35,218 nt of DNA from a virus. Shown piece by piece: positions 1-35,218 of the stretch (position 1 is its first letter; every line of letters starts with the position of its first letter). The DNA lies in the IMG/VR virus record IMGVR_UViG_3300047284_000481, positions 1 to 35,218 of that record, one strand, 5' to 3'. The position numbers and the translations under genes are program-made. Under the pieces are notes generated by a model. That model had not been told where the DNA came from. It did not search any database and saw only the letters and a program-made list of their open reading frames with translations.

Positions 1-21
1 ATAATGACTCTGTTCGGGGTC

Positions 22-30
22 AGATAAATA
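22..30 (+). promoter_or_regulatory. T4-late-type promoter box upstream of the nuclease gene
   Basis: The sequence GATAAATA matches the T4-late -10 octamer (TATAAATA) at 7 of 8 positions and lies about 25 bases before the first gene. Bases 1-27 could also be the last codons of a gene cut by the window edge (frame 1 ends at TAA 25-27), but that is too short to judge. Confidence 0.4.
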
Positions 31-54
31 TTTCTAGTTATTATAGAATATATA

Positions 55-402
55 ATGAAACCTCAAAGTGCTAAAGCAAAAGGAAGAAATTTACAGAAGT
101 GGGTTAGAGACCAGCTAATAGAACAATTAGAAATACATCCTGAAGATATTGAATCTCGTTCTATGGGTGCTGGTGGTGAAGATTTAATTATGGCTAGAGC
201 AGCTAGAAGTAAGTTTCCTTTCTCTATAGAATGTAAAAATGTTGAGAAATTAAATGTATGGGAAGCATACGAACAAGCTAAAGCTAATTGTGGTGATTAT
301 GAACCAATCGTTGTTATGAAAAAGAATCATAAGAAACCATTAATAGTAGTAGACGCAGAGTACTTTATTAAACTATTCGGAGAGAAAGATGGCCAGAATT
401 GA
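55..402 (+). CDS. PD-(D/E)XK-type phage endonuclease
   Basis: A 115-residue protein with the layout of a small PD-(D/E)XK nuclease. Asp43 sits in a Gly-Glu-Asp-Leu turn, followed 16 residues later by the Glu59-Cys-Lys61 (ExK) strand motif, and a helix with Glu70 and Gln74 follows. Such minimal nucleases in phages act as Holliday-junction or recombination endonucleases on phage DNA; the substrate cannot be told here. Its last 14 bases overlap the next gene, so the two are probably co-transcribed from the late-type box at 22-30. The fold call rests on motif spacing alone. Confidence 0.7.
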   Translation: MKPQSAKAKGRNLQKWVRDQLIEQLEIHPEDIESRSMGAGGEDLIMARAARSKFPFSIECKNVEKLNVWEAYEQAKANCGDYEPIVVMKKNHKKPLIVVDAEYFIKLFGEKDGQN

Positions 403-1111
403 TTTACACAATTTCTTTAAGCATTACGACGAGAATAATCCAAAGCATGTAGAAGCTGTTGGATATCTTGAAGATGCTCTCATTAAAAAAGCACCAGAAG
501 AAATGGATGATGCTTCTGGATGGGTTAAAACTTATAGAACAAAATCACAAAAACAAGCAACAAACATTCTTGAAAACTTTCCATGGTTTCCACAGACAGA
601 TAATTACAGAGATGCAAATAGAACTTGTAACTCTTCTGCATGTGCGATGTGCTTAGAATATTTTAAACGAGGCACACTAAAGGGACCAAAAGGAGACGAT
701 GCATATGTTCAAAAAGTCTTCTCCATCGGAGACACAACAGACCACTTGGTTCAAACTCGTGTTCTTGCGTCTTATGGAATTAAGTCAAGCTTCAGTTATT
801 CCCTTACTTTTGCTGATATTGATAGAGAGCTTACCGCTCGTAGACCTGTTGTTATTGGTATTCTTCATAGGGGCACTTTATCTAGTCCCACGGGAGGACA
901 CATGGTAGTTGTGATTGGTAAAACACCTGCTGGAGATTATATTGTAAATGACCCATATGGTTCACTGAATGATAATTATACTGGCCCAGTAACTAATGGA
1001 AAGGGTGCTGTATATAAACGTTCAGAATTAGCACGTAGATGGTGTCCTAAAGGAAACGATGGTTGGGGTAGAATTTTTAATATGCCAGGATTTGTTGTTG
1101 AAACCCCATAA
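389..1111 (+). CDS. C39-like papain-fold cysteine peptidase
   Basis: A 240-residue protein with a recognisable Peptidase_C39-type triad. The likely nucleophile is Cys80 in the Asn-Arg-Thr-Cys-Asn-Ser segment. His171 follows in a Gly-Gly-His-Met-Val-Val-Val strand, and Asp188 lies in Asn-Asp-Pro-Tyr-Gly. Families with this triad cut peptide bonds or peptide cross-links, often in bacteriocin processing or cell-wall turnover. There is no signal peptide, so it acts in the cytoplasm, in the virion, or after lysis. The start overlaps the upstream nuclease. Next to an RlpA-like gene, a cell-envelope role is plausible but inferred. Confidence 0.7.
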   Translation: MARIDLHNFFKHYDENNPKHVEAVGYLEDALIKKAPEEMDDASGWVKTYRTKSQKQATNILENFPWFPQTDNYRDANRTCNSSACAMCLEYFKRGTLKGPKGDDAYVQKVFSIGDTTDHLVQTRVLASYGIKSSFSYSLTFADIDRELTARRPVVIGILHRGTLSSPTGGHMVVVIGKTPAGDYIVNDPYGSLNDNYTGPVTNGKGAVYKRSELARRWCPKGNDGWGRIFNMPGFVVETP

Positions 1112-1115
1112 GTTT

Positions 1116-1123
1116 TATAAATA
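1116..1123 (+). promoter_or_regulatory. T4-late promoter box (exact TATAAATA)
   Basis: An exact TATAAATA octamer five bases after the C39-like gene stop, at the head of the tRNA array. It would give late transcription of the structured spacer and tRNA-Tyr. Confidence 0.5.
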
Positions 1124-1134
1124 TCCCAAGTACC

Positions 1135-1163
1135 TTGACAACCAAATAAGAGTGTGTTAAGCT
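1135..1163 (+). promoter_or_regulatory. Putative early promoter (TTGACA, 17 nt, TAAGCT)
   Basis: A perfect -35 box (1135-1140) is followed at 17 nt by a weak -10 box, TAAGCT (1158-1163). It would start transcription at about 1170, exactly where the cloverleaf-like RNA at 1170-1277 begins. Confidence 0.4.
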
Positions 1164-1169
1164 TGTCTT

Positions 1170-1277
1170 AAGTCTGAAGCCAGTAAACCTGTTGACACCA
1201 TCCGTCACCAGTCCTGCTGGAAATATGTTACTCGTTATGCAGATAGCATAGAAGGAGGCATTACTAGCTTCAGGCTT
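1170..1277 (+). ncRNA. Cloverleaf-like structured RNA before tRNA-Tyr
   Basis: An 11-bp closing helix pairs 1170-1180 with 1267-1277 (one G-U). Inside lie three hairpins in a row: TGAC/GTCA with a 7-nt loop (1193-1207), CCAG/CTGG with a 5-nt loop (1208-1220), and TATGC/GCATA with a 5-nt loop (1236-1250). The result resembles a tRNA-like four-way junction but lacks a T-loop and a valid anticodon arm. There is no ORF. It ends three bases before tRNA-Tyr. The function is unknown. Confidence 0.45.
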
Positions 1278-1280
1278 ATC

Positions 1281-1371
1281 GGGAAGGTGGCTACTGTTGG
1301 CAATATGTGTGGCTGCGGTCTGTAAAACCGTTACATAAGAACCATCGGGGGTTCAATTCCCTCCCTTCTCA
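1281..1371 (+). tRNA. tRNA-Tyr(GTA)
   Basis: Acceptor stem GGGAAGG/CCTTCTC, anticodon stem GCGGT/ACCGT with loop CTGTAAA (anticodon GTA at 1322-1324), and a T arm with loop TTCAATT. Discriminator A1371; CCA is not encoded. The D arm is unusually long (27 nt between acceptor and anticodon stems), and the variable region lacks the strong extra helix normal for tRNA-Tyr. Confidence 0.85.
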
Positions 1372-1372
1372 T

Positions 1373-1414
1373 TGGTAACACCAATTTTTATTATAAGCGA
1401 TTGAGTTGTTACCA
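1373..1414 (+). other. Trailer inverted repeat after tRNA-Tyr
   Basis: TGGTAAC (1373-1379) pairs perfectly with GTTACCA (1408-1414), starting two bases after the tRNA 3' end. The 28-nt interior is AT-rich. Bases 1415-1492 then hold a CCTCT/AGAGG hairpin and no other recognisable element before the next gene. Confidence 0.5.
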
Positions 1415-1492
1415 TTTTGTGCCCAGGAGATTGCCTCTTGAAAGAGAGGTATACCCCTTTCTCTATTGGGATGTAGAGTTCTATTAATTTAA

Positions 1493-1855
1493 ATGCGTTT
1501 TATTTCAACACTTCTTATTGCTTCAACACTTCTTGGATTTACGCCCCAAAAAGCTGAAGCAGCCAGCGGATGCTCACTGGCTTCACATTATGGTGTAGGT
1601 GATGGGTATCACGGTCAAACCACCGCTAACGGTGAAAGATACAATGCATATGGTAAATCTGTAGCACATAAATGGCTTCCATTTGGTACTAGATTACGAG
1701 TGACTAATCAACGAAATGGTAAGTCAGTTATTGTGCGAGTGAATGATAGAGGTCCATATGTCGGAGGACGAGACCTTGACCTGTCCTACGGGGCATTCTC
1801 TACTATTGCACACCCAGGACAGGGAGTGGCTAGTATCTGTTACTCACGAGTTTAA
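1493..1855 (+). CDS. RlpA-like exported double-psi beta-barrel protein
   Basis: A 120-residue protein with a signal peptide (residues 1-23, cleaved after Ala-Glu-Ala) and an RlpA-type double-psi beta-barrel. The family signatures are present: the Thr-Thr-Ala-Asn-Gly-Glu-Arg turn, Ala-His-Lys-Trp-Leu-Pro-Phe-Gly-Thr, the Asn-Asp-Arg-Gly-Pro-Tyr motif with the catalytic-type Asp, and Asp-Leu-Asp-Leu-Ser. Bacterial RlpA is a periplasmic lytic transglycosylase that cleaves peptidoglycan lacking stem peptides. Here the barrel stands alone, without a SPOR domain. A role in loosening the host wall at lysis, or in modifying it during infection, is inferred. Confidence 0.85.
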   Translation: MRFISTLLIASTLLGFTPQKAEAASGCSLASHYGVGDGYHGQTTANGERYNAYGKSVAHKWLPFGTRLRVTNQRNGKSVIVRVNDRGPYVGGRDLDLSYGAFSTIAHPGQGVASICYSRV

Positions 1856-1856
1856 C

Positions 1857-1887
1857 AGATAAATAATGGGGAGATTTGATTCTCCCC
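1857..1887 (+). promoter_or_regulatory. Late-type box plus GGGGAGA hairpin between genes
   Basis: GATAAATA (about 1857-1864) is followed by a 7-bp hairpin, GGGGAGA/TCTCCCC with a 6-nt loop (1868-1887). The T-run after the stem is short, so it may be a weak terminator or an mRNA-end stabiliser for the RlpA-like gene and a leader hairpin for the next gene. Confidence 0.45.
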
Positions 1888-1893
1888 TTCCTC

Positions 1894-2292
1894 ATGAATA
1901 AGAAGCAGGTAATAAATTTTGCAATCATTGGGGTAATACTTACATCATCAGTAGGAGTACTTACAAAATGTACAGGGATTGATGAGATACATTGGTATGA
2001 CCTGATTGACGAAATTCAAAGAAAGTATTTTCCAAATAGTCAATTAAACGACTATATAATAAAGGAACCAACACTTCTTGACCGTCGTGTTAAGAGAGAT
2101 GTTGATAAAGCAATTTCAGATTATGAACGCTTGACAGGAGACGATGGAACTGTTAAAATACCATCACCACGACGCTCAGAGAAACCAGTAGACACCTCCG
2201 TGTGCTATACTGATGAGTGTCAAGCACTTGGAGGAGAAATCCGACTCTGTGCTCCATGGGCTCCAGACTGCCCCTTGACAAACCAAGAATAG
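1894..2292 (+). CDS. Unknown single-pass membrane or exported protein
   Basis: A protein of about 132 residues, starting at the ATG at 1894. An in-frame TTG at 1876 lies inside the hairpin and is less likely. A basic Asn-Lys-Lys is followed by a hydrophobic segment (about residues 6-26) ending near Cys26. The rest is polar, with a Cys pair in Val-Cys-Tyr-Thr-Asp-Glu-Cys and two more Cys near the end (Leu-Cys-Ala-Pro-Trp-Ala-Pro-Asp-Cys). The paired cysteines suggest a disulfide-stabilised periplasmic domain. No family is recognised. Confidence 0.7.
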   Translation: MNKKQVINFAIIGVILTSSVGVLTKCTGIDEIHWYDLIDEIQRKYFPNSQLNDYIIKEPTLLDRRVKRDVDKAISDYERLTGDDGTVKIPSPRRSEKPVDTSVCYTDECQALGGEIRLCAPWAPDCPLTNQE

Positions 2293-2303
2293 TCTGATAT
2301 ACT
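2275..2303 (+). promoter_or_regulatory. Early promoter of the split tRNA-Arg gene
   Basis: TTGACA (2275-2280), a 17-nt spacer and TATACT (2298-2303): a consensus sigma70-type promoter overlapping the end of the preceding gene. The expected start, near 2310, is just before the tRNA at 2316. Confidence 0.7.
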
Positions 2304-2315
2304 ACACACATAATT

Positions 2316-2433
2316 GACTCAGTAGCTCAGTTGGATAGAGCATCTGCCTTCCGCCTTCCAGGTGGTTTAATAAGGTTCAAGTCCTTATAAGGTGATAAGC
2401 AGTTGGTCGGGGGTTCAAGTCCCTCCTGAGTCG
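2316..2433 (+). tRNA. Interrupted tRNA-Arg(TCT) with a 44-nt tRNA-like insert
   Basis: Acceptor GACTCAG/CTGAGTC, D arm GCTC/GAGC with a GG-containing loop, T arm with loop TTCAAGT, and discriminator G2433 form a normal frame. The anticodon stem is CTGC/GCAG. The loop is CTTC at the 5' side and TAA at the 3' side, split by about 44 nt (near 2352-2395). Removing these 44 bases leaves loop CTTCTAA, that is tRNA-Arg(TCT). The insert itself holds a 4-bp stem with a 7-nt CTTCCAG loop (2351-2365) and a 6-bp stem with TTCAAGT loop (2370-2388), resembling anticodon and T arms. The exact boundaries, and hence the anticodon, are uncertain. It may be a pseudogene or need splicing. Confidence 0.6.
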
Positions 2434-2462
2434 TGACAACTGAATATTTAAGGTATGAAACA

Positions 2463-2714
2463 ATGTACAAAATTAGATGCAAAGATTGCAACACTGAATT
2501 GCAAGTAACACAGCCAAACCGTGGTCAATCATGTAAGTGCCCCAATAGAGCCTACATACGACTTGACAATAATGGATTACCTGTTATGATTGCTGAAGAC
2601 ATGAGCAGAATTGAAATGGTCAGTGGATTTACAAAACCAAAAGAAAAGCAAAAGATTATGGAACCAGTGGCTCCTAAAAGACGAATAAGAAGACTAGATT
2701 ACGAAGTTCGATAA
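2463..2714 (+). CDS. Small Cys-rich protein, possible zinc ribbon
   Basis: About 83 residues from the ATG at 2463, which has an AAGG at suitable spacing; an in-frame GTG at 2433 would overlap the tRNA. Cys-Lys-Asp-Cys near the N-terminus and a Ser-Cys-Lys-Cys-Pro knuckle about 20 residues later form a possible four-Cys zinc ribbon. The tail is basic and Pro-rich. It lies between tRNA-Arg and tRNA-Ile. No precise function is recognised. Confidence 0.7.
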   Translation: MYKIRCKDCNTELQVTQPNRGQSCKCPNRAYIRLDNNGLPVMIAEDMSRIEMVSGFTKPKEKQKIMEPVAPKRRIRRLDYEVR

Positions 2715-2723
2715 TTTAGTCTT

Positions 2724-2795
2724 GGGAGTATAGCTTAATGGTTAGAGCGGGCTCCTTATAAGGGCTTAGTCTGGGTTCAACTCCCAGTATTCCCA
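2724..2795 (+). tRNA. tRNA-Ile(TAT)
   Basis: Acceptor GGGAGTA/TATTCCC, D stem GCTT/GAGC, anticodon stem GGCTC/GGGCT with loop CTTATAA (anticodon TAT at 2757-2759, codon AUA), T arm CTGGG/CCCAG with loop TTCAACT. Discriminator A; no encoded CCA. Confidence 0.85.
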
Positions 2796-2817
2796 TTGGA
2801 AATCGACGGGTTTCCAA
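2796..2817 (+). other. Trailer hairpin after tRNA-Ile
   Basis: TTGGAAA (2796-2802) and TTTCCAA (2811-2817) form a perfect 7-bp stem with an 8-nt loop, starting at the first base after the tRNA. Confidence 0.6.
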
Positions 2818-3126
2818 AGAGTGTGACAGAAAAATCTTTGTGGTTACTCACGGGATAATGTAATAGATTAGGGGTGGTGCCCGCTGTATCGTTGAGAAAT
2901 CAAAGGTATAGAACTTCTCACCAAGAAGAATCTAAGTTCTGGAATACGGTTGTCAGTGTAACCTTCCAGTTGTGGGTATGACAGAATCCCACCACTCACC
3001 CAAAACATTCATCATCAGAGTTTGCCAGTGTGTAGATGATGTCTCAGCAATAACTGGAATTGGGAAGAATAATGAAGCCGCTTGATTTTAAATCAAGATT
3101 AAACATGCATCTTATTCTTCCATCAA
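2818..3126 (+). ncRNA. 309-bp gene-free spacer with many stems
   Basis: No ORF of note and no complete tRNA. Mutually exclusive stems occur between 2890 and 2940: TGAGAA/TTCTCA, CTTCT/AGAAG and AGAACTT/AAGTTCT. Next come CTGGAA-GGTT/AACC-TTCCAG (about 2939-2970), GTGGG/CCCAC (about 2973-2993), and the perfect 7-bp CATCATC/GATGATG (3010-3016 with 3035-3041). Last is a 10-bp stem GGAAGAATAA/TTATTCTTCC (3063-3072 with 3112-3121) enclosing a CTTGA/TCAAG hairpin with loop TTTTAAA. The stretch is probably transcribed as part of the tRNA precursor. Its role is unknown. Confidence 0.4.
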
Positions 3127-3202
3127 GGTCTCATCGTCTAACTGGTTAGGACGTTACCCTTTCAAGGTAAAAATCCGAGTTCAATCCTCGGTGAGACTAC
3201 CA
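3127..3202 (+). tRNA. tRNA-Glu(TTC) with encoded CCA
   Basis: Acceptor GGTCTCA/TGAGACT, anticodon stem TTACC/GGTAA with loop CTTTCAA (TTC), T arm CCGAG/CTCGG with loop TTCAATC. Discriminator A3199 is followed by a genomic CCA (3200-3202), and the next tRNA starts at 3203 with no spacer. It is the only tRNA here with an encoded CCA. Confidence 0.92.
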
Positions 3203-3277
3203 CGGGGTGTAGCTCAGCTTGGATAGAGCACTGCTTTTGGGAAGCAGGGGCCGTAGGTTCAAATCCTATCACCCCGA
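3203..3277 (+). tRNA. tRNA-Pro(TGG)
   Basis: Acceptor CGGGGTG/CACCCCG, anticodon stem CTGCT/AGCAG with loop TTTGGGA (TGG), T arm GTAGG/CCTAT with loop TTCAAAT, discriminator A. It abuts tRNA-Glu directly, suggesting a dimeric precursor. Confidence 0.92.
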
Positions 3278-3308
3278 TTACCGTTACCAGAACTTTTTCT
3301 GACGGTAA
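3278..3308 (+). other. Trailer hairpin after tRNA-Pro
   Basis: TTACCGT (3278-3284) pairs with ACGGTAA (3302-3308), starting at the base after the tRNA. An inner CAGAA/TTCTG stem with a 4-nt loop extends the structure. Confidence 0.6.
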
Positions 3309-3313
3309 ACCAA

Positions 3314-3348
3314 AAAGTTATATGTAGGCAGATGTTTGCTATAACTTT
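3314..3348 (+). other. 9-bp inverted repeat between tRNA-Pro and tRNA-Ala
   Basis: AAAGTTATA (3314-3322) pairs perfectly with TATAACTTT (3340-3348) around a 17-nt loop. A further GGTTAGGT/ACCTAATCC stem with one bulge lies at about 3384-3411, just before tRNA-Ala. Confidence 0.5.
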
Positions 3349-3415
3349 CGTCGTTGAACTGCAAAGTCAGCATACGGATAGAGGTTAGGTCCCTGGTCTC
3401 ACACCTAATCCATCT

Positions 3416-3488
3416 GGGGAATTAACTCAGTTGGTAGAGTGATAGCTTTGCAAGCTATAAGTCAGGGGTTCAAGTCCCCTATTCTCCA
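3416..3488 (+). tRNA. tRNA-Ala(TGC)
   Basis: Acceptor GGGGAAT/ATTCTCC, anticodon stem ATAGC/GCTAT with loop TTTGCAA (TGC), T loop TTCAAGT, discriminator A; no CCA encoded. Confidence 0.93.
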
Positions 3489-3508
3489 TTCCCACTATAT
3501 TATTTTTT

Positions 3509-3778
3509 ATGGGAGACTCAGTTAAGTATCAAATTGAAAAAGCTGAACATGCACTTCGTTCTGCACTAGAACTGGGTGCAATGCATGAAGACCCATATAC
3601 TCTTCATTCTATTTCGGAAGCTTTACAGAAACTTGGTTACATTATTATCATGAACAAAGTTTCCACTCCAAAGGAAGATTTCAACGTAGAAGGTGGAATT
3701 CCTTTTGCAACGAATTATGATGATGTAATTACTTTCAATCAAATTAATCCAAAACCAGAGATTAATTTCACTACCTAA
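3509..3778 (+). CDS. Unknown small protein
   Basis: 89 residues, mostly helical in the first half (Glu/Ala/Leu-rich, about residues 5-50), with no cysteines and no known motif. No Shine-Dalgarno sequence precedes the ATG. Instead TCCCA just after tRNA-Ala can pair with TGGGA at the start codon, so translation may depend on tRNA processing. It lies between tRNA-Ala and tRNA-Gly in the array. No function is assigned. Confidence 0.7.
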   Translation: MGDSVKYQIEKAEHALRSALELGAMHEDPYTLHSISEALQKLGYIIIMNKVSTPKEDFNVEGGIPFATNYDDVITFNQINPKPEINFTT

Positions 3779-3789
3779 ATAAAATCAAC

Positions 3790-3827
3790 ACCCCTCAAGC
3801 CTATTAACAATGCTCAAACAGAGGGGT
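3790..3827 (+). other. 7-bp inverted repeat before tRNA-Gly
   Basis: ACCCCTC (3790-3796) pairs perfectly with GAGGGGT (3821-3827) around 24 nt, four bases before tRNA-Gly. Confidence 0.5.
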
Positions 3828-3831
3828 CACT

Positions 3832-3903
3832 GCGGGGTTAGTTCAGCGGTAGAACGCTATCCTTCCAAGTTAGATGTCGTCGGTTCGATTCCGATACCCC
3901 GCT
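3832..3903 (+). tRNA. tRNA-Gly(TCC)
   Basis: Acceptor GCGGGGT/ACCCCGC, D stem GTTC/GAAC, anticodon loop CTTCCAA (TCC), T arm TCGG/CCGA with loop TTCGATT, discriminator T; no CCA encoded. One T-T mismatch in the anticodon stem. Confidence 0.9.
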
Positions 3904-3921
3904 TTTATCCTTGAGGATAAA
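3904..3921 (+). other. Trailer hairpin after tRNA-Gly, overlapping a late-type box
   Basis: TTTATCC (3904-3910) and GGATAAA (3915-3921) form a 7-bp stem with loop TTGA, starting at the first base after the tRNA. The 3' arm plus the next bases make GATAAATA, a late-promoter-like box before the next ATG. Confidence 0.6.
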
Positions 3922-3925
3922 TACA

Positions 3926-4096
3926 ATGTCACTTATTTCACAAAGAGACAGAGAAGTTGCTATTAGAGCACTTGAAATGTATGCTTCTGAAGCAGAAACG
4001 TCTGAGTATTATCTCGGCACACCACGTCATTCTTCATTTGAAATCAACGCACTTCTCAACTGGTTAAGACTCGAATACTTCAAGCATGAAAATTAA
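3926..4096 (+). CDS. Unknown 56-residue protein
   Basis: The start is taken at the ATG at 3926; a TTG at 3911 lies in the trailer hairpin. It is a helical, charged protein (Ser-Gln-Arg-Asp-Arg-Glu near the N-terminus, Asn-Trp-Leu-Arg-Leu-Glu near the C-terminus) without Cys or a membrane segment. Its stop overlaps the start of the next small gene by 11 bases, so the pair is probably translationally coupled. No family is recognised. Confidence 0.65.
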   Translation: MSLISQRDREVAIRALEMYASEAETSEYYLGTPRHSSFEINALLNWLRLEYFKHEN

Positions 4097-4250
4097 TCTT
4101 TGGTATTGTAAAGAAATGAATCAATGGCGATGGACTCTCACAGATGACCATCGCCCTATTATTAAAATGGAGTCGGGTCAACAACCAGATTTAAGAATTG
4201 CAATGAATGATATTGCAAACACAGTGGAGTATCTTTTAGAACAACACTGA
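4086..4250 (+). CDS. Unknown 54-residue protein
   Basis: A short gene (ATG 4086, TGA 4248-4250) overlapping the previous stop. It encodes a Trp-rich N-terminal part (Trp6, Trp14, Trp16) and a helical tail (Ile-Ala-Asn-Thr-Val-Glu-Tyr-Leu-Leu-Glu). It fills the gap to tRNA-Asn completely, and the overlap supports it as real. Function unknown. Confidence 0.6.
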   Translation: MKINLWYCKEMNQWRWTLTDDHRPIIKMESGQQPDLRIAMNDIANTVEYLLEQH

Positions 4251-4256
4251 CTTTAT

Positions 4257-4330
4257 TCCCCTGTAGCTCAATTAGGCAGAGCACGGTGCTGTTAACACTG
4301 GGGTTACAAGTTCGATTCTTGTCGGGGGAG
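4257..4330 (+). tRNA. tRNA-Asn(GTT)
   Basis: Acceptor TCCCCTG/CGGGGGA, D stem GCTC/GAGC, anticodon stem CGGTG/CACTG with loop CTGTTAA (GTT), T arm ACAAG/CTTGT with loop TTCGATT, discriminator G; no CCA encoded. Confidence 0.92.
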
Positions 4331-4372
4331 TTGCTACTTGCGCTGGAAAGATAAACCAGAATGCCGTAGCAA
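4331..4372 (+). other. Trailer hairpin after tRNA-Asn
   Basis: TTGCTAC (4331-4337) pairs perfectly with GTAGCAA (4366-4372), starting at the first base after the tRNA. An inner CTGG/CCAG stem is present. Confidence 0.6.
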
Positions 4373-4375
4373 ACT

Positions 4376-4454
4376 GTAGGAACCAAAACCTCTTCCTGGT
4401 CACTGGCTAGGTAATGTAAAGAGGGAGGCGCAAGGTAATGTCCTCCCCTCCTAC
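4376..4454 (+). ncRNA. Multi-stem spacer RNA after tRNA-Asn
   Basis: A closing helix GTAGGA/TCCTAC (4376-4381 with 4449-4454) encloses CCTCTT/AAGAGG (4389-4394 with 4419-4424) and GGGAGG/CCTCCC (4423-4428 with 4442-4447). The last two share two bases, so they stack closely or compete. No ORF. Function unknown. Confidence 0.45.
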
Positions 4455-4484
4455 CACTAAATACATGTATCGGTAGATACAGAC

Positions 4485-4748
4485 ATGAAATACAGAATCT
4501 CTTCAAAATATTGTTATTATAATAGTGAAATTGTAGAAATGTATTTCATCAATAATGTTCCGTTTACTTTTGATGAACTTCCTGCATTAAAGCTAGAAGA
4601 CCCATATGTTCAAGTAGAGGCAGCAAGCAATCAAGATTATACTTCAGAAGATTTGTATAGAACTTCTTTTTATCTTATTGATGAAGAATGTCATCCTTGT
4701 TTGTTTCCTGTGGATTTAGAAAATCCAGAAGATATGCCAAATGATTAG
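4485..4748 (+). CDS. Unknown acidic protein
   Basis: 87 residues, Tyr/Phe-rich N-terminal half and an acidic C-terminus (Asp-Leu-Glu-Asn-Pro-Glu-Asp-Met). Two Cys flank a His-Pro (Glu-Glu-Cys-His-Pro-Cys). No membrane segment. It lies between the structured spacer and tRNA-Thr and ends two bases before that tRNA. No function recognised. Confidence 0.7.
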   Translation: MKYRISSKYCYYNSEIVEMYFINNVPFTFDELPALKLEDPYVQVEAASNQDYTSEDLYRTSFYLIDEECHPCLFPVDLENPEDMPND

Positions 4749-4749
4749 T

Positions 4750-4823
4750 GCCTCTGTAGCTCAGTTGGATAGAGCAGGGCTTTTGTAAAGCTCAGGTCGC
4801 ATGTTCAAGTCATGTCAGGGGCT
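4750..4823 (+). tRNA. tRNA-Thr(TGT)
   Basis: Acceptor GCCTCTG/CAGGGGC, anticodon stem GGGCT/AGCTC with loop TTTGTAA (TGT), T arm GCATG/CATGT with loop TTCAAGT, discriminator T; no CCA encoded. A 6-bp AGTTAA/TTAACT trailer hairpin (4825-4840) follows. Confidence 0.93.
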
Positions 4824-4844
4824 TAGTTAACCTTTTAACTTATT

Positions 4845-5045
4845 ATGTACGAATCGCTTACTGAATTTGAAAGAGCACTTGCTAGATTTGGTGATAAGGT
4901 AGAACTTATCGTTGGTCTAGAAATTGGCGATAAGATTAGTGCTGATGAAGCATACAAACAAATTAAAGACATGATGAAGGAGTTAAAAAAACTTCGTAAG
5001 CAGCATATCAAAGCTGGTAAAGACCTTGACAATTTTGAAGTATGA
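4845..5045 (+). CDS. Unknown coiled-coil protein
   Basis: 66 residues with a helical, Lys-rich second half (Met-Met-Lys-Glu-Leu-Lys-Lys-Leu-Arg-Lys) that suggests a coiled coil. The stop overlaps the next ATG in an ATGA arrangement, so the two genes are coupled. No motif or family recognised. Confidence 0.7.
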   Translation: MYESLTEFERALARFGDKVELIVGLEIGDKISADEAYKQIKDMMKELKKLRKQHIKAGKDLDNFEV

Positions 5046-5632
5046 CTATTTCACAAGGACTGGTTGAATCTGAACACGAAGACCCTGGATTTGAAATTAT
5101 TCATCTCTCGTTCAGAAAAAGAGAATCATCACATCTATATGGTGGTCCAGTAGATTATTACATTGGAAACATTGTATTCCGTTTGACTAACGAGGATGCG
5201 AAGGGTCGTATGGAATATATCATGAAGGAGAATGAAACTATTCGTGTAGCAACAAGTGAAGAGTTATTAAACAAGTATTATGATGGTCTTCATTTTAAAT
5301 TTGACACGAAAGAAAAGGAAGAGGATGCAGTTGAAGATGAGAATGGAGAAAAGTTTTATCCATTAGAAATTATTAACAAGCATGGCATCAAAGATGAAGA
5401 TGTATTTGTTTATGGTTATCGTCGTAACATAGACCCTCTTCATGACTTCATTGAATACAATGAGAAGTTTGATTGTTACAGAATGCACGAATACTTCCAA
5501 GATACTCCTGTCGTTCGTGGTATAATTCAGTATCTCCAAGACATGAAAGATGGTAAACCTAATCCAAGTCGTACAGTCTATCATGAGCAGTTTCTCGCAA
5601 CGCTCACAAACCTCTGCTGGTGGTGGGACTAG
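5042..5632 (+). CDS. Unknown cytoplasmic protein
   Basis: 196 residues, acidic, rich in Tyr, His and Glu; soluble with no Cys pair or transmembrane segment. It starts on the ATGA overlap with the preceding gene, and its 3' end overlaps the next small zinc-binding gene by about 50 bases. Tight packing argues for a real operon of three genes. No known domain is recognised. Confidence 0.7.
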   Translation: MTISQGLVESEHEDPGFEIIHLSFRKRESSHLYGGPVDYYIGNIVFRLTNEDAKGRMEYIMKENETIRVATSEELLNKYYDGLHFKFDTKEKEEDAVEDENGEKFYPLEIINKHGIKDEDVFVYGYRRNIDPLHDFIEYNEKFDCYRMHEYFQDTPVVRGIIQYLQDMKDGKPNPSRTVYHEQFLATLTNLCWWWD

Positions 5633-5771
5633 ACACTGTTCTAGGTGTCACACTGAAAAACCTCTTGACAAAGAACATTTTCAAGTGGTAAAATACTTTC
5701 GTTCTGGTTTTTCGTTTTATTGTAATCAATGTAACATAGAATCTAAGAAGGTATCTAACTCAAATAAATAA
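5583..5771 (+). CDS. Small two-knuckle zinc-binding protein
   Basis: 62 residues from the ATG at 5583. Cys-Ser-Arg-Cys and Cys-Asn-Gln-Cys knuckles about 27 residues apart form a probable four-Cys zinc site, resembling the N-terminal Cys pairs of endonuclease VII-like proteins but without an HNH core. Overlaps the end of the preceding gene. Its stop codon lies within the first copy of the 32-33 bp repeat. Function unknown. Confidence 0.6.
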   Translation: MSSFSQRSQTSAGGGTRHCSRCHTEKPLDKEHFQVVKYFRSGFSFYCNQCNIESKKVSNSNK

Positions 5772-5801
5772 GTCTCGGAATGACTTTAAACTTGCCCTGG
5801 T
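5770..5801 (+). repeat. Spacer repeat, copy 1
   Basis: A 32-bp element that starts with the AAGTC/GACTT hairpin (loop TCGGAAT) and ends with CTTGCCCTGGT. A second copy is at 6001-6033. In this copy the following bases extend a TTGC/GCAA stem. Confidence 0.7.
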
Positions 5802-5816
5802 CGGGAGCAACCCCTT

Positions 5817-6014
5817 ATGCAAAATACCCAATACTGTTCACTCAAGTTATTACATGTTTGCGATGAAATACAGAGTGTAATTACAACACTCAAACAAATT
5901 CAAGACCGTATGAACTTGAATGACTATGTTAAAATTCAAGAGACTATTGTTAAACTTGAGGAACACAAAAAATATATCTGGCAAATATATAAAAATATAG
6001 AAGTCTCGGAATGA
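5817..6014 (+). CDS. Unknown helical protein
   Basis: 65 residues, predicted mostly helical (Leu/Ile/Lys/Glu heptads, about residues 15-60), two Cys near the N-terminus. The gene lies exactly between the two repeat copies, and its last codons and stop lie inside copy 2, so gene plus repeat may form one mobile or duplicated unit. No family recognised. Confidence 0.6.
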   Translation: MQNTQYCSLKLLHVCDEIQSVITTLKQIQDRMNLNDYVKIQETIVKLEEHKKYIWQIYKNIEVSE

Positions 6015-6033
6015 CTTAAAAACTTGCCCTGGT
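6001..6033 (+). repeat. Spacer repeat, copy 2
   Basis: Nearly identical to 5770-5801: the AAGTCTCGGAATGACTT hairpin is conserved exactly, there is a one-base length change in the A/T run, and CTTGCCCTGGT is identical. Confidence 0.7.
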
Positions 6034-6211
6034 GGAGTCAAACATGACCCAAAATTAGTCCTCGTCGGATTGGACAGTAAATATGCCGACTGGTGCGGAT
6101 GAGGAGTTTAACTCCCGCCGAGTTTCCAATTTTCTCGTAATCAAAATTGGTGGCGAGCCTGCAATGGGGATTGACAATTCCCGCTAACTCCTAGTATACT
6201 AGGAGTTTCAT
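6034..6211 (+). ncRNA. Structured leader and spacer before the tRNA-like gene
   Basis: No ORF. Stems: CCTCGTC/GATGAGG (6060-6066 with 6098-6104), overlapped by GTCGG/CCGAC (6064-6068 with 6086-6090); GGAGT/ACTCC (6103-6115); a perfect 8-bp CCAATTTT/AAAATTGG (6126-6133 with 6143-6150); GGGATT/AATTCCC (6167-6182). It ends in a 22-bp perfect palindrome (6186-6207). Several stems are mutually exclusive. Confidence 0.4.
6171..6200 (+). promoter_or_regulatory. Early promoter with -35 in a hairpin loop and -10 in a palindrome
   Basis: TTGACA (6171-6176), an 18-nt spacer and TATACT (6195-6200). The -35 box is flanked by GGGATT/AATTCCC arms. The -10 box is in a 22-bp perfect palindrome, 6186-6207, built on CTAGTATACTAG. 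It would drive the tRNA-like gene and perhaps the porin gene. Confidence 0.65.
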
Positions 6212-6281
6212 GGAAGTGAACCCAACTGGAACGGGACGCAGACAATGCATAAAGTAGTTGGTTCGATTCCAACCACTTCCC
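6212..6281 (+). pseudogene. tRNA-like gene without a usable anticodon arm
   Basis: Acceptor GGAAGTG/CACTTCC, short D stem CCC/GGG with a GG-bearing loop, and a perfect T arm GTTGG/CCAAC with loop TTCGATT. The 20 nt where the anticodon arm and variable loop belong can form only a 3-bp GCA/TGC stem with a 5-nt loop. It is either a decayed tRNA or a tRNA-like RNA with another role. Confidence 0.55.
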
Positions 6282-6286
6282 AAAAA

Positions 6287-6294
6287 TATAAATA
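6287..6294 (+). promoter_or_regulatory. T4-late promoter of the porin gene (exact TATAAATA)
   Basis: Exact late octamer 27 bases before the porin start, following the tRNA-like gene. Confidence 0.65.
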
Positions 6295-6320
6295 AAATCT
6301 GTACTTAATCATTTTCAATT

Positions 6321-7202
6321 ATGATGATTCGTTCAATTATTGCTGCTGGTGTTGTTGCAACTTCTATGGTTGCCCCTGCCATGGCACAAGTCACCAGTGT
6401 TTCACAACTGCGTGATGTTCAACCAACCGAATGGTCATACCAGGCTATTTCTAACCTAGTATCACGTTATGGTTGTGTTGCTGGTTTCCCTGATGGTACT
6501 TTCCGTCCTGGTGAACCTGCTACTCGTGCTCAACTTGCTGCACTCACTAATGCATGTCTTGACCGTATTAGTGAATTCCAGACTGCTGCAGATGCACAAC
6601 TAGCTGCTGCTCTTCGTGCAGAATTTGCTAAAGAGCTAGGTGCAACTAATGCTCGTGTATCTGCCCTAGAACTAGCTGCTGCCCAGAAGGCTCAAGGCGT
6701 AGGTAACTACCTAGGTGCTGGTGTTCTTCTAAACAAGCAGGGTGTTGATGGTAATGGTTATACCGAAAATCGTACTATCTCTGGTGGTACTATTCAAGCA
6801 CGTTATGCTGTAAAGACCTTTGGCAATCAGAATGCTGTTGCTGTTCGTCCTTATGCTAACTTCGTCGGCACTCCTGCTGGAGAAATCGGTGCTGCTGGTG
6901 GTGCTCTTCTTTCTTATGATTGGAGTATCGCTCGTGCCGCTTCTGGCGTAAGCAAGGCTAACCTCTACGCTGGTGTTGGTTATCAGATTCCTTTCGTAAA
7001 CAATACTGCTGCTAACTTCCAGTCTGCTGTTGGCGAGAAGGGGCAAGTTGTACTTGCTCTTGGTGTAGAAGGTCGTATCACAAATTCTCTAGTTGGATTT
7101 GCAGACCTTAAGTTCCCTACCACCAATGCTGCTAACAGCTATGGTGCAACCAATGGTTCGTATAGTCCAGTATTCACTACTGGTCTGGGCTTTAAGTTCT
7201 GA
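6321..7202 (+). CDS. SLH-domain outer-membrane porin-like protein
   Basis: 293 residues. A signal peptide (1-22, cleaved after Ala-Met-Ala) is followed by an SLH domain (about 27-80, with Asp-Val-Gln-Pro-Thr-Glu-Trp and Gly-Phe-Pro-Asp-Gly-Thr-Phe). Then come an Ala-rich coiled coil (about 85-118) and a C-terminal beta-barrel (about 125-293) ending in Gly-Leu-Gly-Phe-Lys-Phe, with the terminal Phe typical of outer-membrane proteins. This is the order of cyanobacterial Som-type porins, in which SLH binds the wall, but host porins are usually longer (about 500 residues). It probably came from a cyanobacterium. A role in permeability, wall attachment or receptor change is inferred. Expression is likely late (TATAAATA upstream), and a strong terminator follows. 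Confidence 0.8.
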   Translation: MMIRSIIAAGVVATSMVAPAMAQVTSVSQLRDVQPTEWSYQAISNLVSRYGCVAGFPDGTFRPGEPATRAQLAALTNACLDRISEFQTAADAQLAAALRAEFAKELGATNARVSALELAAAQKAQGVGNYLGAGVLLNKQGVDGNGYTENRTISGGTIQARYAVKTFGNQNAVAVRPYANFVGTPAGEIGAAGGALLSYDWSIARAASGVSKANLYAGVGYQIPFVNNTAANFQSAVGEKGQVVLALGVEGRITNSLVGFADLKFPTTNAANSYGATNGSYSPVFTTGLGFKF

Positions 7203-7215
7203 TTTAATAATATTT

Positions 7216-7239
7216 GGGGGTGGCCAAACCCCCTTTTTT
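7216..7239 (+). terminator. Rho-independent terminator of the porin gene
   Basis: GGGGGT/ACCCCC stem with a 6-nt GGCCAA loop and a T6 tail. Confidence 0.9.
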
Positions 7240-7268
7240 CATATATAACAATGTAACATTTTGTAATT

Positions 7269-7445
7269 ATGACTACACAAAGAAATCTTAATATTTCTTT
7301 TAGAGAAAAAGATATAGATTTATTGCAACAATTGAAAACTATTAGCGATGAAAAATTTATTACTACTTCTAGGTTAGTTATAGATTTAATTAGAAAAGGA
7401 ATGTTATATGATAACGAAAAAACAACTGTTAAATCAAACAAATAA
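7269..7445 (+). CDS. Ribbon-helix-helix (CopG/Arc-like) DNA-binding protein
   Basis: A 58-residue protein in the gap between the porin terminator and hli (ATG 7269, TAA 7443-7445). It has the ribbon-helix-helix layout: a short strand, Arg-Asn-Leu-Asn-Ile-Ser-Phe, then helix Glu-Lys-Asp-Ile-Asp-Leu-Leu-Gln-Gln-Leu, a turn with Thr-Thr-Ser-Arg, and helix Leu-Val-Ile-Asp-Leu-Ile-Arg-Lys-Gly. Such proteins bind DNA as dimers and repress transcription. Its position just before two hli genes makes it a candidate regulator of this small operon (inferred). Confidence 0.65.
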   Translation: MTTQRNLNISFREKDIDLLQQLKTISDEKFITTSRLVIDLIRKGMLYDNEKTTVKSNK

Positions 7446-7451
7446 ATTATT

Positions 7452-7646
7452 ATGACTGTTACAACAAATGAGCATGGGCAGCAAAATATGTTTGCTAAAG
7501 AGCCCACTATGTATTATGAAAACTACGGGATGTATTCCCCATCAGAAATTAAGGAACGTACAAATGGACGCTGGGCTATGCTCGGTATTATTGCTGGGTT
7601 TATTTCTTATTCTATCACAGGTAAATTTTTCTTCGGAATTTTTTGA
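7452..7646 (+). CDS. hli: High-light-inducible protein
   Basis: 64 residues with the chlorophyll-binding motif Glu-Arg-Thr-Asn-Gly-Arg-Trp-Ala-Met-Leu-Gly (about 35-45) leading into one transmembrane helix. Hli proteins sit in the thylakoid membrane, bind pigment near photosystem II and dissipate excess energy. The N-terminal extension (about 30 residues) is typical of cyanophage Hli. Six bases after the RHH gene and ten before a second hli, so probably one operon. It complements psbA downstream in keeping photosynthesis running. Confidence 0.93.
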   Translation: MTVTTNEHGQQNMFAKEPTMYYENYGMYSPSEIKERTNGRWAMLGIIAGFISYSITGKFFFGIF

Positions 7647-7656
7647 GGAGGTAACT

Positions 7657-7776
7657 ATGGACAAAATCTTTACTGAACGTGCAGAGCGTTGGAATGGCAG
7701 GCTTGCTATGCTTGGATTCGTCGCTGCTGTTGGTGCATATTTCACTACTGGGCAAGTAATTCCTGGTGTTTGGTGA
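7657..7776 (+). CDS. hli: Second, minimal high-light-inducible protein
   Basis: 39 residues, ATG 7657 with a strong GAGGAGG Shine-Dalgarno that fixes the start. Glu-Arg-Trp-Asn-Gly-Arg-Leu-Ala-Met-Leu-Gly-Phe is the Hli motif, followed by the membrane helix and Gly-Gln-Val-Ile-Pro-Gly-Val-Trp. It is near the minimum length for a one-helix Hli. Tandem hli genes are common in cyanophages. Confidence 0.92.
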   Translation: MDKIFTERAERWNGRLAMLGFVAAVGAYFTTGQVIPGVW

Positions 7777-7793
7777 ATTGTTTAAACCAATTT

Positions 7794-7827
7794 AATAAAT
7801 ACAGGAGGTTCTACACCTCCTTTTTTT
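7794..7827 (+). terminator. hli terminator with an upstream late-type box
   Basis: AGGAGGT/ACCTCCT stem, 5-nt loop (7803-7821), T7 tail that runs into the ATG of the endolysin at 7828. AATAAATA (about 7795-7802) just before the stem is a possible late promoter, so late endolysin mRNA would start near or within the hairpin. Confidence 0.8.
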
Positions 7828-8460
7828 ATGACTATAAAACTTACTGATGCGGCCACCCATACTAAAGGATATATGCATCAAATGGATGCATGGGAATATT
7901 TACAACAAAACACTTCACCAAATGTACTGAATGAGTTTGCTAAAAGATTTAGGAATGAATATAAACAAGAACAGAATGATATTGTACCTAAATGCGGTTT
8001 AGATTTAATCAAGGAATTTGAAGGGTGTCATTTAAGTGCTTATTATGACCCACTTACTGGTGGACTTCCTATTACAATTGGTTGGGGAAGTACCAAAGAT
8101 TTAAATGGAAAACCATTTAAAATTACTGATAAGATTACTCAAGCACAGGCTGAAGAACTTTTTGAGTATCAAGTACGCAATCAATTTATTCCACCACTTA
8201 CCAAGATTCCATATTGGAATGAAATGAATGATGAAATGAGAGGAGCACTACTTTCATTTGCATATAATCTAGGAGCAAATTTCTATGGCTCTTCTGGGTT
8301 TACTACAATCACGAAAGTACTAAAAGAAAAGTCATGGCATCTTGTTCCAGAGGCACTGTATCGTTATCGTAATCCAGGGTCCAGTGTAGAGAAAGGACTC
8401 GCTAGAAGACGCAGAGCAGAAGGTGCATTATGGGAAACTGGGCTATCTAAAATAAAATAA
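7828..8460 (+). CDS. GH24 (T4-lysozyme type) endolysin
   Basis: 210 residues. After a 50-residue N-terminal extension comes a GH24 muramidase domain: catalytic Glu in Leu-Ile-Lys-Glu-Phe-Glu-Gly, the Ala-Tyr-Tyr-Asp-Pro-Leu-Thr-Gly-Gly turn, Thr-Ile-Gly-Trp-Gly (the T4-type Glu/Asp/Thr arrangement), and the C-terminal Gly-Leu-Ala-Arg-Arg-Arg-Arg-Ala-Glu segment. It cleaves the glycan strands of peptidoglycan at lysis. No signal peptide, so it needs a holin. Convergent small membrane-protein genes on the minus strand include a holin candidate. Start at the ATG right after the terminator T-run. Confidence 0.9.
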   Translation: MTIKLTDAATHTKGYMHQMDAWEYLQQNTSPNVLNEFAKRFRNEYKQEQNDIVPKCGLDLIKEFEGCHLSAYYDPLTGGLPITIGWGSTKDLNGKPFKITDKITQAQAEELFEYQVRNQFIPPLTKIPYWNEMNDEMRGALLSFAYNLGANFYGSSGFTTITKVLKEKSWHLVPEALYRYRNPGSSVEKGLARRRRAEGALWETGLSKIK

Positions 8461-8610
8461 TTTTCTACCTCGTTTAGCTGGTCTACGAATAAAACGAATG
8501 ACCTCAGCCGATTGTTTTTTCGGTTGAGGTCTTCTATTTTCTAACATCATTCCATCATTAGTTAATAATCTTGCTATTATTAAAAACTCAATGAGTATTG
8601 TTCTTGTCAT
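8443..8610 (-). CDS. Possible small basic protein
   Basis: A 55-residue reading frame (start 8610, TAG at 8443-8445) with a hydrophobic start (Ile-Leu-Ile-Glu-Phe-Leu-Ile-Ile-Ala) and an Arg-rich end (Arg-Arg-Pro-Ala-Lys-Arg-Gly-Arg-Lys). It overlaps the next minus gene by 23 bases and the endolysin 3' end by 18, and runs through a 12-bp hairpin that looks like a bidirectional terminator, which weakens the call. Confidence 0.35.
   Translation of the reverse strand: MTRTILIEFLIIARLLTNDGMMLENRRPQPKKQSAEVIRFIRRPAKRGRKLFYFR
8500..8531. terminator. Bidirectional terminator between convergent genes
   Basis: A 12-bp stem (8500-8511 with 8520-8531, one G-U) and an 8-nt T-rich loop, with T-rich flanks on both strands, between the endolysin and the minus-strand cluster. 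Confidence 0.75.
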
Positions 8611-8713
8611 TACCTTCTAAGTAGTCTAACATCATGATGTAGACTATGCAGCATAAAGTTCCTAGTAGAACTATTCCAAGTCCTATTGCAACTCCCCAAG
8701 GAAATTGATTCAT
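8588..8713 (-). CDS. Small single-pass membrane protein
   Basis: 41 residues (start 8713) dominated by one transmembrane helix (Gly-Val-Ala-Ile-Gly-Leu-Gly-Ile-Val-Leu-Leu to Met-Met-Leu), with a short polar N-terminus and a charged C-terminal tail. Start and upstream stop overlap as ATGA, so it is coupled to the preceding minus gene. Next to the endolysin, it may take part in lysis; function otherwise unknown. Confidence 0.55.
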   Translation of the reverse strand: MNQFPWGVAIGLGIVLLGTLCCIVYIMMLDYLEGNDKNNTH

Positions 8714-8910
8714 TTTTTCTCTACTGCGTCAAGTATTCTATCTAGTTTTCTTTCTTGCTCTTCTTTTACTTCTTGAAGAGTTTTTTCAATTTGAATAATT
8801 TTTTGTTCTTGCACCGCTGTTTTTTGTTGCAGTCCCCAGAAACTAGTGAATCCACCAATAAGTGCAGCACCTATAAGTGAAGTTGCGATGGTTCCCATAT
8901 TAAGTTCCAT
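8710..8910 (-). CDS. Membrane protein with coiled coil, holin candidate
   Basis: 66 residues: a short N-terminus, a small-residue-rich transmembrane helix (about 6-26, Ala/Gly-rich), then a charged coiled coil (about 33-64). This one-helix plus charged-tail topology is compatible with a class III holin or a lysis-control protein, and it is convergent with the endolysin. No holin family motif is recognised, so the role is inferred from topology and position. It overlaps the genes on both sides. Confidence 0.6.
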   Translation of the reverse strand: MELNMGTIATSLIGAALIGGFTSFWGLQQKTAVQEQKIIQIEKTLQEVKEEQERKLDRILDAVEKK

Positions 8911-9112
8911 TGTTTGATTTACCTTCTTCTTTATGTATCCAAGTTTTTAGTTCATGTAAATATTCCCTTAGCATGTTGGCTTTTTCTTCATGCCAGGGAT
9001 TTTCAGTTTTTAAATATTGTTTTGTGTGGTTATCTATGGCTTTTAGTATATTATGAATAGGAGCATTCCAAGGTTCCCTGACTGGAGTATTAAATGTTCT
9101 TCTCTCGTCCAT
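8900..9112 (-). CDS. Unknown small soluble protein
   Basis: 70 residues, helical, His/Trp-containing, no Cys or membrane segment. Its start overlaps the end of the preceding minus gene and its end overlaps the next start, so the minus genes form one tightly packed operon. No family recognised. Confidence 0.65.
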   Translation of the reverse strand: MDERRTFNTPVREPWNAPIHNILKAIDNHTKQYLKTENPWHEEKANMLREYLHELKTWIHKEEGKSNNGT

Positions 9113-9254
9113 ATAGGTTTTGCTCCATATAGGTATATAATTTTTCTTTCAGTTCACTAAATACATCCCACATTTCTTCAGAACCAGTTTTATCTTGGTA
9201 AGCATTACATGCTAAAATTAAATAGTCAATATCTTCTGAGTTAAGTCTGTACAT
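9090..9254 (-). CDS. Unknown small helical protein
   Basis: 54 residues from the ATG at 9254; an in-frame TTG at 9272 would add six residues. Acidic and helical (Ser-Glu-Asp-Ile-Asp-Tyr-Leu-Ile-Leu-Ala-Cys-Asn). First gene of the minus operon; a CATAAATA late-type box lies on the minus strand near 9277-9284. Function unknown. Confidence 0.6.
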   Translation of the reverse strand: MYRLNSEDIDYLILACNAYQDKTGSEEMWDVFSELKEKLYTYMEQNLYGREKNI

Positions 9255-9292
9255 AGATCTTTTTGAACTCAACTATATTTATGGGAGACCCC

Positions 9293-9326
9293 TTGACAAA
9301 GCTGGCTGGGGGTGCTAATATAAATA
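9293..9326 (+). promoter_or_regulatory. Overlapping early and late promoters of psbA
   Basis: TTGACA (9293-9298), 17 nt, TAATAT (9316-9321) gives an early promoter. An exact T4-late TATAAATA (9319-9326) overlaps its -10 box. The -35 box lies between inverted ACCCC and GGGGT arms (9288-9292, 9309-9313). Confidence 0.75.
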
Positions 9327-9332
9327 AGTGTT

Positions 9333-9352
9333 AAGGAATCGAAACATTCCTT
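9333..9352 (+). promoter_or_regulatory. 5'-UTR hairpin of psbA, PhotoRC-II-like
   Basis: AAGGAAT/ATTCCTT, 7-bp stem with a 6-nt CGAAAC loop, in the psbA leader. The PhotoRC-II RNA motif is a hairpin described from psbA leaders in marine cyanobacteria and their phages; assignment here rests on position and shape only. Confidence 0.5.
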
Positions 9353-9390
9353 TACATATTCTTTCATAAACTTTACGGACTTCTAGAACT

Positions 9391-10470
9391 ATGACTGCTA
9401 CTCTCGCTCAACAGCGTGAAAGTAATATTTGGGAACAGTTCTGTGAGTGGGTAACTTCTACCGATAATCGTCTTTATGTCGGTTGGTTTGGAACTCTAAT
9501 GATTCCTACCCTACTCGCTGCTACTATCTGCTTCATTGTTGCTTTTATTGCTGCTCCTCCTGTCGATATCGACGGTATCCGTGAACCTGTTGCTGGTTCT
9601 CTAATGTATGGAAATAACATCATTTCAGGTGCTGTTGTTCCTTCATCCAATGCTATTGGACTTCACTTCTATCCAATCTGGGAAGCAAATTCACTTGATG
9701 AATGGCTATATAATGGTGGACCATTTCAACTGGTTGTCTTCCACTTTCTGATTGGTATCTATGCTTACATGGGTCGTGAATGGGAACTATCTTACCGACT
9801 GGGTATGCGTCCTTGGATTTGTGTTGCCTACTCTGCACCCGTTGCTGCTGCTAGCGCAGTGTTTCTGGTTTATCCCTTCGGTCAAGGATCCTTCTCTGAT
9901 GCGATGCCTCTGGGGATTTCAGGAACTTTCAACTACATGCTTGTTTTCCAGGCAGAACACAACATTCTCATGCATCCTTTCCACATGCTGGGAGTTGCTG
10001 GGGTCTTCGGTGGTTCTCTTTTCTCTGCTATGCACGGATCTCTTGTCACCTCTAGTCTTGTACGTGAGACGACAGAAAATGAGTCCCAGAACTATGGATA
10101 CAAGTTCGGACAAGAAGAAGAAACCTACAACATCGTTGCTGCCCACGGGTACTTTGGGCGTCTTATTTTCCAGTATGCTTCTTTTAACAACAGTCGTAGT
10201 CTTCACTTTTTCTTGGCAGCTTGGCCTGTTGTCGGTATTTGGTTCGCTGCTCTGGGCGTGTCAACCATGGCGTTCAACCTGAACGGATTCAACTTTAACC
10301 AGTCGCTGCTTGATAGCAGTGGTCGTGTGGTTAACACCTGGGCAGACATTCTCAACCGTGCCAACCTTGGCTTTGAGGTAATGCATGAGCGCAATGCTCA
10401 CAACTTTCCTCTAGATCTTGCTGCTGCTGATAGCACTCCTGTTGCTCTCACTGCACCAGCCATCGGTTGA
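9391..10470 (+). CDS. psbA: Photosystem II reaction-centre protein D1
   Basis: 359 residues, full length with five transmembrane helices. Residue 130 is Glu, as in the high-light D1 isoform of cyanobacteria. The C-terminus has the processing site after Asp-Leu-Ala and a normal extension. D1 carries the photosystem II electron-transfer cofactors and is the protein damaged by light; a phage copy keeps photosynthesis running after host transcription stops. No intron or frameshift. Early and late promoters overlap upstream and a terminator follows. Codon use is less AT-rich than neighbouring unknown genes, in line with cyanobacterial ancestry. Confidence 0.99.
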
Positions 10471-10495
10471 CAAACCTAAGATAATATGGTACAAT
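10467..10495 (+). promoter_or_regulatory. Early promoter inside the psbA 3' end
   Basis: TTGACA (10467-10472), 17 nt, TACAAT (10490-10495). The -35 box includes the psbA stop codon. The start would fall in the following terminator hairpin, so it drives the endonuclease gene independently of psbA. Confidence 0.65.
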
Positions 10496-10496
10496 A

Positions 10497-10524
10497 AGAG
10501 AGCCCACACACGGCTCTCTTTTTT
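10497..10524 (+). terminator. psbA terminator
   Basis: AGAGAGCC/GGCTCTCT 8-bp stem with a 7-nt loop and a T-run that ends at the next ATG. Confidence 0.88.
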
Positions 10525-10905
10525 ATGAGTGAAATTTCTGAGACTACTACAAAAGTCTGTGTGTACTGCAAAGAACAAAAGTTCATAAAAGATTTCCCTG
10601 GCCATCGTGGCCATAAAGATCGGCATGATACTCGTTGCAGACAATGTATTAGTGAGCAAAACAAACTTCGGTATAAGTTAAAAAAAACTGCACCACCAAA
10701 ACCAAAAGTTTGTGACCTATGTGGAAAAGTTCCTCCACATAATAAAAAAATTGTATTAGATCACTGCCATGAAACTGGCGAATTTCGTGGATGGTTGTGC
10801 GACCCTTGTAATGTAGGGTTGGGTCAATTAGGAGACAATTTACAAAGCCTATATAAGGCAGTTCAATATTTAAAGGAATTTCATAATGGAAGAACAAATC
10901 ATTGA
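10525..10905 (+). CDS. Endonuclease VII-like HNH nuclease, possible free-standing homing endonuclease
   Basis: 126 residues. An N-terminal Cys-Val-Tyr-Cys and Cys-Arg-Gln-Cys pair, a second Cys-Asp-Leu-Cys, then the endonuclease VII core Leu-Asp-His-Cys-His-Glu-Thr-Gly-Glu-Phe-Arg-Gly with Leu-Cys-Asp-Pro-Cys-Asn and a Gly-Asp-Asn end. This His-Me-type fold cuts DNA with one metal ion; T4 gp49 resolves branched DNA, and many relatives are homing nucleases. Its place directly after psbA, with its own promoter, suits a homing enzyme acting on psbA of competing phages, as known for the unrelated F-CphI near S-PM2 psbA. The homing role is inferred. Confidence 0.85.
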   Translation: MSEISETTTKVCVYCKEQKFIKDFPGHRGHKDRHDTRCRQCISEQNKLRYKLKKTAPPKPKVCDLCGKVPPHNKKIVLDHCHETGEFRGWLCDPCNVGLGQLGDNLQSLYKAVQYLKEFHNGRTNH

Positions 10906-11116
10906 TGTTGAATCTACAGAAGTAACTGAAGAGGAAACAGTTTTAACTCCAGAACTTAGTCTGAATGAAGATAGGATTAAAACTCCTGCTGAAATTAAAA
11001 AAGATCTTGAGCAACTCAAACAATTAAATAAACAATTGAAAAAAATTAAACGATACATGAGAAGTCCTTTGCACGAAATTCGTCAATTGGATGCCAAGAT
11101 TTCAATGAATCCATAA
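10886..11116 (+). CDS. Unknown acidic coiled-coil protein
   Basis: 76 residues: an acidic first third (Glu-Val-Thr-Glu-Glu-Glu) and a Lys-rich coiled coil (about 35-58), then Arg-Tyr-Met-Arg-Ser-Pro. It overlaps the endonuclease 3' end by 20 bases, so the two are coupled. No known motif. Confidence 0.65.
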   Translation: MEEQIIDVESTEVTEEETVLTPELSLNEDRIKTPAEIKKDLEQLKQLNKQLKKIKRYMRSPLHEIRQLDAKISMNP

Positions 11117-11124
11117 TATATAAT

Positions 11125-11146
11125 AAGTAACCTTTGGTTACTTTTT
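11125..11146 (+). terminator. Terminator-like hairpin abutting tRNA-Ser
   Basis: AAGTAACC/GGTTACTT 8-bp stem, TTT loop, then TTT, ending at the base before tRNA-Ser. It could terminate the upstream operon or define the tRNA 5' side. Confidence 0.65.
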
Positions 11147-11233
11147 GGAGAGGCAAGCAGATTGGCGACTGCAGCTGTCTTGAAAACAGTCGAGGTGTTA
11201 AAGCCCTTAGGAGTTCGACTCTCCTTCTCTCCG
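11147..11233 (+). tRNA. tRNA-Ser(TGA)
   Basis: Acceptor GGAGAGG/TCTCTCC, anticodon stem GCTGT/ACAGT with loop CTTGAAA (TGA), long variable arm, T arm AGGAG/CTCCT with loop TTCGACT, discriminator G; no CCA encoded. A TTGTTC/GAACAG pairing starts at the next base. Confidence 0.92.
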
Positions 11234-11242
11234 TTGTTCGTT

Positions 11243-11407
11243 ATGAATTTTATGAATGAACAGTTTTACAAAGAATTCTATGAAAGGATTCAACATAGTG
11301 TACAAATTTCAATTAAATACGGACATAATGATTATGCCTTAGGATTAAAAAAGGCAATAATTATTGTTAATGAATTAAAACAAAAATATCAAGGTGAGAC
11401 TAAATAG
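11243..11407 (+). CDS. Unknown small protein
   Basis: 54 residues from the ATG at 11243, chosen because upstream TTG starts would lie inside tRNA-Ser. Tyr/Phe-rich helix (Glu-Gln-Phe-Tyr-Lys-Glu-Phe-Tyr-Glu-Arg) and a Lys-rich end. The start codon lies in the loop of the TTGTTC/GAACAG pairing that follows the tRNA. No family recognised. Confidence 0.6.
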   Translation: MNFMNEQFYKEFYERIQHSVQISIKYGHNDYALGLKKAIIIVNELKQKYQGETK

Positions 11408-11429
11408 TATCACTCTATATTGAACCACC

Positions 11430-11636
11430 ATGGAAAAATGTCCTGCATGTGGAGTAATTATTGAGGACGGACTTGCTAAATTCTCATTTGGAAAACCTGG
11501 AAATCTAGAGTATCTGGCAAAAAGAGTTTGTCAATATCGTAAAGTAGATTCTCCATGTATAAATTCTTGTTACAACGAAGAAAAAGATTATCCTCCTGGA
11601 TATGATGAATTCCCTAATTTTAATTTACCATCATGA
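11430..11636 (+). CDS. Unknown Cys-rich protein
   Basis: 68 residues. Cys-Pro-Ala-Cys near the N-terminus, then Cys34 and two Cys in Ser-Pro-Cys-Ile-Asn-Ser-Cys, possibly a zinc site; the end is Tyr/Pro/Asn-rich. Its stop overlaps the next start in an ATGA pattern. Function unknown. Confidence 0.7.
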   Translation: MEKCPACGVIIEDGLAKFSFGKPGNLEYLAKRVCQYRKVDSPCINSCYNEEKDYPPGYDEFPNFNLPS

Positions 11637-11818
11637 ATACTGAAAACCAAGAAATTGAAATTGAACTAGATGATACAACTGCTGCTTTAGCTCATATAAT
11701 GGCTGAAGAAAAAGGCATTACAGTAGAAGAACTTATTAGACAATGTTTAGAAGAAGCTATGGAAAGTGGTTATTTTAATCAAGCAGAAAATGTAACTACT
11801 GATGATCCATTAGAATAA
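11633..11818 (+). CDS. Possible ribbon-helix-helix protein
   Basis: 61 residues, acidic: a strand-like Glu-Ile-Glu-Ile-Glu-Leu-Asp followed by two helices (Ala-Ala-Leu-Ala-His-Ile-Met-Ala and Thr-Val-Glu-Glu-Leu-Ile-Arg-Gln-Cys), the order seen in RHH DNA-binding proteins. The strand is acidic, which is unusual for DNA contact, so it may instead be an antitoxin-like or protein-binding relative. Overlaps both neighbours. Confidence 0.6.
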   Translation: MNTENQEIEIELDDTTAALAHIMAEEKGITVEELIRQCLEEAMESGYFNQAENVTTDDPLE

Positions 11819-11979
11819 TGGAATTGCATTTGTATCTAACTTTATTTTGTATTGTATTTGCTTACATCTGCATCAGTGATCCAAATGTATTAGATTGGAT
11901 TACTATAAAAATTAATCATTTTTTAGTAGAAGTTCAGCTCAGATATATAAAATTTAAATGGATGTTTAAAAAATTTTGA
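11818..11979 (+). CDS. Unknown small membrane protein
   Basis: 53 residues, ATG overlapping the previous stop (TAATG). A hydrophobic N-terminal helix (about 4-20, Leu/Phe/Cys/Ile-rich) and a basic aromatic C-terminus. End of this small operon; a terminator follows. No function recognised. Confidence 0.55.
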   Translation: MELHLYLTLFCIVFAYICISDPNVLDWITIKINHFLVEVQLRYIKFKWMFKKF

Positions 11980-11986
11980 TATGAAT

Positions 11987-12021
11987 GGGGGCTTGACAGC
12001 CCCCTCTTTTTTTGCTATACT
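11987..12021 (+). promoter_or_regulatory. Fused terminator and early promoter
   Basis: A GGGGGCT/AGCCCCC stem with loop TGAC (11987-12004) and a T7 tail terminates the upstream operon. The loop and stem edge form TTGACA (11993-11998), followed at 17 nt by TATACT (12016-12021), so the same bases serve as terminator and as promoter for the glutaredoxin operon. Confidence 0.8.
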
Positions 12022-12043
12022 AGGAACGTGAATCAAATCGGAC

Positions 12044-12280
12044 ATGAAAATTACGATCTACAGTAAGGAAAATTGTCCTTATTGTGAAAAAATTAAACAG
12101 GTATTCAATCTAATTAAATTAGATTTTGTAGAATATAAACTTGATGAACATTTTACTAGAGACAGTTTTATTGCTGAATTTGGAGAAGGTTCCACATTTC
12201 CTAGAGTATTAATTGATGATACCTTAGTTGGTGGTTGTACTGAAACTATCTCGTATCTAAAGGAGAACAATCTAGTATGA
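12044..12280 (+). CDS. Glutaredoxin
   Basis: 78 residues with a thioredoxin fold: redox Cys-Pro-Tyr-Cys at 11-14, the cis-Pro segment Ser-Thr-Phe-Pro-Arg-Val and the Val-Gly-Gly-Cys-Thr-Glu-Thr glutathione-binding end. In T4-like phages glutaredoxin supplies electrons to ribonucleotide reductase for dNTP synthesis. First gene after the fused terminator/promoter; its stop overlaps the next gene (ATGA). Confidence 0.93.
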   Translation: MKITIYSKENCPYCEKIKQVFNLIKLDFVEYKLDEHFTRDSFIAEFGEGSTFPRVLIDDTLVGGCTETISYLKENNLV

Positions 12281-12978
12281 GTGAAATTGCTGCATTTATT
12301 GATACCATCATTGATGATTTTGTAGTAACTCGGAAAAAACCTAAAGCTAATTTTATTCAATTCCTTCGATCTGAAGATATTGATCGAAGGACTATTAATG
12401 ACTTTGTTGAAAATAAACTTCAGTTTGTAAATGAGCAAATTGAAGAACTTTCAATTGCACTTGATGGAGAAGATCCTGTTGTAAAGGAAGGATACTCAAA
12501 CTTTCGTCGTCCAGAGCTTCGTGATTTTAAAGAACTTTTAAATCAAATCGTTGATGATTTGTATTCCTATAAAAATTCTAAAAAAATAATTCGCAAGAAG
12601 CGTCGAGTTACACCAGAAAAACTAGTGCGATTCGTCACATTGTACGACAAAGAATTTGATCTTGGAGGTACAATTTACAAAACTCTTCCTGCAACTGATA
12701 TTATTGGTGCCAAGTATGTTTTTCTATATAATGTAGATAAACGAGAGCTTTGTTACTATACTGGCAGATCTTTATCTGTGCGTCGTACAATGATAGATGG
12801 ATTTGATCCAGACAAATCTTGGGTTCGCACTCTCAGGAAACCAGAAGAATTTCTCACCGAAGTAAGTTCATGCAGTAAATTCAATGCAGAAACTATAGGG
12901 TCTCATTTGACAACAAAACCTAAAGTTGCAACTGGTAGGATGACTTCAAATCACATTCTAATTAAAGTTATTAAATGA
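12277..12978 (+). CDS. Unknown protein
   Basis: 233 residues: a helical N-terminal half and a basic linker (Lys-Lys-Ile-Ile-Arg-Lys-Lys-Arg-Arg, about 103-112). The beta-rich C-terminal half has Tyr-Tyr-Thr-Gly-Arg-Ser-Leu-Ser-Val-Arg-Arg-Thr. Coupled to glutaredoxin upstream and to a 55-residue gene downstream (ATGA overlaps on both sides). No catalytic motif recognised; the basic linker would allow nucleic-acid contact. Confidence 0.7.
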   Translation: MSEIAAFIDTIIDDFVVTRKKPKANFIQFLRSEDIDRRTINDFVENKLQFVNEQIEELSIALDGEDPVVKEGYSNFRRPELRDFKELLNQIVDDLYSYKNSKKIIRKKRRVTPEKLVRFVTLYDKEFDLGGTIYKTLPATDIIGAKYVFLYNVDKRELCYYTGRSLSVRRTMIDGFDPDKSWVRTLRKPEEFLTEVSSCSKFNAETIGSHLTTKPKVATGRMTSNHILIKVIK

Positions 12979-13142
12979 ATCCGATTGATGAAAAGTTGCT
13001 AAATAAAAATGTAAGAGCAATGATAAGTGGGAGGAAAAAAGACTTGCAAAAGCCTGACTTCCACTTCGATAAACTAGTTTCCATATTCAAGAGAAACTAT
13101 AGAGTGGAAGTCAAGATCTTCGTAGAAGAAACACAAGACTAA
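12975..13142 (+). CDS. Unknown 55-residue protein
   Basis: ATG 12975 overlaps the previous stop. Basic helix-forming sequence (Asn-Val-Arg-Ala-Met-Ile-Ser-Gly-Arg-Lys-Lys) and an acidic end. No Cys or membrane segment. The overlap supports it as real. Confidence 0.55.
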   Translation: MNPIDEKLLNKNVRAMISGRKKDLQKPDFHFDKLVSIFKRNYRVEVKIFVEETQD

Positions 13143-13161
13143 CATTCTAAAGGAAAGAACC

Positions 13162-13398
13162 ATGGGCAATCTATTACTTTTACTTACTGTGTTTGCAGTA
13201 GGATTTGTTCTAATAGGATTATCATTTCTAGTTGGTATGGTTTTTGGATGGTTCGCTAATGAATATTTCAATCCTATTTCAAATCATTCAAATACTGGAC
13301 ATCCAGAAATGTATGATGAAAATGGAAACTATATTACGGAGGAATTGATTGCTGTACGTTTTGAAGAAGACGACGAAGACGAAGATGAAGAGGATTAA
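13162..13398 (+). CDS. Unknown membrane protein with a very acidic tail
   Basis: 78 residues. A strongly hydrophobic N-terminal helix (about 3-32, Leu/Val/Phe/Gly) is followed by a polar middle with Met-Tyr-Asp-Glu-Asn-Gly-Asn-Tyr and ends in a run of Asp/Glu. Preceded by an AAGGAAAG Shine-Dalgarno. It lies four bases before the RNase H gene. Possibly anchors a complex at the membrane; unknown. Confidence 0.75.
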   Translation: MGNLLLLLTVFAVGFVLIGLSFLVGMVFGWFANEYFNPISNHSNTGHPEMYDENGNYITEELIAVRFEEDDEDEDEED

Positions 13399-13401
13399 TT
13401 T

Positions 13402-14283
13402 ATGATACTGGTTGATATGAATCAGTGCATGATTAGCAATTTGATGATGCAAACTAGGGTGAGTGACGGACTAGATGAAAATATGGTCCGTCACATGGTC
13501 TTGACCTCACTCAAAGCATACAAAAAAAAGTTTCATGCAGATTATGGAAATTTAGTTCTTTGCTATGATAGTAAACACTATTGGAGAAAAGAATTTTTTC
13601 CATATTACAAACAAAATAGAAAAAAAGACAGAGAGAAATCATCATTTGATTGGAATCAAATCTTTGAAATTTTAAATAAAATCAGAGATGAAATTCGTGA
13701 CAATTTTCCATATCTTGTGATGGAAGTTTATGGAGCAGAAGCAGATGACATTATCGCAACATTGTCTAAATATGTTTCTGTCCAAAATATCAAACTACAA
13801 AAAGAAAATTTAAAGACAGAAAAAGTTTTAATCTTATCTGGAGATAAAGATTTTATACAATTGTCTAAGTATCCTTGTGTTACTCAATACAATCCAGTTC
13901 TAAAAAAATATGTTAATGATGGAATAGATCCTAAATTGTATATTAAAGAACATGTGATTAAAGGTGACAGATCAGATGGAATTCCAAATTTCTTATCACC
14001 ATCTGATACGTTTGTTTCTGGGAAAAGGCAACGACCAATTAGTAAAAAGAATATTGCTAAGTGGGTAAATTGCGAACCAGAAACATACTGTAATGAAGAG
14101 CAGTTGATAAATTATCAACGCAATTTAAAGTTAATTGATTTAACTTTTATTCCAGATGCAATACAAGATAAAATTGTCTCTGAGTATACTTTGTTAAATA
14201 GTAGTACCCCAACTAAGATATCAATAAATTATTTTATTGAACATAAGTTAATTTCACTATTAAATGAAATGGAGGATTTTTAA
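13402..14283 (+). CDS. rnh: T4-type RNase H, 5'-3' exonuclease
   Basis: 293 residues (T4 RNase H is 305). FEN/PIN-type nuclease motifs: Ile-Leu-Val-Asp-Met-Asn near the start, Leu-Cys-Tyr-Asp-Ser, Arg-Lys-Glu-Phe-Phe-Pro-Tyr-Tyr-Lys-Gln-Asn-Arg, Gly-Ala-Glu-Ala-Asp-Asp-Ile-Ile and Ser-Gly-Asp-Lys-Asp-Phe-Ile-Gln, which supply the metal-binding acids. It removes RNA primers and adjacent DNA from lagging-strand fragments, working with gp32. Gene content here (rnh, gp33, gp59, gp32) matches the T4 replication cluster, though in a different order. Confidence 0.93.
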   Translation: MILVDMNQCMISNLMMQTRVSDGLDENMVRHMVLTSLKAYKKKFHADYGNLVLCYDSKHYWRKEFFPYYKQNRKKDREKSSFDWNQIFEILNKIRDEIRDNFPYLVMEVYGAEADDIIATLSKYVSVQNIKLQKENLKTEKVLILSGDKDFIQLSKYPCVTQYNPVLKKYVNDGIDPKLYIKEHVIKGDRSDGIPNFLSPSDTFVSGKRQRPISKKNIAKWVNCEPETYCNEEQLINYQRNLKLIDLTFIPDAIQDKIVSEYTLLNSSTPTKISINYFIEHKLISLLNEMEDF

Positions 14284-14285
14284 AC

Positions 14286-14738
14286 ATGGCTGAATTACCA
14301 GTAGAAAGACTTTTGATATCAGAAGTTCTTCAAAAAGTATCTAACGCAAAAACAAAAAAAGAAAAAATTGAACTACTGCACAAATACAAGTCACTAGCTC
14401 TACAAGCTATTCTAATTTGGAACTTTGACGACAGTGTAACTTCATTGCTCCCCGAAGGAGAAGTTCCATACACTGCAAATGAAGCTCCAGTAGATACCGA
14501 ACATACTAGATTGCTTCATGAGTATAGAATTCTTTACAACTTTGTAAAGGGTGGCAATGATGGTCTCGCAAATAACAAGCGTGAGACTATGTTTATTCAA
14601 CTTCTAGAAAGTCTTCATCAAGATGAAGCTAAAGTTCTTTGTATGGTCAAAGATAAAACTTTGGGCAAAAAGTACAAGATTACTAAAGCTTGTGTTGAAG
14701 AAGCTTATCCTGAAATCAAGTGGGGAAATAGGTCGTGA
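14286..14738 (+). CDS. DUF6433-like conserved phage protein
   Basis: 150 residues. The middle and C-terminal parts show the pattern I recall for this T4-like family: Leu-Leu-Pro-Glu-Gly-Glu-Val-Pro-Tyr, Phe-Val-Lys-Gly-Gly-Asn-Asp, Lys-Arg-Glu-Thr-Met-Phe-Ile-Gln and Leu-His-Gln-Asp-Glu-Ala. Family function unknown. Two bases after rnh, so part of the same operon; T4 has dsbA near this place, but I see no clear similarity to it. Confidence 0.75.
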   Translation: MAELPVERLLISEVLQKVSNAKTKKEKIELLHKYKSLALQAILIWNFDDSVTSLLPEGEVPYTANEAPVDTEHTRLLHEYRILYNFVKGGNDGLANNKRETMFIQLLESLHQDEAKVLCMVKDKTLGKKYKITKACVEEAYPEIKWGNRS

Positions 14739-14739
14739 T

Positions 14740-14997
14740 ATGTGTAAAATCGTACATCAAAATTGTGACAAAAATTTAGCAAAAGATAAAACACTACCAT
14801 TAAATTCATACCTAGTCACCTATGAGGTTGACAACGACATCAGGTATGATATAATAGTGTGTAACAAGCGGGCTCAGATCTTTGACATGTACTGGGATAA
14901 GTATCGAGAAGGTTTGAAAGATATTCGCTGGACTGATGGTAAAGTCAACCCCAAATTATGGGGAGTTCAACCAAAGGAACCTAAAAAGAAAAAGTAA
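14740..14997 (+). CDS. Unknown conserved small protein
   Basis: 85 residues from the ATG at 14740, directly after the previous stop. Beta-rich middle (Ser-Tyr-Leu-Val-Thr-Tyr-Glu-Val-Asp, Tyr-Asp-Ile-Ile-Val-Cys-Asn) then Phe-Asp-Met-Tyr-Trp-Asp-Lys and a Lys-rich end. The pattern resembles short proteins that recur next to thyX in cyanophages, but I cannot name a function. A TTGACA-N16-TATAAT sequence at 14828-14855 lies inside the gene. Confidence 0.7.
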   Translation: MCKIVHQNCDKNLAKDKTLPLNSYLVTYEVDNDIRYDIIVCNKRAQIFDMYWDKYREGLKDIRWTDGKVNPKLWGVQPKEPKKKK

Positions 14998-14999
14998 TT

Positions 15000-15662
15000 A
15001 TGAGTAATGTTTATTTGATTTCACTTAGTCAAGGTGCAGGAAAACTAGAAGGTAAGAATGCACAAGAAGTGATTACTTACACTGCTAGAGTAAGTAATCC
15101 AGCTAATCAAGAAAATTTTGGCACTGCTGCTGGTCTTCTTAAGTATTGTATTCGTGAAGGTCATTGGTCTATCTTTGAACAAGCAGATATGACTCTAGAA
15201 ATTAATACTACTAGAGGTATCGCAGCACAAATTTTACGTCACAGGAGCTTCACATTTCAAGAGTTCTCACAACGTTATGCTGATACAAAACTTCTATCTG
15301 ATAAACCATTAATTCCAGATCTTCGTAGACAAGATACAAAAAACCGCCAGAATTCAATTGATGATTTTGGTGACTATAAAAAATTAAAGATGCAAGGAGA
15401 AATTCAAGAATACTTTGAACGAGGTCAGCAACTTTATAATAATCTTCTTGGCCAAGGAGTTGCTAAGGAATGTGCAAGGTTTGTACTTCCACTATCAACT
15501 CCAACTAGAATCTATATGAAGGGTTCAGCCAGGTCATGGATTCATTATATCAATCTTCGTGAAAAGAATGGAACTCAAAAAGAACATATGGACATTGCAA
15601 CAGAATGTAAAGAAGTATTCAAAACTGCATTCCCAGACGTTGCAACTGCACTAGACTGGTAA
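15000..15662 (+). CDS. thyX: FAD-dependent thymidylate synthase ThyX
   Basis: 220 residues with the ThyX signature RHR-x7-S (Arg80-His-Arg82 to Ser90) followed by Gln-Arg-Tyr-Ala-Asp, and substrate-site segments Gly-His-Trp-Ser-Ile-Phe-Glu and Ser-Ala-Arg-Ser-Trp-Ile-His-Tyr. It methylates dUMP to dTMP using methylene-tetrahydrofolate and NADPH through FAD, giving thymidylate for phage DNA synthesis. Three bases after the previous stop, in the nucleotide-metabolism operon. Confidence 0.97.
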   Translation: MSNVYLISLSQGAGKLEGKNAQEVITYTARVSNPANQENFGTAAGLLKYCIREGHWSIFEQADMTLEINTTRGIAAQILRHRSFTFQEFSQRYADTKLLSDKPLIPDLRRQDTKNRQNSIDDFGDYKKLKMQGEIQEYFERGQQLYNNLLGQGVAKECARFVLPLSTPTRIYMKGSARSWIHYINLREKNGTQKEHMDIATECKEVFKTAFPDVATALDW

Positions 15663-15681
15663 CAAATCCTACTTTTATATT

Positions 15682-16230
15682 ATGAACATCTTTTATTTGA
15701 ATTATAATCCAGTTGTGTGTGCTCAAGAACATTGTGATAAACATGTTGTCAAAATGATTGTAGAATATGCACAACTTCTATCTACTGCTCATCGAGTTCT
15801 CGACGGTATTGGTTATTACGAACTTTCTAATAAAAATAGACAAGTCAAACGATTCAAACTCGATGAGCCACGAGAATCGAATCTCTATAAAGCTTGTCAT
15901 GTCAACCATCCTTCTGCTATTTGGGTTAGGAGTTCTAAATCACATTATAAGTGGCTCTACGAACTCTTTGAACAATGCTGCATTGAATACACCAGGAGAT
16001 ATGGCAAGTTTCATGCTACTGAATCCCTAAAAGCATATTTGAATCATCCCCCAAATAATCTTCCTGATCTTGGTTGGCAGGATCCCCCTCCAGCTATGCC
16101 CGATAAATATAAGCAAACTGACACAATTCAGTCTTATCGCAATTATTACATTGGAGATAAAATTGCTTTTGCAAAATGGAAGTCTCCTTCTACTATTCCT
16201 GAATGGTTTAAATCACATGCCAACGTATAA
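15682..16230 (+). CDS. Conserved phage protein, possibly a DNA glycosylase relative
   Basis: 182 residues. The start Asn-Ile-Phe-Tyr-Leu-Asn-Tyr-Asn-Pro, then His-Cys-Asp-Lys-His-Val-Val-Lys-Met and Gln-Leu-Leu-Ser-Thr-Ala-His-Arg-Val, and a C-terminal Tyr-Arg-Asn-Tyr-Tyr-Ile with Ala-Lys-Trp are hallmarks of a family common in marine phages. I recall it loosely as related to pyrimidine-dimer glycosylases, but cannot confirm this or identify an active site. DNA repair of UV damage would suit a surface-ocean phage. Overlaps the next gene. Confidence 0.6.
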   Translation: MNIFYLNYNPVVCAQEHCDKHVVKMIVEYAQLLSTAHRVLDGIGYYELSNKNRQVKRFKLDEPRESNLYKACHVNHPSAIWVRSSKSHYKWLYELFEQCCIEYTRRYGKFHATESLKAYLNHPPNNLPDLGWQDPPPAMPDKYKQTDTIQSYRNYYIGDKIAFAKWKSPSTIPEWFKSHANV

Positions 16231-16450
16231 ATTTTTAGATAATAATACTGGAGAAATGTTTGAGAAGTGGATGTATATGGCTGAACGAGAGCCATATCTA
16301 AAAGAAAACCCACACATCACCCAAGTTCCAACTGGAATGACCTCGATTAGTGAGGTAGGGGACTGGAAGAATACGAAAGTCCCTGGTACATTCAAAGATG
16401 TGTTAGGTCGCATCAAAAAATCATATCCCAATTCCACTTTTGAAGTATGA
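16217..16450 (+). CDS. Unknown small protein, FmdB-like N-terminus
   Basis: 77 residues; the ATG at 16217 overlaps the preceding gene. Met-Pro-Thr-Tyr-Lys-Phe resembles the start of FmdB-type zinc ribbons but no Cys is present, so zinc binding is lost or the likeness is chance. Ends on an ATGA overlap with phoH. Confidence 0.6.
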   Translation: MPTYKFLDNNTGEMFEKWMYMAEREPYLKENPHITQVPTGMTSISEVGDWKNTKVPGTFKDVLGRIKKSYPNSTFEV

Positions 16451-17202
16451 CAAGTTCCCGTAGAAAAAAAGTTGAAAGTTCATTTGCAGACATGTCTTCT
16501 AAAAAAATGAGACGCAAGAAGCCAATTGATTCTGAACATATGGTTGATATTCAACCACTTACTCCTGCACAAGAAAAAGTATTCGATGAATATGCCAAGG
16601 ATAAGAATCTGTTTCTTTATGGTGCTGCTGGCACTGGTAAAACTTTCATTAGTTTATATCTTGCTCTCAAAGATGTCTTAAACGAAAGAACTCCATATGA
16701 AAAAGTTTATATGGTTCGTTCTCTAGTTTCTACTAGAGAGATTGGGTTCCTTCCAGGAGACCATGAAGATAAGTCAAGTCTGTATCAGATTCCCTACAAG
16801 AACATGGTAAAATACATGTTTGAGATGCCAGACGATGCTTCATTTGAAGCACTATATGGCAATCTAAAAGGTCAAGGAACTGTCAGCTTTTGGAGTACTT
16901 CATTCATTCGTGGAACAACTCTAGATAATTGCATCATCATTGTAGATGAAAGTCAGAATCTAAATTTCCATGAACTAGATTCTATTATCACTCGTGTTGG
17001 TCAGGACGCTAAGATTATTTTCTGTGGCGATGTTCAGCAGACGGATCTAGTCAAAACAAATGAAAAGAATGGTGTACTGAATTTCATGAGTATTCTGAAT
17101 ACTATGGAAGAATTTTCCATGGTTGAATTTGGTATTCCTGATATTGTACGTTCTGGGTTAATCAGAAGTTATCTAATTAGTAAATTAAATTTGGGATTTT
17201 AA
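16447..17202 (+). CDS. phoH: PhoH-like P-loop ATPase
   Basis: 251 residues. Walker A Gly-Ala-Ala-Gly-Thr-Gly-Lys-Thr at about 58-65, Arg-Ser-Leu-Val-Ser-Thr-Arg-Glu-Ile-Gly-Phe-Leu-Pro-Gly, Walker B Ile-Ile-Ile-Val-Asp-Glu-Ser-Gln-Asn at about 164-172 and Phe-Cys-Gly-Asp-Val-Gln-Gln. PhoH proteins are RNA-helicase-like ATPases; their phage role is unclear, though the gene is a common cyanophage marker. Basic N-terminal tail of about 30 residues. Coupled to the upstream gene. Confidence 0.95.
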   Translation: MTSSRRKKVESSFADMSSKKMRRKKPIDSEHMVDIQPLTPAQEKVFDEYAKDKNLFLYGAAGTGKTFISLYLALKDVLNERTPYEKVYMVRSLVSTREIGFLPGDHEDKSSLYQIPYKNMVKYMFEMPDDASFEALYGNLKGQGTVSFWSTSFIRGTTLDNCIIIVDESQNLNFHELDSIITRVGQDAKIIFCGDVQQTDLVKTNEKNGVLNFMSILNTMEEFSMVEFGIPDIVRSGLIRSYLISKLNLGF

Positions 17203-17205
17203 ACA

Positions 17206-17874
17206 GTGTTTATACATTTAAATCATGCTCCGTTGATTGACTTAGAATCCATAACCTCAGACAACGGAAGGTTATATGTTACTCCAGAAGGTAACAAATA
17301 CCCTTCCGTTACTACTGTTATTGGAGCTACTAAAAAGCAATCTATTATTGAGTGGAGAAAGCGTGTAGGTGAGGCAGAAGCAAATCGTATTTCTTCTAGA
17401 GCAGCTTCACGAGGAACTAATCTTCATTCTATGAATGAAGACTACCTAAATAATATGTTCAATGAAGAGAAGTACAAAGATAAAGTACTTCCTCTATTCA
17501 TGTTTAAACATTTAAAACCCTTTCTAGATCGAATTAATAACATTCATGTTTTAGAAGGGGCATTGTACAGCGATAAACTAAAACTTGCTGGACGAGTTGA
17601 TTGCATTGCAGAATACGAAAACGAATTAGCAATCATAGATTTTAAAAGTTCCACTGAACCCAAAAAAAGAGAGTGGATTGAAAACTATGTTGCTCAAGAA
17701 TGTGCTTATGCAATGATGTATTATGAGCGTACTGGCATTAAAGTAAAAAAACTTGTAACTTTGATTGCCTGTGAGGATGGAGAAATCCAAGTCTTCCAGG
17801 AGTACGACATCATGAAATACATGAAAGTACTAATGGAATACATCCGAGCCTATGAACAACAAACATTTAGATGA
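17206..17874 (+). CDS. RecB/Cas4-like PD-(D/E)XK exonuclease
   Basis: 222 residues, GTG start (17206) three bases after the phoH stop; no nearer ATG preserves the N-terminal domain. Tyr-Pro-Ser-Val-Thr-Thr-Val-Ile-Gly, then Arg-Gly-Thr-Asn-Leu-His, then Ala-Gly-Arg-Val-Asp-Cys-Ile and Ala-Ile-Ile-Asp-Phe-Lys-Ser-Ser (the D-ExK equivalent) and Gln-Glu-Cys-Ala-Tyr-Ala-Met-Met-Tyr-Tyr. This is the RecB-family nuclease pattern; such phage nucleases take part in recombination or host DNA degradation. Overlaps the gp33 gene by 23 bases. Confidence 0.85.
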   Translation: MFIHLNHAPLIDLESITSDNGRLYVTPEGNKYPSVTTVIGATKKQSIIEWRKRVGEAEANRISSRAASRGTNLHSMNEDYLNNMFNEEKYKDKVLPLFMFKHLKPFLDRINNIHVLEGALYSDKLKLAGRVDCIAEYENELAIIDFKSSTEPKKREWIENYVAQECAYAMMYYERTGIKVKKLVTLIACEDGEIQVFQEYDIMKYMKVLMEYIRAYEQQTFR

Positions 17875-18115
17875 ATTATTTGAAGACAAATTTATGACAG
17901 CATCAAAATTTTCTATGGAAGTAGAAGAGATTGTTCGTTCCAATCATGGCGGCCTCTCCTACATTGATGCAGTATTAGTTTACTGCGAAGAGAATGACAT
18001 TCAAATTGAGAATGTTTCAAAATTAATTTCAAAACCACTTAAAGAAAAGATTAAGGTTGATGCTCAACGCATGAACTTTATGAAAAAAACTTCTCGTGCA
18101 AGATTGCCTTTATGA
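17852..18115 (+). CDS. 33: Late transcription co-activator gp33
   Basis: 87 residues. The conserved part, Ser-Tyr-Ile-Asp-Ala-Val-Leu-Val-Tyr-Cys-Glu-Glu-Asn, Lys-Leu-Ile-Ser-Lys-Pro-Leu-Lys-Glu-Lys-Ile and the ending Ala-Arg-Leu-Pro-Leu match the cyanophage gp33 pattern as I know it. In T4, gp33 binds RNA polymerase and the gp45 clamp to activate late (TATAAATA) promoters. Lying just before gp59, with overlapping ends, reproduces the T4 33-59 neighbourhood and supports the call. Confidence 0.75.
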   Translation: MNNKHLDELFEDKFMTASKFSMEVEEIVRSNHGGLSYIDAVLVYCEENDIQIENVSKLISKPLKEKIKVDAQRMNFMKKTSRARLPL

Positions 18116-18693
18116 ATGGATTTGATGTATACAAATTATATCTTGCCATCAAACTGCACTTCACCAAAGACAACTACAATTTCTTTACTTTCAATGGAAA
18201 AACTAGAACAACTTTAGAATCCTTTGAGAAAAGAAGAGACAAATATTTTTTTAAAAAGTTAGCTACAAAATTTGATCATGATCAATTGATACAATATTTT
18301 GTATCTCATTTTGTGCAAAATGAAGACACTTGGATTGGAGACATTTCTAAAGTAGAACATGTCTCTGTATATTCAGAATGGCAAAGAAAAATTCAAAGTA
18401 TGAGTTTCATATTTTCAAACGATGTGGACACTCTACTAAAAGATACTGATTTTGAAGGAATTTTTAAGATAACTTCTACTCATCCTCCATTATTAAAAAA
18501 GTATTTGTCCAAATCTATAACCTTAGAAACATTGGTTATATTTAACCAGTTATTAAACTATGTTAAAGATTTTGATAAAACTATTCAAGATCCTATAGTA
18601 TGGCCAGAACTGAGAAGAAAAGTAGTAAAATACGAACCATTCCTTTCAGTAGACAAACCTAAATATAAACAGATACTTTTGTCGAAGGTATAG
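18112..18693 (+). CDS. 59: Helicase loader gp59
   Basis: 193 residues (T4 gp59 is 217). The N-terminal Tyr-Lys-Leu-Tyr-Leu-Ala-Ile-Lys, Lys-Arg-Arg-Asp-Lys-Tyr-Phe-Phe-Lys-Lys-Leu and Asp-Thr-Trp-Ile-Gly-Asp-Ile are very close to T4 gp59. It binds forked DNA and gp32 and loads the gp41 replicative helicase. Starts on an ATGA overlap with gp33. Confidence 0.92.
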   Translation: MNGFDVYKLYLAIKLHFTKDNYNFFTFNGKTRTTLESFEKRRDKYFFKKLATKFDHDQLIQYFVSHFVQNEDTWIGDISKVEHVSVYSEWQRKIQSMSFIFSNDVDTLLKDTDFEGIFKITSTHPPLLKKYLSKSITLETLVIFNQLLNYVKDFDKTIQDPIVWPELRRKVVKYEPFLSVDKPKYKQILLSKV

Positions 18694-18698
18694 CACTA

Positions 18699-19034
18699 AT
18701 GTCTTTTTTTGAACAAGAATTAATTCGTAATGAAATAGAAGAAATGACAAACTTATATCAAGAGATTTCTTTCTTGATGTATAGTCCATATAAAAAAACT
18801 GAAGAAAATCGTATTGAATGTCTTGATAAATTAGAAAGACTTGTAGAACTTCAAGAATTTCTATATTTCAGAGCTAAGTATTCAAGTGATAAAGAAGCTG
18901 AAGAATTCGTTGAAATGCTAAGAGCATCTGCTGTTTTCCTTGGGGTGCCTCCAGATGTTGATGTGTCACAAATCTTTACTCACATGAAAGAGGACATCGC
19001 CAAAGCCAAGGAAAGACTTGACAAATCTATCTGA
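18699..19034 (+). CDS. DUF1825-like protein of cyanobacteria and cyanophages
   Basis: 111 residues, all-helical. The start Met-Ser-Phe-Phe-Glu-Gln-Glu and the helical Tyr-Gln-Glu-Ile and Leu-Glu-Arg-Leu-Val-Glu-Leu-Gln-Glu-Phe segments, followed by Phe-Leu-Gly-Val-Pro-Pro-Asp, match DUF1825. The family is found in cyanobacteria and their phages; function unknown. Lies between gp59 and gp32, and the gp32 promoter starts inside its last codons. Confidence 0.75.
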   Translation: MSFFEQELIRNEIEEMTNLYQEISFLMYSPYKKTEENRIECLDKLERLVELQEFLYFRAKYSSDKEAEEFVEMLRASAVFLGVPPDVDVSQIFTHMKEDIAKAKERLDKSI

Positions 19035-19046
19035 CCCTGCTACCAT
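19018..19046 (+). promoter_or_regulatory. Early promoter of gene 32
   Basis: TTGACA (19018-19023), 17 nt, TACCAT (19041-19046), with a leader of about 55 nt to the gp32 ATG, long enough for the translational self-control known for T4 gene 32 (control here inferred). Confidence 0.6.
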
Positions 19047-19108
19047 AGTCATATGGGTTGGGGACCACAAGCCAAATCCATCTAATACAACAAATACGGA
19101 GAATACAC

Positions 19109-20014
19109 ATGTCTTTTGCAACACTCAAGCGTAACTCTGGCAATGCCTTTGAAAAGCTAACACAAGAGATCGAAAAAATGTCAACCACTGAAGGTGGTAC
19201 TGATGATCGCTTTTGGAAGCCAGAAATGGACAAAGCAGGCAATGGTTATGCTGTAATTCGTTTCCTACCTCCACCTGAAGGTGAAGATGTTCCTTGGGCT
19301 AAAGTTTGGAGTCACGCTTTCCAAGGTCCTGGTGGTTGGTATATCGAGAACTCACTTACTACCCTGAACAAAAAAGATCCAGTTGGTGAACTGAATCGTC
19401 AACTCTGGAACAGTGGTAGTGAGAAAGATAAAGAAGTTGCTCGCAAACAAAAGCGTAAGCTATCATACTATAGCAATATCTACGTCATCAAAGATCCTGC
19501 TCATCCAGAAAACGAAGGTAAAGTATTTCTTTACAAGTTTGGCAAGAAGATCTTTGATAAGATTACTGAAGCTATGCAACCTGCATTCGCAGATGAGAAG
19601 CCAATTAATCCATTTGATTTCTGGACTGGTGCCGATTTCAAAATCAAACTTCGCAAAGTTGACGGATACTGGAACTATGATAAGTCTGAGTTTGCAGATC
19701 CAGGAACTCTAGGAAATTATGATGATGACCAACTAGAGGCTATCTATTCCAAAACTTATAGCCTTGCACAATTTACTTCTGACAGTAACTTTAAAACATT
19801 TGAAGAACTACAGAAGCGTCTAAATGATGTACTCAATTCAAAGCCAACTCAGCGAATTGATCGTGAAACCTATGAAGATGAAGAGTCACAAGTAAATGAA
19901 AACATCACTTCTTTTGCTACTTCTGCCACTCCTTCCTTCTCTTCTCGTTCTACTAGCGATGAAGATGAAGACGACACTCTAAGTTACTTTGCTCGACTTG
20001 CTGAAGAAGACTGA
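19109..20014 (+). CDS. 32: Single-stranded DNA-binding protein gp32
   Basis: 301 residues from the ATG at 19109, equal to T4 gp32. The N-terminal Leu-Lys-Arg-Asn-Ser-Gly resembles the T4 cooperativity (LAST) motif. The OB core keeps Gly-Gly-Trp-Tyr-Ile-Glu-Asn, Lys-Asp-Pro-Ala-His-Pro-Glu-Asn-Glu-Gly-Lys-Val-Phe and Phe-Gly-Lys-Lys-Ile. The C-terminus is acidic and Ser-rich, as needed for partner binding. Unlike T4, the zinc-site Cys residues are absent: the Cys-rich segment is replaced by Lys-Asp-Pro-Val-Gly-Glu-Leu-Asn. It coats single-stranded DNA in replication, recombination and repair. Confidence 0.95.
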   Translation: MSFATLKRNSGNAFEKLTQEIEKMSTTEGGTDDRFWKPEMDKAGNGYAVIRFLPPPEGEDVPWAKVWSHAFQGPGGWYIENSLTTLNKKDPVGELNRQLWNSGSEKDKEVARKQKRKLSYYSNIYVIKDPAHPENEGKVFLYKFGKKIFDKITEAMQPAFADEKPINPFDFWTGADFKIKLRKVDGYWNYDKSEFADPGTLGNYDDDQLEAIYSKTYSLAQFTSDSNFKTFEELQKRLNDVLNSKPTQRIDRETYEDEESQVNENITSFATSATPSFSSRSTSDEDEDDTLSYFARLAEED

Positions 20015-20033
20015 AGTAATTCCATACTTTTCT

Positions 20034-20054
20034 GGGGGCACTGCCCCCTTTTTT
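20034..20054 (+). terminator. Terminator of gene 32
   Basis: GGGGGC/GCCCCC stem with loop ACT and a T6 tail, at the junction with the convergent gp53 gene. The minus strand has no T-run after the stem, so it acts for gp32 only. Confidence 0.9.
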
Positions 20055-20736
20055 ATGGCGTCTCTGAAAATCTAATTCCTGATTCGTCAATTTTATATGC
20101 AGTATCATATGAAAATAGAGTTTCAATCTCTTCTTTCATTATATTTAAATACTCTTGTTTGATTAAAAAGATATCTTTTTTCTTTTCGTTTTCTCTATAC
20201 TCAAATTCTCTGTTTGTAACTGGAGTCATAATTTCAGATCGAGTCAGTAGAATTCCATTTGGAGTAGTTAATGTAAATACATCAACCAATTGATTTTGTT
20301 CATTGTAATATGATGGATAGTATCCAACTGCTTGTTGCTCAGATCTTCCTTCATTATATTCAATAATTATTCCACCTTCTAGAATACGATTGCTTCCCTC
20401 GTATAATTCTCTCGTTTCCCAATATTTAACATCATCTTGATTTTGTCCGTATTTCTTTTCTATCGAAATATCCAATTCATAATCTGATACTGGCCAATCA
20501 TTATTCATATCAATGATGTTATTCAAAATTAAAATAGTCCAATACCATTCAGGAGAACCATATATTTTCTTTGATATGATTTCTGGAGTTTCACCATTTT
20601 GAACTGTATATTTTGTTGATGCAACATACAGCGCATTTAAATTATCTCTAAACCTAACTCTGCGAAATAAATTTTTTGAGATTTTTATTCCACCTTTGTA
20701 TGGATAATAAAAATTTGGTTGGGAATCAAAATACAT
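20053..20736 (-). CDS. 53: Baseplate wedge protein gp53
   Basis: 227 residues. The N-terminal half has the gp53/LysM-like pattern: Tyr-Thr-Val-Gln-Asn-Gly-Glu-Thr-Pro-Glu, Ile-Tyr-Gly-Ser-Pro-Glu-Trp-Tyr-Trp-Thr-Ile-Leu and Asn-Asn-Asp-Trp-Pro. gp53 clamps adjacent baseplate wedges in the final step of hub-wedge assembly. Two bases after the gp48 stop; the pair is the only minus-strand structural operon in the window. Late expression expected from the CATAAATA box before gp48. Confidence 0.88.
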   Translation of the reverse strand: MYFDSQPNFYYPYKGGIKISKNLFRRVRFRDNLNALYVASTKYTVQNGETPEIISKKIYGSPEWYWTILILNNIIDMNNDWPVSDYELDISIEKKYGQNQDDVKYWETRELYEGSNRILEGGIIIEYNEGRSEQQAVGYYPSYYNEQNQLVDVFTLTTPNGILLTRSEIMTPVTNREFEYRENEKKKDIFLIKQEYLNIMKEEIETLFSYDTAYKIDESGIRFSETP

Positions 20737-20738
20737 TT

Positions 20739-21716
20739 TTAGTATCCTCCTTCTTTCATTACATCAGATGCAGTAATAATTTCAGTTTCAGTAAAATTAA
20801 CACTTACATCATATGCAACTGGCGCAGGTCCACTCAATCCAGTTCCTTTGGTCATATGAGTAGCCCACACATTATCTGGAGTATAGTTCACAGTAATTGA
20901 TTTTAATACACAAGGTTTTATTTTTGGTAGTGATTGTATGATTACATTATCAGTTCCTGCACGTACCCAATTTAGTTCAAAAACATTTGGAACAGTTAGC
21001 CATCTATCTTGTAAATTATTTGTTGCGATGGTGGTATCTATTCCGTCGTTTGCTCCAAGTCTTGACGTGTAGTTTGGTAGAGAATAATATCTAAGAGCTT
21101 TAATGATTCTATGAATTCTAGACTGCTCACTTGCATTTCTAGGAACTAGTTTCCATGAAAAATTAAAATCTCTCATTCCAAGTCCTTTGAAGATTTGTTC
21201 TTCATATGGGTTCAAAATGACACCATTAATACCTTGAGTTAATGACTCAGAAGATAACTTTGAAACTTCACTGATCTTGTTTAGTAGAAATTCTGGAGTT
21301 CCATTTGCTGCCATCTTACTCAGATTTGCACCAAGACTAGAAACATCAGATAATGAAGCCGCAGCTAAAGCTGGTGCCATCTTTCCTAGAATTCCTAATT
21401 TTTCAGATCCCCATTGCAATTGATCACTGTAGTTTATATCATTTGGAACAGGAAGTAATACTGTAGATAATTTTGATCTCTGTCTTTTATTTGTTGTCGT
21501 ACTACTAGATACTGGGAATTCTTCTGGACTTTGAATATTCGTAATTCTATTATATTCTGAGCCTGAGTTAATGCCAGATTGTGCTATAGGAAGATATTCA
21601 AAAATATTAATCTTAAGCATATCATGCATATCTTTTACATCTGGCCAGTATAAATCTTGCTCAGATCCTGGCTGGAATGCATCAGTAGTATAATTTTTAC
21701 TTACTGTAATTGCCAT
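20739..21716 (-). CDS. 48: Baseplate tail-tube cap protein gp48
   Basis: 325 residues. The C-terminal half (Arg-Asp-Phe-Asn-Phe-Ser-Trp-Lys-Leu-Val-Pro-Arg, Ser-Glu-Gln-Ser-Arg-Ile, Val-Pro-Asn-Val-Phe-Glu-Leu, Val-Ser-Val-Asn-Phe-Thr-Glu-Thr-Glu) has the tube-like fold of gp48, which caps the baseplate with gp54 and starts tail-tube assembly. Divergent from gp4 with only 36 bases between starts. Confidence 0.85.
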   Translation of the reverse strand: MAITVSKNYTTDAFQPGSEQDLYWPDVKDMHDMLKINIFEYLPIAQSGINSGSEYNRITNIQSPEEFPVSSSTTTNKRQRSKLSTVLLPVPNDINYSDQLQWGSEKLGILGKMAPALAAASLSDVSSLGANLSKMAANGTPEFLLNKISEVSKLSSESLTQGINGVILNPYEEQIFKGLGMRDFNFSWKLVPRNASEQSRIHRIIKALRYYSLPNYTSRLGANDGIDTTIATNNLQDRWLTVPNVFELNWVRAGTDNVIIQSLPKIKPCVLKSITVNYTPDNVWATHMTKGTGLSGPAPVAYDVSVNFTETEIITASDVMKEGGY

Positions 21717-21755
21717 AAATATTTTATGATATGCCGATTTATAATAATATTTATG
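21714..21755. promoter_or_regulatory. Divergent late promoters with embedded start codons
   Basis: CATAAATA on plus (21714-21721) faces gp4; its CAT is the complement of the gp48 ATG. CATAAATA on minus (plus bases 21748-21755) faces gp48; its CAT is the complement of the gp4 ATG at 21753. No Shine-Dalgarno is visible in either leader. Confidence 0.65.
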
Positions 21756-22190
21756 AATACTTTAAAGGGAAAGTACTCCCCAACAAATGTTCATAAGTAC
21801 AAAGGTAATCCCAGGAACATAATTTATAGATCTTCTTGGGAATTGAAGTTTATGAAATATTGTGATACAAGACCAAATGTATTAGAGTGGGGATCTGAAG
21901 AGATCGTCATTCCATACAGATCTCCATTAGACAATAAAATTCATAGATACTTTGTAGATTTCTATGTTAAGATTCAAGATTCTAATGGAAATATTACTAA
22001 GTATCTGATTGAAATAAAACCAAGTAAACAAACAGTGCCTCCAAAAAAACCTCAACGGCAAACAAAAAGTTACATTTATGAAGTGACTGAGTATGTGAAA
22101 AATCAAGCCAAATGGAAAGCCGCTAAAGAATTCTGTGATGATAGAATGTGGAAATTTAAAATCCTCACAGAGTCGGAGTTAAAAGTATGA
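21753..22190 (+). CDS. 4: Head completion protein gp4
   Basis: 145 residues from the ATG at 21753. Contains Tyr-Arg-Ser-Ser-Trp-Glu-Leu-Lys-Phe-Met, Trp-Gly-Ser-Glu-Glu-Ile-Val-Ile-Pro-Tyr, Tyr-Phe-Val-Asp-Phe and Tyr-Leu-Ile-Glu-Ile-Lys-Pro, the conserved T4 gp4 (50) pattern with PD-(D/E)XK-like acids and ExK. It completes the DNA-filled head before tail joining. Overlaps the next gene (ATGA). Late promoter immediately upstream. Confidence 0.88.
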   Translation: MNTLKGKYSPTNVHKYKGNPRNIIYRSSWELKFMKYCDTRPNVLEWGSEEIVIPYRSPLDNKIHRYFVDFYVKIQDSNGNITKYLIEIKPSKQTVPPKKPQRQTKSYIYEVTEYVKNQAKWKAAKEFCDDRMWKFKILTESELKV

Positions 22191-22747
22191 GAAGAGAAGT
22201 ATCAGCAAGAACTAAAAATCAATCTGAGTTAAATATATTTGAGCAAGTAGATAAGCTTGCAAAAAATGATAAAGGATTTTATAGTAAGAGTTACAGCTGG
22301 TATAAAGATAATGTTGCTGCAGTGGCTAGAAAAAATGATATCTATAAAACTTTAGTTACTCTTGATGAAACACTGATTCCTTCTGGTGGTAATTTATACT
22401 TATTTGAATATAATGCAACTTGGGCCAAAAAACTTCCATACTATGATGAATTTCCCTTGGTTTATATGCTTCAGGGTGGAAGAAAATTTTTCGGAGCCAA
22501 TTTACATTATTTAAATTATTCTACAAGATATAAAGTTTTAAACAGTATTATAGATGGACGACCAACAATTCCGAAACAGTGTTTTCATAATTATGTTTAT
22601 GAAGGTCTTGACACACCGCTATTTAAAATAAATAGTGAAGACTGGATTAAATCTATATTTTTGCCTGTTGAAAGTTTTGTAAGTAGGCAAAGAGGATCAT
22701 ATAAACAAGTAAGCAAATCCTTTGTCTGGGGAGATTCTAAGAGATGA
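22187..22747 (+). CDS. Unknown conserved protein of the head and tail region
   Basis: 186 residues. Tyr-Leu-Phe-Glu-Tyr-Asn-Ala then Leu-Pro-Tyr-Tyr-Asp-Glu-Phe-Pro-Leu-Val and Phe-Gly-Ala-Asn-Leu-His-Tyr-Leu form a motif shared by many marine T4-like phages between head-completion and baseplate genes. In that place a structural or DNA-end role (such as gp2) would be possible, but I cannot assign it. Overlaps gp4 and gp54 by four bases each (ATGA). Confidence 0.7.
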   Translation: MRREVSARTKNQSELNIFEQVDKLAKNDKGFYSKSYSWYKDNVAAVARKNDIYKTLVTLDETLIPSGGNLYLFEYNATWAKKLPYYDEFPLVYMLQGGRKFFGANLHYLNYSTRYKVLNSIIDGRPTIPKQCFHNYVYEGLDTPLFKINSEDWIKSIFLPVESFVSRQRGSYKQVSKSFVWGDSKR

Positions 22748-23592
22748 AAAAAGATGATATCTTAAGTAGAGATATTAAAAATTTTAATGAGTTTAAATCC
22801 TACGTATCAACTCATGGATTTTCTCTTAGTAATTTCTACGACGTTCAATTTTTAATTGGAAATAATGGATCCAGTTTTTTGAAAAGTATTTTTACCAGAG
22901 GACTAGGGACTAATTCTGGAGGAAGTAATCAGGTTAGTCAACTGATGAGACTATATGCAGAAGAATGCACTATTCCTGGATATTCTATTTCAACTGGAGA
23001 TTTTAGAATTACAAATACTCCAAACATGAAGTATGCATATGGTATAGTAAATAATGAAATTACTATATCATTCATTGCAGATGCAGATTCTGAAATCAGA
23101 CAAACTTTTGATGCATGGGGAAATTATATCTACGCTGGAATTTCATCTAATACCGATACAACAAATATTTTAAATATTAATTCTAGAGATTTGATGGGCA
23201 GGACAAGATATAAAGATGAGTACACTTTAGATATTGCTGTCATTAAGTTGGAAAGATTTGCTAGCAGTAAACAAAATAGTGCTACAAGTATTATAGATAG
23301 AGTCACTGGAAAACAGACACCATATAAAACAGTACCACATTCACTTTTATTTCCTGGAGTGAATCCAGCATCTGAGAAGATGGCGACATCTCTTTTTGGT
23401 GAAGCAAGACAAAGATATTCAGTGCGTTTGAAGAACGCATTTCCGACAACAATATCTGCTATTCCTTTGAGTAGTGGATCATCTCAGTTAGTAAAAATTC
23501 AAGTTACATTTGAATATGATATGGCAGCACCAGCTTCACAAACTGGAGGAACTATTGAAGCAAGTAGTAACTGGAGGACTGTTGTTAACTAA
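22744..23592 (+). CDS. 54: Baseplate tail-tube initiator gp54
   Basis: 282 residues. Glu-Glu-Cys-Thr-Ile-Pro-Gly, Ile-Thr-Ile-Ser-Phe-Ile-Ala-Asp, Asp-Ala-Trp-Gly-Asn-Tyr-Ile-Tyr and Asn-Ala-Phe-Pro-Thr-Thr-Ile-Ser-Ala-Ile-Pro-Leu-Ser and a closing Val-Thr-Phe-Glu-Tyr-Asp are the tube-protein-like signature of gp54 (gp19-related fold). It nucleates tail tube polymerisation on the gp48 ring. Starts on ATGA overlap. Confidence 0.85.
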   Translation: MKKDDILSRDIKNFNEFKSYVSTHGFSLSNFYDVQFLIGNNGSSFLKSIFTRGLGTNSGGSNQVSQLMRLYAEECTIPGYSISTGDFRITNTPNMKYAYGIVNNEITISFIADADSEIRQTFDAWGNYIYAGISSNTDTTNILNINSRDLMGRTRYKDEYTLDIAVIKLERFASSKQNSATSIIDRVTGKQTPYKTVPHSLLFPGVNPASEKMATSLFGEARQRYSVRLKNAFPTTISAIPLSSGSSQLVKIQVTFEYDMAAPASQTGGTIEASSNWRTVVN

Positions 23593-23624
23593 CTAAATAA
23601 TTAAAAATTATATCATAATTTACT

Positions 23625-24335
23625 ATGCCATTACCTAAATTAGTTGCGCCTGTTTATGAGTTGGAACTTCCTTCAACTGGTCAAAAAATTAAATATCGTC
23701 CATTCCTAGTTAAAGAAGAGAAAGTTCTTTTACTTGCTATGGAATCTGAAGATGAAAAACAAATGATCAATGCAGTTCAAACTATTCTCAAAAACTGCAT
23801 TCAAACAAAAGTTAAAATTGATGATCTTTCTATCTTTGATATTGAATATTTGTTTCTGAACATTCGTGCTAAATCAGTTGGCGAAGAGATCGAATTGAAT
23901 GTGACCTGCCCTGATGATGGCGAAACACTAGTTCCTGTTACTCTAAATGTTGAAGAAATTAAGGTTCAGAAATCAGATGAGCATGAACGCATTATTGCAT
24001 TGACTGATAAGACTTCACTGGTTATGAAATATCCAAGTATGGAAATGTTTGTTCAAAACAATTTCACTGGAAATATGAAAACTGAAGATGTCTTTGAATT
24101 GGCTCAATCTTGCATTGATCAAGTAATTGACGGAGAAGAAGTTTATGAAGTCAAGAGTTTTAGTAAAAAAGAAATTACTGAATTCTTAGATAGCTTTGAT
24201 ACCAGTCAGTTCATGAAAGTGCAGAAATTTTTTGAGACTATGCCCAAACTAAGTCATACTATTACTGTTTCAAATCCAAATACAGGAAAAGAAAGCGAAG
24301 TTGTAATTGAGGGTCTTGCATCTTTTTTCGCATAA
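23625..24335 (+). CDS. 26: Baseplate hub assembly protein gp26 (frameshift upstream partner)
   Basis: 236 residues matching the T4 gp26-type baseplate protein family: N-terminal Pro-Leu-Pro-Lys-Leu-Val-Ala-Pro-Val-Tyr, Tyr-Arg-Pro-Phe-Leu-Val-Lys-Glu-Glu-Lys-Val, a Thr-Cys-Pro-Asp-Asp-Gly-Glu turn and a helical C-terminus. It ends Ala-Ser-Phe-Phe-Ala with the Phe-Phe codons on T TTT TTC (24323-24329). A 6-bp stem starts seven bases later, so some ribosomes should shift by -1 into the gp51-like frame. Unshifted and extended products would resemble the paired tail-assembly chaperones of other phages. Confidence 0.88.
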   Translation: MPLPKLVAPVYELELPSTGQKIKYRPFLVKEEKVLLLAMESEDEKQMINAVQTILKNCIQTKVKIDDLSIFDIEYLFLNIRAKSVGEEIELNVTCPDDGETLVPVTLNVEEIKVQKSDEHERIIALTDKTSLVMKYPSMEMFVQNNFTGNMKTEDVFELAQSCIDQVIDGEEVYEVKSFSKKEITEFLDSFDTSQFMKVQKFFETMPKLSHTITVSNPNTGKESEVVIEGLASFFA

Positions 24336-24357
24336 ATCTAGCACATCAATCGCTAGA
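24323..24357 (+). promoter_or_regulatory. Programmed -1 frameshift signal (gp26 to gp51)
   Basis: Slippery heptamer T TTT TTC (24323-24329) in the correct frame; a spacer of seven bases including the frame-0 stop TAA (24333-24335); a perfect 6-bp stem TCTAGC/GCTAGA (24337-24342 with 24352-24357) with a 9-nt loop. Confidence 0.75.
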
Positions 24358-24517
24358 GAATTATTTTCGTACTAATTTCGTATTGATACAACATCATAAG
24401 TGGTCTTTGAATGAGATTGAAATGTTGATTCCATGGGAACGAGATGTATATGTTGAGATGTTAATTGAATTTATTGAAGAAGAAAATAATAGGAATAAAA
24501 ATTCTCAGCCGCTCTAG
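24329..24517 (+). CDS. 51: gp51-like extension reached by -1 frameshift
   Basis: A 62-codon frame after the slip (24329 to TAG 24515-24517) with no suitable start codon of its own: the first ATG (about 24420) is half-way in. It encodes Leu-Glu-Asn-Tyr-Phe-Arg-Thr-Asn-Phe, Gln-His-His-Lys-Trp-Ser-Leu-Asn-Glu-Ile-Glu, Ile-Pro-Trp-Glu-Arg-Asp-Val-Tyr-Val and an acidic end, the pattern of short cyanophage gp51 (hub assembly catalyst) as I recall it. As a fusion the product is about 297 residues. It fills the gap before the next gene exactly (three bases). Confidence 0.7.
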   Translation, partial: RINLAHQSLENYFRTNFVLIQHHKWSLNEIEMLIPWERDVYVEMLIEFIEEENNRNKNSQPL

Positions 24518-24520
24518 TAA

Positions 24521-27500
24521 ATGGCAGTCTCACTCTTTAGTTTCAAAAAAACGCCAGCATCAAAAATAACATCATTTGTTGATCCAACTAAATTTGGTGG
24601 GGCATTTTCTGGTGCCAATAGACCAACTCTAAAGAGTGAAGCTGCAGAAAAAACAACAGCACTTAAAGAAGTAAAAGAATTAAGTTATATTAGAAGAGCA
24701 TTAGAAACTTTAGTGACTCTTGAAAAGAGACACTTTGATATAGTCACTGATTCTATAAAAGATTTTGTTTTATCTGAAGAGAAAAAACAAGCGAGAGATG
24801 AAGAAGCTCAGCAAGAAAAGAAACCAGATAAAACTAAAAAAGATCAGTTAAAAAATCCTCTGGTCAAACAGGGAGCCAAAACTCTTGAAGGCATAGGAAA
24901 TTTTTTCCAGGGACTAATAAAAACATTTATCGCATATAAAGTTCTTCAGTGGGCAGGTAATCCAGAGAACGCAAAAAAAATTCAAGACTTTGTTAATTTT
25001 TTCTCAAACATATTTAAATTTCTAAATGCCATAGTTGGGTTTGGAGTTGATAAATTGTTCAGTGGATTATCTAAATTAGTTGATGGAGAAGGTGTAACTA
25101 GAGTATTTGGATTTCTTGAAGCTGTAGTTGGATTCTTCACTTTAAAATGGCTACTGAATCCAACCAAAATTATTTCAGATATTAAAATGATTGGAAACCT
25201 TTTTACAAAGGTAATTCCAAATGCAATTAATGGCGTAATTAATTTCTTTTCTAATTTAATTCCCAAGGCAGCAGGAGAGGCTGCAGATGAAGCATTATCC
25301 CAAGCTGGCAGGCAGATCTCAGAGGGCGCATCATCTGCTGCTAAGGGGGCTGCAACTGGTGCAGAGGCTGCTGGAACGACTGCAAAGGCAGCTAGCACAA
25401 CAGGAAAAGCCGCAGGAACAGTAGCAAAGGGAGCTGGTGCAGCGGCGGCTAAAGGTGGGGCTAAGGTTACTGGCAAGTCTTTATTGAAAGCACTTCCAGT
25501 TATTGGCGCAGTTTCAAGTGCATTTTTTGCAGTAGATAGAGCATCCAAAGGAGATTGGTTAGGAGCAGGTGGAGAAGTATTATCAGGAGCTGCATCATTA
25601 ATTCCTGGTTGGGGAACTGCTGCATCTCTTGGAATTGATGCAGCTTTGATTGGAAGAGATATTGCAAAAGAACAAGGTCTTCCAATGCTTGCGAAAGGAG
25701 GAATTGTTACTAAACCAACTGAAGCTATTGTTGGTGAAGCTGGACCAGAAGCTATTCTTCCATTAGATAAACTTGGATCCTTTGGAGTTGATGAGTTCAA
25801 AGGTCAAGTAGATAAACAAATTCCAAGTTTCATAAAATTACTTACTCTTCCATTTAAAATTATTGGTGCTGGTATAGTTGCTTTAATATCTTCAAGTGTA
25901 TCTTTTATTCCAGGACTTGGACCAATCTTAATGCCATTGATTTCTAATGTTGCATCTATGTTTGGCATTCCTCCTTCACTAGTTAAGGGAATGTCTAATT
26001 TTGCATCAGTAGCAATTAAATCTGTAGGCGAAGGCATGTCTACAGTGAAGGAAGTTTTTGGTATTGAAGAACCAAAAGTAACTAAGACTAAAGCTGATGA
26101 GTTCAAACCTTCTGGTGATACTTCAGTTAGAGGATTATTAGGAGATATTCTTAGTGCATTAATTAGCAAGAATGATTCAAATAGCAGTAGTACTGAACCT
26201 ACGACCACTCCACCATCTTCAACTCCTGCTTCATCTCCAACTCCAGATGCTGCTCCTAAAATTGGTGGATCTGCAAAGGCATTACCAGAAAATGCATCAC
26301 TTGCTAAAGCTGGAGACTCTGCGGTTCAAAATTTAGAGGGTACTGTAGATGATTTGAAAAAGAAAGGTTATCGTTATATTAACAATACTAACAACAGATT
26401 TTTCCAAGATTCTCAAGGTAGACTATATCAGGCAACTAAAAGTGGTTCCACCTTTGCTGCAGGAGATGTTTTCAAACTTCAATCTGCAACTCAAGAACAG
26501 ATTGATAAAGGTTTCACTTCACCAGGAAGTGAGCATACAGTTGGAAGTAGAAATAATCAAGAAATTCAAAGACAACTTGAATTATTCCGAATTATTAACA
26601 AAGGAGGAAACTTAGAAAAAGAAACGACAGGATCTAAAACTCAAGTAAAGAAAGATGGTAAGTGGATAGATAAAGGTGGTCCAGTCCGAGGCAGTGGAAT
26701 AGGAGATAAAATTAGCATATTAGCAGAGCCTGGCGAATATATGTTGAACAAAAATGCTGCCAGAGCTATGGGTGGACCAAAAATTCTTGATCACATTAAT
26801 CATGGAATGTTCCCAAGATTTGGTAGTGGCGGTCCAGTTTCTACCAGAAAGTTTTTAAGACTTGGCGGTGGCTGGGCTCCAGTTCCAGAAGATTCCAGGG
26901 GTGTTGTATTAGGCAGAGGTCTTGAGCATGGTTATACAGCAAGAGACTTGCCGATGCCAATTGGAACTCCATTGCTATCTCCTTTTGATGGAAAGGTTCA
27001 TGAAGTTAATAAAAATCCTGGTGGTTGGGGAAATTATATTGTTCTAAAGAGTAGCAATGGAATATTCTCATTATTCGGTCACGTTAGTTCATATACTAAA
27101 AAGCAAGGAGATCCTATAAAAGCGGGAGAGCAAGTTGCTACTAGTGGCCATCAACATGGTGGTGGAAGAAGTACTGGTCCACACTTACACTGGGAAATTG
27201 GAAGTTCTTGGAATGGAACTATTGGAGGAAAGGTAGAGCCAATAGCATGGACACAAGGAAAAGCAGTTCCATCTGTGACAGGACAAACATCTTCAACTGC
27301 AGCTACAGACACTACAAGTCAAGATCAAAATAATACTCCACAGCCAACTTGGGAAACTATAGCTCCAGCACTTGCAGACTTAGCTAAATTACTTACTGGA
27401 GCCCCATCAGCACCAGAACTTCCTCCACCACAACCTGCAAAAATTACTGGATCTATTCCTGCTAGATCTCAACAATTGCAGAGCACTCAAAAAGAAAACG

Positions 27501-27667
27501 CTGCTCTGCAAGCTCAACGTAGAGCTGGAACTCAGACTGGTCCTAATATTGTTAATGTTCCTACTGCACCACAAGTTACAGCTTCATCCACTACTCAACC
27601 ACTAGCTCAACCATTAGGGGGCACTACTCCTCCAATTCCACTATCTCTGTATCCAGTAGCACCATAA
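24521..27667 (+). CDS. Tape-measure-like baseplate protein with M23 endopeptidase domain
   Basis: 1048 residues. A helical N-terminal region has membrane-like segments (about 130-260), followed by an Ala/Gly/Thr-rich stretch (about 265-325) and hydrophobic zipper-like segments. A tape-measure-type motif, Gly-Gly-Ile-Val-Thr-Lys-Pro-Thr with Gly-Glu-Ala-Gly-Pro-Glu-Ala (about 391-415), comes next. The M23 (LytM) domain is at about 800-910: Glu-His-Gly-Tyr-Thr-Ala-Arg-Asp and the Gly-Pro-His-Leu-His-Trp zinc motif are intact. A Pro/Gln-rich tail holds a block shared with the next gene. M23 enzymes cut peptidoglycan cross-links; in a tail protein this would open the wall during DNA injection. 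Probably the counterpart of gp28/gp29 hub proteins (inferred). Confidence 0.85.
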   Translation: MAVSLFSFKKTPASKITSFVDPTKFGGAFSGANRPTLKSEAAEKTTALKEVKELSYIRRALETLVTLEKRHFDIVTDSIKDFVLSEEKKQARDEEAQQEKKPDKTKKDQLKNPLVKQGAKTLEGIGNFFQGLIKTFIAYKVLQWAGNPENAKKIQDFVNFFSNIFKFLNAIVGFGVDKLFSGLSKLVDGEGVTRVFGFLEAVVGFFTLKWLLNPTKIISDIKMIGNLFTKVIPNAINGVINFFSNLIPKAAGEAADEALSQAGRQISEGASSAAKGAATGAEAAGTTAKAASTTGKAAGTVAKGAGAAAAKGGAKVTGKSLLKALPVIGAVSSAFFAVDRASKGDWLGAGGEVLSGAASLIPGWGTAASLGIDAALIGRDIAKEQGLPMLAKGGIVTKPTEAIVGEAGPEAILPLDKLGSFGVDEFKGQVDKQIPSFIKLLTLPFKIIGAGIVALISSSVSFIPGLGPILMPLISNVASMFGIPPSLVKGMSNFASVAIKSVGEGMSTVKEVFGIEEPKVTKTKADEFKPSGDTSVRGLLGDILSALISKNDSNSSSTEPTTTPPSSTPASSPTPDAAPKIGGSAKALPENASLAKAGDSAVQNLEGTVDDLKKKGYRYINNTNNRFFQDSQGRLYQATKSGSTFAAGDVFKLQSATQEQIDKGFTSPGSEHTVGSRNNQEIQRQLELFRIINKGGNLEKETTGSKTQVKKDGKWIDKGGPVRGSGIGDKISILAEPGEYMLNKNAARAMGGPKILDHINHGMFPRFGSGGPVSTRKFLRLGGGWAPVPEDSRGVVLGRGLEHGYTARDLPMPIGTPLLSPFDGKVHEVNKNPGGWGNYIVLKSSNGIFSLFGHVSSYTKKQGDPIKAGEQVATSGHQHGGGRSTGPHLHWEIGSSWNGTIGGKVEPIAWTQGKAVPSVTGQTSSTAATDTTSQDQNNTPQPTWETIAPALADLAKLLTGAPSAPELPPPQPAKITGSIPARSQQLQSTQKENAALQAQRRAGTQTGPNIVNVPTAPQVTASSTTQPLAQPLGGTTPPIPLSLYPVAP
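27347..27396 (+). repeat. 50-bp direct repeat, copy 1
   Basis: Identical over 50 bases to 30156-30205. It encodes Thr-Trp-Glu-Thr-Ile-Ala-Pro-Ala-Leu-Ala-Asp-Leu-Ala-Lys-Leu-Leu-Thr near the C-terminus of both tape-measure-like proteins. Confidence 0.9.
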
Positions 27668-27668
27668 T

Positions 27669-30428
27669 ATGCAAACACTATCTCCGATAAAAACAGGTGC
27701 ATTTTTATATCAGGGTAAGCGTCTAAATGAACTTACTCAGATTCGTAGTGTTTCAATAAAATTACTAAAATTAAAAAAAGATAGATTAAAATTAGAAGAT
27801 AAATTTCAAAAAACAAAGGACAAATTTACAGCAAGACAAAAAGTATTAGACAGAGAGAAAGCTCAAGAAACAAAAAAGAAAATAACCAAAAAATCTAAAT
27901 TAGTTAGGACTGGTCAAGACGTAGTTTCTGCTGGAATAATAGATCTATTAATGACTTTCATTAAATTCAAAGCTTTGATGTGGCTGGGAGATCCAGAAAA
28001 TTTAAAAAAAGTTCAAGCTATAGTCAAAGGATTATCTGGAATATTTAAATTTATAGACTGGTTTGCAACTGGCTCAGTCAATAATTTATTGAATGGATTG
28101 CATAGTTTGTTATTTGGAGGTTCAATATTAGAAAGAATCTTAGGATTATTTTCTGCTATTGTAGGATTTTTTGGAATACGATATTTACTAAATCCTTTTA
28201 AATTAATTAAAGATTTAAAATTTGTAATTAAAAATGGCGACAAGATAGGAGATATATTCAATGCCTTCAAGAAATCTGGCATTAAAGAAGGAGCTGCTAA
28301 TCTAGTACAAGGTTTAACTAAAACTGCAAGTATTTTTAAAAGAGGATTAGCTAGAGGACTTGTCAGAGCAGTATTAAAAGTATTTGGTAAAGGAGGGCTT
28401 AAGTTTCTAGCTAAAGCTGCAGCTCCTGCAGTTGGAGGATTATTAAAACTTGTAGGTGGACCACTAAAAGCAATAGCTAGTAAATCAGTTGCTGGAATTC
28501 CTGTAGTAGGACCTCTACTTAATTTGGGTATCAATTTATTATTGGGAGATCCAGTAGATAAAGCAATTGTCAAAACTGTTGGATCTACTTTAGGAATGGG
28601 ATTAGGTGCGGTTGTTGGTTCCGTATTTCCTGGCCCTGGAACTATTGTTGGTGGAGCTTTGGGTGGAATTGTAGGAGATTGGGCAGCTTCAAATTTATAT
28701 GATTGGATGAAGAGTGCGTTCTCCAAAAAAGAAGAACCTGCACTTGCAGTTGGTGGTATCGTTACAAAACCAACCAGAGCTTTAATTGGTGAAGCTGGAC
28801 CCGAAGCAGTTATTCCTTTGGGTCAAATTTACAATGGATCAATGATGAGTGCCCCATTAGGCATCATTGCATCCTCAATGATTGGAGGCATTGATGCTTT
28901 ATTAGCTTCAATGGGGTCAGTTGGATTATCAATTAGACCATTTGCTCAGCAACTACTGTCCCCATACACACGTCAATTTGGAAAGAAAAATTATACATTT
29001 ACATCAGATATTGCCAAGAAATCTGGAAATGTAAATGTTAAAATAGGTGCATCTGAAGAAGAAAAAACAAATGAAGAATTGAATAAAATTGTGGGAGCTG
29101 GATTGCCACTATCAATATTGCAGAAAAAAGAAACTGAAAAGCAAGAAAGATATAATCCTGGAAATAGTATGCGTGAAATTCTTGCTGATATTTTAAACAA
29201 CATTATGAATTTAGATTTCAGTAAAGAAAGTCCCGGTGGTCCTGGTGGAACTCCCGATGGAACTGTAAATACATCTGGAAGTTTTAATGGAAGTGCTAAC
29301 GCAGAAAAAGCATTTAATTATTTAAAATCAAAAGGATTGACCTCAGAACAAGCTGCTGGTTTGGTAGGAAATTTCATGCAGGAAGCTGGCATCAATATTG
29401 ATCCTAAAATTACAAACAGTATTGGTCATAAAGGAATTGCACAATGGGATCCAAGGGATAGGTGGCCAAAGCTAGTGAGATTTGCAAGAAGTAAAAATTT
29501 AAATCCAGAAAGTTTAGAAGCTCAATTGCAATTTGTTTGGTATGAACTTGAAACTGGCGATGGCGGATTAAGTTTGCCTACATTAAAAAGTGCAAAGACT
29601 GTTAAGCAAGCTGCACATCTATTTGTAACTCAATATGAAAGGTCTGGAGAAAGACCAGGACATCATGGATATGAGAATAGAATTACATATGGAAATCAAG
29701 TATTTTCAAAATACGCCAAAATGCAGACTGGTGGGGTAGTTTCAACTCAAGGTGTCCCAGATACAGGACCTGGATACACAATTGACGGAGCCAAAGATAA
29801 AAAGGGAAGACCAGTTGTATTCTCACAAGCAGCTGCCTCTGCATTTGCAAAGATGATGAAAGATTCTGATGGGGTTGTCAAGCCATCTGATGTCGAAAGC
29901 AGCAAAAGAAGTCTTGAAAAAAATAGGTCTCTTCCAGGTGCTGCATCTAAATCTAAACATTTGTATGGAATTGCTATGGATATTCATGGATCTTCTGCGA
30001 AATGGATTCGTGCCAATGGTTTCAAATATGGTTGGATTGCAAATGATTATCCAGGATCTCATGGAGGACACTTTGAATTTGGAGGACAAGGAATTCAACC
30101 TTCGGATACATCTCAAACTAATAATGCAACTGCTCCTCAGGATCAACCTGCTGCTACTTGGGAAACTATAGCTCCAGCACTTGCAGACTTAGCTAAATTA
30201 CTTACAGGAGAACCTAAAATTAATTCTAATGCATTGGCTACTCAGAGCATGGATTTTGTTCAGGCATCTAAATTACCTTCTCTTGTTCCAGATACATATA
30301 TTATACCTCAACAAGTTACAATGGCTTCTAGCTTTAACTTAATACAACCTATGCCACAAACAGATTATTCTCAGGGAGCCTTTGCACAAATAGACAGTTC
30401 ATCTTACTTATCACAGCGTAGACTATAA
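27669..30428 (+). CDS. Tape-measure-like paralogue with tail lysozyme and M15 peptidase domains
   Basis: 919 residues, one base after the previous stop. A Lys-rich coiled coil (about 28-75) is followed by a region paralogous to the previous protein: Trp-Leu-Gly-Asp-Pro-Glu-Asn with Val-Gly-Phe-Phe and Leu-Asn-Pro segments, and Gly-Gly-Ile-Val-Thr-Lys-Pro-Thr (about 360). Then comes a phage tail-lysozyme domain (about 537-690; Ala-Ala-Gly-Leu-Val-Gly-Asn-Phe-Met-Gln-Glu-Ala-Gly, His-Lys-Gly-Ile-Ala-Gln-Trp) and an M15-type peptidase (about 707-805; Ser-Lys-His-Leu-Tyr-Gly-Ile-Ala-Met-Asp, Gly-His-Phe-Glu-Phe). It would cut both glycan and peptide parts of the wall at injection. Likely a hub or tape-measure protein. 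Confidence 0.85.
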   Translation: MQTLSPIKTGAFLYQGKRLNELTQIRSVSIKLLKLKKDRLKLEDKFQKTKDKFTARQKVLDREKAQETKKKITKKSKLVRTGQDVVSAGIIDLLMTFIKFKALMWLGDPENLKKVQAIVKGLSGIFKFIDWFATGSVNNLLNGLHSLLFGGSILERILGLFSAIVGFFGIRYLLNPFKLIKDLKFVIKNGDKIGDIFNAFKKSGIKEGAANLVQGLTKTASIFKRGLARGLVRAVLKVFGKGGLKFLAKAAAPAVGGLLKLVGGPLKAIASKSVAGIPVVGPLLNLGINLLLGDPVDKAIVKTVGSTLGMGLGAVVGSVFPGPGTIVGGALGGIVGDWAASNLYDWMKSAFSKKEEPALAVGGIVTKPTRALIGEAGPEAVIPLGQIYNGSMMSAPLGIIASSMIGGIDALLASMGSVGLSIRPFAQQLLSPYTRQFGKKNYTFTSDIAKKSGNVNVKIGASEEEKTNEELNKIVGAGLPLSILQKKETEKQERYNPGNSMREILADILNNIMNLDFSKESPGGPGGTPDGTVNTSGSFNGSANAEKAFNYLKSKGLTSEQAAGLVGNFMQEAGINIDPKITNSIGHKGIAQWDPRDRWPKLVRFARSKNLNPESLEAQLQFVWYELETGDGGLSLPTLKSAKTVKQAAHLFVTQYERSGERPGHHGYENRITYGNQVFSKYAKMQTGGVVSTQGVPDTGPGYTIDGAKDKKGRPVVFSQAAASAFAKMMKDSDGVVKPSDVESSKRSLEKNRSLPGAASKSKHLYGIAMDIHGSSAKWIRANGFKYGWIANDYPGSHGGHFEFGGQGIQPSDTSQTNNATAPQDQPAATWETIAPALADLAKLLTGEPKINSNALATQSMDFVQASKLPSLVPDTYIIPQQVTMASSFNLIQPMPQTDYSQGAFAQIDSSSYLSQRRL
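30156..30205 (+). repeat. 50-bp direct repeat, copy 2
   Basis: Perfect 50-base match to 27347-27396 in the neighbouring paralogue, in the same reading phase. Confidence 0.9.
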
Positions 30429-31753
30429 TGAAACAACAATTTGCTGGAGATTTTTCTCTAAAAGAAGTAAGATTATATCCTGTATTAGATGAGAAAGGTT
30501 TACTTAAAGGTAAGAAATACCTTGACATAAAACAACTAGTTCAAGAGATTACCATTTATGAAAGTATAATCTCTACGAGTTTATACTGTCAATTCGTAAT
30601 TCAAGACATTGGAAATAATTTAATTGGAGAACTTCCTTTAATTGGCCAAGAGCAAATTGAAGTTATTATATCAACTTCATATGCAAACTATAATTTAAAT
30701 TTTTATATTCATAAAATTGATGGCAGAGTGATGCAAGAGAAGAACCAAGTCTATGTAATTCATTCGGTAAGTAAAGAAGCATTGATCAATGAATATACTA
30801 GACTTCGTGAAAAAGTTGACGGAAAGAAAGCAGAAGATCTCATTGAACAAAAATTAAAAACAATTACTAATAAAAAATTAGTGGGTAAGGATTCGACACT
30901 ATATCCTTTCAATATGTACATTCCTAATTGGAGATTATTTGACGCTGCAATTTGGATGTCTCGTAGAGCAGTTCCATCAAATTATAAAAACTCGGTTGGA
31001 TATTTATTCTATGAGACTATGGAAGGATATAATTTTAAATCATTGGATGTTCTATTCAAAGCTGATTCATATCCAAACAATAACACAAAATATACCTATA
31101 TTCAGGGCAACACAAATGCTTCTGGAACTCAATCGAATAATTATCGAATCATGAATTATTCATCTCCAAAGGCATTTGATATCTTTGAAGATCTTCGCAA
31201 TGGAGCATTTTGCCATAATTCAATCTATGTAGATATAAACAATAGAACATATCAGAATTTTGTTACCAATGCATCTAGTTATTGGGATCAGATGGCGCAT
31301 CTAGAAAAACTGACGCCATTTCCAAATAAAGAATTGATCTCAAAACCATCACGTTTAATCTACAGACCAACTACAATATCAACTTTTGACTGGAAAGATA
31401 AGACTGATAGTGAAATTCAAAATTTAAATCATATTGATGAAGTCAATAAAAATTTTGAGAAGTCTATTTACAGATATTATTTCTTGGAATATAACAAACT
31501 AGAAGTTGCTATTCCTGGAGACTTGAAACTGAGAGTGGGAAATGTAATTAATGTTTCCATACCATCTCCAAAGAAGGCCACTTCAAATAAAATAGAAGAA
31601 GATAAGAGAATTAGTGGTAGGTATTTAGTTCATTCCATTAAGCATACTATCCTAAATAGAACTGAATTGAGAACCATTGCAACATTAACTAGGGATTCAT
31701 TTGGTGGCAATGAAATTAATAATATATCCGCACCAACTAGAGAAACATTCTAA
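30428..31753 (+). CDS. 27: Baseplate hub subunit gp27
   Basis: 441 residues (T4 gp27 is 391). Ile-Thr-Ile-Tyr-Glu-Ser-Ile, Gln-Phe-Val-Ile-Gln-Asp, Leu-Ile-Gly-Gln-Glu, Tyr-Pro-Phe-Asn-Met-Tyr-Ile-Pro-Asn-Trp, Gly-Tyr-Leu-Phe-Tyr-Glu-Thr and a C-terminal Gly-Arg-Tyr-Leu-Val-His-Ser-Ile-Lys-His are the gp27 pattern. It forms the trimeric torus joining gp5 to the tube. Start overlaps the previous stop by one base; its stop overlaps the CP12-like start (TAATG). Confidence 0.88.
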   Translation: MKQQFAGDFSLKEVRLYPVLDEKGLLKGKKYLDIKQLVQEITIYESIISTSLYCQFVIQDIGNNLIGELPLIGQEQIEVIISTSYANYNLNFYIHKIDGRVMQEKNQVYVIHSVSKEALINEYTRLREKVDGKKAEDLIEQKLKTITNKKLVGKDSTLYPFNMYIPNWRLFDAAIWMSRRAVPSNYKNSVGYLFYETMEGYNFKSLDVLFKADSYPNNNTKYTYIQGNTNASGTQSNNYRIMNYSSPKAFDIFEDLRNGAFCHNSIYVDINNRTYQNFVTNASSYWDQMAHLEKLTPFPNKELISKPSRLIYRPTTISTFDWKDKTDSEIQNLNHIDEVNKNFEKSIYRYYFLEYNKLEVAIPGDLKLRVGNVINVSIPSPKKATSNKIEEDKRISGRYLVHSIKHTILNRTELRTIATLTRDSFGGNEINNISAPTRETF

Positions 31754-31968
31754 TGGACAACACTTTAAACAATCACATAGAAACAAATCGCAGCCAGATC
31801 GACGACCCTAGTACAAGTTCACAACGTCGTCGTTTTTTAGAAGGCGAATTAGAATCACTAATTAAATATAAAGAACATCATCCAGAAAAAATTGAAAACC
31901 CATCTGCATTAGAATTATTCTGTGATGAAAACCCAGACGCTCCTGAATGCCGTATTTACGAAGTTTGA
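31753..31968 (+). CDS. cp12: CP12-like protein inside the baseplate operon
   Basis: 71 residues. The C-terminus Leu-Glu-Leu-Phe-Cys57-Asp-Glu-Asn-Pro-Asp-Ala-Pro-Glu-Cys66-Arg-Ile-Tyr matches the GAPDH-binding end of CP12, with the Cys-x8-Cys redox pair and Cys-Arg-Ile/Val-Tyr. The N-terminal Cys pair and the Trp-Asp-Ala-Val-Glu-Glu-Leu core (which contacts phosphoribulokinase) are missing or altered. CP12 inhibits the Calvin cycle; phage copies would shift carbon to the pentose phosphate path. It lies between gp27 and gp5 and would be made late with virion proteins. Confidence 0.78.
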   Translation: MDNTLNNHIETNRSQIDDPSTSSQRRRFLEGELESLIKYKEHHPEKIENPSALELFCDENPDAPECRIYEV

Positions 31969-31971
31969 TAC

Positions 31972-34419
31972 ATGTCAATTAATCCTACATTACAGAACTC
32001 CGCTTTTCTTGGAAACAATGACTTTACTTGGTGGCTAGGTACAGTTGAGAATGCTGACGATAGAGACGCTAAGTTAGGCAGAGTTCGTGTCAAAATTTTA
32101 GGATTTCACGATCCAGATGAGAAGCCAGAAAATCTTCCATGGGCGTTGGTTTTACAACCAACTACTAATGCTGCAGTAGGGGGAATTGGAAACGCAGCTA
32201 ATGCAGGATTAAAACCTGGAAGTTTTGTTATGGGATTTTTTCTTGACTACCCAGATTGCCAACAGCCAGTTGTGATGGGGTCTTTTTATAGTCAGATAAA
32301 AAGAACTGTAATACCAGATACTGCTAGTGCAGCAACTACTCCAGGTGCTGTTAACATTATTGACCCAAGAAAATCTGCGACTGGACAACCACAAGATGCA
32401 GAACGAACAAATGATGCAGGAGGATTGGCATCAGAGTCTGTAGCTGCGGCATCACTACCAGGATCTCTTTCAAATCCTTCTGGTAATATGGGAGCCACAT
32501 CTATTGCAGATGGAAAGGATGGTCCTGCAAAAACATTAGCAGAAGATATCAAAAGATGTATAGAAGGATTAGGTAATGTATTTAAAACTGGAGTTGTATA
32601 TAATCCTAATTCTGGAAACCCCAAACTAACTAGAGATCTTTCTGTAGAAGAAACTTTTATTACTGTATCCAACGTTGACTCATTTCCACCTACAGGAAAA
32701 ATTAAAATTGGAAATGAATACATTTTATATAATGGAAAAAATGACACATCTTTAGTCAATGCAAAACGAGGAGCATTAAATACTAAACCTGTAGCTCATG
32801 CAAAAAATTCTTCTATAGTTTATGAAAGTAAAACTGATACACCTATAGAAATCTACGGTAAGTTTACACATAAAGTTGTAGATTTGAAGAGTGCTGTAGA
32901 TAGATGCATTCAGGTTATTAGAAATTTGGTTTGGTATGTTGTGAACCAAGTAAAATCTTGGTTGATGAAAGAAGTTACTGCAATTTTAAATGCCATAGGT
33001 CTAGCTTCAAGTAGTCCCATTCCATTTTTTGTAAAAACTGTAACTGAAGTTGTTCTACAAATTTTGAGAACAATCGGCTGCACTCTGGATGAAGGTCTAG
33101 TATCCGCATTGATGGGAGGAATTGAAGGATTTATCAGAACATTTGTTTCTGATATGTCAAATCAATTACTCAACATGGCTAATAGTTATATTGATTTTGC
33201 CGAACAATGTATCAATAATATTTTCGGATCTATATTTGAAATTGTTTCTATTGGAACAGAAATTGCAAATGCAATTACAGGAATTATTAGCTTGATTGAA
33301 AGTGTCGGTAGCATCGGAGGAATGGGAGATTTATTTGATGCTGATGGAATGGTGAATGCTGATATATTATCAAGTGTTGGAAATATTGTATCATTTATCC
33401 TGAACTTATTGGGAATTGGTTGCAATAGAACTACGGATTCCCCTTTGCAAATTGATTGGGATGAATGTACTTTAACAGGAAATAATTGTAACCCATTTAA
33501 TTTCAGAGTTACGAATAATATTGCTGGCAAATGGAACCCAGAATATTCAAAAGTTTCTGTGACAGCTTCTGAAGCAGGACATGTTATTGTTATGGATGAT
33601 ACTCCATATAATAATAGACTTGTTATTGAAGCTGCTGGAAGTAGAACTGGATTTCAAGTAGACGATGATGGAAATATTCGTGTAACTAATAGTAACAATA
33701 AAACTGAGGTAACTTTTGGTAAACAGCAAGTTACTATTATGGGAGATGCGTATATTAAAACTAAAGGAAATTATCACTTACAAGTTGGAGGAGATTATCA
33801 TTTAGAAGTTAGAGGTAAATATAATCTATCAGTGTCCAGAGAAAGTAAAGTAACTTATTATGGAGAGCATGAAACTGTGTATAAAAATGATAGCAAATTG
33901 AGTGCTGCAAATGGTCTTGCATTAGCAGCATCTAAACTTGGATTTAGTGCATCGGGACAATGTGATTTATATACACCCACATTTACTACAGTATGCACTG
34001 AACACAATCATTTACTTACTGGATCTTGGAATTTATTTGCATTGTATGAAAACAAATATATTGGACTGAACAAATTCTGTTTGGTTGGAGGAAATAAAAT
34101 CAATCTTCGTGCAGGAACCAATACAGATATTGGAACTGGCATTTCAAATAAATTTCAAGCTACTGCAGAAAATGTTTGGAAAGGTGGCTTATATAATACT
34201 ACAATTATGGGAACTAATTCAGTAACTAGATTAGGAATTAATAATGATACTACTGTGGGGGCAACATCTAAAAATAGATTAGCAGTTCAACTTGAAGCTG
34301 TTACTGGAGCTAATTTCTGTACTGTGGCAGCACCAGAATCAAGAATAACTGAAGGACCAATAGTAGATGCAAGTACTTCTCTATGCATGAGAGAGGCTCC
34401 AGTAATCTTCGATACATAA
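31972..34419 (+). CDS. 5: Baseplate hub and spike protein gp5, without a lysozyme domain
   Basis: 815 residues. N-terminal OB-fold (about 15-110; Asp-Phe-Thr-Trp-Trp-Leu-Gly-Thr-Val-Glu, Gly-Arg-Val-Arg-Val-Lys-Ile-Leu-Gly-Phe-His, Gln-Gln-Pro-Val-Val-Met-Gly). A long hydrophobic helical insert (about 300-485) follows, then a VgrG-like beta-helix (about 530-815; Gly-Asn-Tyr-His-Leu-Gln-Val-Gly-Gly-Asp-Tyr repeats). The T4 lysozyme domain between OB and helix is absent: no Glu/Asp/Thr GH24 pattern is seen. The spike therefore punctures only, and wall digestion is left to the two tape-measure-like proteins. Four bases after the CP12-like stop. Confidence 0.88.
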   Translation: MSINPTLQNSAFLGNNDFTWWLGTVENADDRDAKLGRVRVKILGFHDPDEKPENLPWALVLQPTTNAAVGGIGNAANAGLKPGSFVMGFFLDYPDCQQPVVMGSFYSQIKRTVIPDTASAATTPGAVNIIDPRKSATGQPQDAERTNDAGGLASESVAAASLPGSLSNPSGNMGATSIADGKDGPAKTLAEDIKRCIEGLGNVFKTGVVYNPNSGNPKLTRDLSVEETFITVSNVDSFPPTGKIKIGNEYILYNGKNDTSLVNAKRGALNTKPVAHAKNSSIVYESKTDTPIEIYGKFTHKVVDLKSAVDRCIQVIRNLVWYVVNQVKSWLMKEVTAILNAIGLASSSPIPFFVKTVTEVVLQILRTIGCTLDEGLVSALMGGIEGFIRTFVSDMSNQLLNMANSYIDFAEQCINNIFGSIFEIVSIGTEIANAITGIISLIESVGSIGGMGDLFDADGMVNADILSSVGNIVSFILNLLGIGCNRTTDSPLQIDWDECTLTGNNCNPFNFRVTNNIAGKWNPEYSKVSVTASEAGHVIVMDDTPYNNRLVIEAAGSRTGFQVDDDGNIRVTNSNNKTEVTFGKQQVTIMGDAYIKTKGNYHLQVGGDYHLEVRGKYNLSVSRESKVTYYGEHETVYKNDSKLSAANGLALAASKLGFSASGQCDLYTPTFTTVCTEHNHLLTGSWNLFALYENKYIGLNKFCLVGGNKINLRAGTNTDIGTGISNKFQATAENVWKGGLYNTTIMGTNSVTRLGINNDTTVGATSKNRLAVQLEAVTGANFCTVAAPESRITEGPIVDASTSLCMREAPVIFDT

Positions 34420-34423
34420 TATT

Positions 34424-34442
34424 AAGTCTTGCAATGGGACTT
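34424..34442 (+). other. AAGTC/GACTT hairpin after gp5
   Basis: A 5-bp stem with a 9-nt loop; its 3' arm shares two bases with the TTGACA of the next promoter. The arms equal those of the 5770/6001 repeat hairpin. Confidence 0.4.
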
Positions 34443-34469
34443 GACAGCCGCCAGGTATCCTGCTATACT
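34441..34469 (+). promoter_or_regulatory. Early promoter after gp5
   Basis: TTGACA (34441-34446), 17 nt, TATACT (34464-34469): full consensus at both boxes. Confidence 0.8.
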
Positions 34470-34491
34470 ATGTAGGTACTGAAGGATGCCT

Positions 34492-34677
34492 ATGAACATT
34501 CGTGACAATTCAACTTTAAATAGAGTAGAGGTTGATATGCTGTCGAGGACTATCCATCTTCATGGAGATGATGGAGAGTATTTGAAAGTAGATGATTCCG
34601 ATTCTGAGCAGTTCACAAACATGTGTACTTTTATCAATGAAACTTTACCAGAAGACATGATCACATATACGTACTAA
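34492..34677 (+). CDS. Unknown small acidic protein
   Basis: 61 residues from the ATG at 34492, chosen because GAAGG (34480-34484) is well spaced for it and too close to the ATG at 34486. Beta-like Asp-Met-Leu-Ser-Arg-Thr-Ile-His-Leu-His-Gly-Asp-Asp-Gly-Glu and acidic tail. Own early promoter. No family recognised. Bases 34678-34744 after it hold no recognisable element. Confidence 0.6.
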   Translation: MNIRDNSTLNRVEVDMLSRTIHLHGDDGEYLKVDDSDSEQFTNMCTFINETLPEDMITYTY

Positions 34678-34744
34678 AATTAACTTTTAGTACCACAATA
34701 CCCGAAAAAAAATTCTCCAGGATTTTTGACTTGTAGGGTTTTCT

Positions 34745-34817
34745 GCTGGTTTAGCTATCTGGTGAAAGCACCCGACTCATAATCGGATATAGGCGAGTTC
34801 GATCCTCGCAACCAGCA
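34745..34817 (+). tRNA. tRNA-Met(CAT)
   Basis: Acceptor GCTGGTT/AACCAGC, anticodon loop CTCATAA (CAT), T arm GCGAG/CTCGC with loop TTCGATC, discriminator A; no CCA. CAT could also be an Ile tRNA with modified C34; normal D and anticodon arms favour elongator Met. Confidence 0.85.
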
Positions 34818-34818
34818 C

Positions 34819-34847
34819 TTGACAGTCTCAGCAACTTATGCTATGAT
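34819..34847 (+). promoter_or_regulatory. Early promoter of tRNA-Leu
   Basis: TTGACA (34819-34824), 17 nt, TATGAT (34842-34847), directly after tRNA-Met and 14 bases before tRNA-Leu. Confidence 0.7.
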
Positions 34848-34860
34848 TGTCTCATACCAC

Positions 34861-34944
34861 GGGGATGTGGTGGAAGTGGTAGACACACCAGACTTAAAAT
34901 CTGTTGGGAGTAATCCCGTGGGGGTTCAAGTCCCCCCGTCCCTA
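34861..34944 (+). tRNA. tRNA-Leu(TAA)
   Basis: Acceptor GGGGATG/CGTCCCT, anticodon stem CCAGA/TCTGT with loop CTTAAAA (TAA), long variable arm, T loop TTCAAGT, discriminator A; no CCA encoded. Confidence 0.93.
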
Positions 34945-34947
34945 TAT

Positions 34948-34956
34948 TGATAAATA
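34948..34956 (+). promoter_or_regulatory. Late-type promoter box of speD
   Basis: GATAAATA between tRNA-Leu and speD, 26 bases before the presumed start. Confidence 0.55.
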
Positions 34957-34981
34957 ACTCATCATTTGCAAAAATCCCGAG

Positions 34982-35218
34982 TTGAAAAAGTTAGGTAAAC
35001 ACTGTGTCGCAGAATTATACGGTTGCGACCACTCAATTCTAGATAATGAAAAGACTTTGATTGAATTAATCAAAGAATCTATTGACATTGCAGATGCAAC
35101 TCTACTAGAAATTTCCTCTCATAAATTCACTCCCCAGGGAGTTACGATAGTAGCTTTGTTATCAGAAAGTCATATTTCTATTCATACTTGGCCCGAAGAT
35201 GGTAATGTCGCATTAGAC
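34982..35218 (+). CDS. speD: S-adenosylmethionine decarboxylase proenzyme, 5' part
   Basis: 79 codons, cut by the window end. TTG start at 34982, since no ATG or GTG lies between the upstream in-frame stop (34955) and the conserved Gly-Lys-His. Contains Gly-Lys-His-Cys-Val-Ala-Glu-Leu-Tyr-Gly-Cys and the cleavage site Glu-Ser-His-Ile-Ser-Ile-His-Thr-Trp-Pro-Glu, where Ser becomes the pyruvoyl cofactor. SpeD makes decarboxylated SAM for spermidine synthesis and is a common cyanophage host-derived gene; its infection role is unclear. Confidence 0.93.
   Translation, partial: MKKLGKHCVAELYGCDHSILDNEKTLIELIKESIDIADATLLEISSHKFTPQGVTIVALLSESHISIHTWPEDGNVALD

Follow-up and report, generated by a model that had tools for sequence, protein, structure and literature searches.

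We propose that gene 26 and the gp51-like frame that follows it, and that lacks a start codon of its own, constitute a single gene, which would be recoded by a programmed -1 ribosomal frameshift; from the comparison of related sequences presented below, we estimate the probability of this interpretation at about 94%. The window, i.e. the whole stretch of 35,218 bases analysed here (an IMG/VR virus record), is AT-rich and harbors T4-like structural genes, which near the junction are ordered as gp4, gp2, tail tube-type gene, gp26, -1 frame and a gene for a 1048-aa M23 protein (Table 1). According to the proposed mechanism, most ribosomes would read gp26 and stop at its TAA, and a minority of them, with tRNA-Phe in both the P and A sites on TTT TTC, would slip one base back, to TTT TTT, and translate a further 62 codons to generate the gp26-51 protein. 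The slip would probably be assisted by the GAGGG located about 10 nt upstream, which would pair with the 16S rRNA, and by the hairpin located about 7 nt downstream. These two proteins would represent the T4-type tail assembly chaperone in a short and a long form. If they act like gpG/gpGT of phage lambda, the domain that they share would cover the tape measure protein, and the tail tube subunits would be recruited by the C-terminal domain specific to the long form (frameshift efficiency, stimulator effects and tail-assembly roles are given here as we infer them).

Table 1. Features of the window in the region of the gp26 junction (positions are those of the window).
Feature	Position	Strand	Support
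Head closure gp4	21657-22190		
DNA end protector gp2	22187-22747		
Tail tube-type protein, upstream neighbour of gp26	22744..23592	+	PF23849 E=1.3e-12; phrog_45 E=1.6e-27
gp26 ORF, short tail assembly chaperone form (TAC-N), 236 aa	23625..24335	+	PF12322 E=1.5e-76; phrog_150 E=3.7e-84
GAGGG, Shine-Dalgarno-like candidate stimulator, Glu-Gly codons GAG GGT	24309..24313	+	putative function
Slippery heptamer T TTT TTC, X XXY YYZ phase	24323..24329	+	sequence; 221/234 conservation
0-frame stop TAA, one codon past the heptamer	24333..24335	+	sequence
Stem-loop TCTAGC-ACATCAATC-GCTAGA, candidate downstream stimulator	24337..24357	+	
-1 frame extension, 62 codons + stop TAG	24329..24517	+	phrog_634 'baseplate hub assembly catalyst' E=7.2e-27
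Predicted frameshift product gp26-51 (TAC-NC), 297 aa	23625..24517	+	predicted; T4 gp51 collinear over the junction
1048-aa protein with M23 peptidase domain, downstream neighbour	24521..27667	+	PF01551 E=2.2e-19

Read base by base, the 3' end of gp26 is ..GCA TCT TTT TTC GCA TAA, and after a slip onto TTT TTT the -1 reading continues from 24329 as CGC ATA AAT CTA.., remaining open for 62 codons up to the TAG at 24515-24517, which is followed by a TAA and by the ATG at 24521. The predicted fusion protein comprises 235+62 = 297 aa, with ..GLASFFRINLAHQ.. as its junction-spanning peptide, and the first ATG, GTG or TTG of the -1 frame is the TTG at 24383, 18 codons in. The stem TCTAGC/GCTAGA (24337-24342/24352-24357) is a perfect 6-bp one, with a 9-nt loop and a 7-nt spacer after the heptamer, and the GAGG core ends 10 nt 5' of the heptamer. 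The original prediction, made from the letters of the window, had described a T TTT TTC in the exact X XXY YYZ phase at the end of gp26, seven bases before a perfect 6-bp stem-loop, together with a -1 frame that remains open over 62 codons, is devoid of a start codon close to its beginning, ends three bases before the next ATG and yields a product of about 297 residues; all of these features were found again. Its description of the -1 frame as gp51-like is supported with one refinement: this frame belongs to the gp51 family (PHROG 634, E=7e-27) and matches only the C-terminal ~60 residues of T4 gp51.

Taken alone, the window site is unremarkable as compared to chance. The 11 window CDSs checked contain four in-phase TTTTTTN arrangements, and the local fold has a z value of -1.3 versus dinucleotide shuffles, 22 of 200 of which were as good; none of 60 synonymous shuffles had a stem of at least 6 bp at the position of the window stem. 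Conservation among relatives is what lifts the junction far beyond chance, as judged by sequence comparison. A gp26-type gene whose end could be read was available from 317 loci; these provided 234 unique junctions, which form 89 clusters at 70% identity, 79 of them carrying the -1 domain; related sequences inflate the raw counts, and clusters and disjoint pairs were used where possible. T TTT TTN was found in phase in 221 of the 234 unique gp26 junctions and in 76 of the 79 clusters with the -1 domain, as compared to 22 of 187 for the six-T arrangement at comparable dipeptides elsewhere in the same loci. The Z base of the heptamer varies among the 221 junctions (C, 155; T, 41; A, 21; G, 4), which means that the T6 run survives even a Phe-to-Leu replacement at the A site. 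The codon that supplies the first T of the heptamer is GAT, AGT, TCT, AAT, GCT or others, always ending in T. The 0-frame stop lies directly after the heptamer in 43 junctions and one codon later in 170, so that the spacing between heptamer and stop is 0 or 3 nt in 213 of the 221. The alignment of junctions that the original prediction had suggested as a check has returned a conserved slippery site and no conserved gp51 start.

The 13 junctions without the heptamer are those of ten Straboviridae, which possess a separate full-length gene 51, and of three Ackermannvirus-like phages (L088, L089 and L323), which have kept the -1 gp51 domain. In Salmonella phage SFP10 (L089, ~2244), there is no start codon near the junction, which reads ..GAG ATT TTC ATT TAA TTTTTG... 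The combination that the original prediction had regarded as contrary to a frameshift, namely no slippery site and a conserved gp51 start, was met only in the two other Ackermannvirus-like junctions, those of Vibrio K469 and Pseudomonas Cygsa01 (L088, L323), which have a TAATG overlap.

How the -1 frame is entered can be judged from the way it evolves. Using 63 unique sequences devoid of ATG, GTG and TTG in their first 17 -1 codons, we compared 27 independent pairs. In -1 codons 4-16, these pairs displayed 87 synonymous versus 33 non-synonymous single changes, with a dN/dS of about 0.08 as compared to 2.5 and 1.1 in the other two frames, and substitutions distributed as 29:33:105 over the three codon positions. 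These codons are under purifying selection before any possible start; they are therefore translated in the -1 frame, by ribosomes that must come from gp26. Alternatively, gp51 might be a separate small protein started inside the -1 frame, either by coupling to the termination of gp26 or from a rare start, an explanation to which we attach very little probability. An ATG is indeed present three codons past the heptamer in ~40 of 209 unique relatives, including S-PM2 the record of which annotates gp51 from such an ATG, and the TAATG overlaps of Vibrio K469 and Pseudomonas Cygsa01 occur where the heptamer is absent. However, this ATG is aligned with Leu in 160 of the 209 relatives and with Met in 44, a predominance of Leu that points to an ordinary Leu/Met exchange and not to a conserved start. 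Furthermore, the first start in the window, 18 codons in, would cost almost a third of the extension; the 63 relatives are startless over 17 codons that are under purifying selection; and a separate gp51 leaves the invariant in-phase T6 unexplained.

The frame having no suitable start codon, the annotation of gp51 is cut short, late-started or missing in the records of cyanophages and of an Aeromonas phage: gp51 begins at the downstream ATG in the GenBank record of S-PM2 (L082), is given as 30 aa in that of P-HM2 (L083) and is not annotated in that of the Aeromonas phage Ah1 (L087). None of the slippery-site phage records opened annotates the fusion, gp51 being stand-alone, hypothetical or missed, and the long chaperone is missing from their predicted proteomes.

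Slightly less probable again is a slippage of the RNA polymerase on the T run, generating mixed mRNAs that join the two frames. The conservation of a homopolymeric T run is compatible with it, but the run is exactly six T in 180 of the 221 junctions (Z is not T, and neither is the base before X in any codon observed), which is short for known bacterial transcriptional slippage. Moreover, the Shine-Dalgarno (SD)-like and hairpin signals, which lie at ribosomal distances, point to translation, and the junctions of the related injection systems (see below) have runs of G instead, as short as five G in G GGG GAN. As for sequencing errors, gene decay or fortuitous alignment, the heptamer alone does arise by chance in AT-rich genes, as it does in the window, but the comparison refutes this negligible possibility, the same junction being present in hundreds of independent records and isolates with an extension under purifying selection. 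The programmed -1 frameshift joining gp26 to the start-less gp51-like frame, as put forward in the original prediction, is therefore the interpretation that we retain on this comparative evidence.

The SD-like GAGGG and the hairpin probably both raise the frameshift rate, as suggested by three types of sequence comparison. First, the Glu codon four codons before the first codon of the heptamer is GAG in 39 of 55 clusters versus 342 of 1208 elsewhere in the same genes (p=2e-10), and in all 16 clusters that have the complete GGAGG, its end is 10 nt upstream of the heptamer. Second, the pairing with the anti-SD is above the synonymous null (mean z -0.94, with negative values in 79% of the 76 clusters). 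Third, the folding of the 66 nt post-slip also exceeds the synonymous null (mean z -1.49, p=2e-10, 76 clusters), as compared to a mean z of -0.35 for the next stretch, and stems of at least 6 bp starting 4 to 10 nt past the heptamer occur in ~30% of the weighted sequences versus 14% expected. The stems adopt clade-specific registers with compensating changes, such as GGGCTCTC/GAGAGCCT and GGACTATC/GATAGTCT; further clade stems are AGCCCTC/GAGGGCT and, in the clade of the window, TCTAGC/GCTAGA. No universal stem emerged from the global covariation analysis of the 62-nt junction alignment, the top pairs of which track subfamily structure and not base pairing.

Turning to T4 itself, genes 26 and 51 are neighbours on opposite strands and the slippery site is not used. 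The alignments identify the full T4 gp51 as the equivalent of the 297-aa fusion: in T4, the long form of the chaperone is gp51 and the short one is gp26. First, T4 gp51 (249 aa) consists of a PF12322 domain (residues 1-201, E=4e-52) and a phrog_634 region (147-246), and T4 gp26 and gp51 are paralogues (E=2e-6). Second, T4 gp51 aligns collinearly with the window fusion straight over the frameshift junction; T4 gp26 matches the window fusion with E=3e-9. The T4-like gp26/gp51 chaperones (PF12322) are of the same family, as the short and long forms of one chaperone, but T4 and its close relatives produce the two forms from two genes, whereas the window and most relatives have a single gene with a slippery site. 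Consistently, a single PF12322 gene was found in 10 of 10 complete genomes with the heptamer, and two PF12322 genes in 10 of 10 Straboviridae genomes with a separate gene 51 and no heptamer. For nine of these Straboviridae genomes, a direct reading of the end of gene 26 showed the heptamer to be absent; the T4 row of the junction set is the end of gene 51, and T4 is represented there by T6 (gp26 98% identical). This mutual exclusivity of the one-gene and two-gene arrangements fits with a slippery site that disappeared after the long form had come to be produced from a second gene, and the two arrangements offer a natural experiment on the set ratio of the two chaperone forms.

Two other phages deserve a mention with respect to gene organization. 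In Enterobacter phage EC-F2 (L322, 1501-2794), the long and short chaperone genes are in tandem on one strand, beside gp25, a possible intermediate towards the divergent arrangement of T4. In Acinetobacter phage ZZ1 (L319, 679-1437), counted above among the ten Straboviridae with two PF12322 genes, gene 51 is matched by PF12322 in two pieces and two overlapping CDS of the same name are annotated, which likely reflects a sequencing error or a broken gene.

In the window, a tail tube-type gene lies upstream of gp26 and the 1048-aa M23-domain protein occupies the position of the tape measure; we sought to identify the 24521-27667 ORF as the tape measure, and this could not be demonstrated. The gp4 and gp2 genes (window 21657-22747) share the strand of gp26, as in Sinorhizobium phage phiN3, whereas gp4 is on the strand opposite to gp26 in the marine cyanophages S-SM2, S-PM2 and P-HM2. 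A gp26 fragment of T4-like cyanophage type, 61% identical to the window gp26, is present in a 4.94-Mb chromosome assigned to 'Candidatus Heimdallarchaeota' (CP070695.1, L350), and additional gp26 loci occur in other archaeal and bacterial MAGs; a mis-binning or mis-assembly is the probable origin of these chromosomal gp26 loci.

Concerning structure, the AlphaFold2 model of gp26 has a mean pLDDT of 89. In the PDB, its resemblance to the HK97 chaperones 2ob9 (prob 0.25, target TM 0.40) and 3fgx (prob 0.30, TM 0.37) is below significance (E>1), and in BFVD its fold retrieved its own family only. The fold search with the -1 domain returned nothing significant, and the sequence profiles of the gp26 and -1 parts found no match among solved structures. 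Stealth_CR2 and other weak Pfam matches of the -1 domain were rejected as chance.

Several known recoding systems can be compared with the window junction. In the dnaX-type -1 frameshift, an SD-like sequence ~10 nt before the A AAA AAG heptamer and a hairpin after it lead to a truncated product; the window similarly has an upstream SD-like sequence and a downstream hairpin, but its -1 frame extends the protein. The slippery site of lambda is G GGA AAG, in place of the T TTT TTC found here; no sequence homology to lambda G/GT was detected, and the tail here is contractile. The parallel with the lambda tail-chaperone frameshift drawn in the original prediction is supported; in lambda, gpG and gpGT are a short major and a long minor product in a 30:1 ratio (Levin 1993; Xu 2004, 2013, 2014; summarised in PMC5009743). 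The T4 gp26 and gp51 proteins are listed as hub assembly chaperones, gp51 not being in the particle (PMC3004832). The frameshift of the contractile phages of the Vandenendeviridae and Andersonviridae (PMC12846349) resembles the present one in its -1 direction, its poly-T signal and the misannotation of the C-terminal frame as a separate gene, but these phages belong to another lineage and their motif is GTTTTT, unlike the canonical T TTT TTN here. The GeneTack survey (PMC3711429) mentions only an HK97-like cluster for tail chaperones.

The original prediction knew of no report of such a frameshift for T4 gp26/gp51. Tail-chaperone genes of T4-like phages were published in 2022. In the passages that cite this work, PMC10885494 credits Vladimirov, Gautam and Davidson (2022, Virology 566:9-15) with T4-like phages that have one short and one long gene, and PMC12846349 credits Vladimirov et al. 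(2022) with poly-T frameshift signals in the TAC-N genes of T4-like phages. As far as these two accounts go, frameshifting in T4-like tail chaperones is already published, and the window junction adds another case.

The -1 domain of the window is weakly similar to PF20546 (DUF6760), a match that we retained because natural single-ORF fusions of DUF6760 with PF12322 exist. From this similarity and the following lines of evidence, we consider it likely that Cyanobacteria, Chloroflexota and many Actinomycetota likewise encode the chaperone of their chromosomal contractile injection systems in one recoded gene, in which DUF6760 would be reached by a -1 frameshift at G GGG GAR or G GGG GGN. Recoding would then be common to the chaperone lineage from T4-like phages to injection machines, and would have been lost independently by a second full-length gene (T4), by in-frame fusion (two Bacteroidota) or by overlapping starts (some Actinomycetota and some Ackermannvirus-like phages). 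First, among the genomes sampled, DUF6760 is encoded by 27 of 292 from Cyanobacteria, 20 of 347 from Actinobacteria, 21 of 251 from Chloroflexota and 3 of 297 from Bacteroidota, with phyla assigned from the titles of the centre loci. In one cyanobacterial genome its neighbours are those of a contractile injection system (sheath, gp19 tube, CIS_tube, hub, gp25 and baseplate J), and one Chloroflexota locus comprises a sheath and two gp19 genes (junctions, L371, L374-L402 and L411-L451; context, L406 7349-16819 and L454). Second, DUF6760 lies in the -1 frame of the upstream ORF in 69 of 70 non-fused loci, 60 of which have an in-phase G GGG GAN (45) or G GGG GGN (15), and two more cyanobacterial loci show GGGGGA once the frame is anchored on the motif. 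Third, 23 unique DUF6760 junctions are startless for 17 codons, with a dN/dS of 0.22 in the -1 frame versus 2.3 and 5.0 in the others (11 pairs). Fourth, in two Bacteroidota genomes (L372 and L373, both 877-1623), PF12322 (E=2e-9 and 1e-8) and DUF6760 are found in one 249-aa ORF, which indicates that the long chaperone has DUF6760 as its C-terminal half. As the similarity of the upstream ORFs to the gp26 profile is weak (E values of about 0.001 and above), their identity as chaperones rests mainly on position and on these natural fusions.

The motif G GGG GAA of many injection-system junctions is that of actinophages, in genes of phages on the one hand and in chromosomal contractile injection systems on the other. 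As GGGGGAA, or 'fivetwo', it is the tail-chaperone slippery motif in about a thousand actinophage annotations (PMC10885494). In the literature searched we found no report of frameshifting in contractile injection systems, where it is apparently unreported. If our proposal is true, an assembly step of these protein-injection machines depends on a recoding that ordinary cloning or codon optimisation would destroy. Six actinobacterial loci (L422, L423, L425, L426, L428 and L429) are organized differently: they lack the G-run, and the start codon of DUF6760, ATG or GTG, overlaps the stop of the upstream ORF (ATGA/GTGA). In these six Actinomycetota loci DUF6760 is probably a separate protein produced by coupling.
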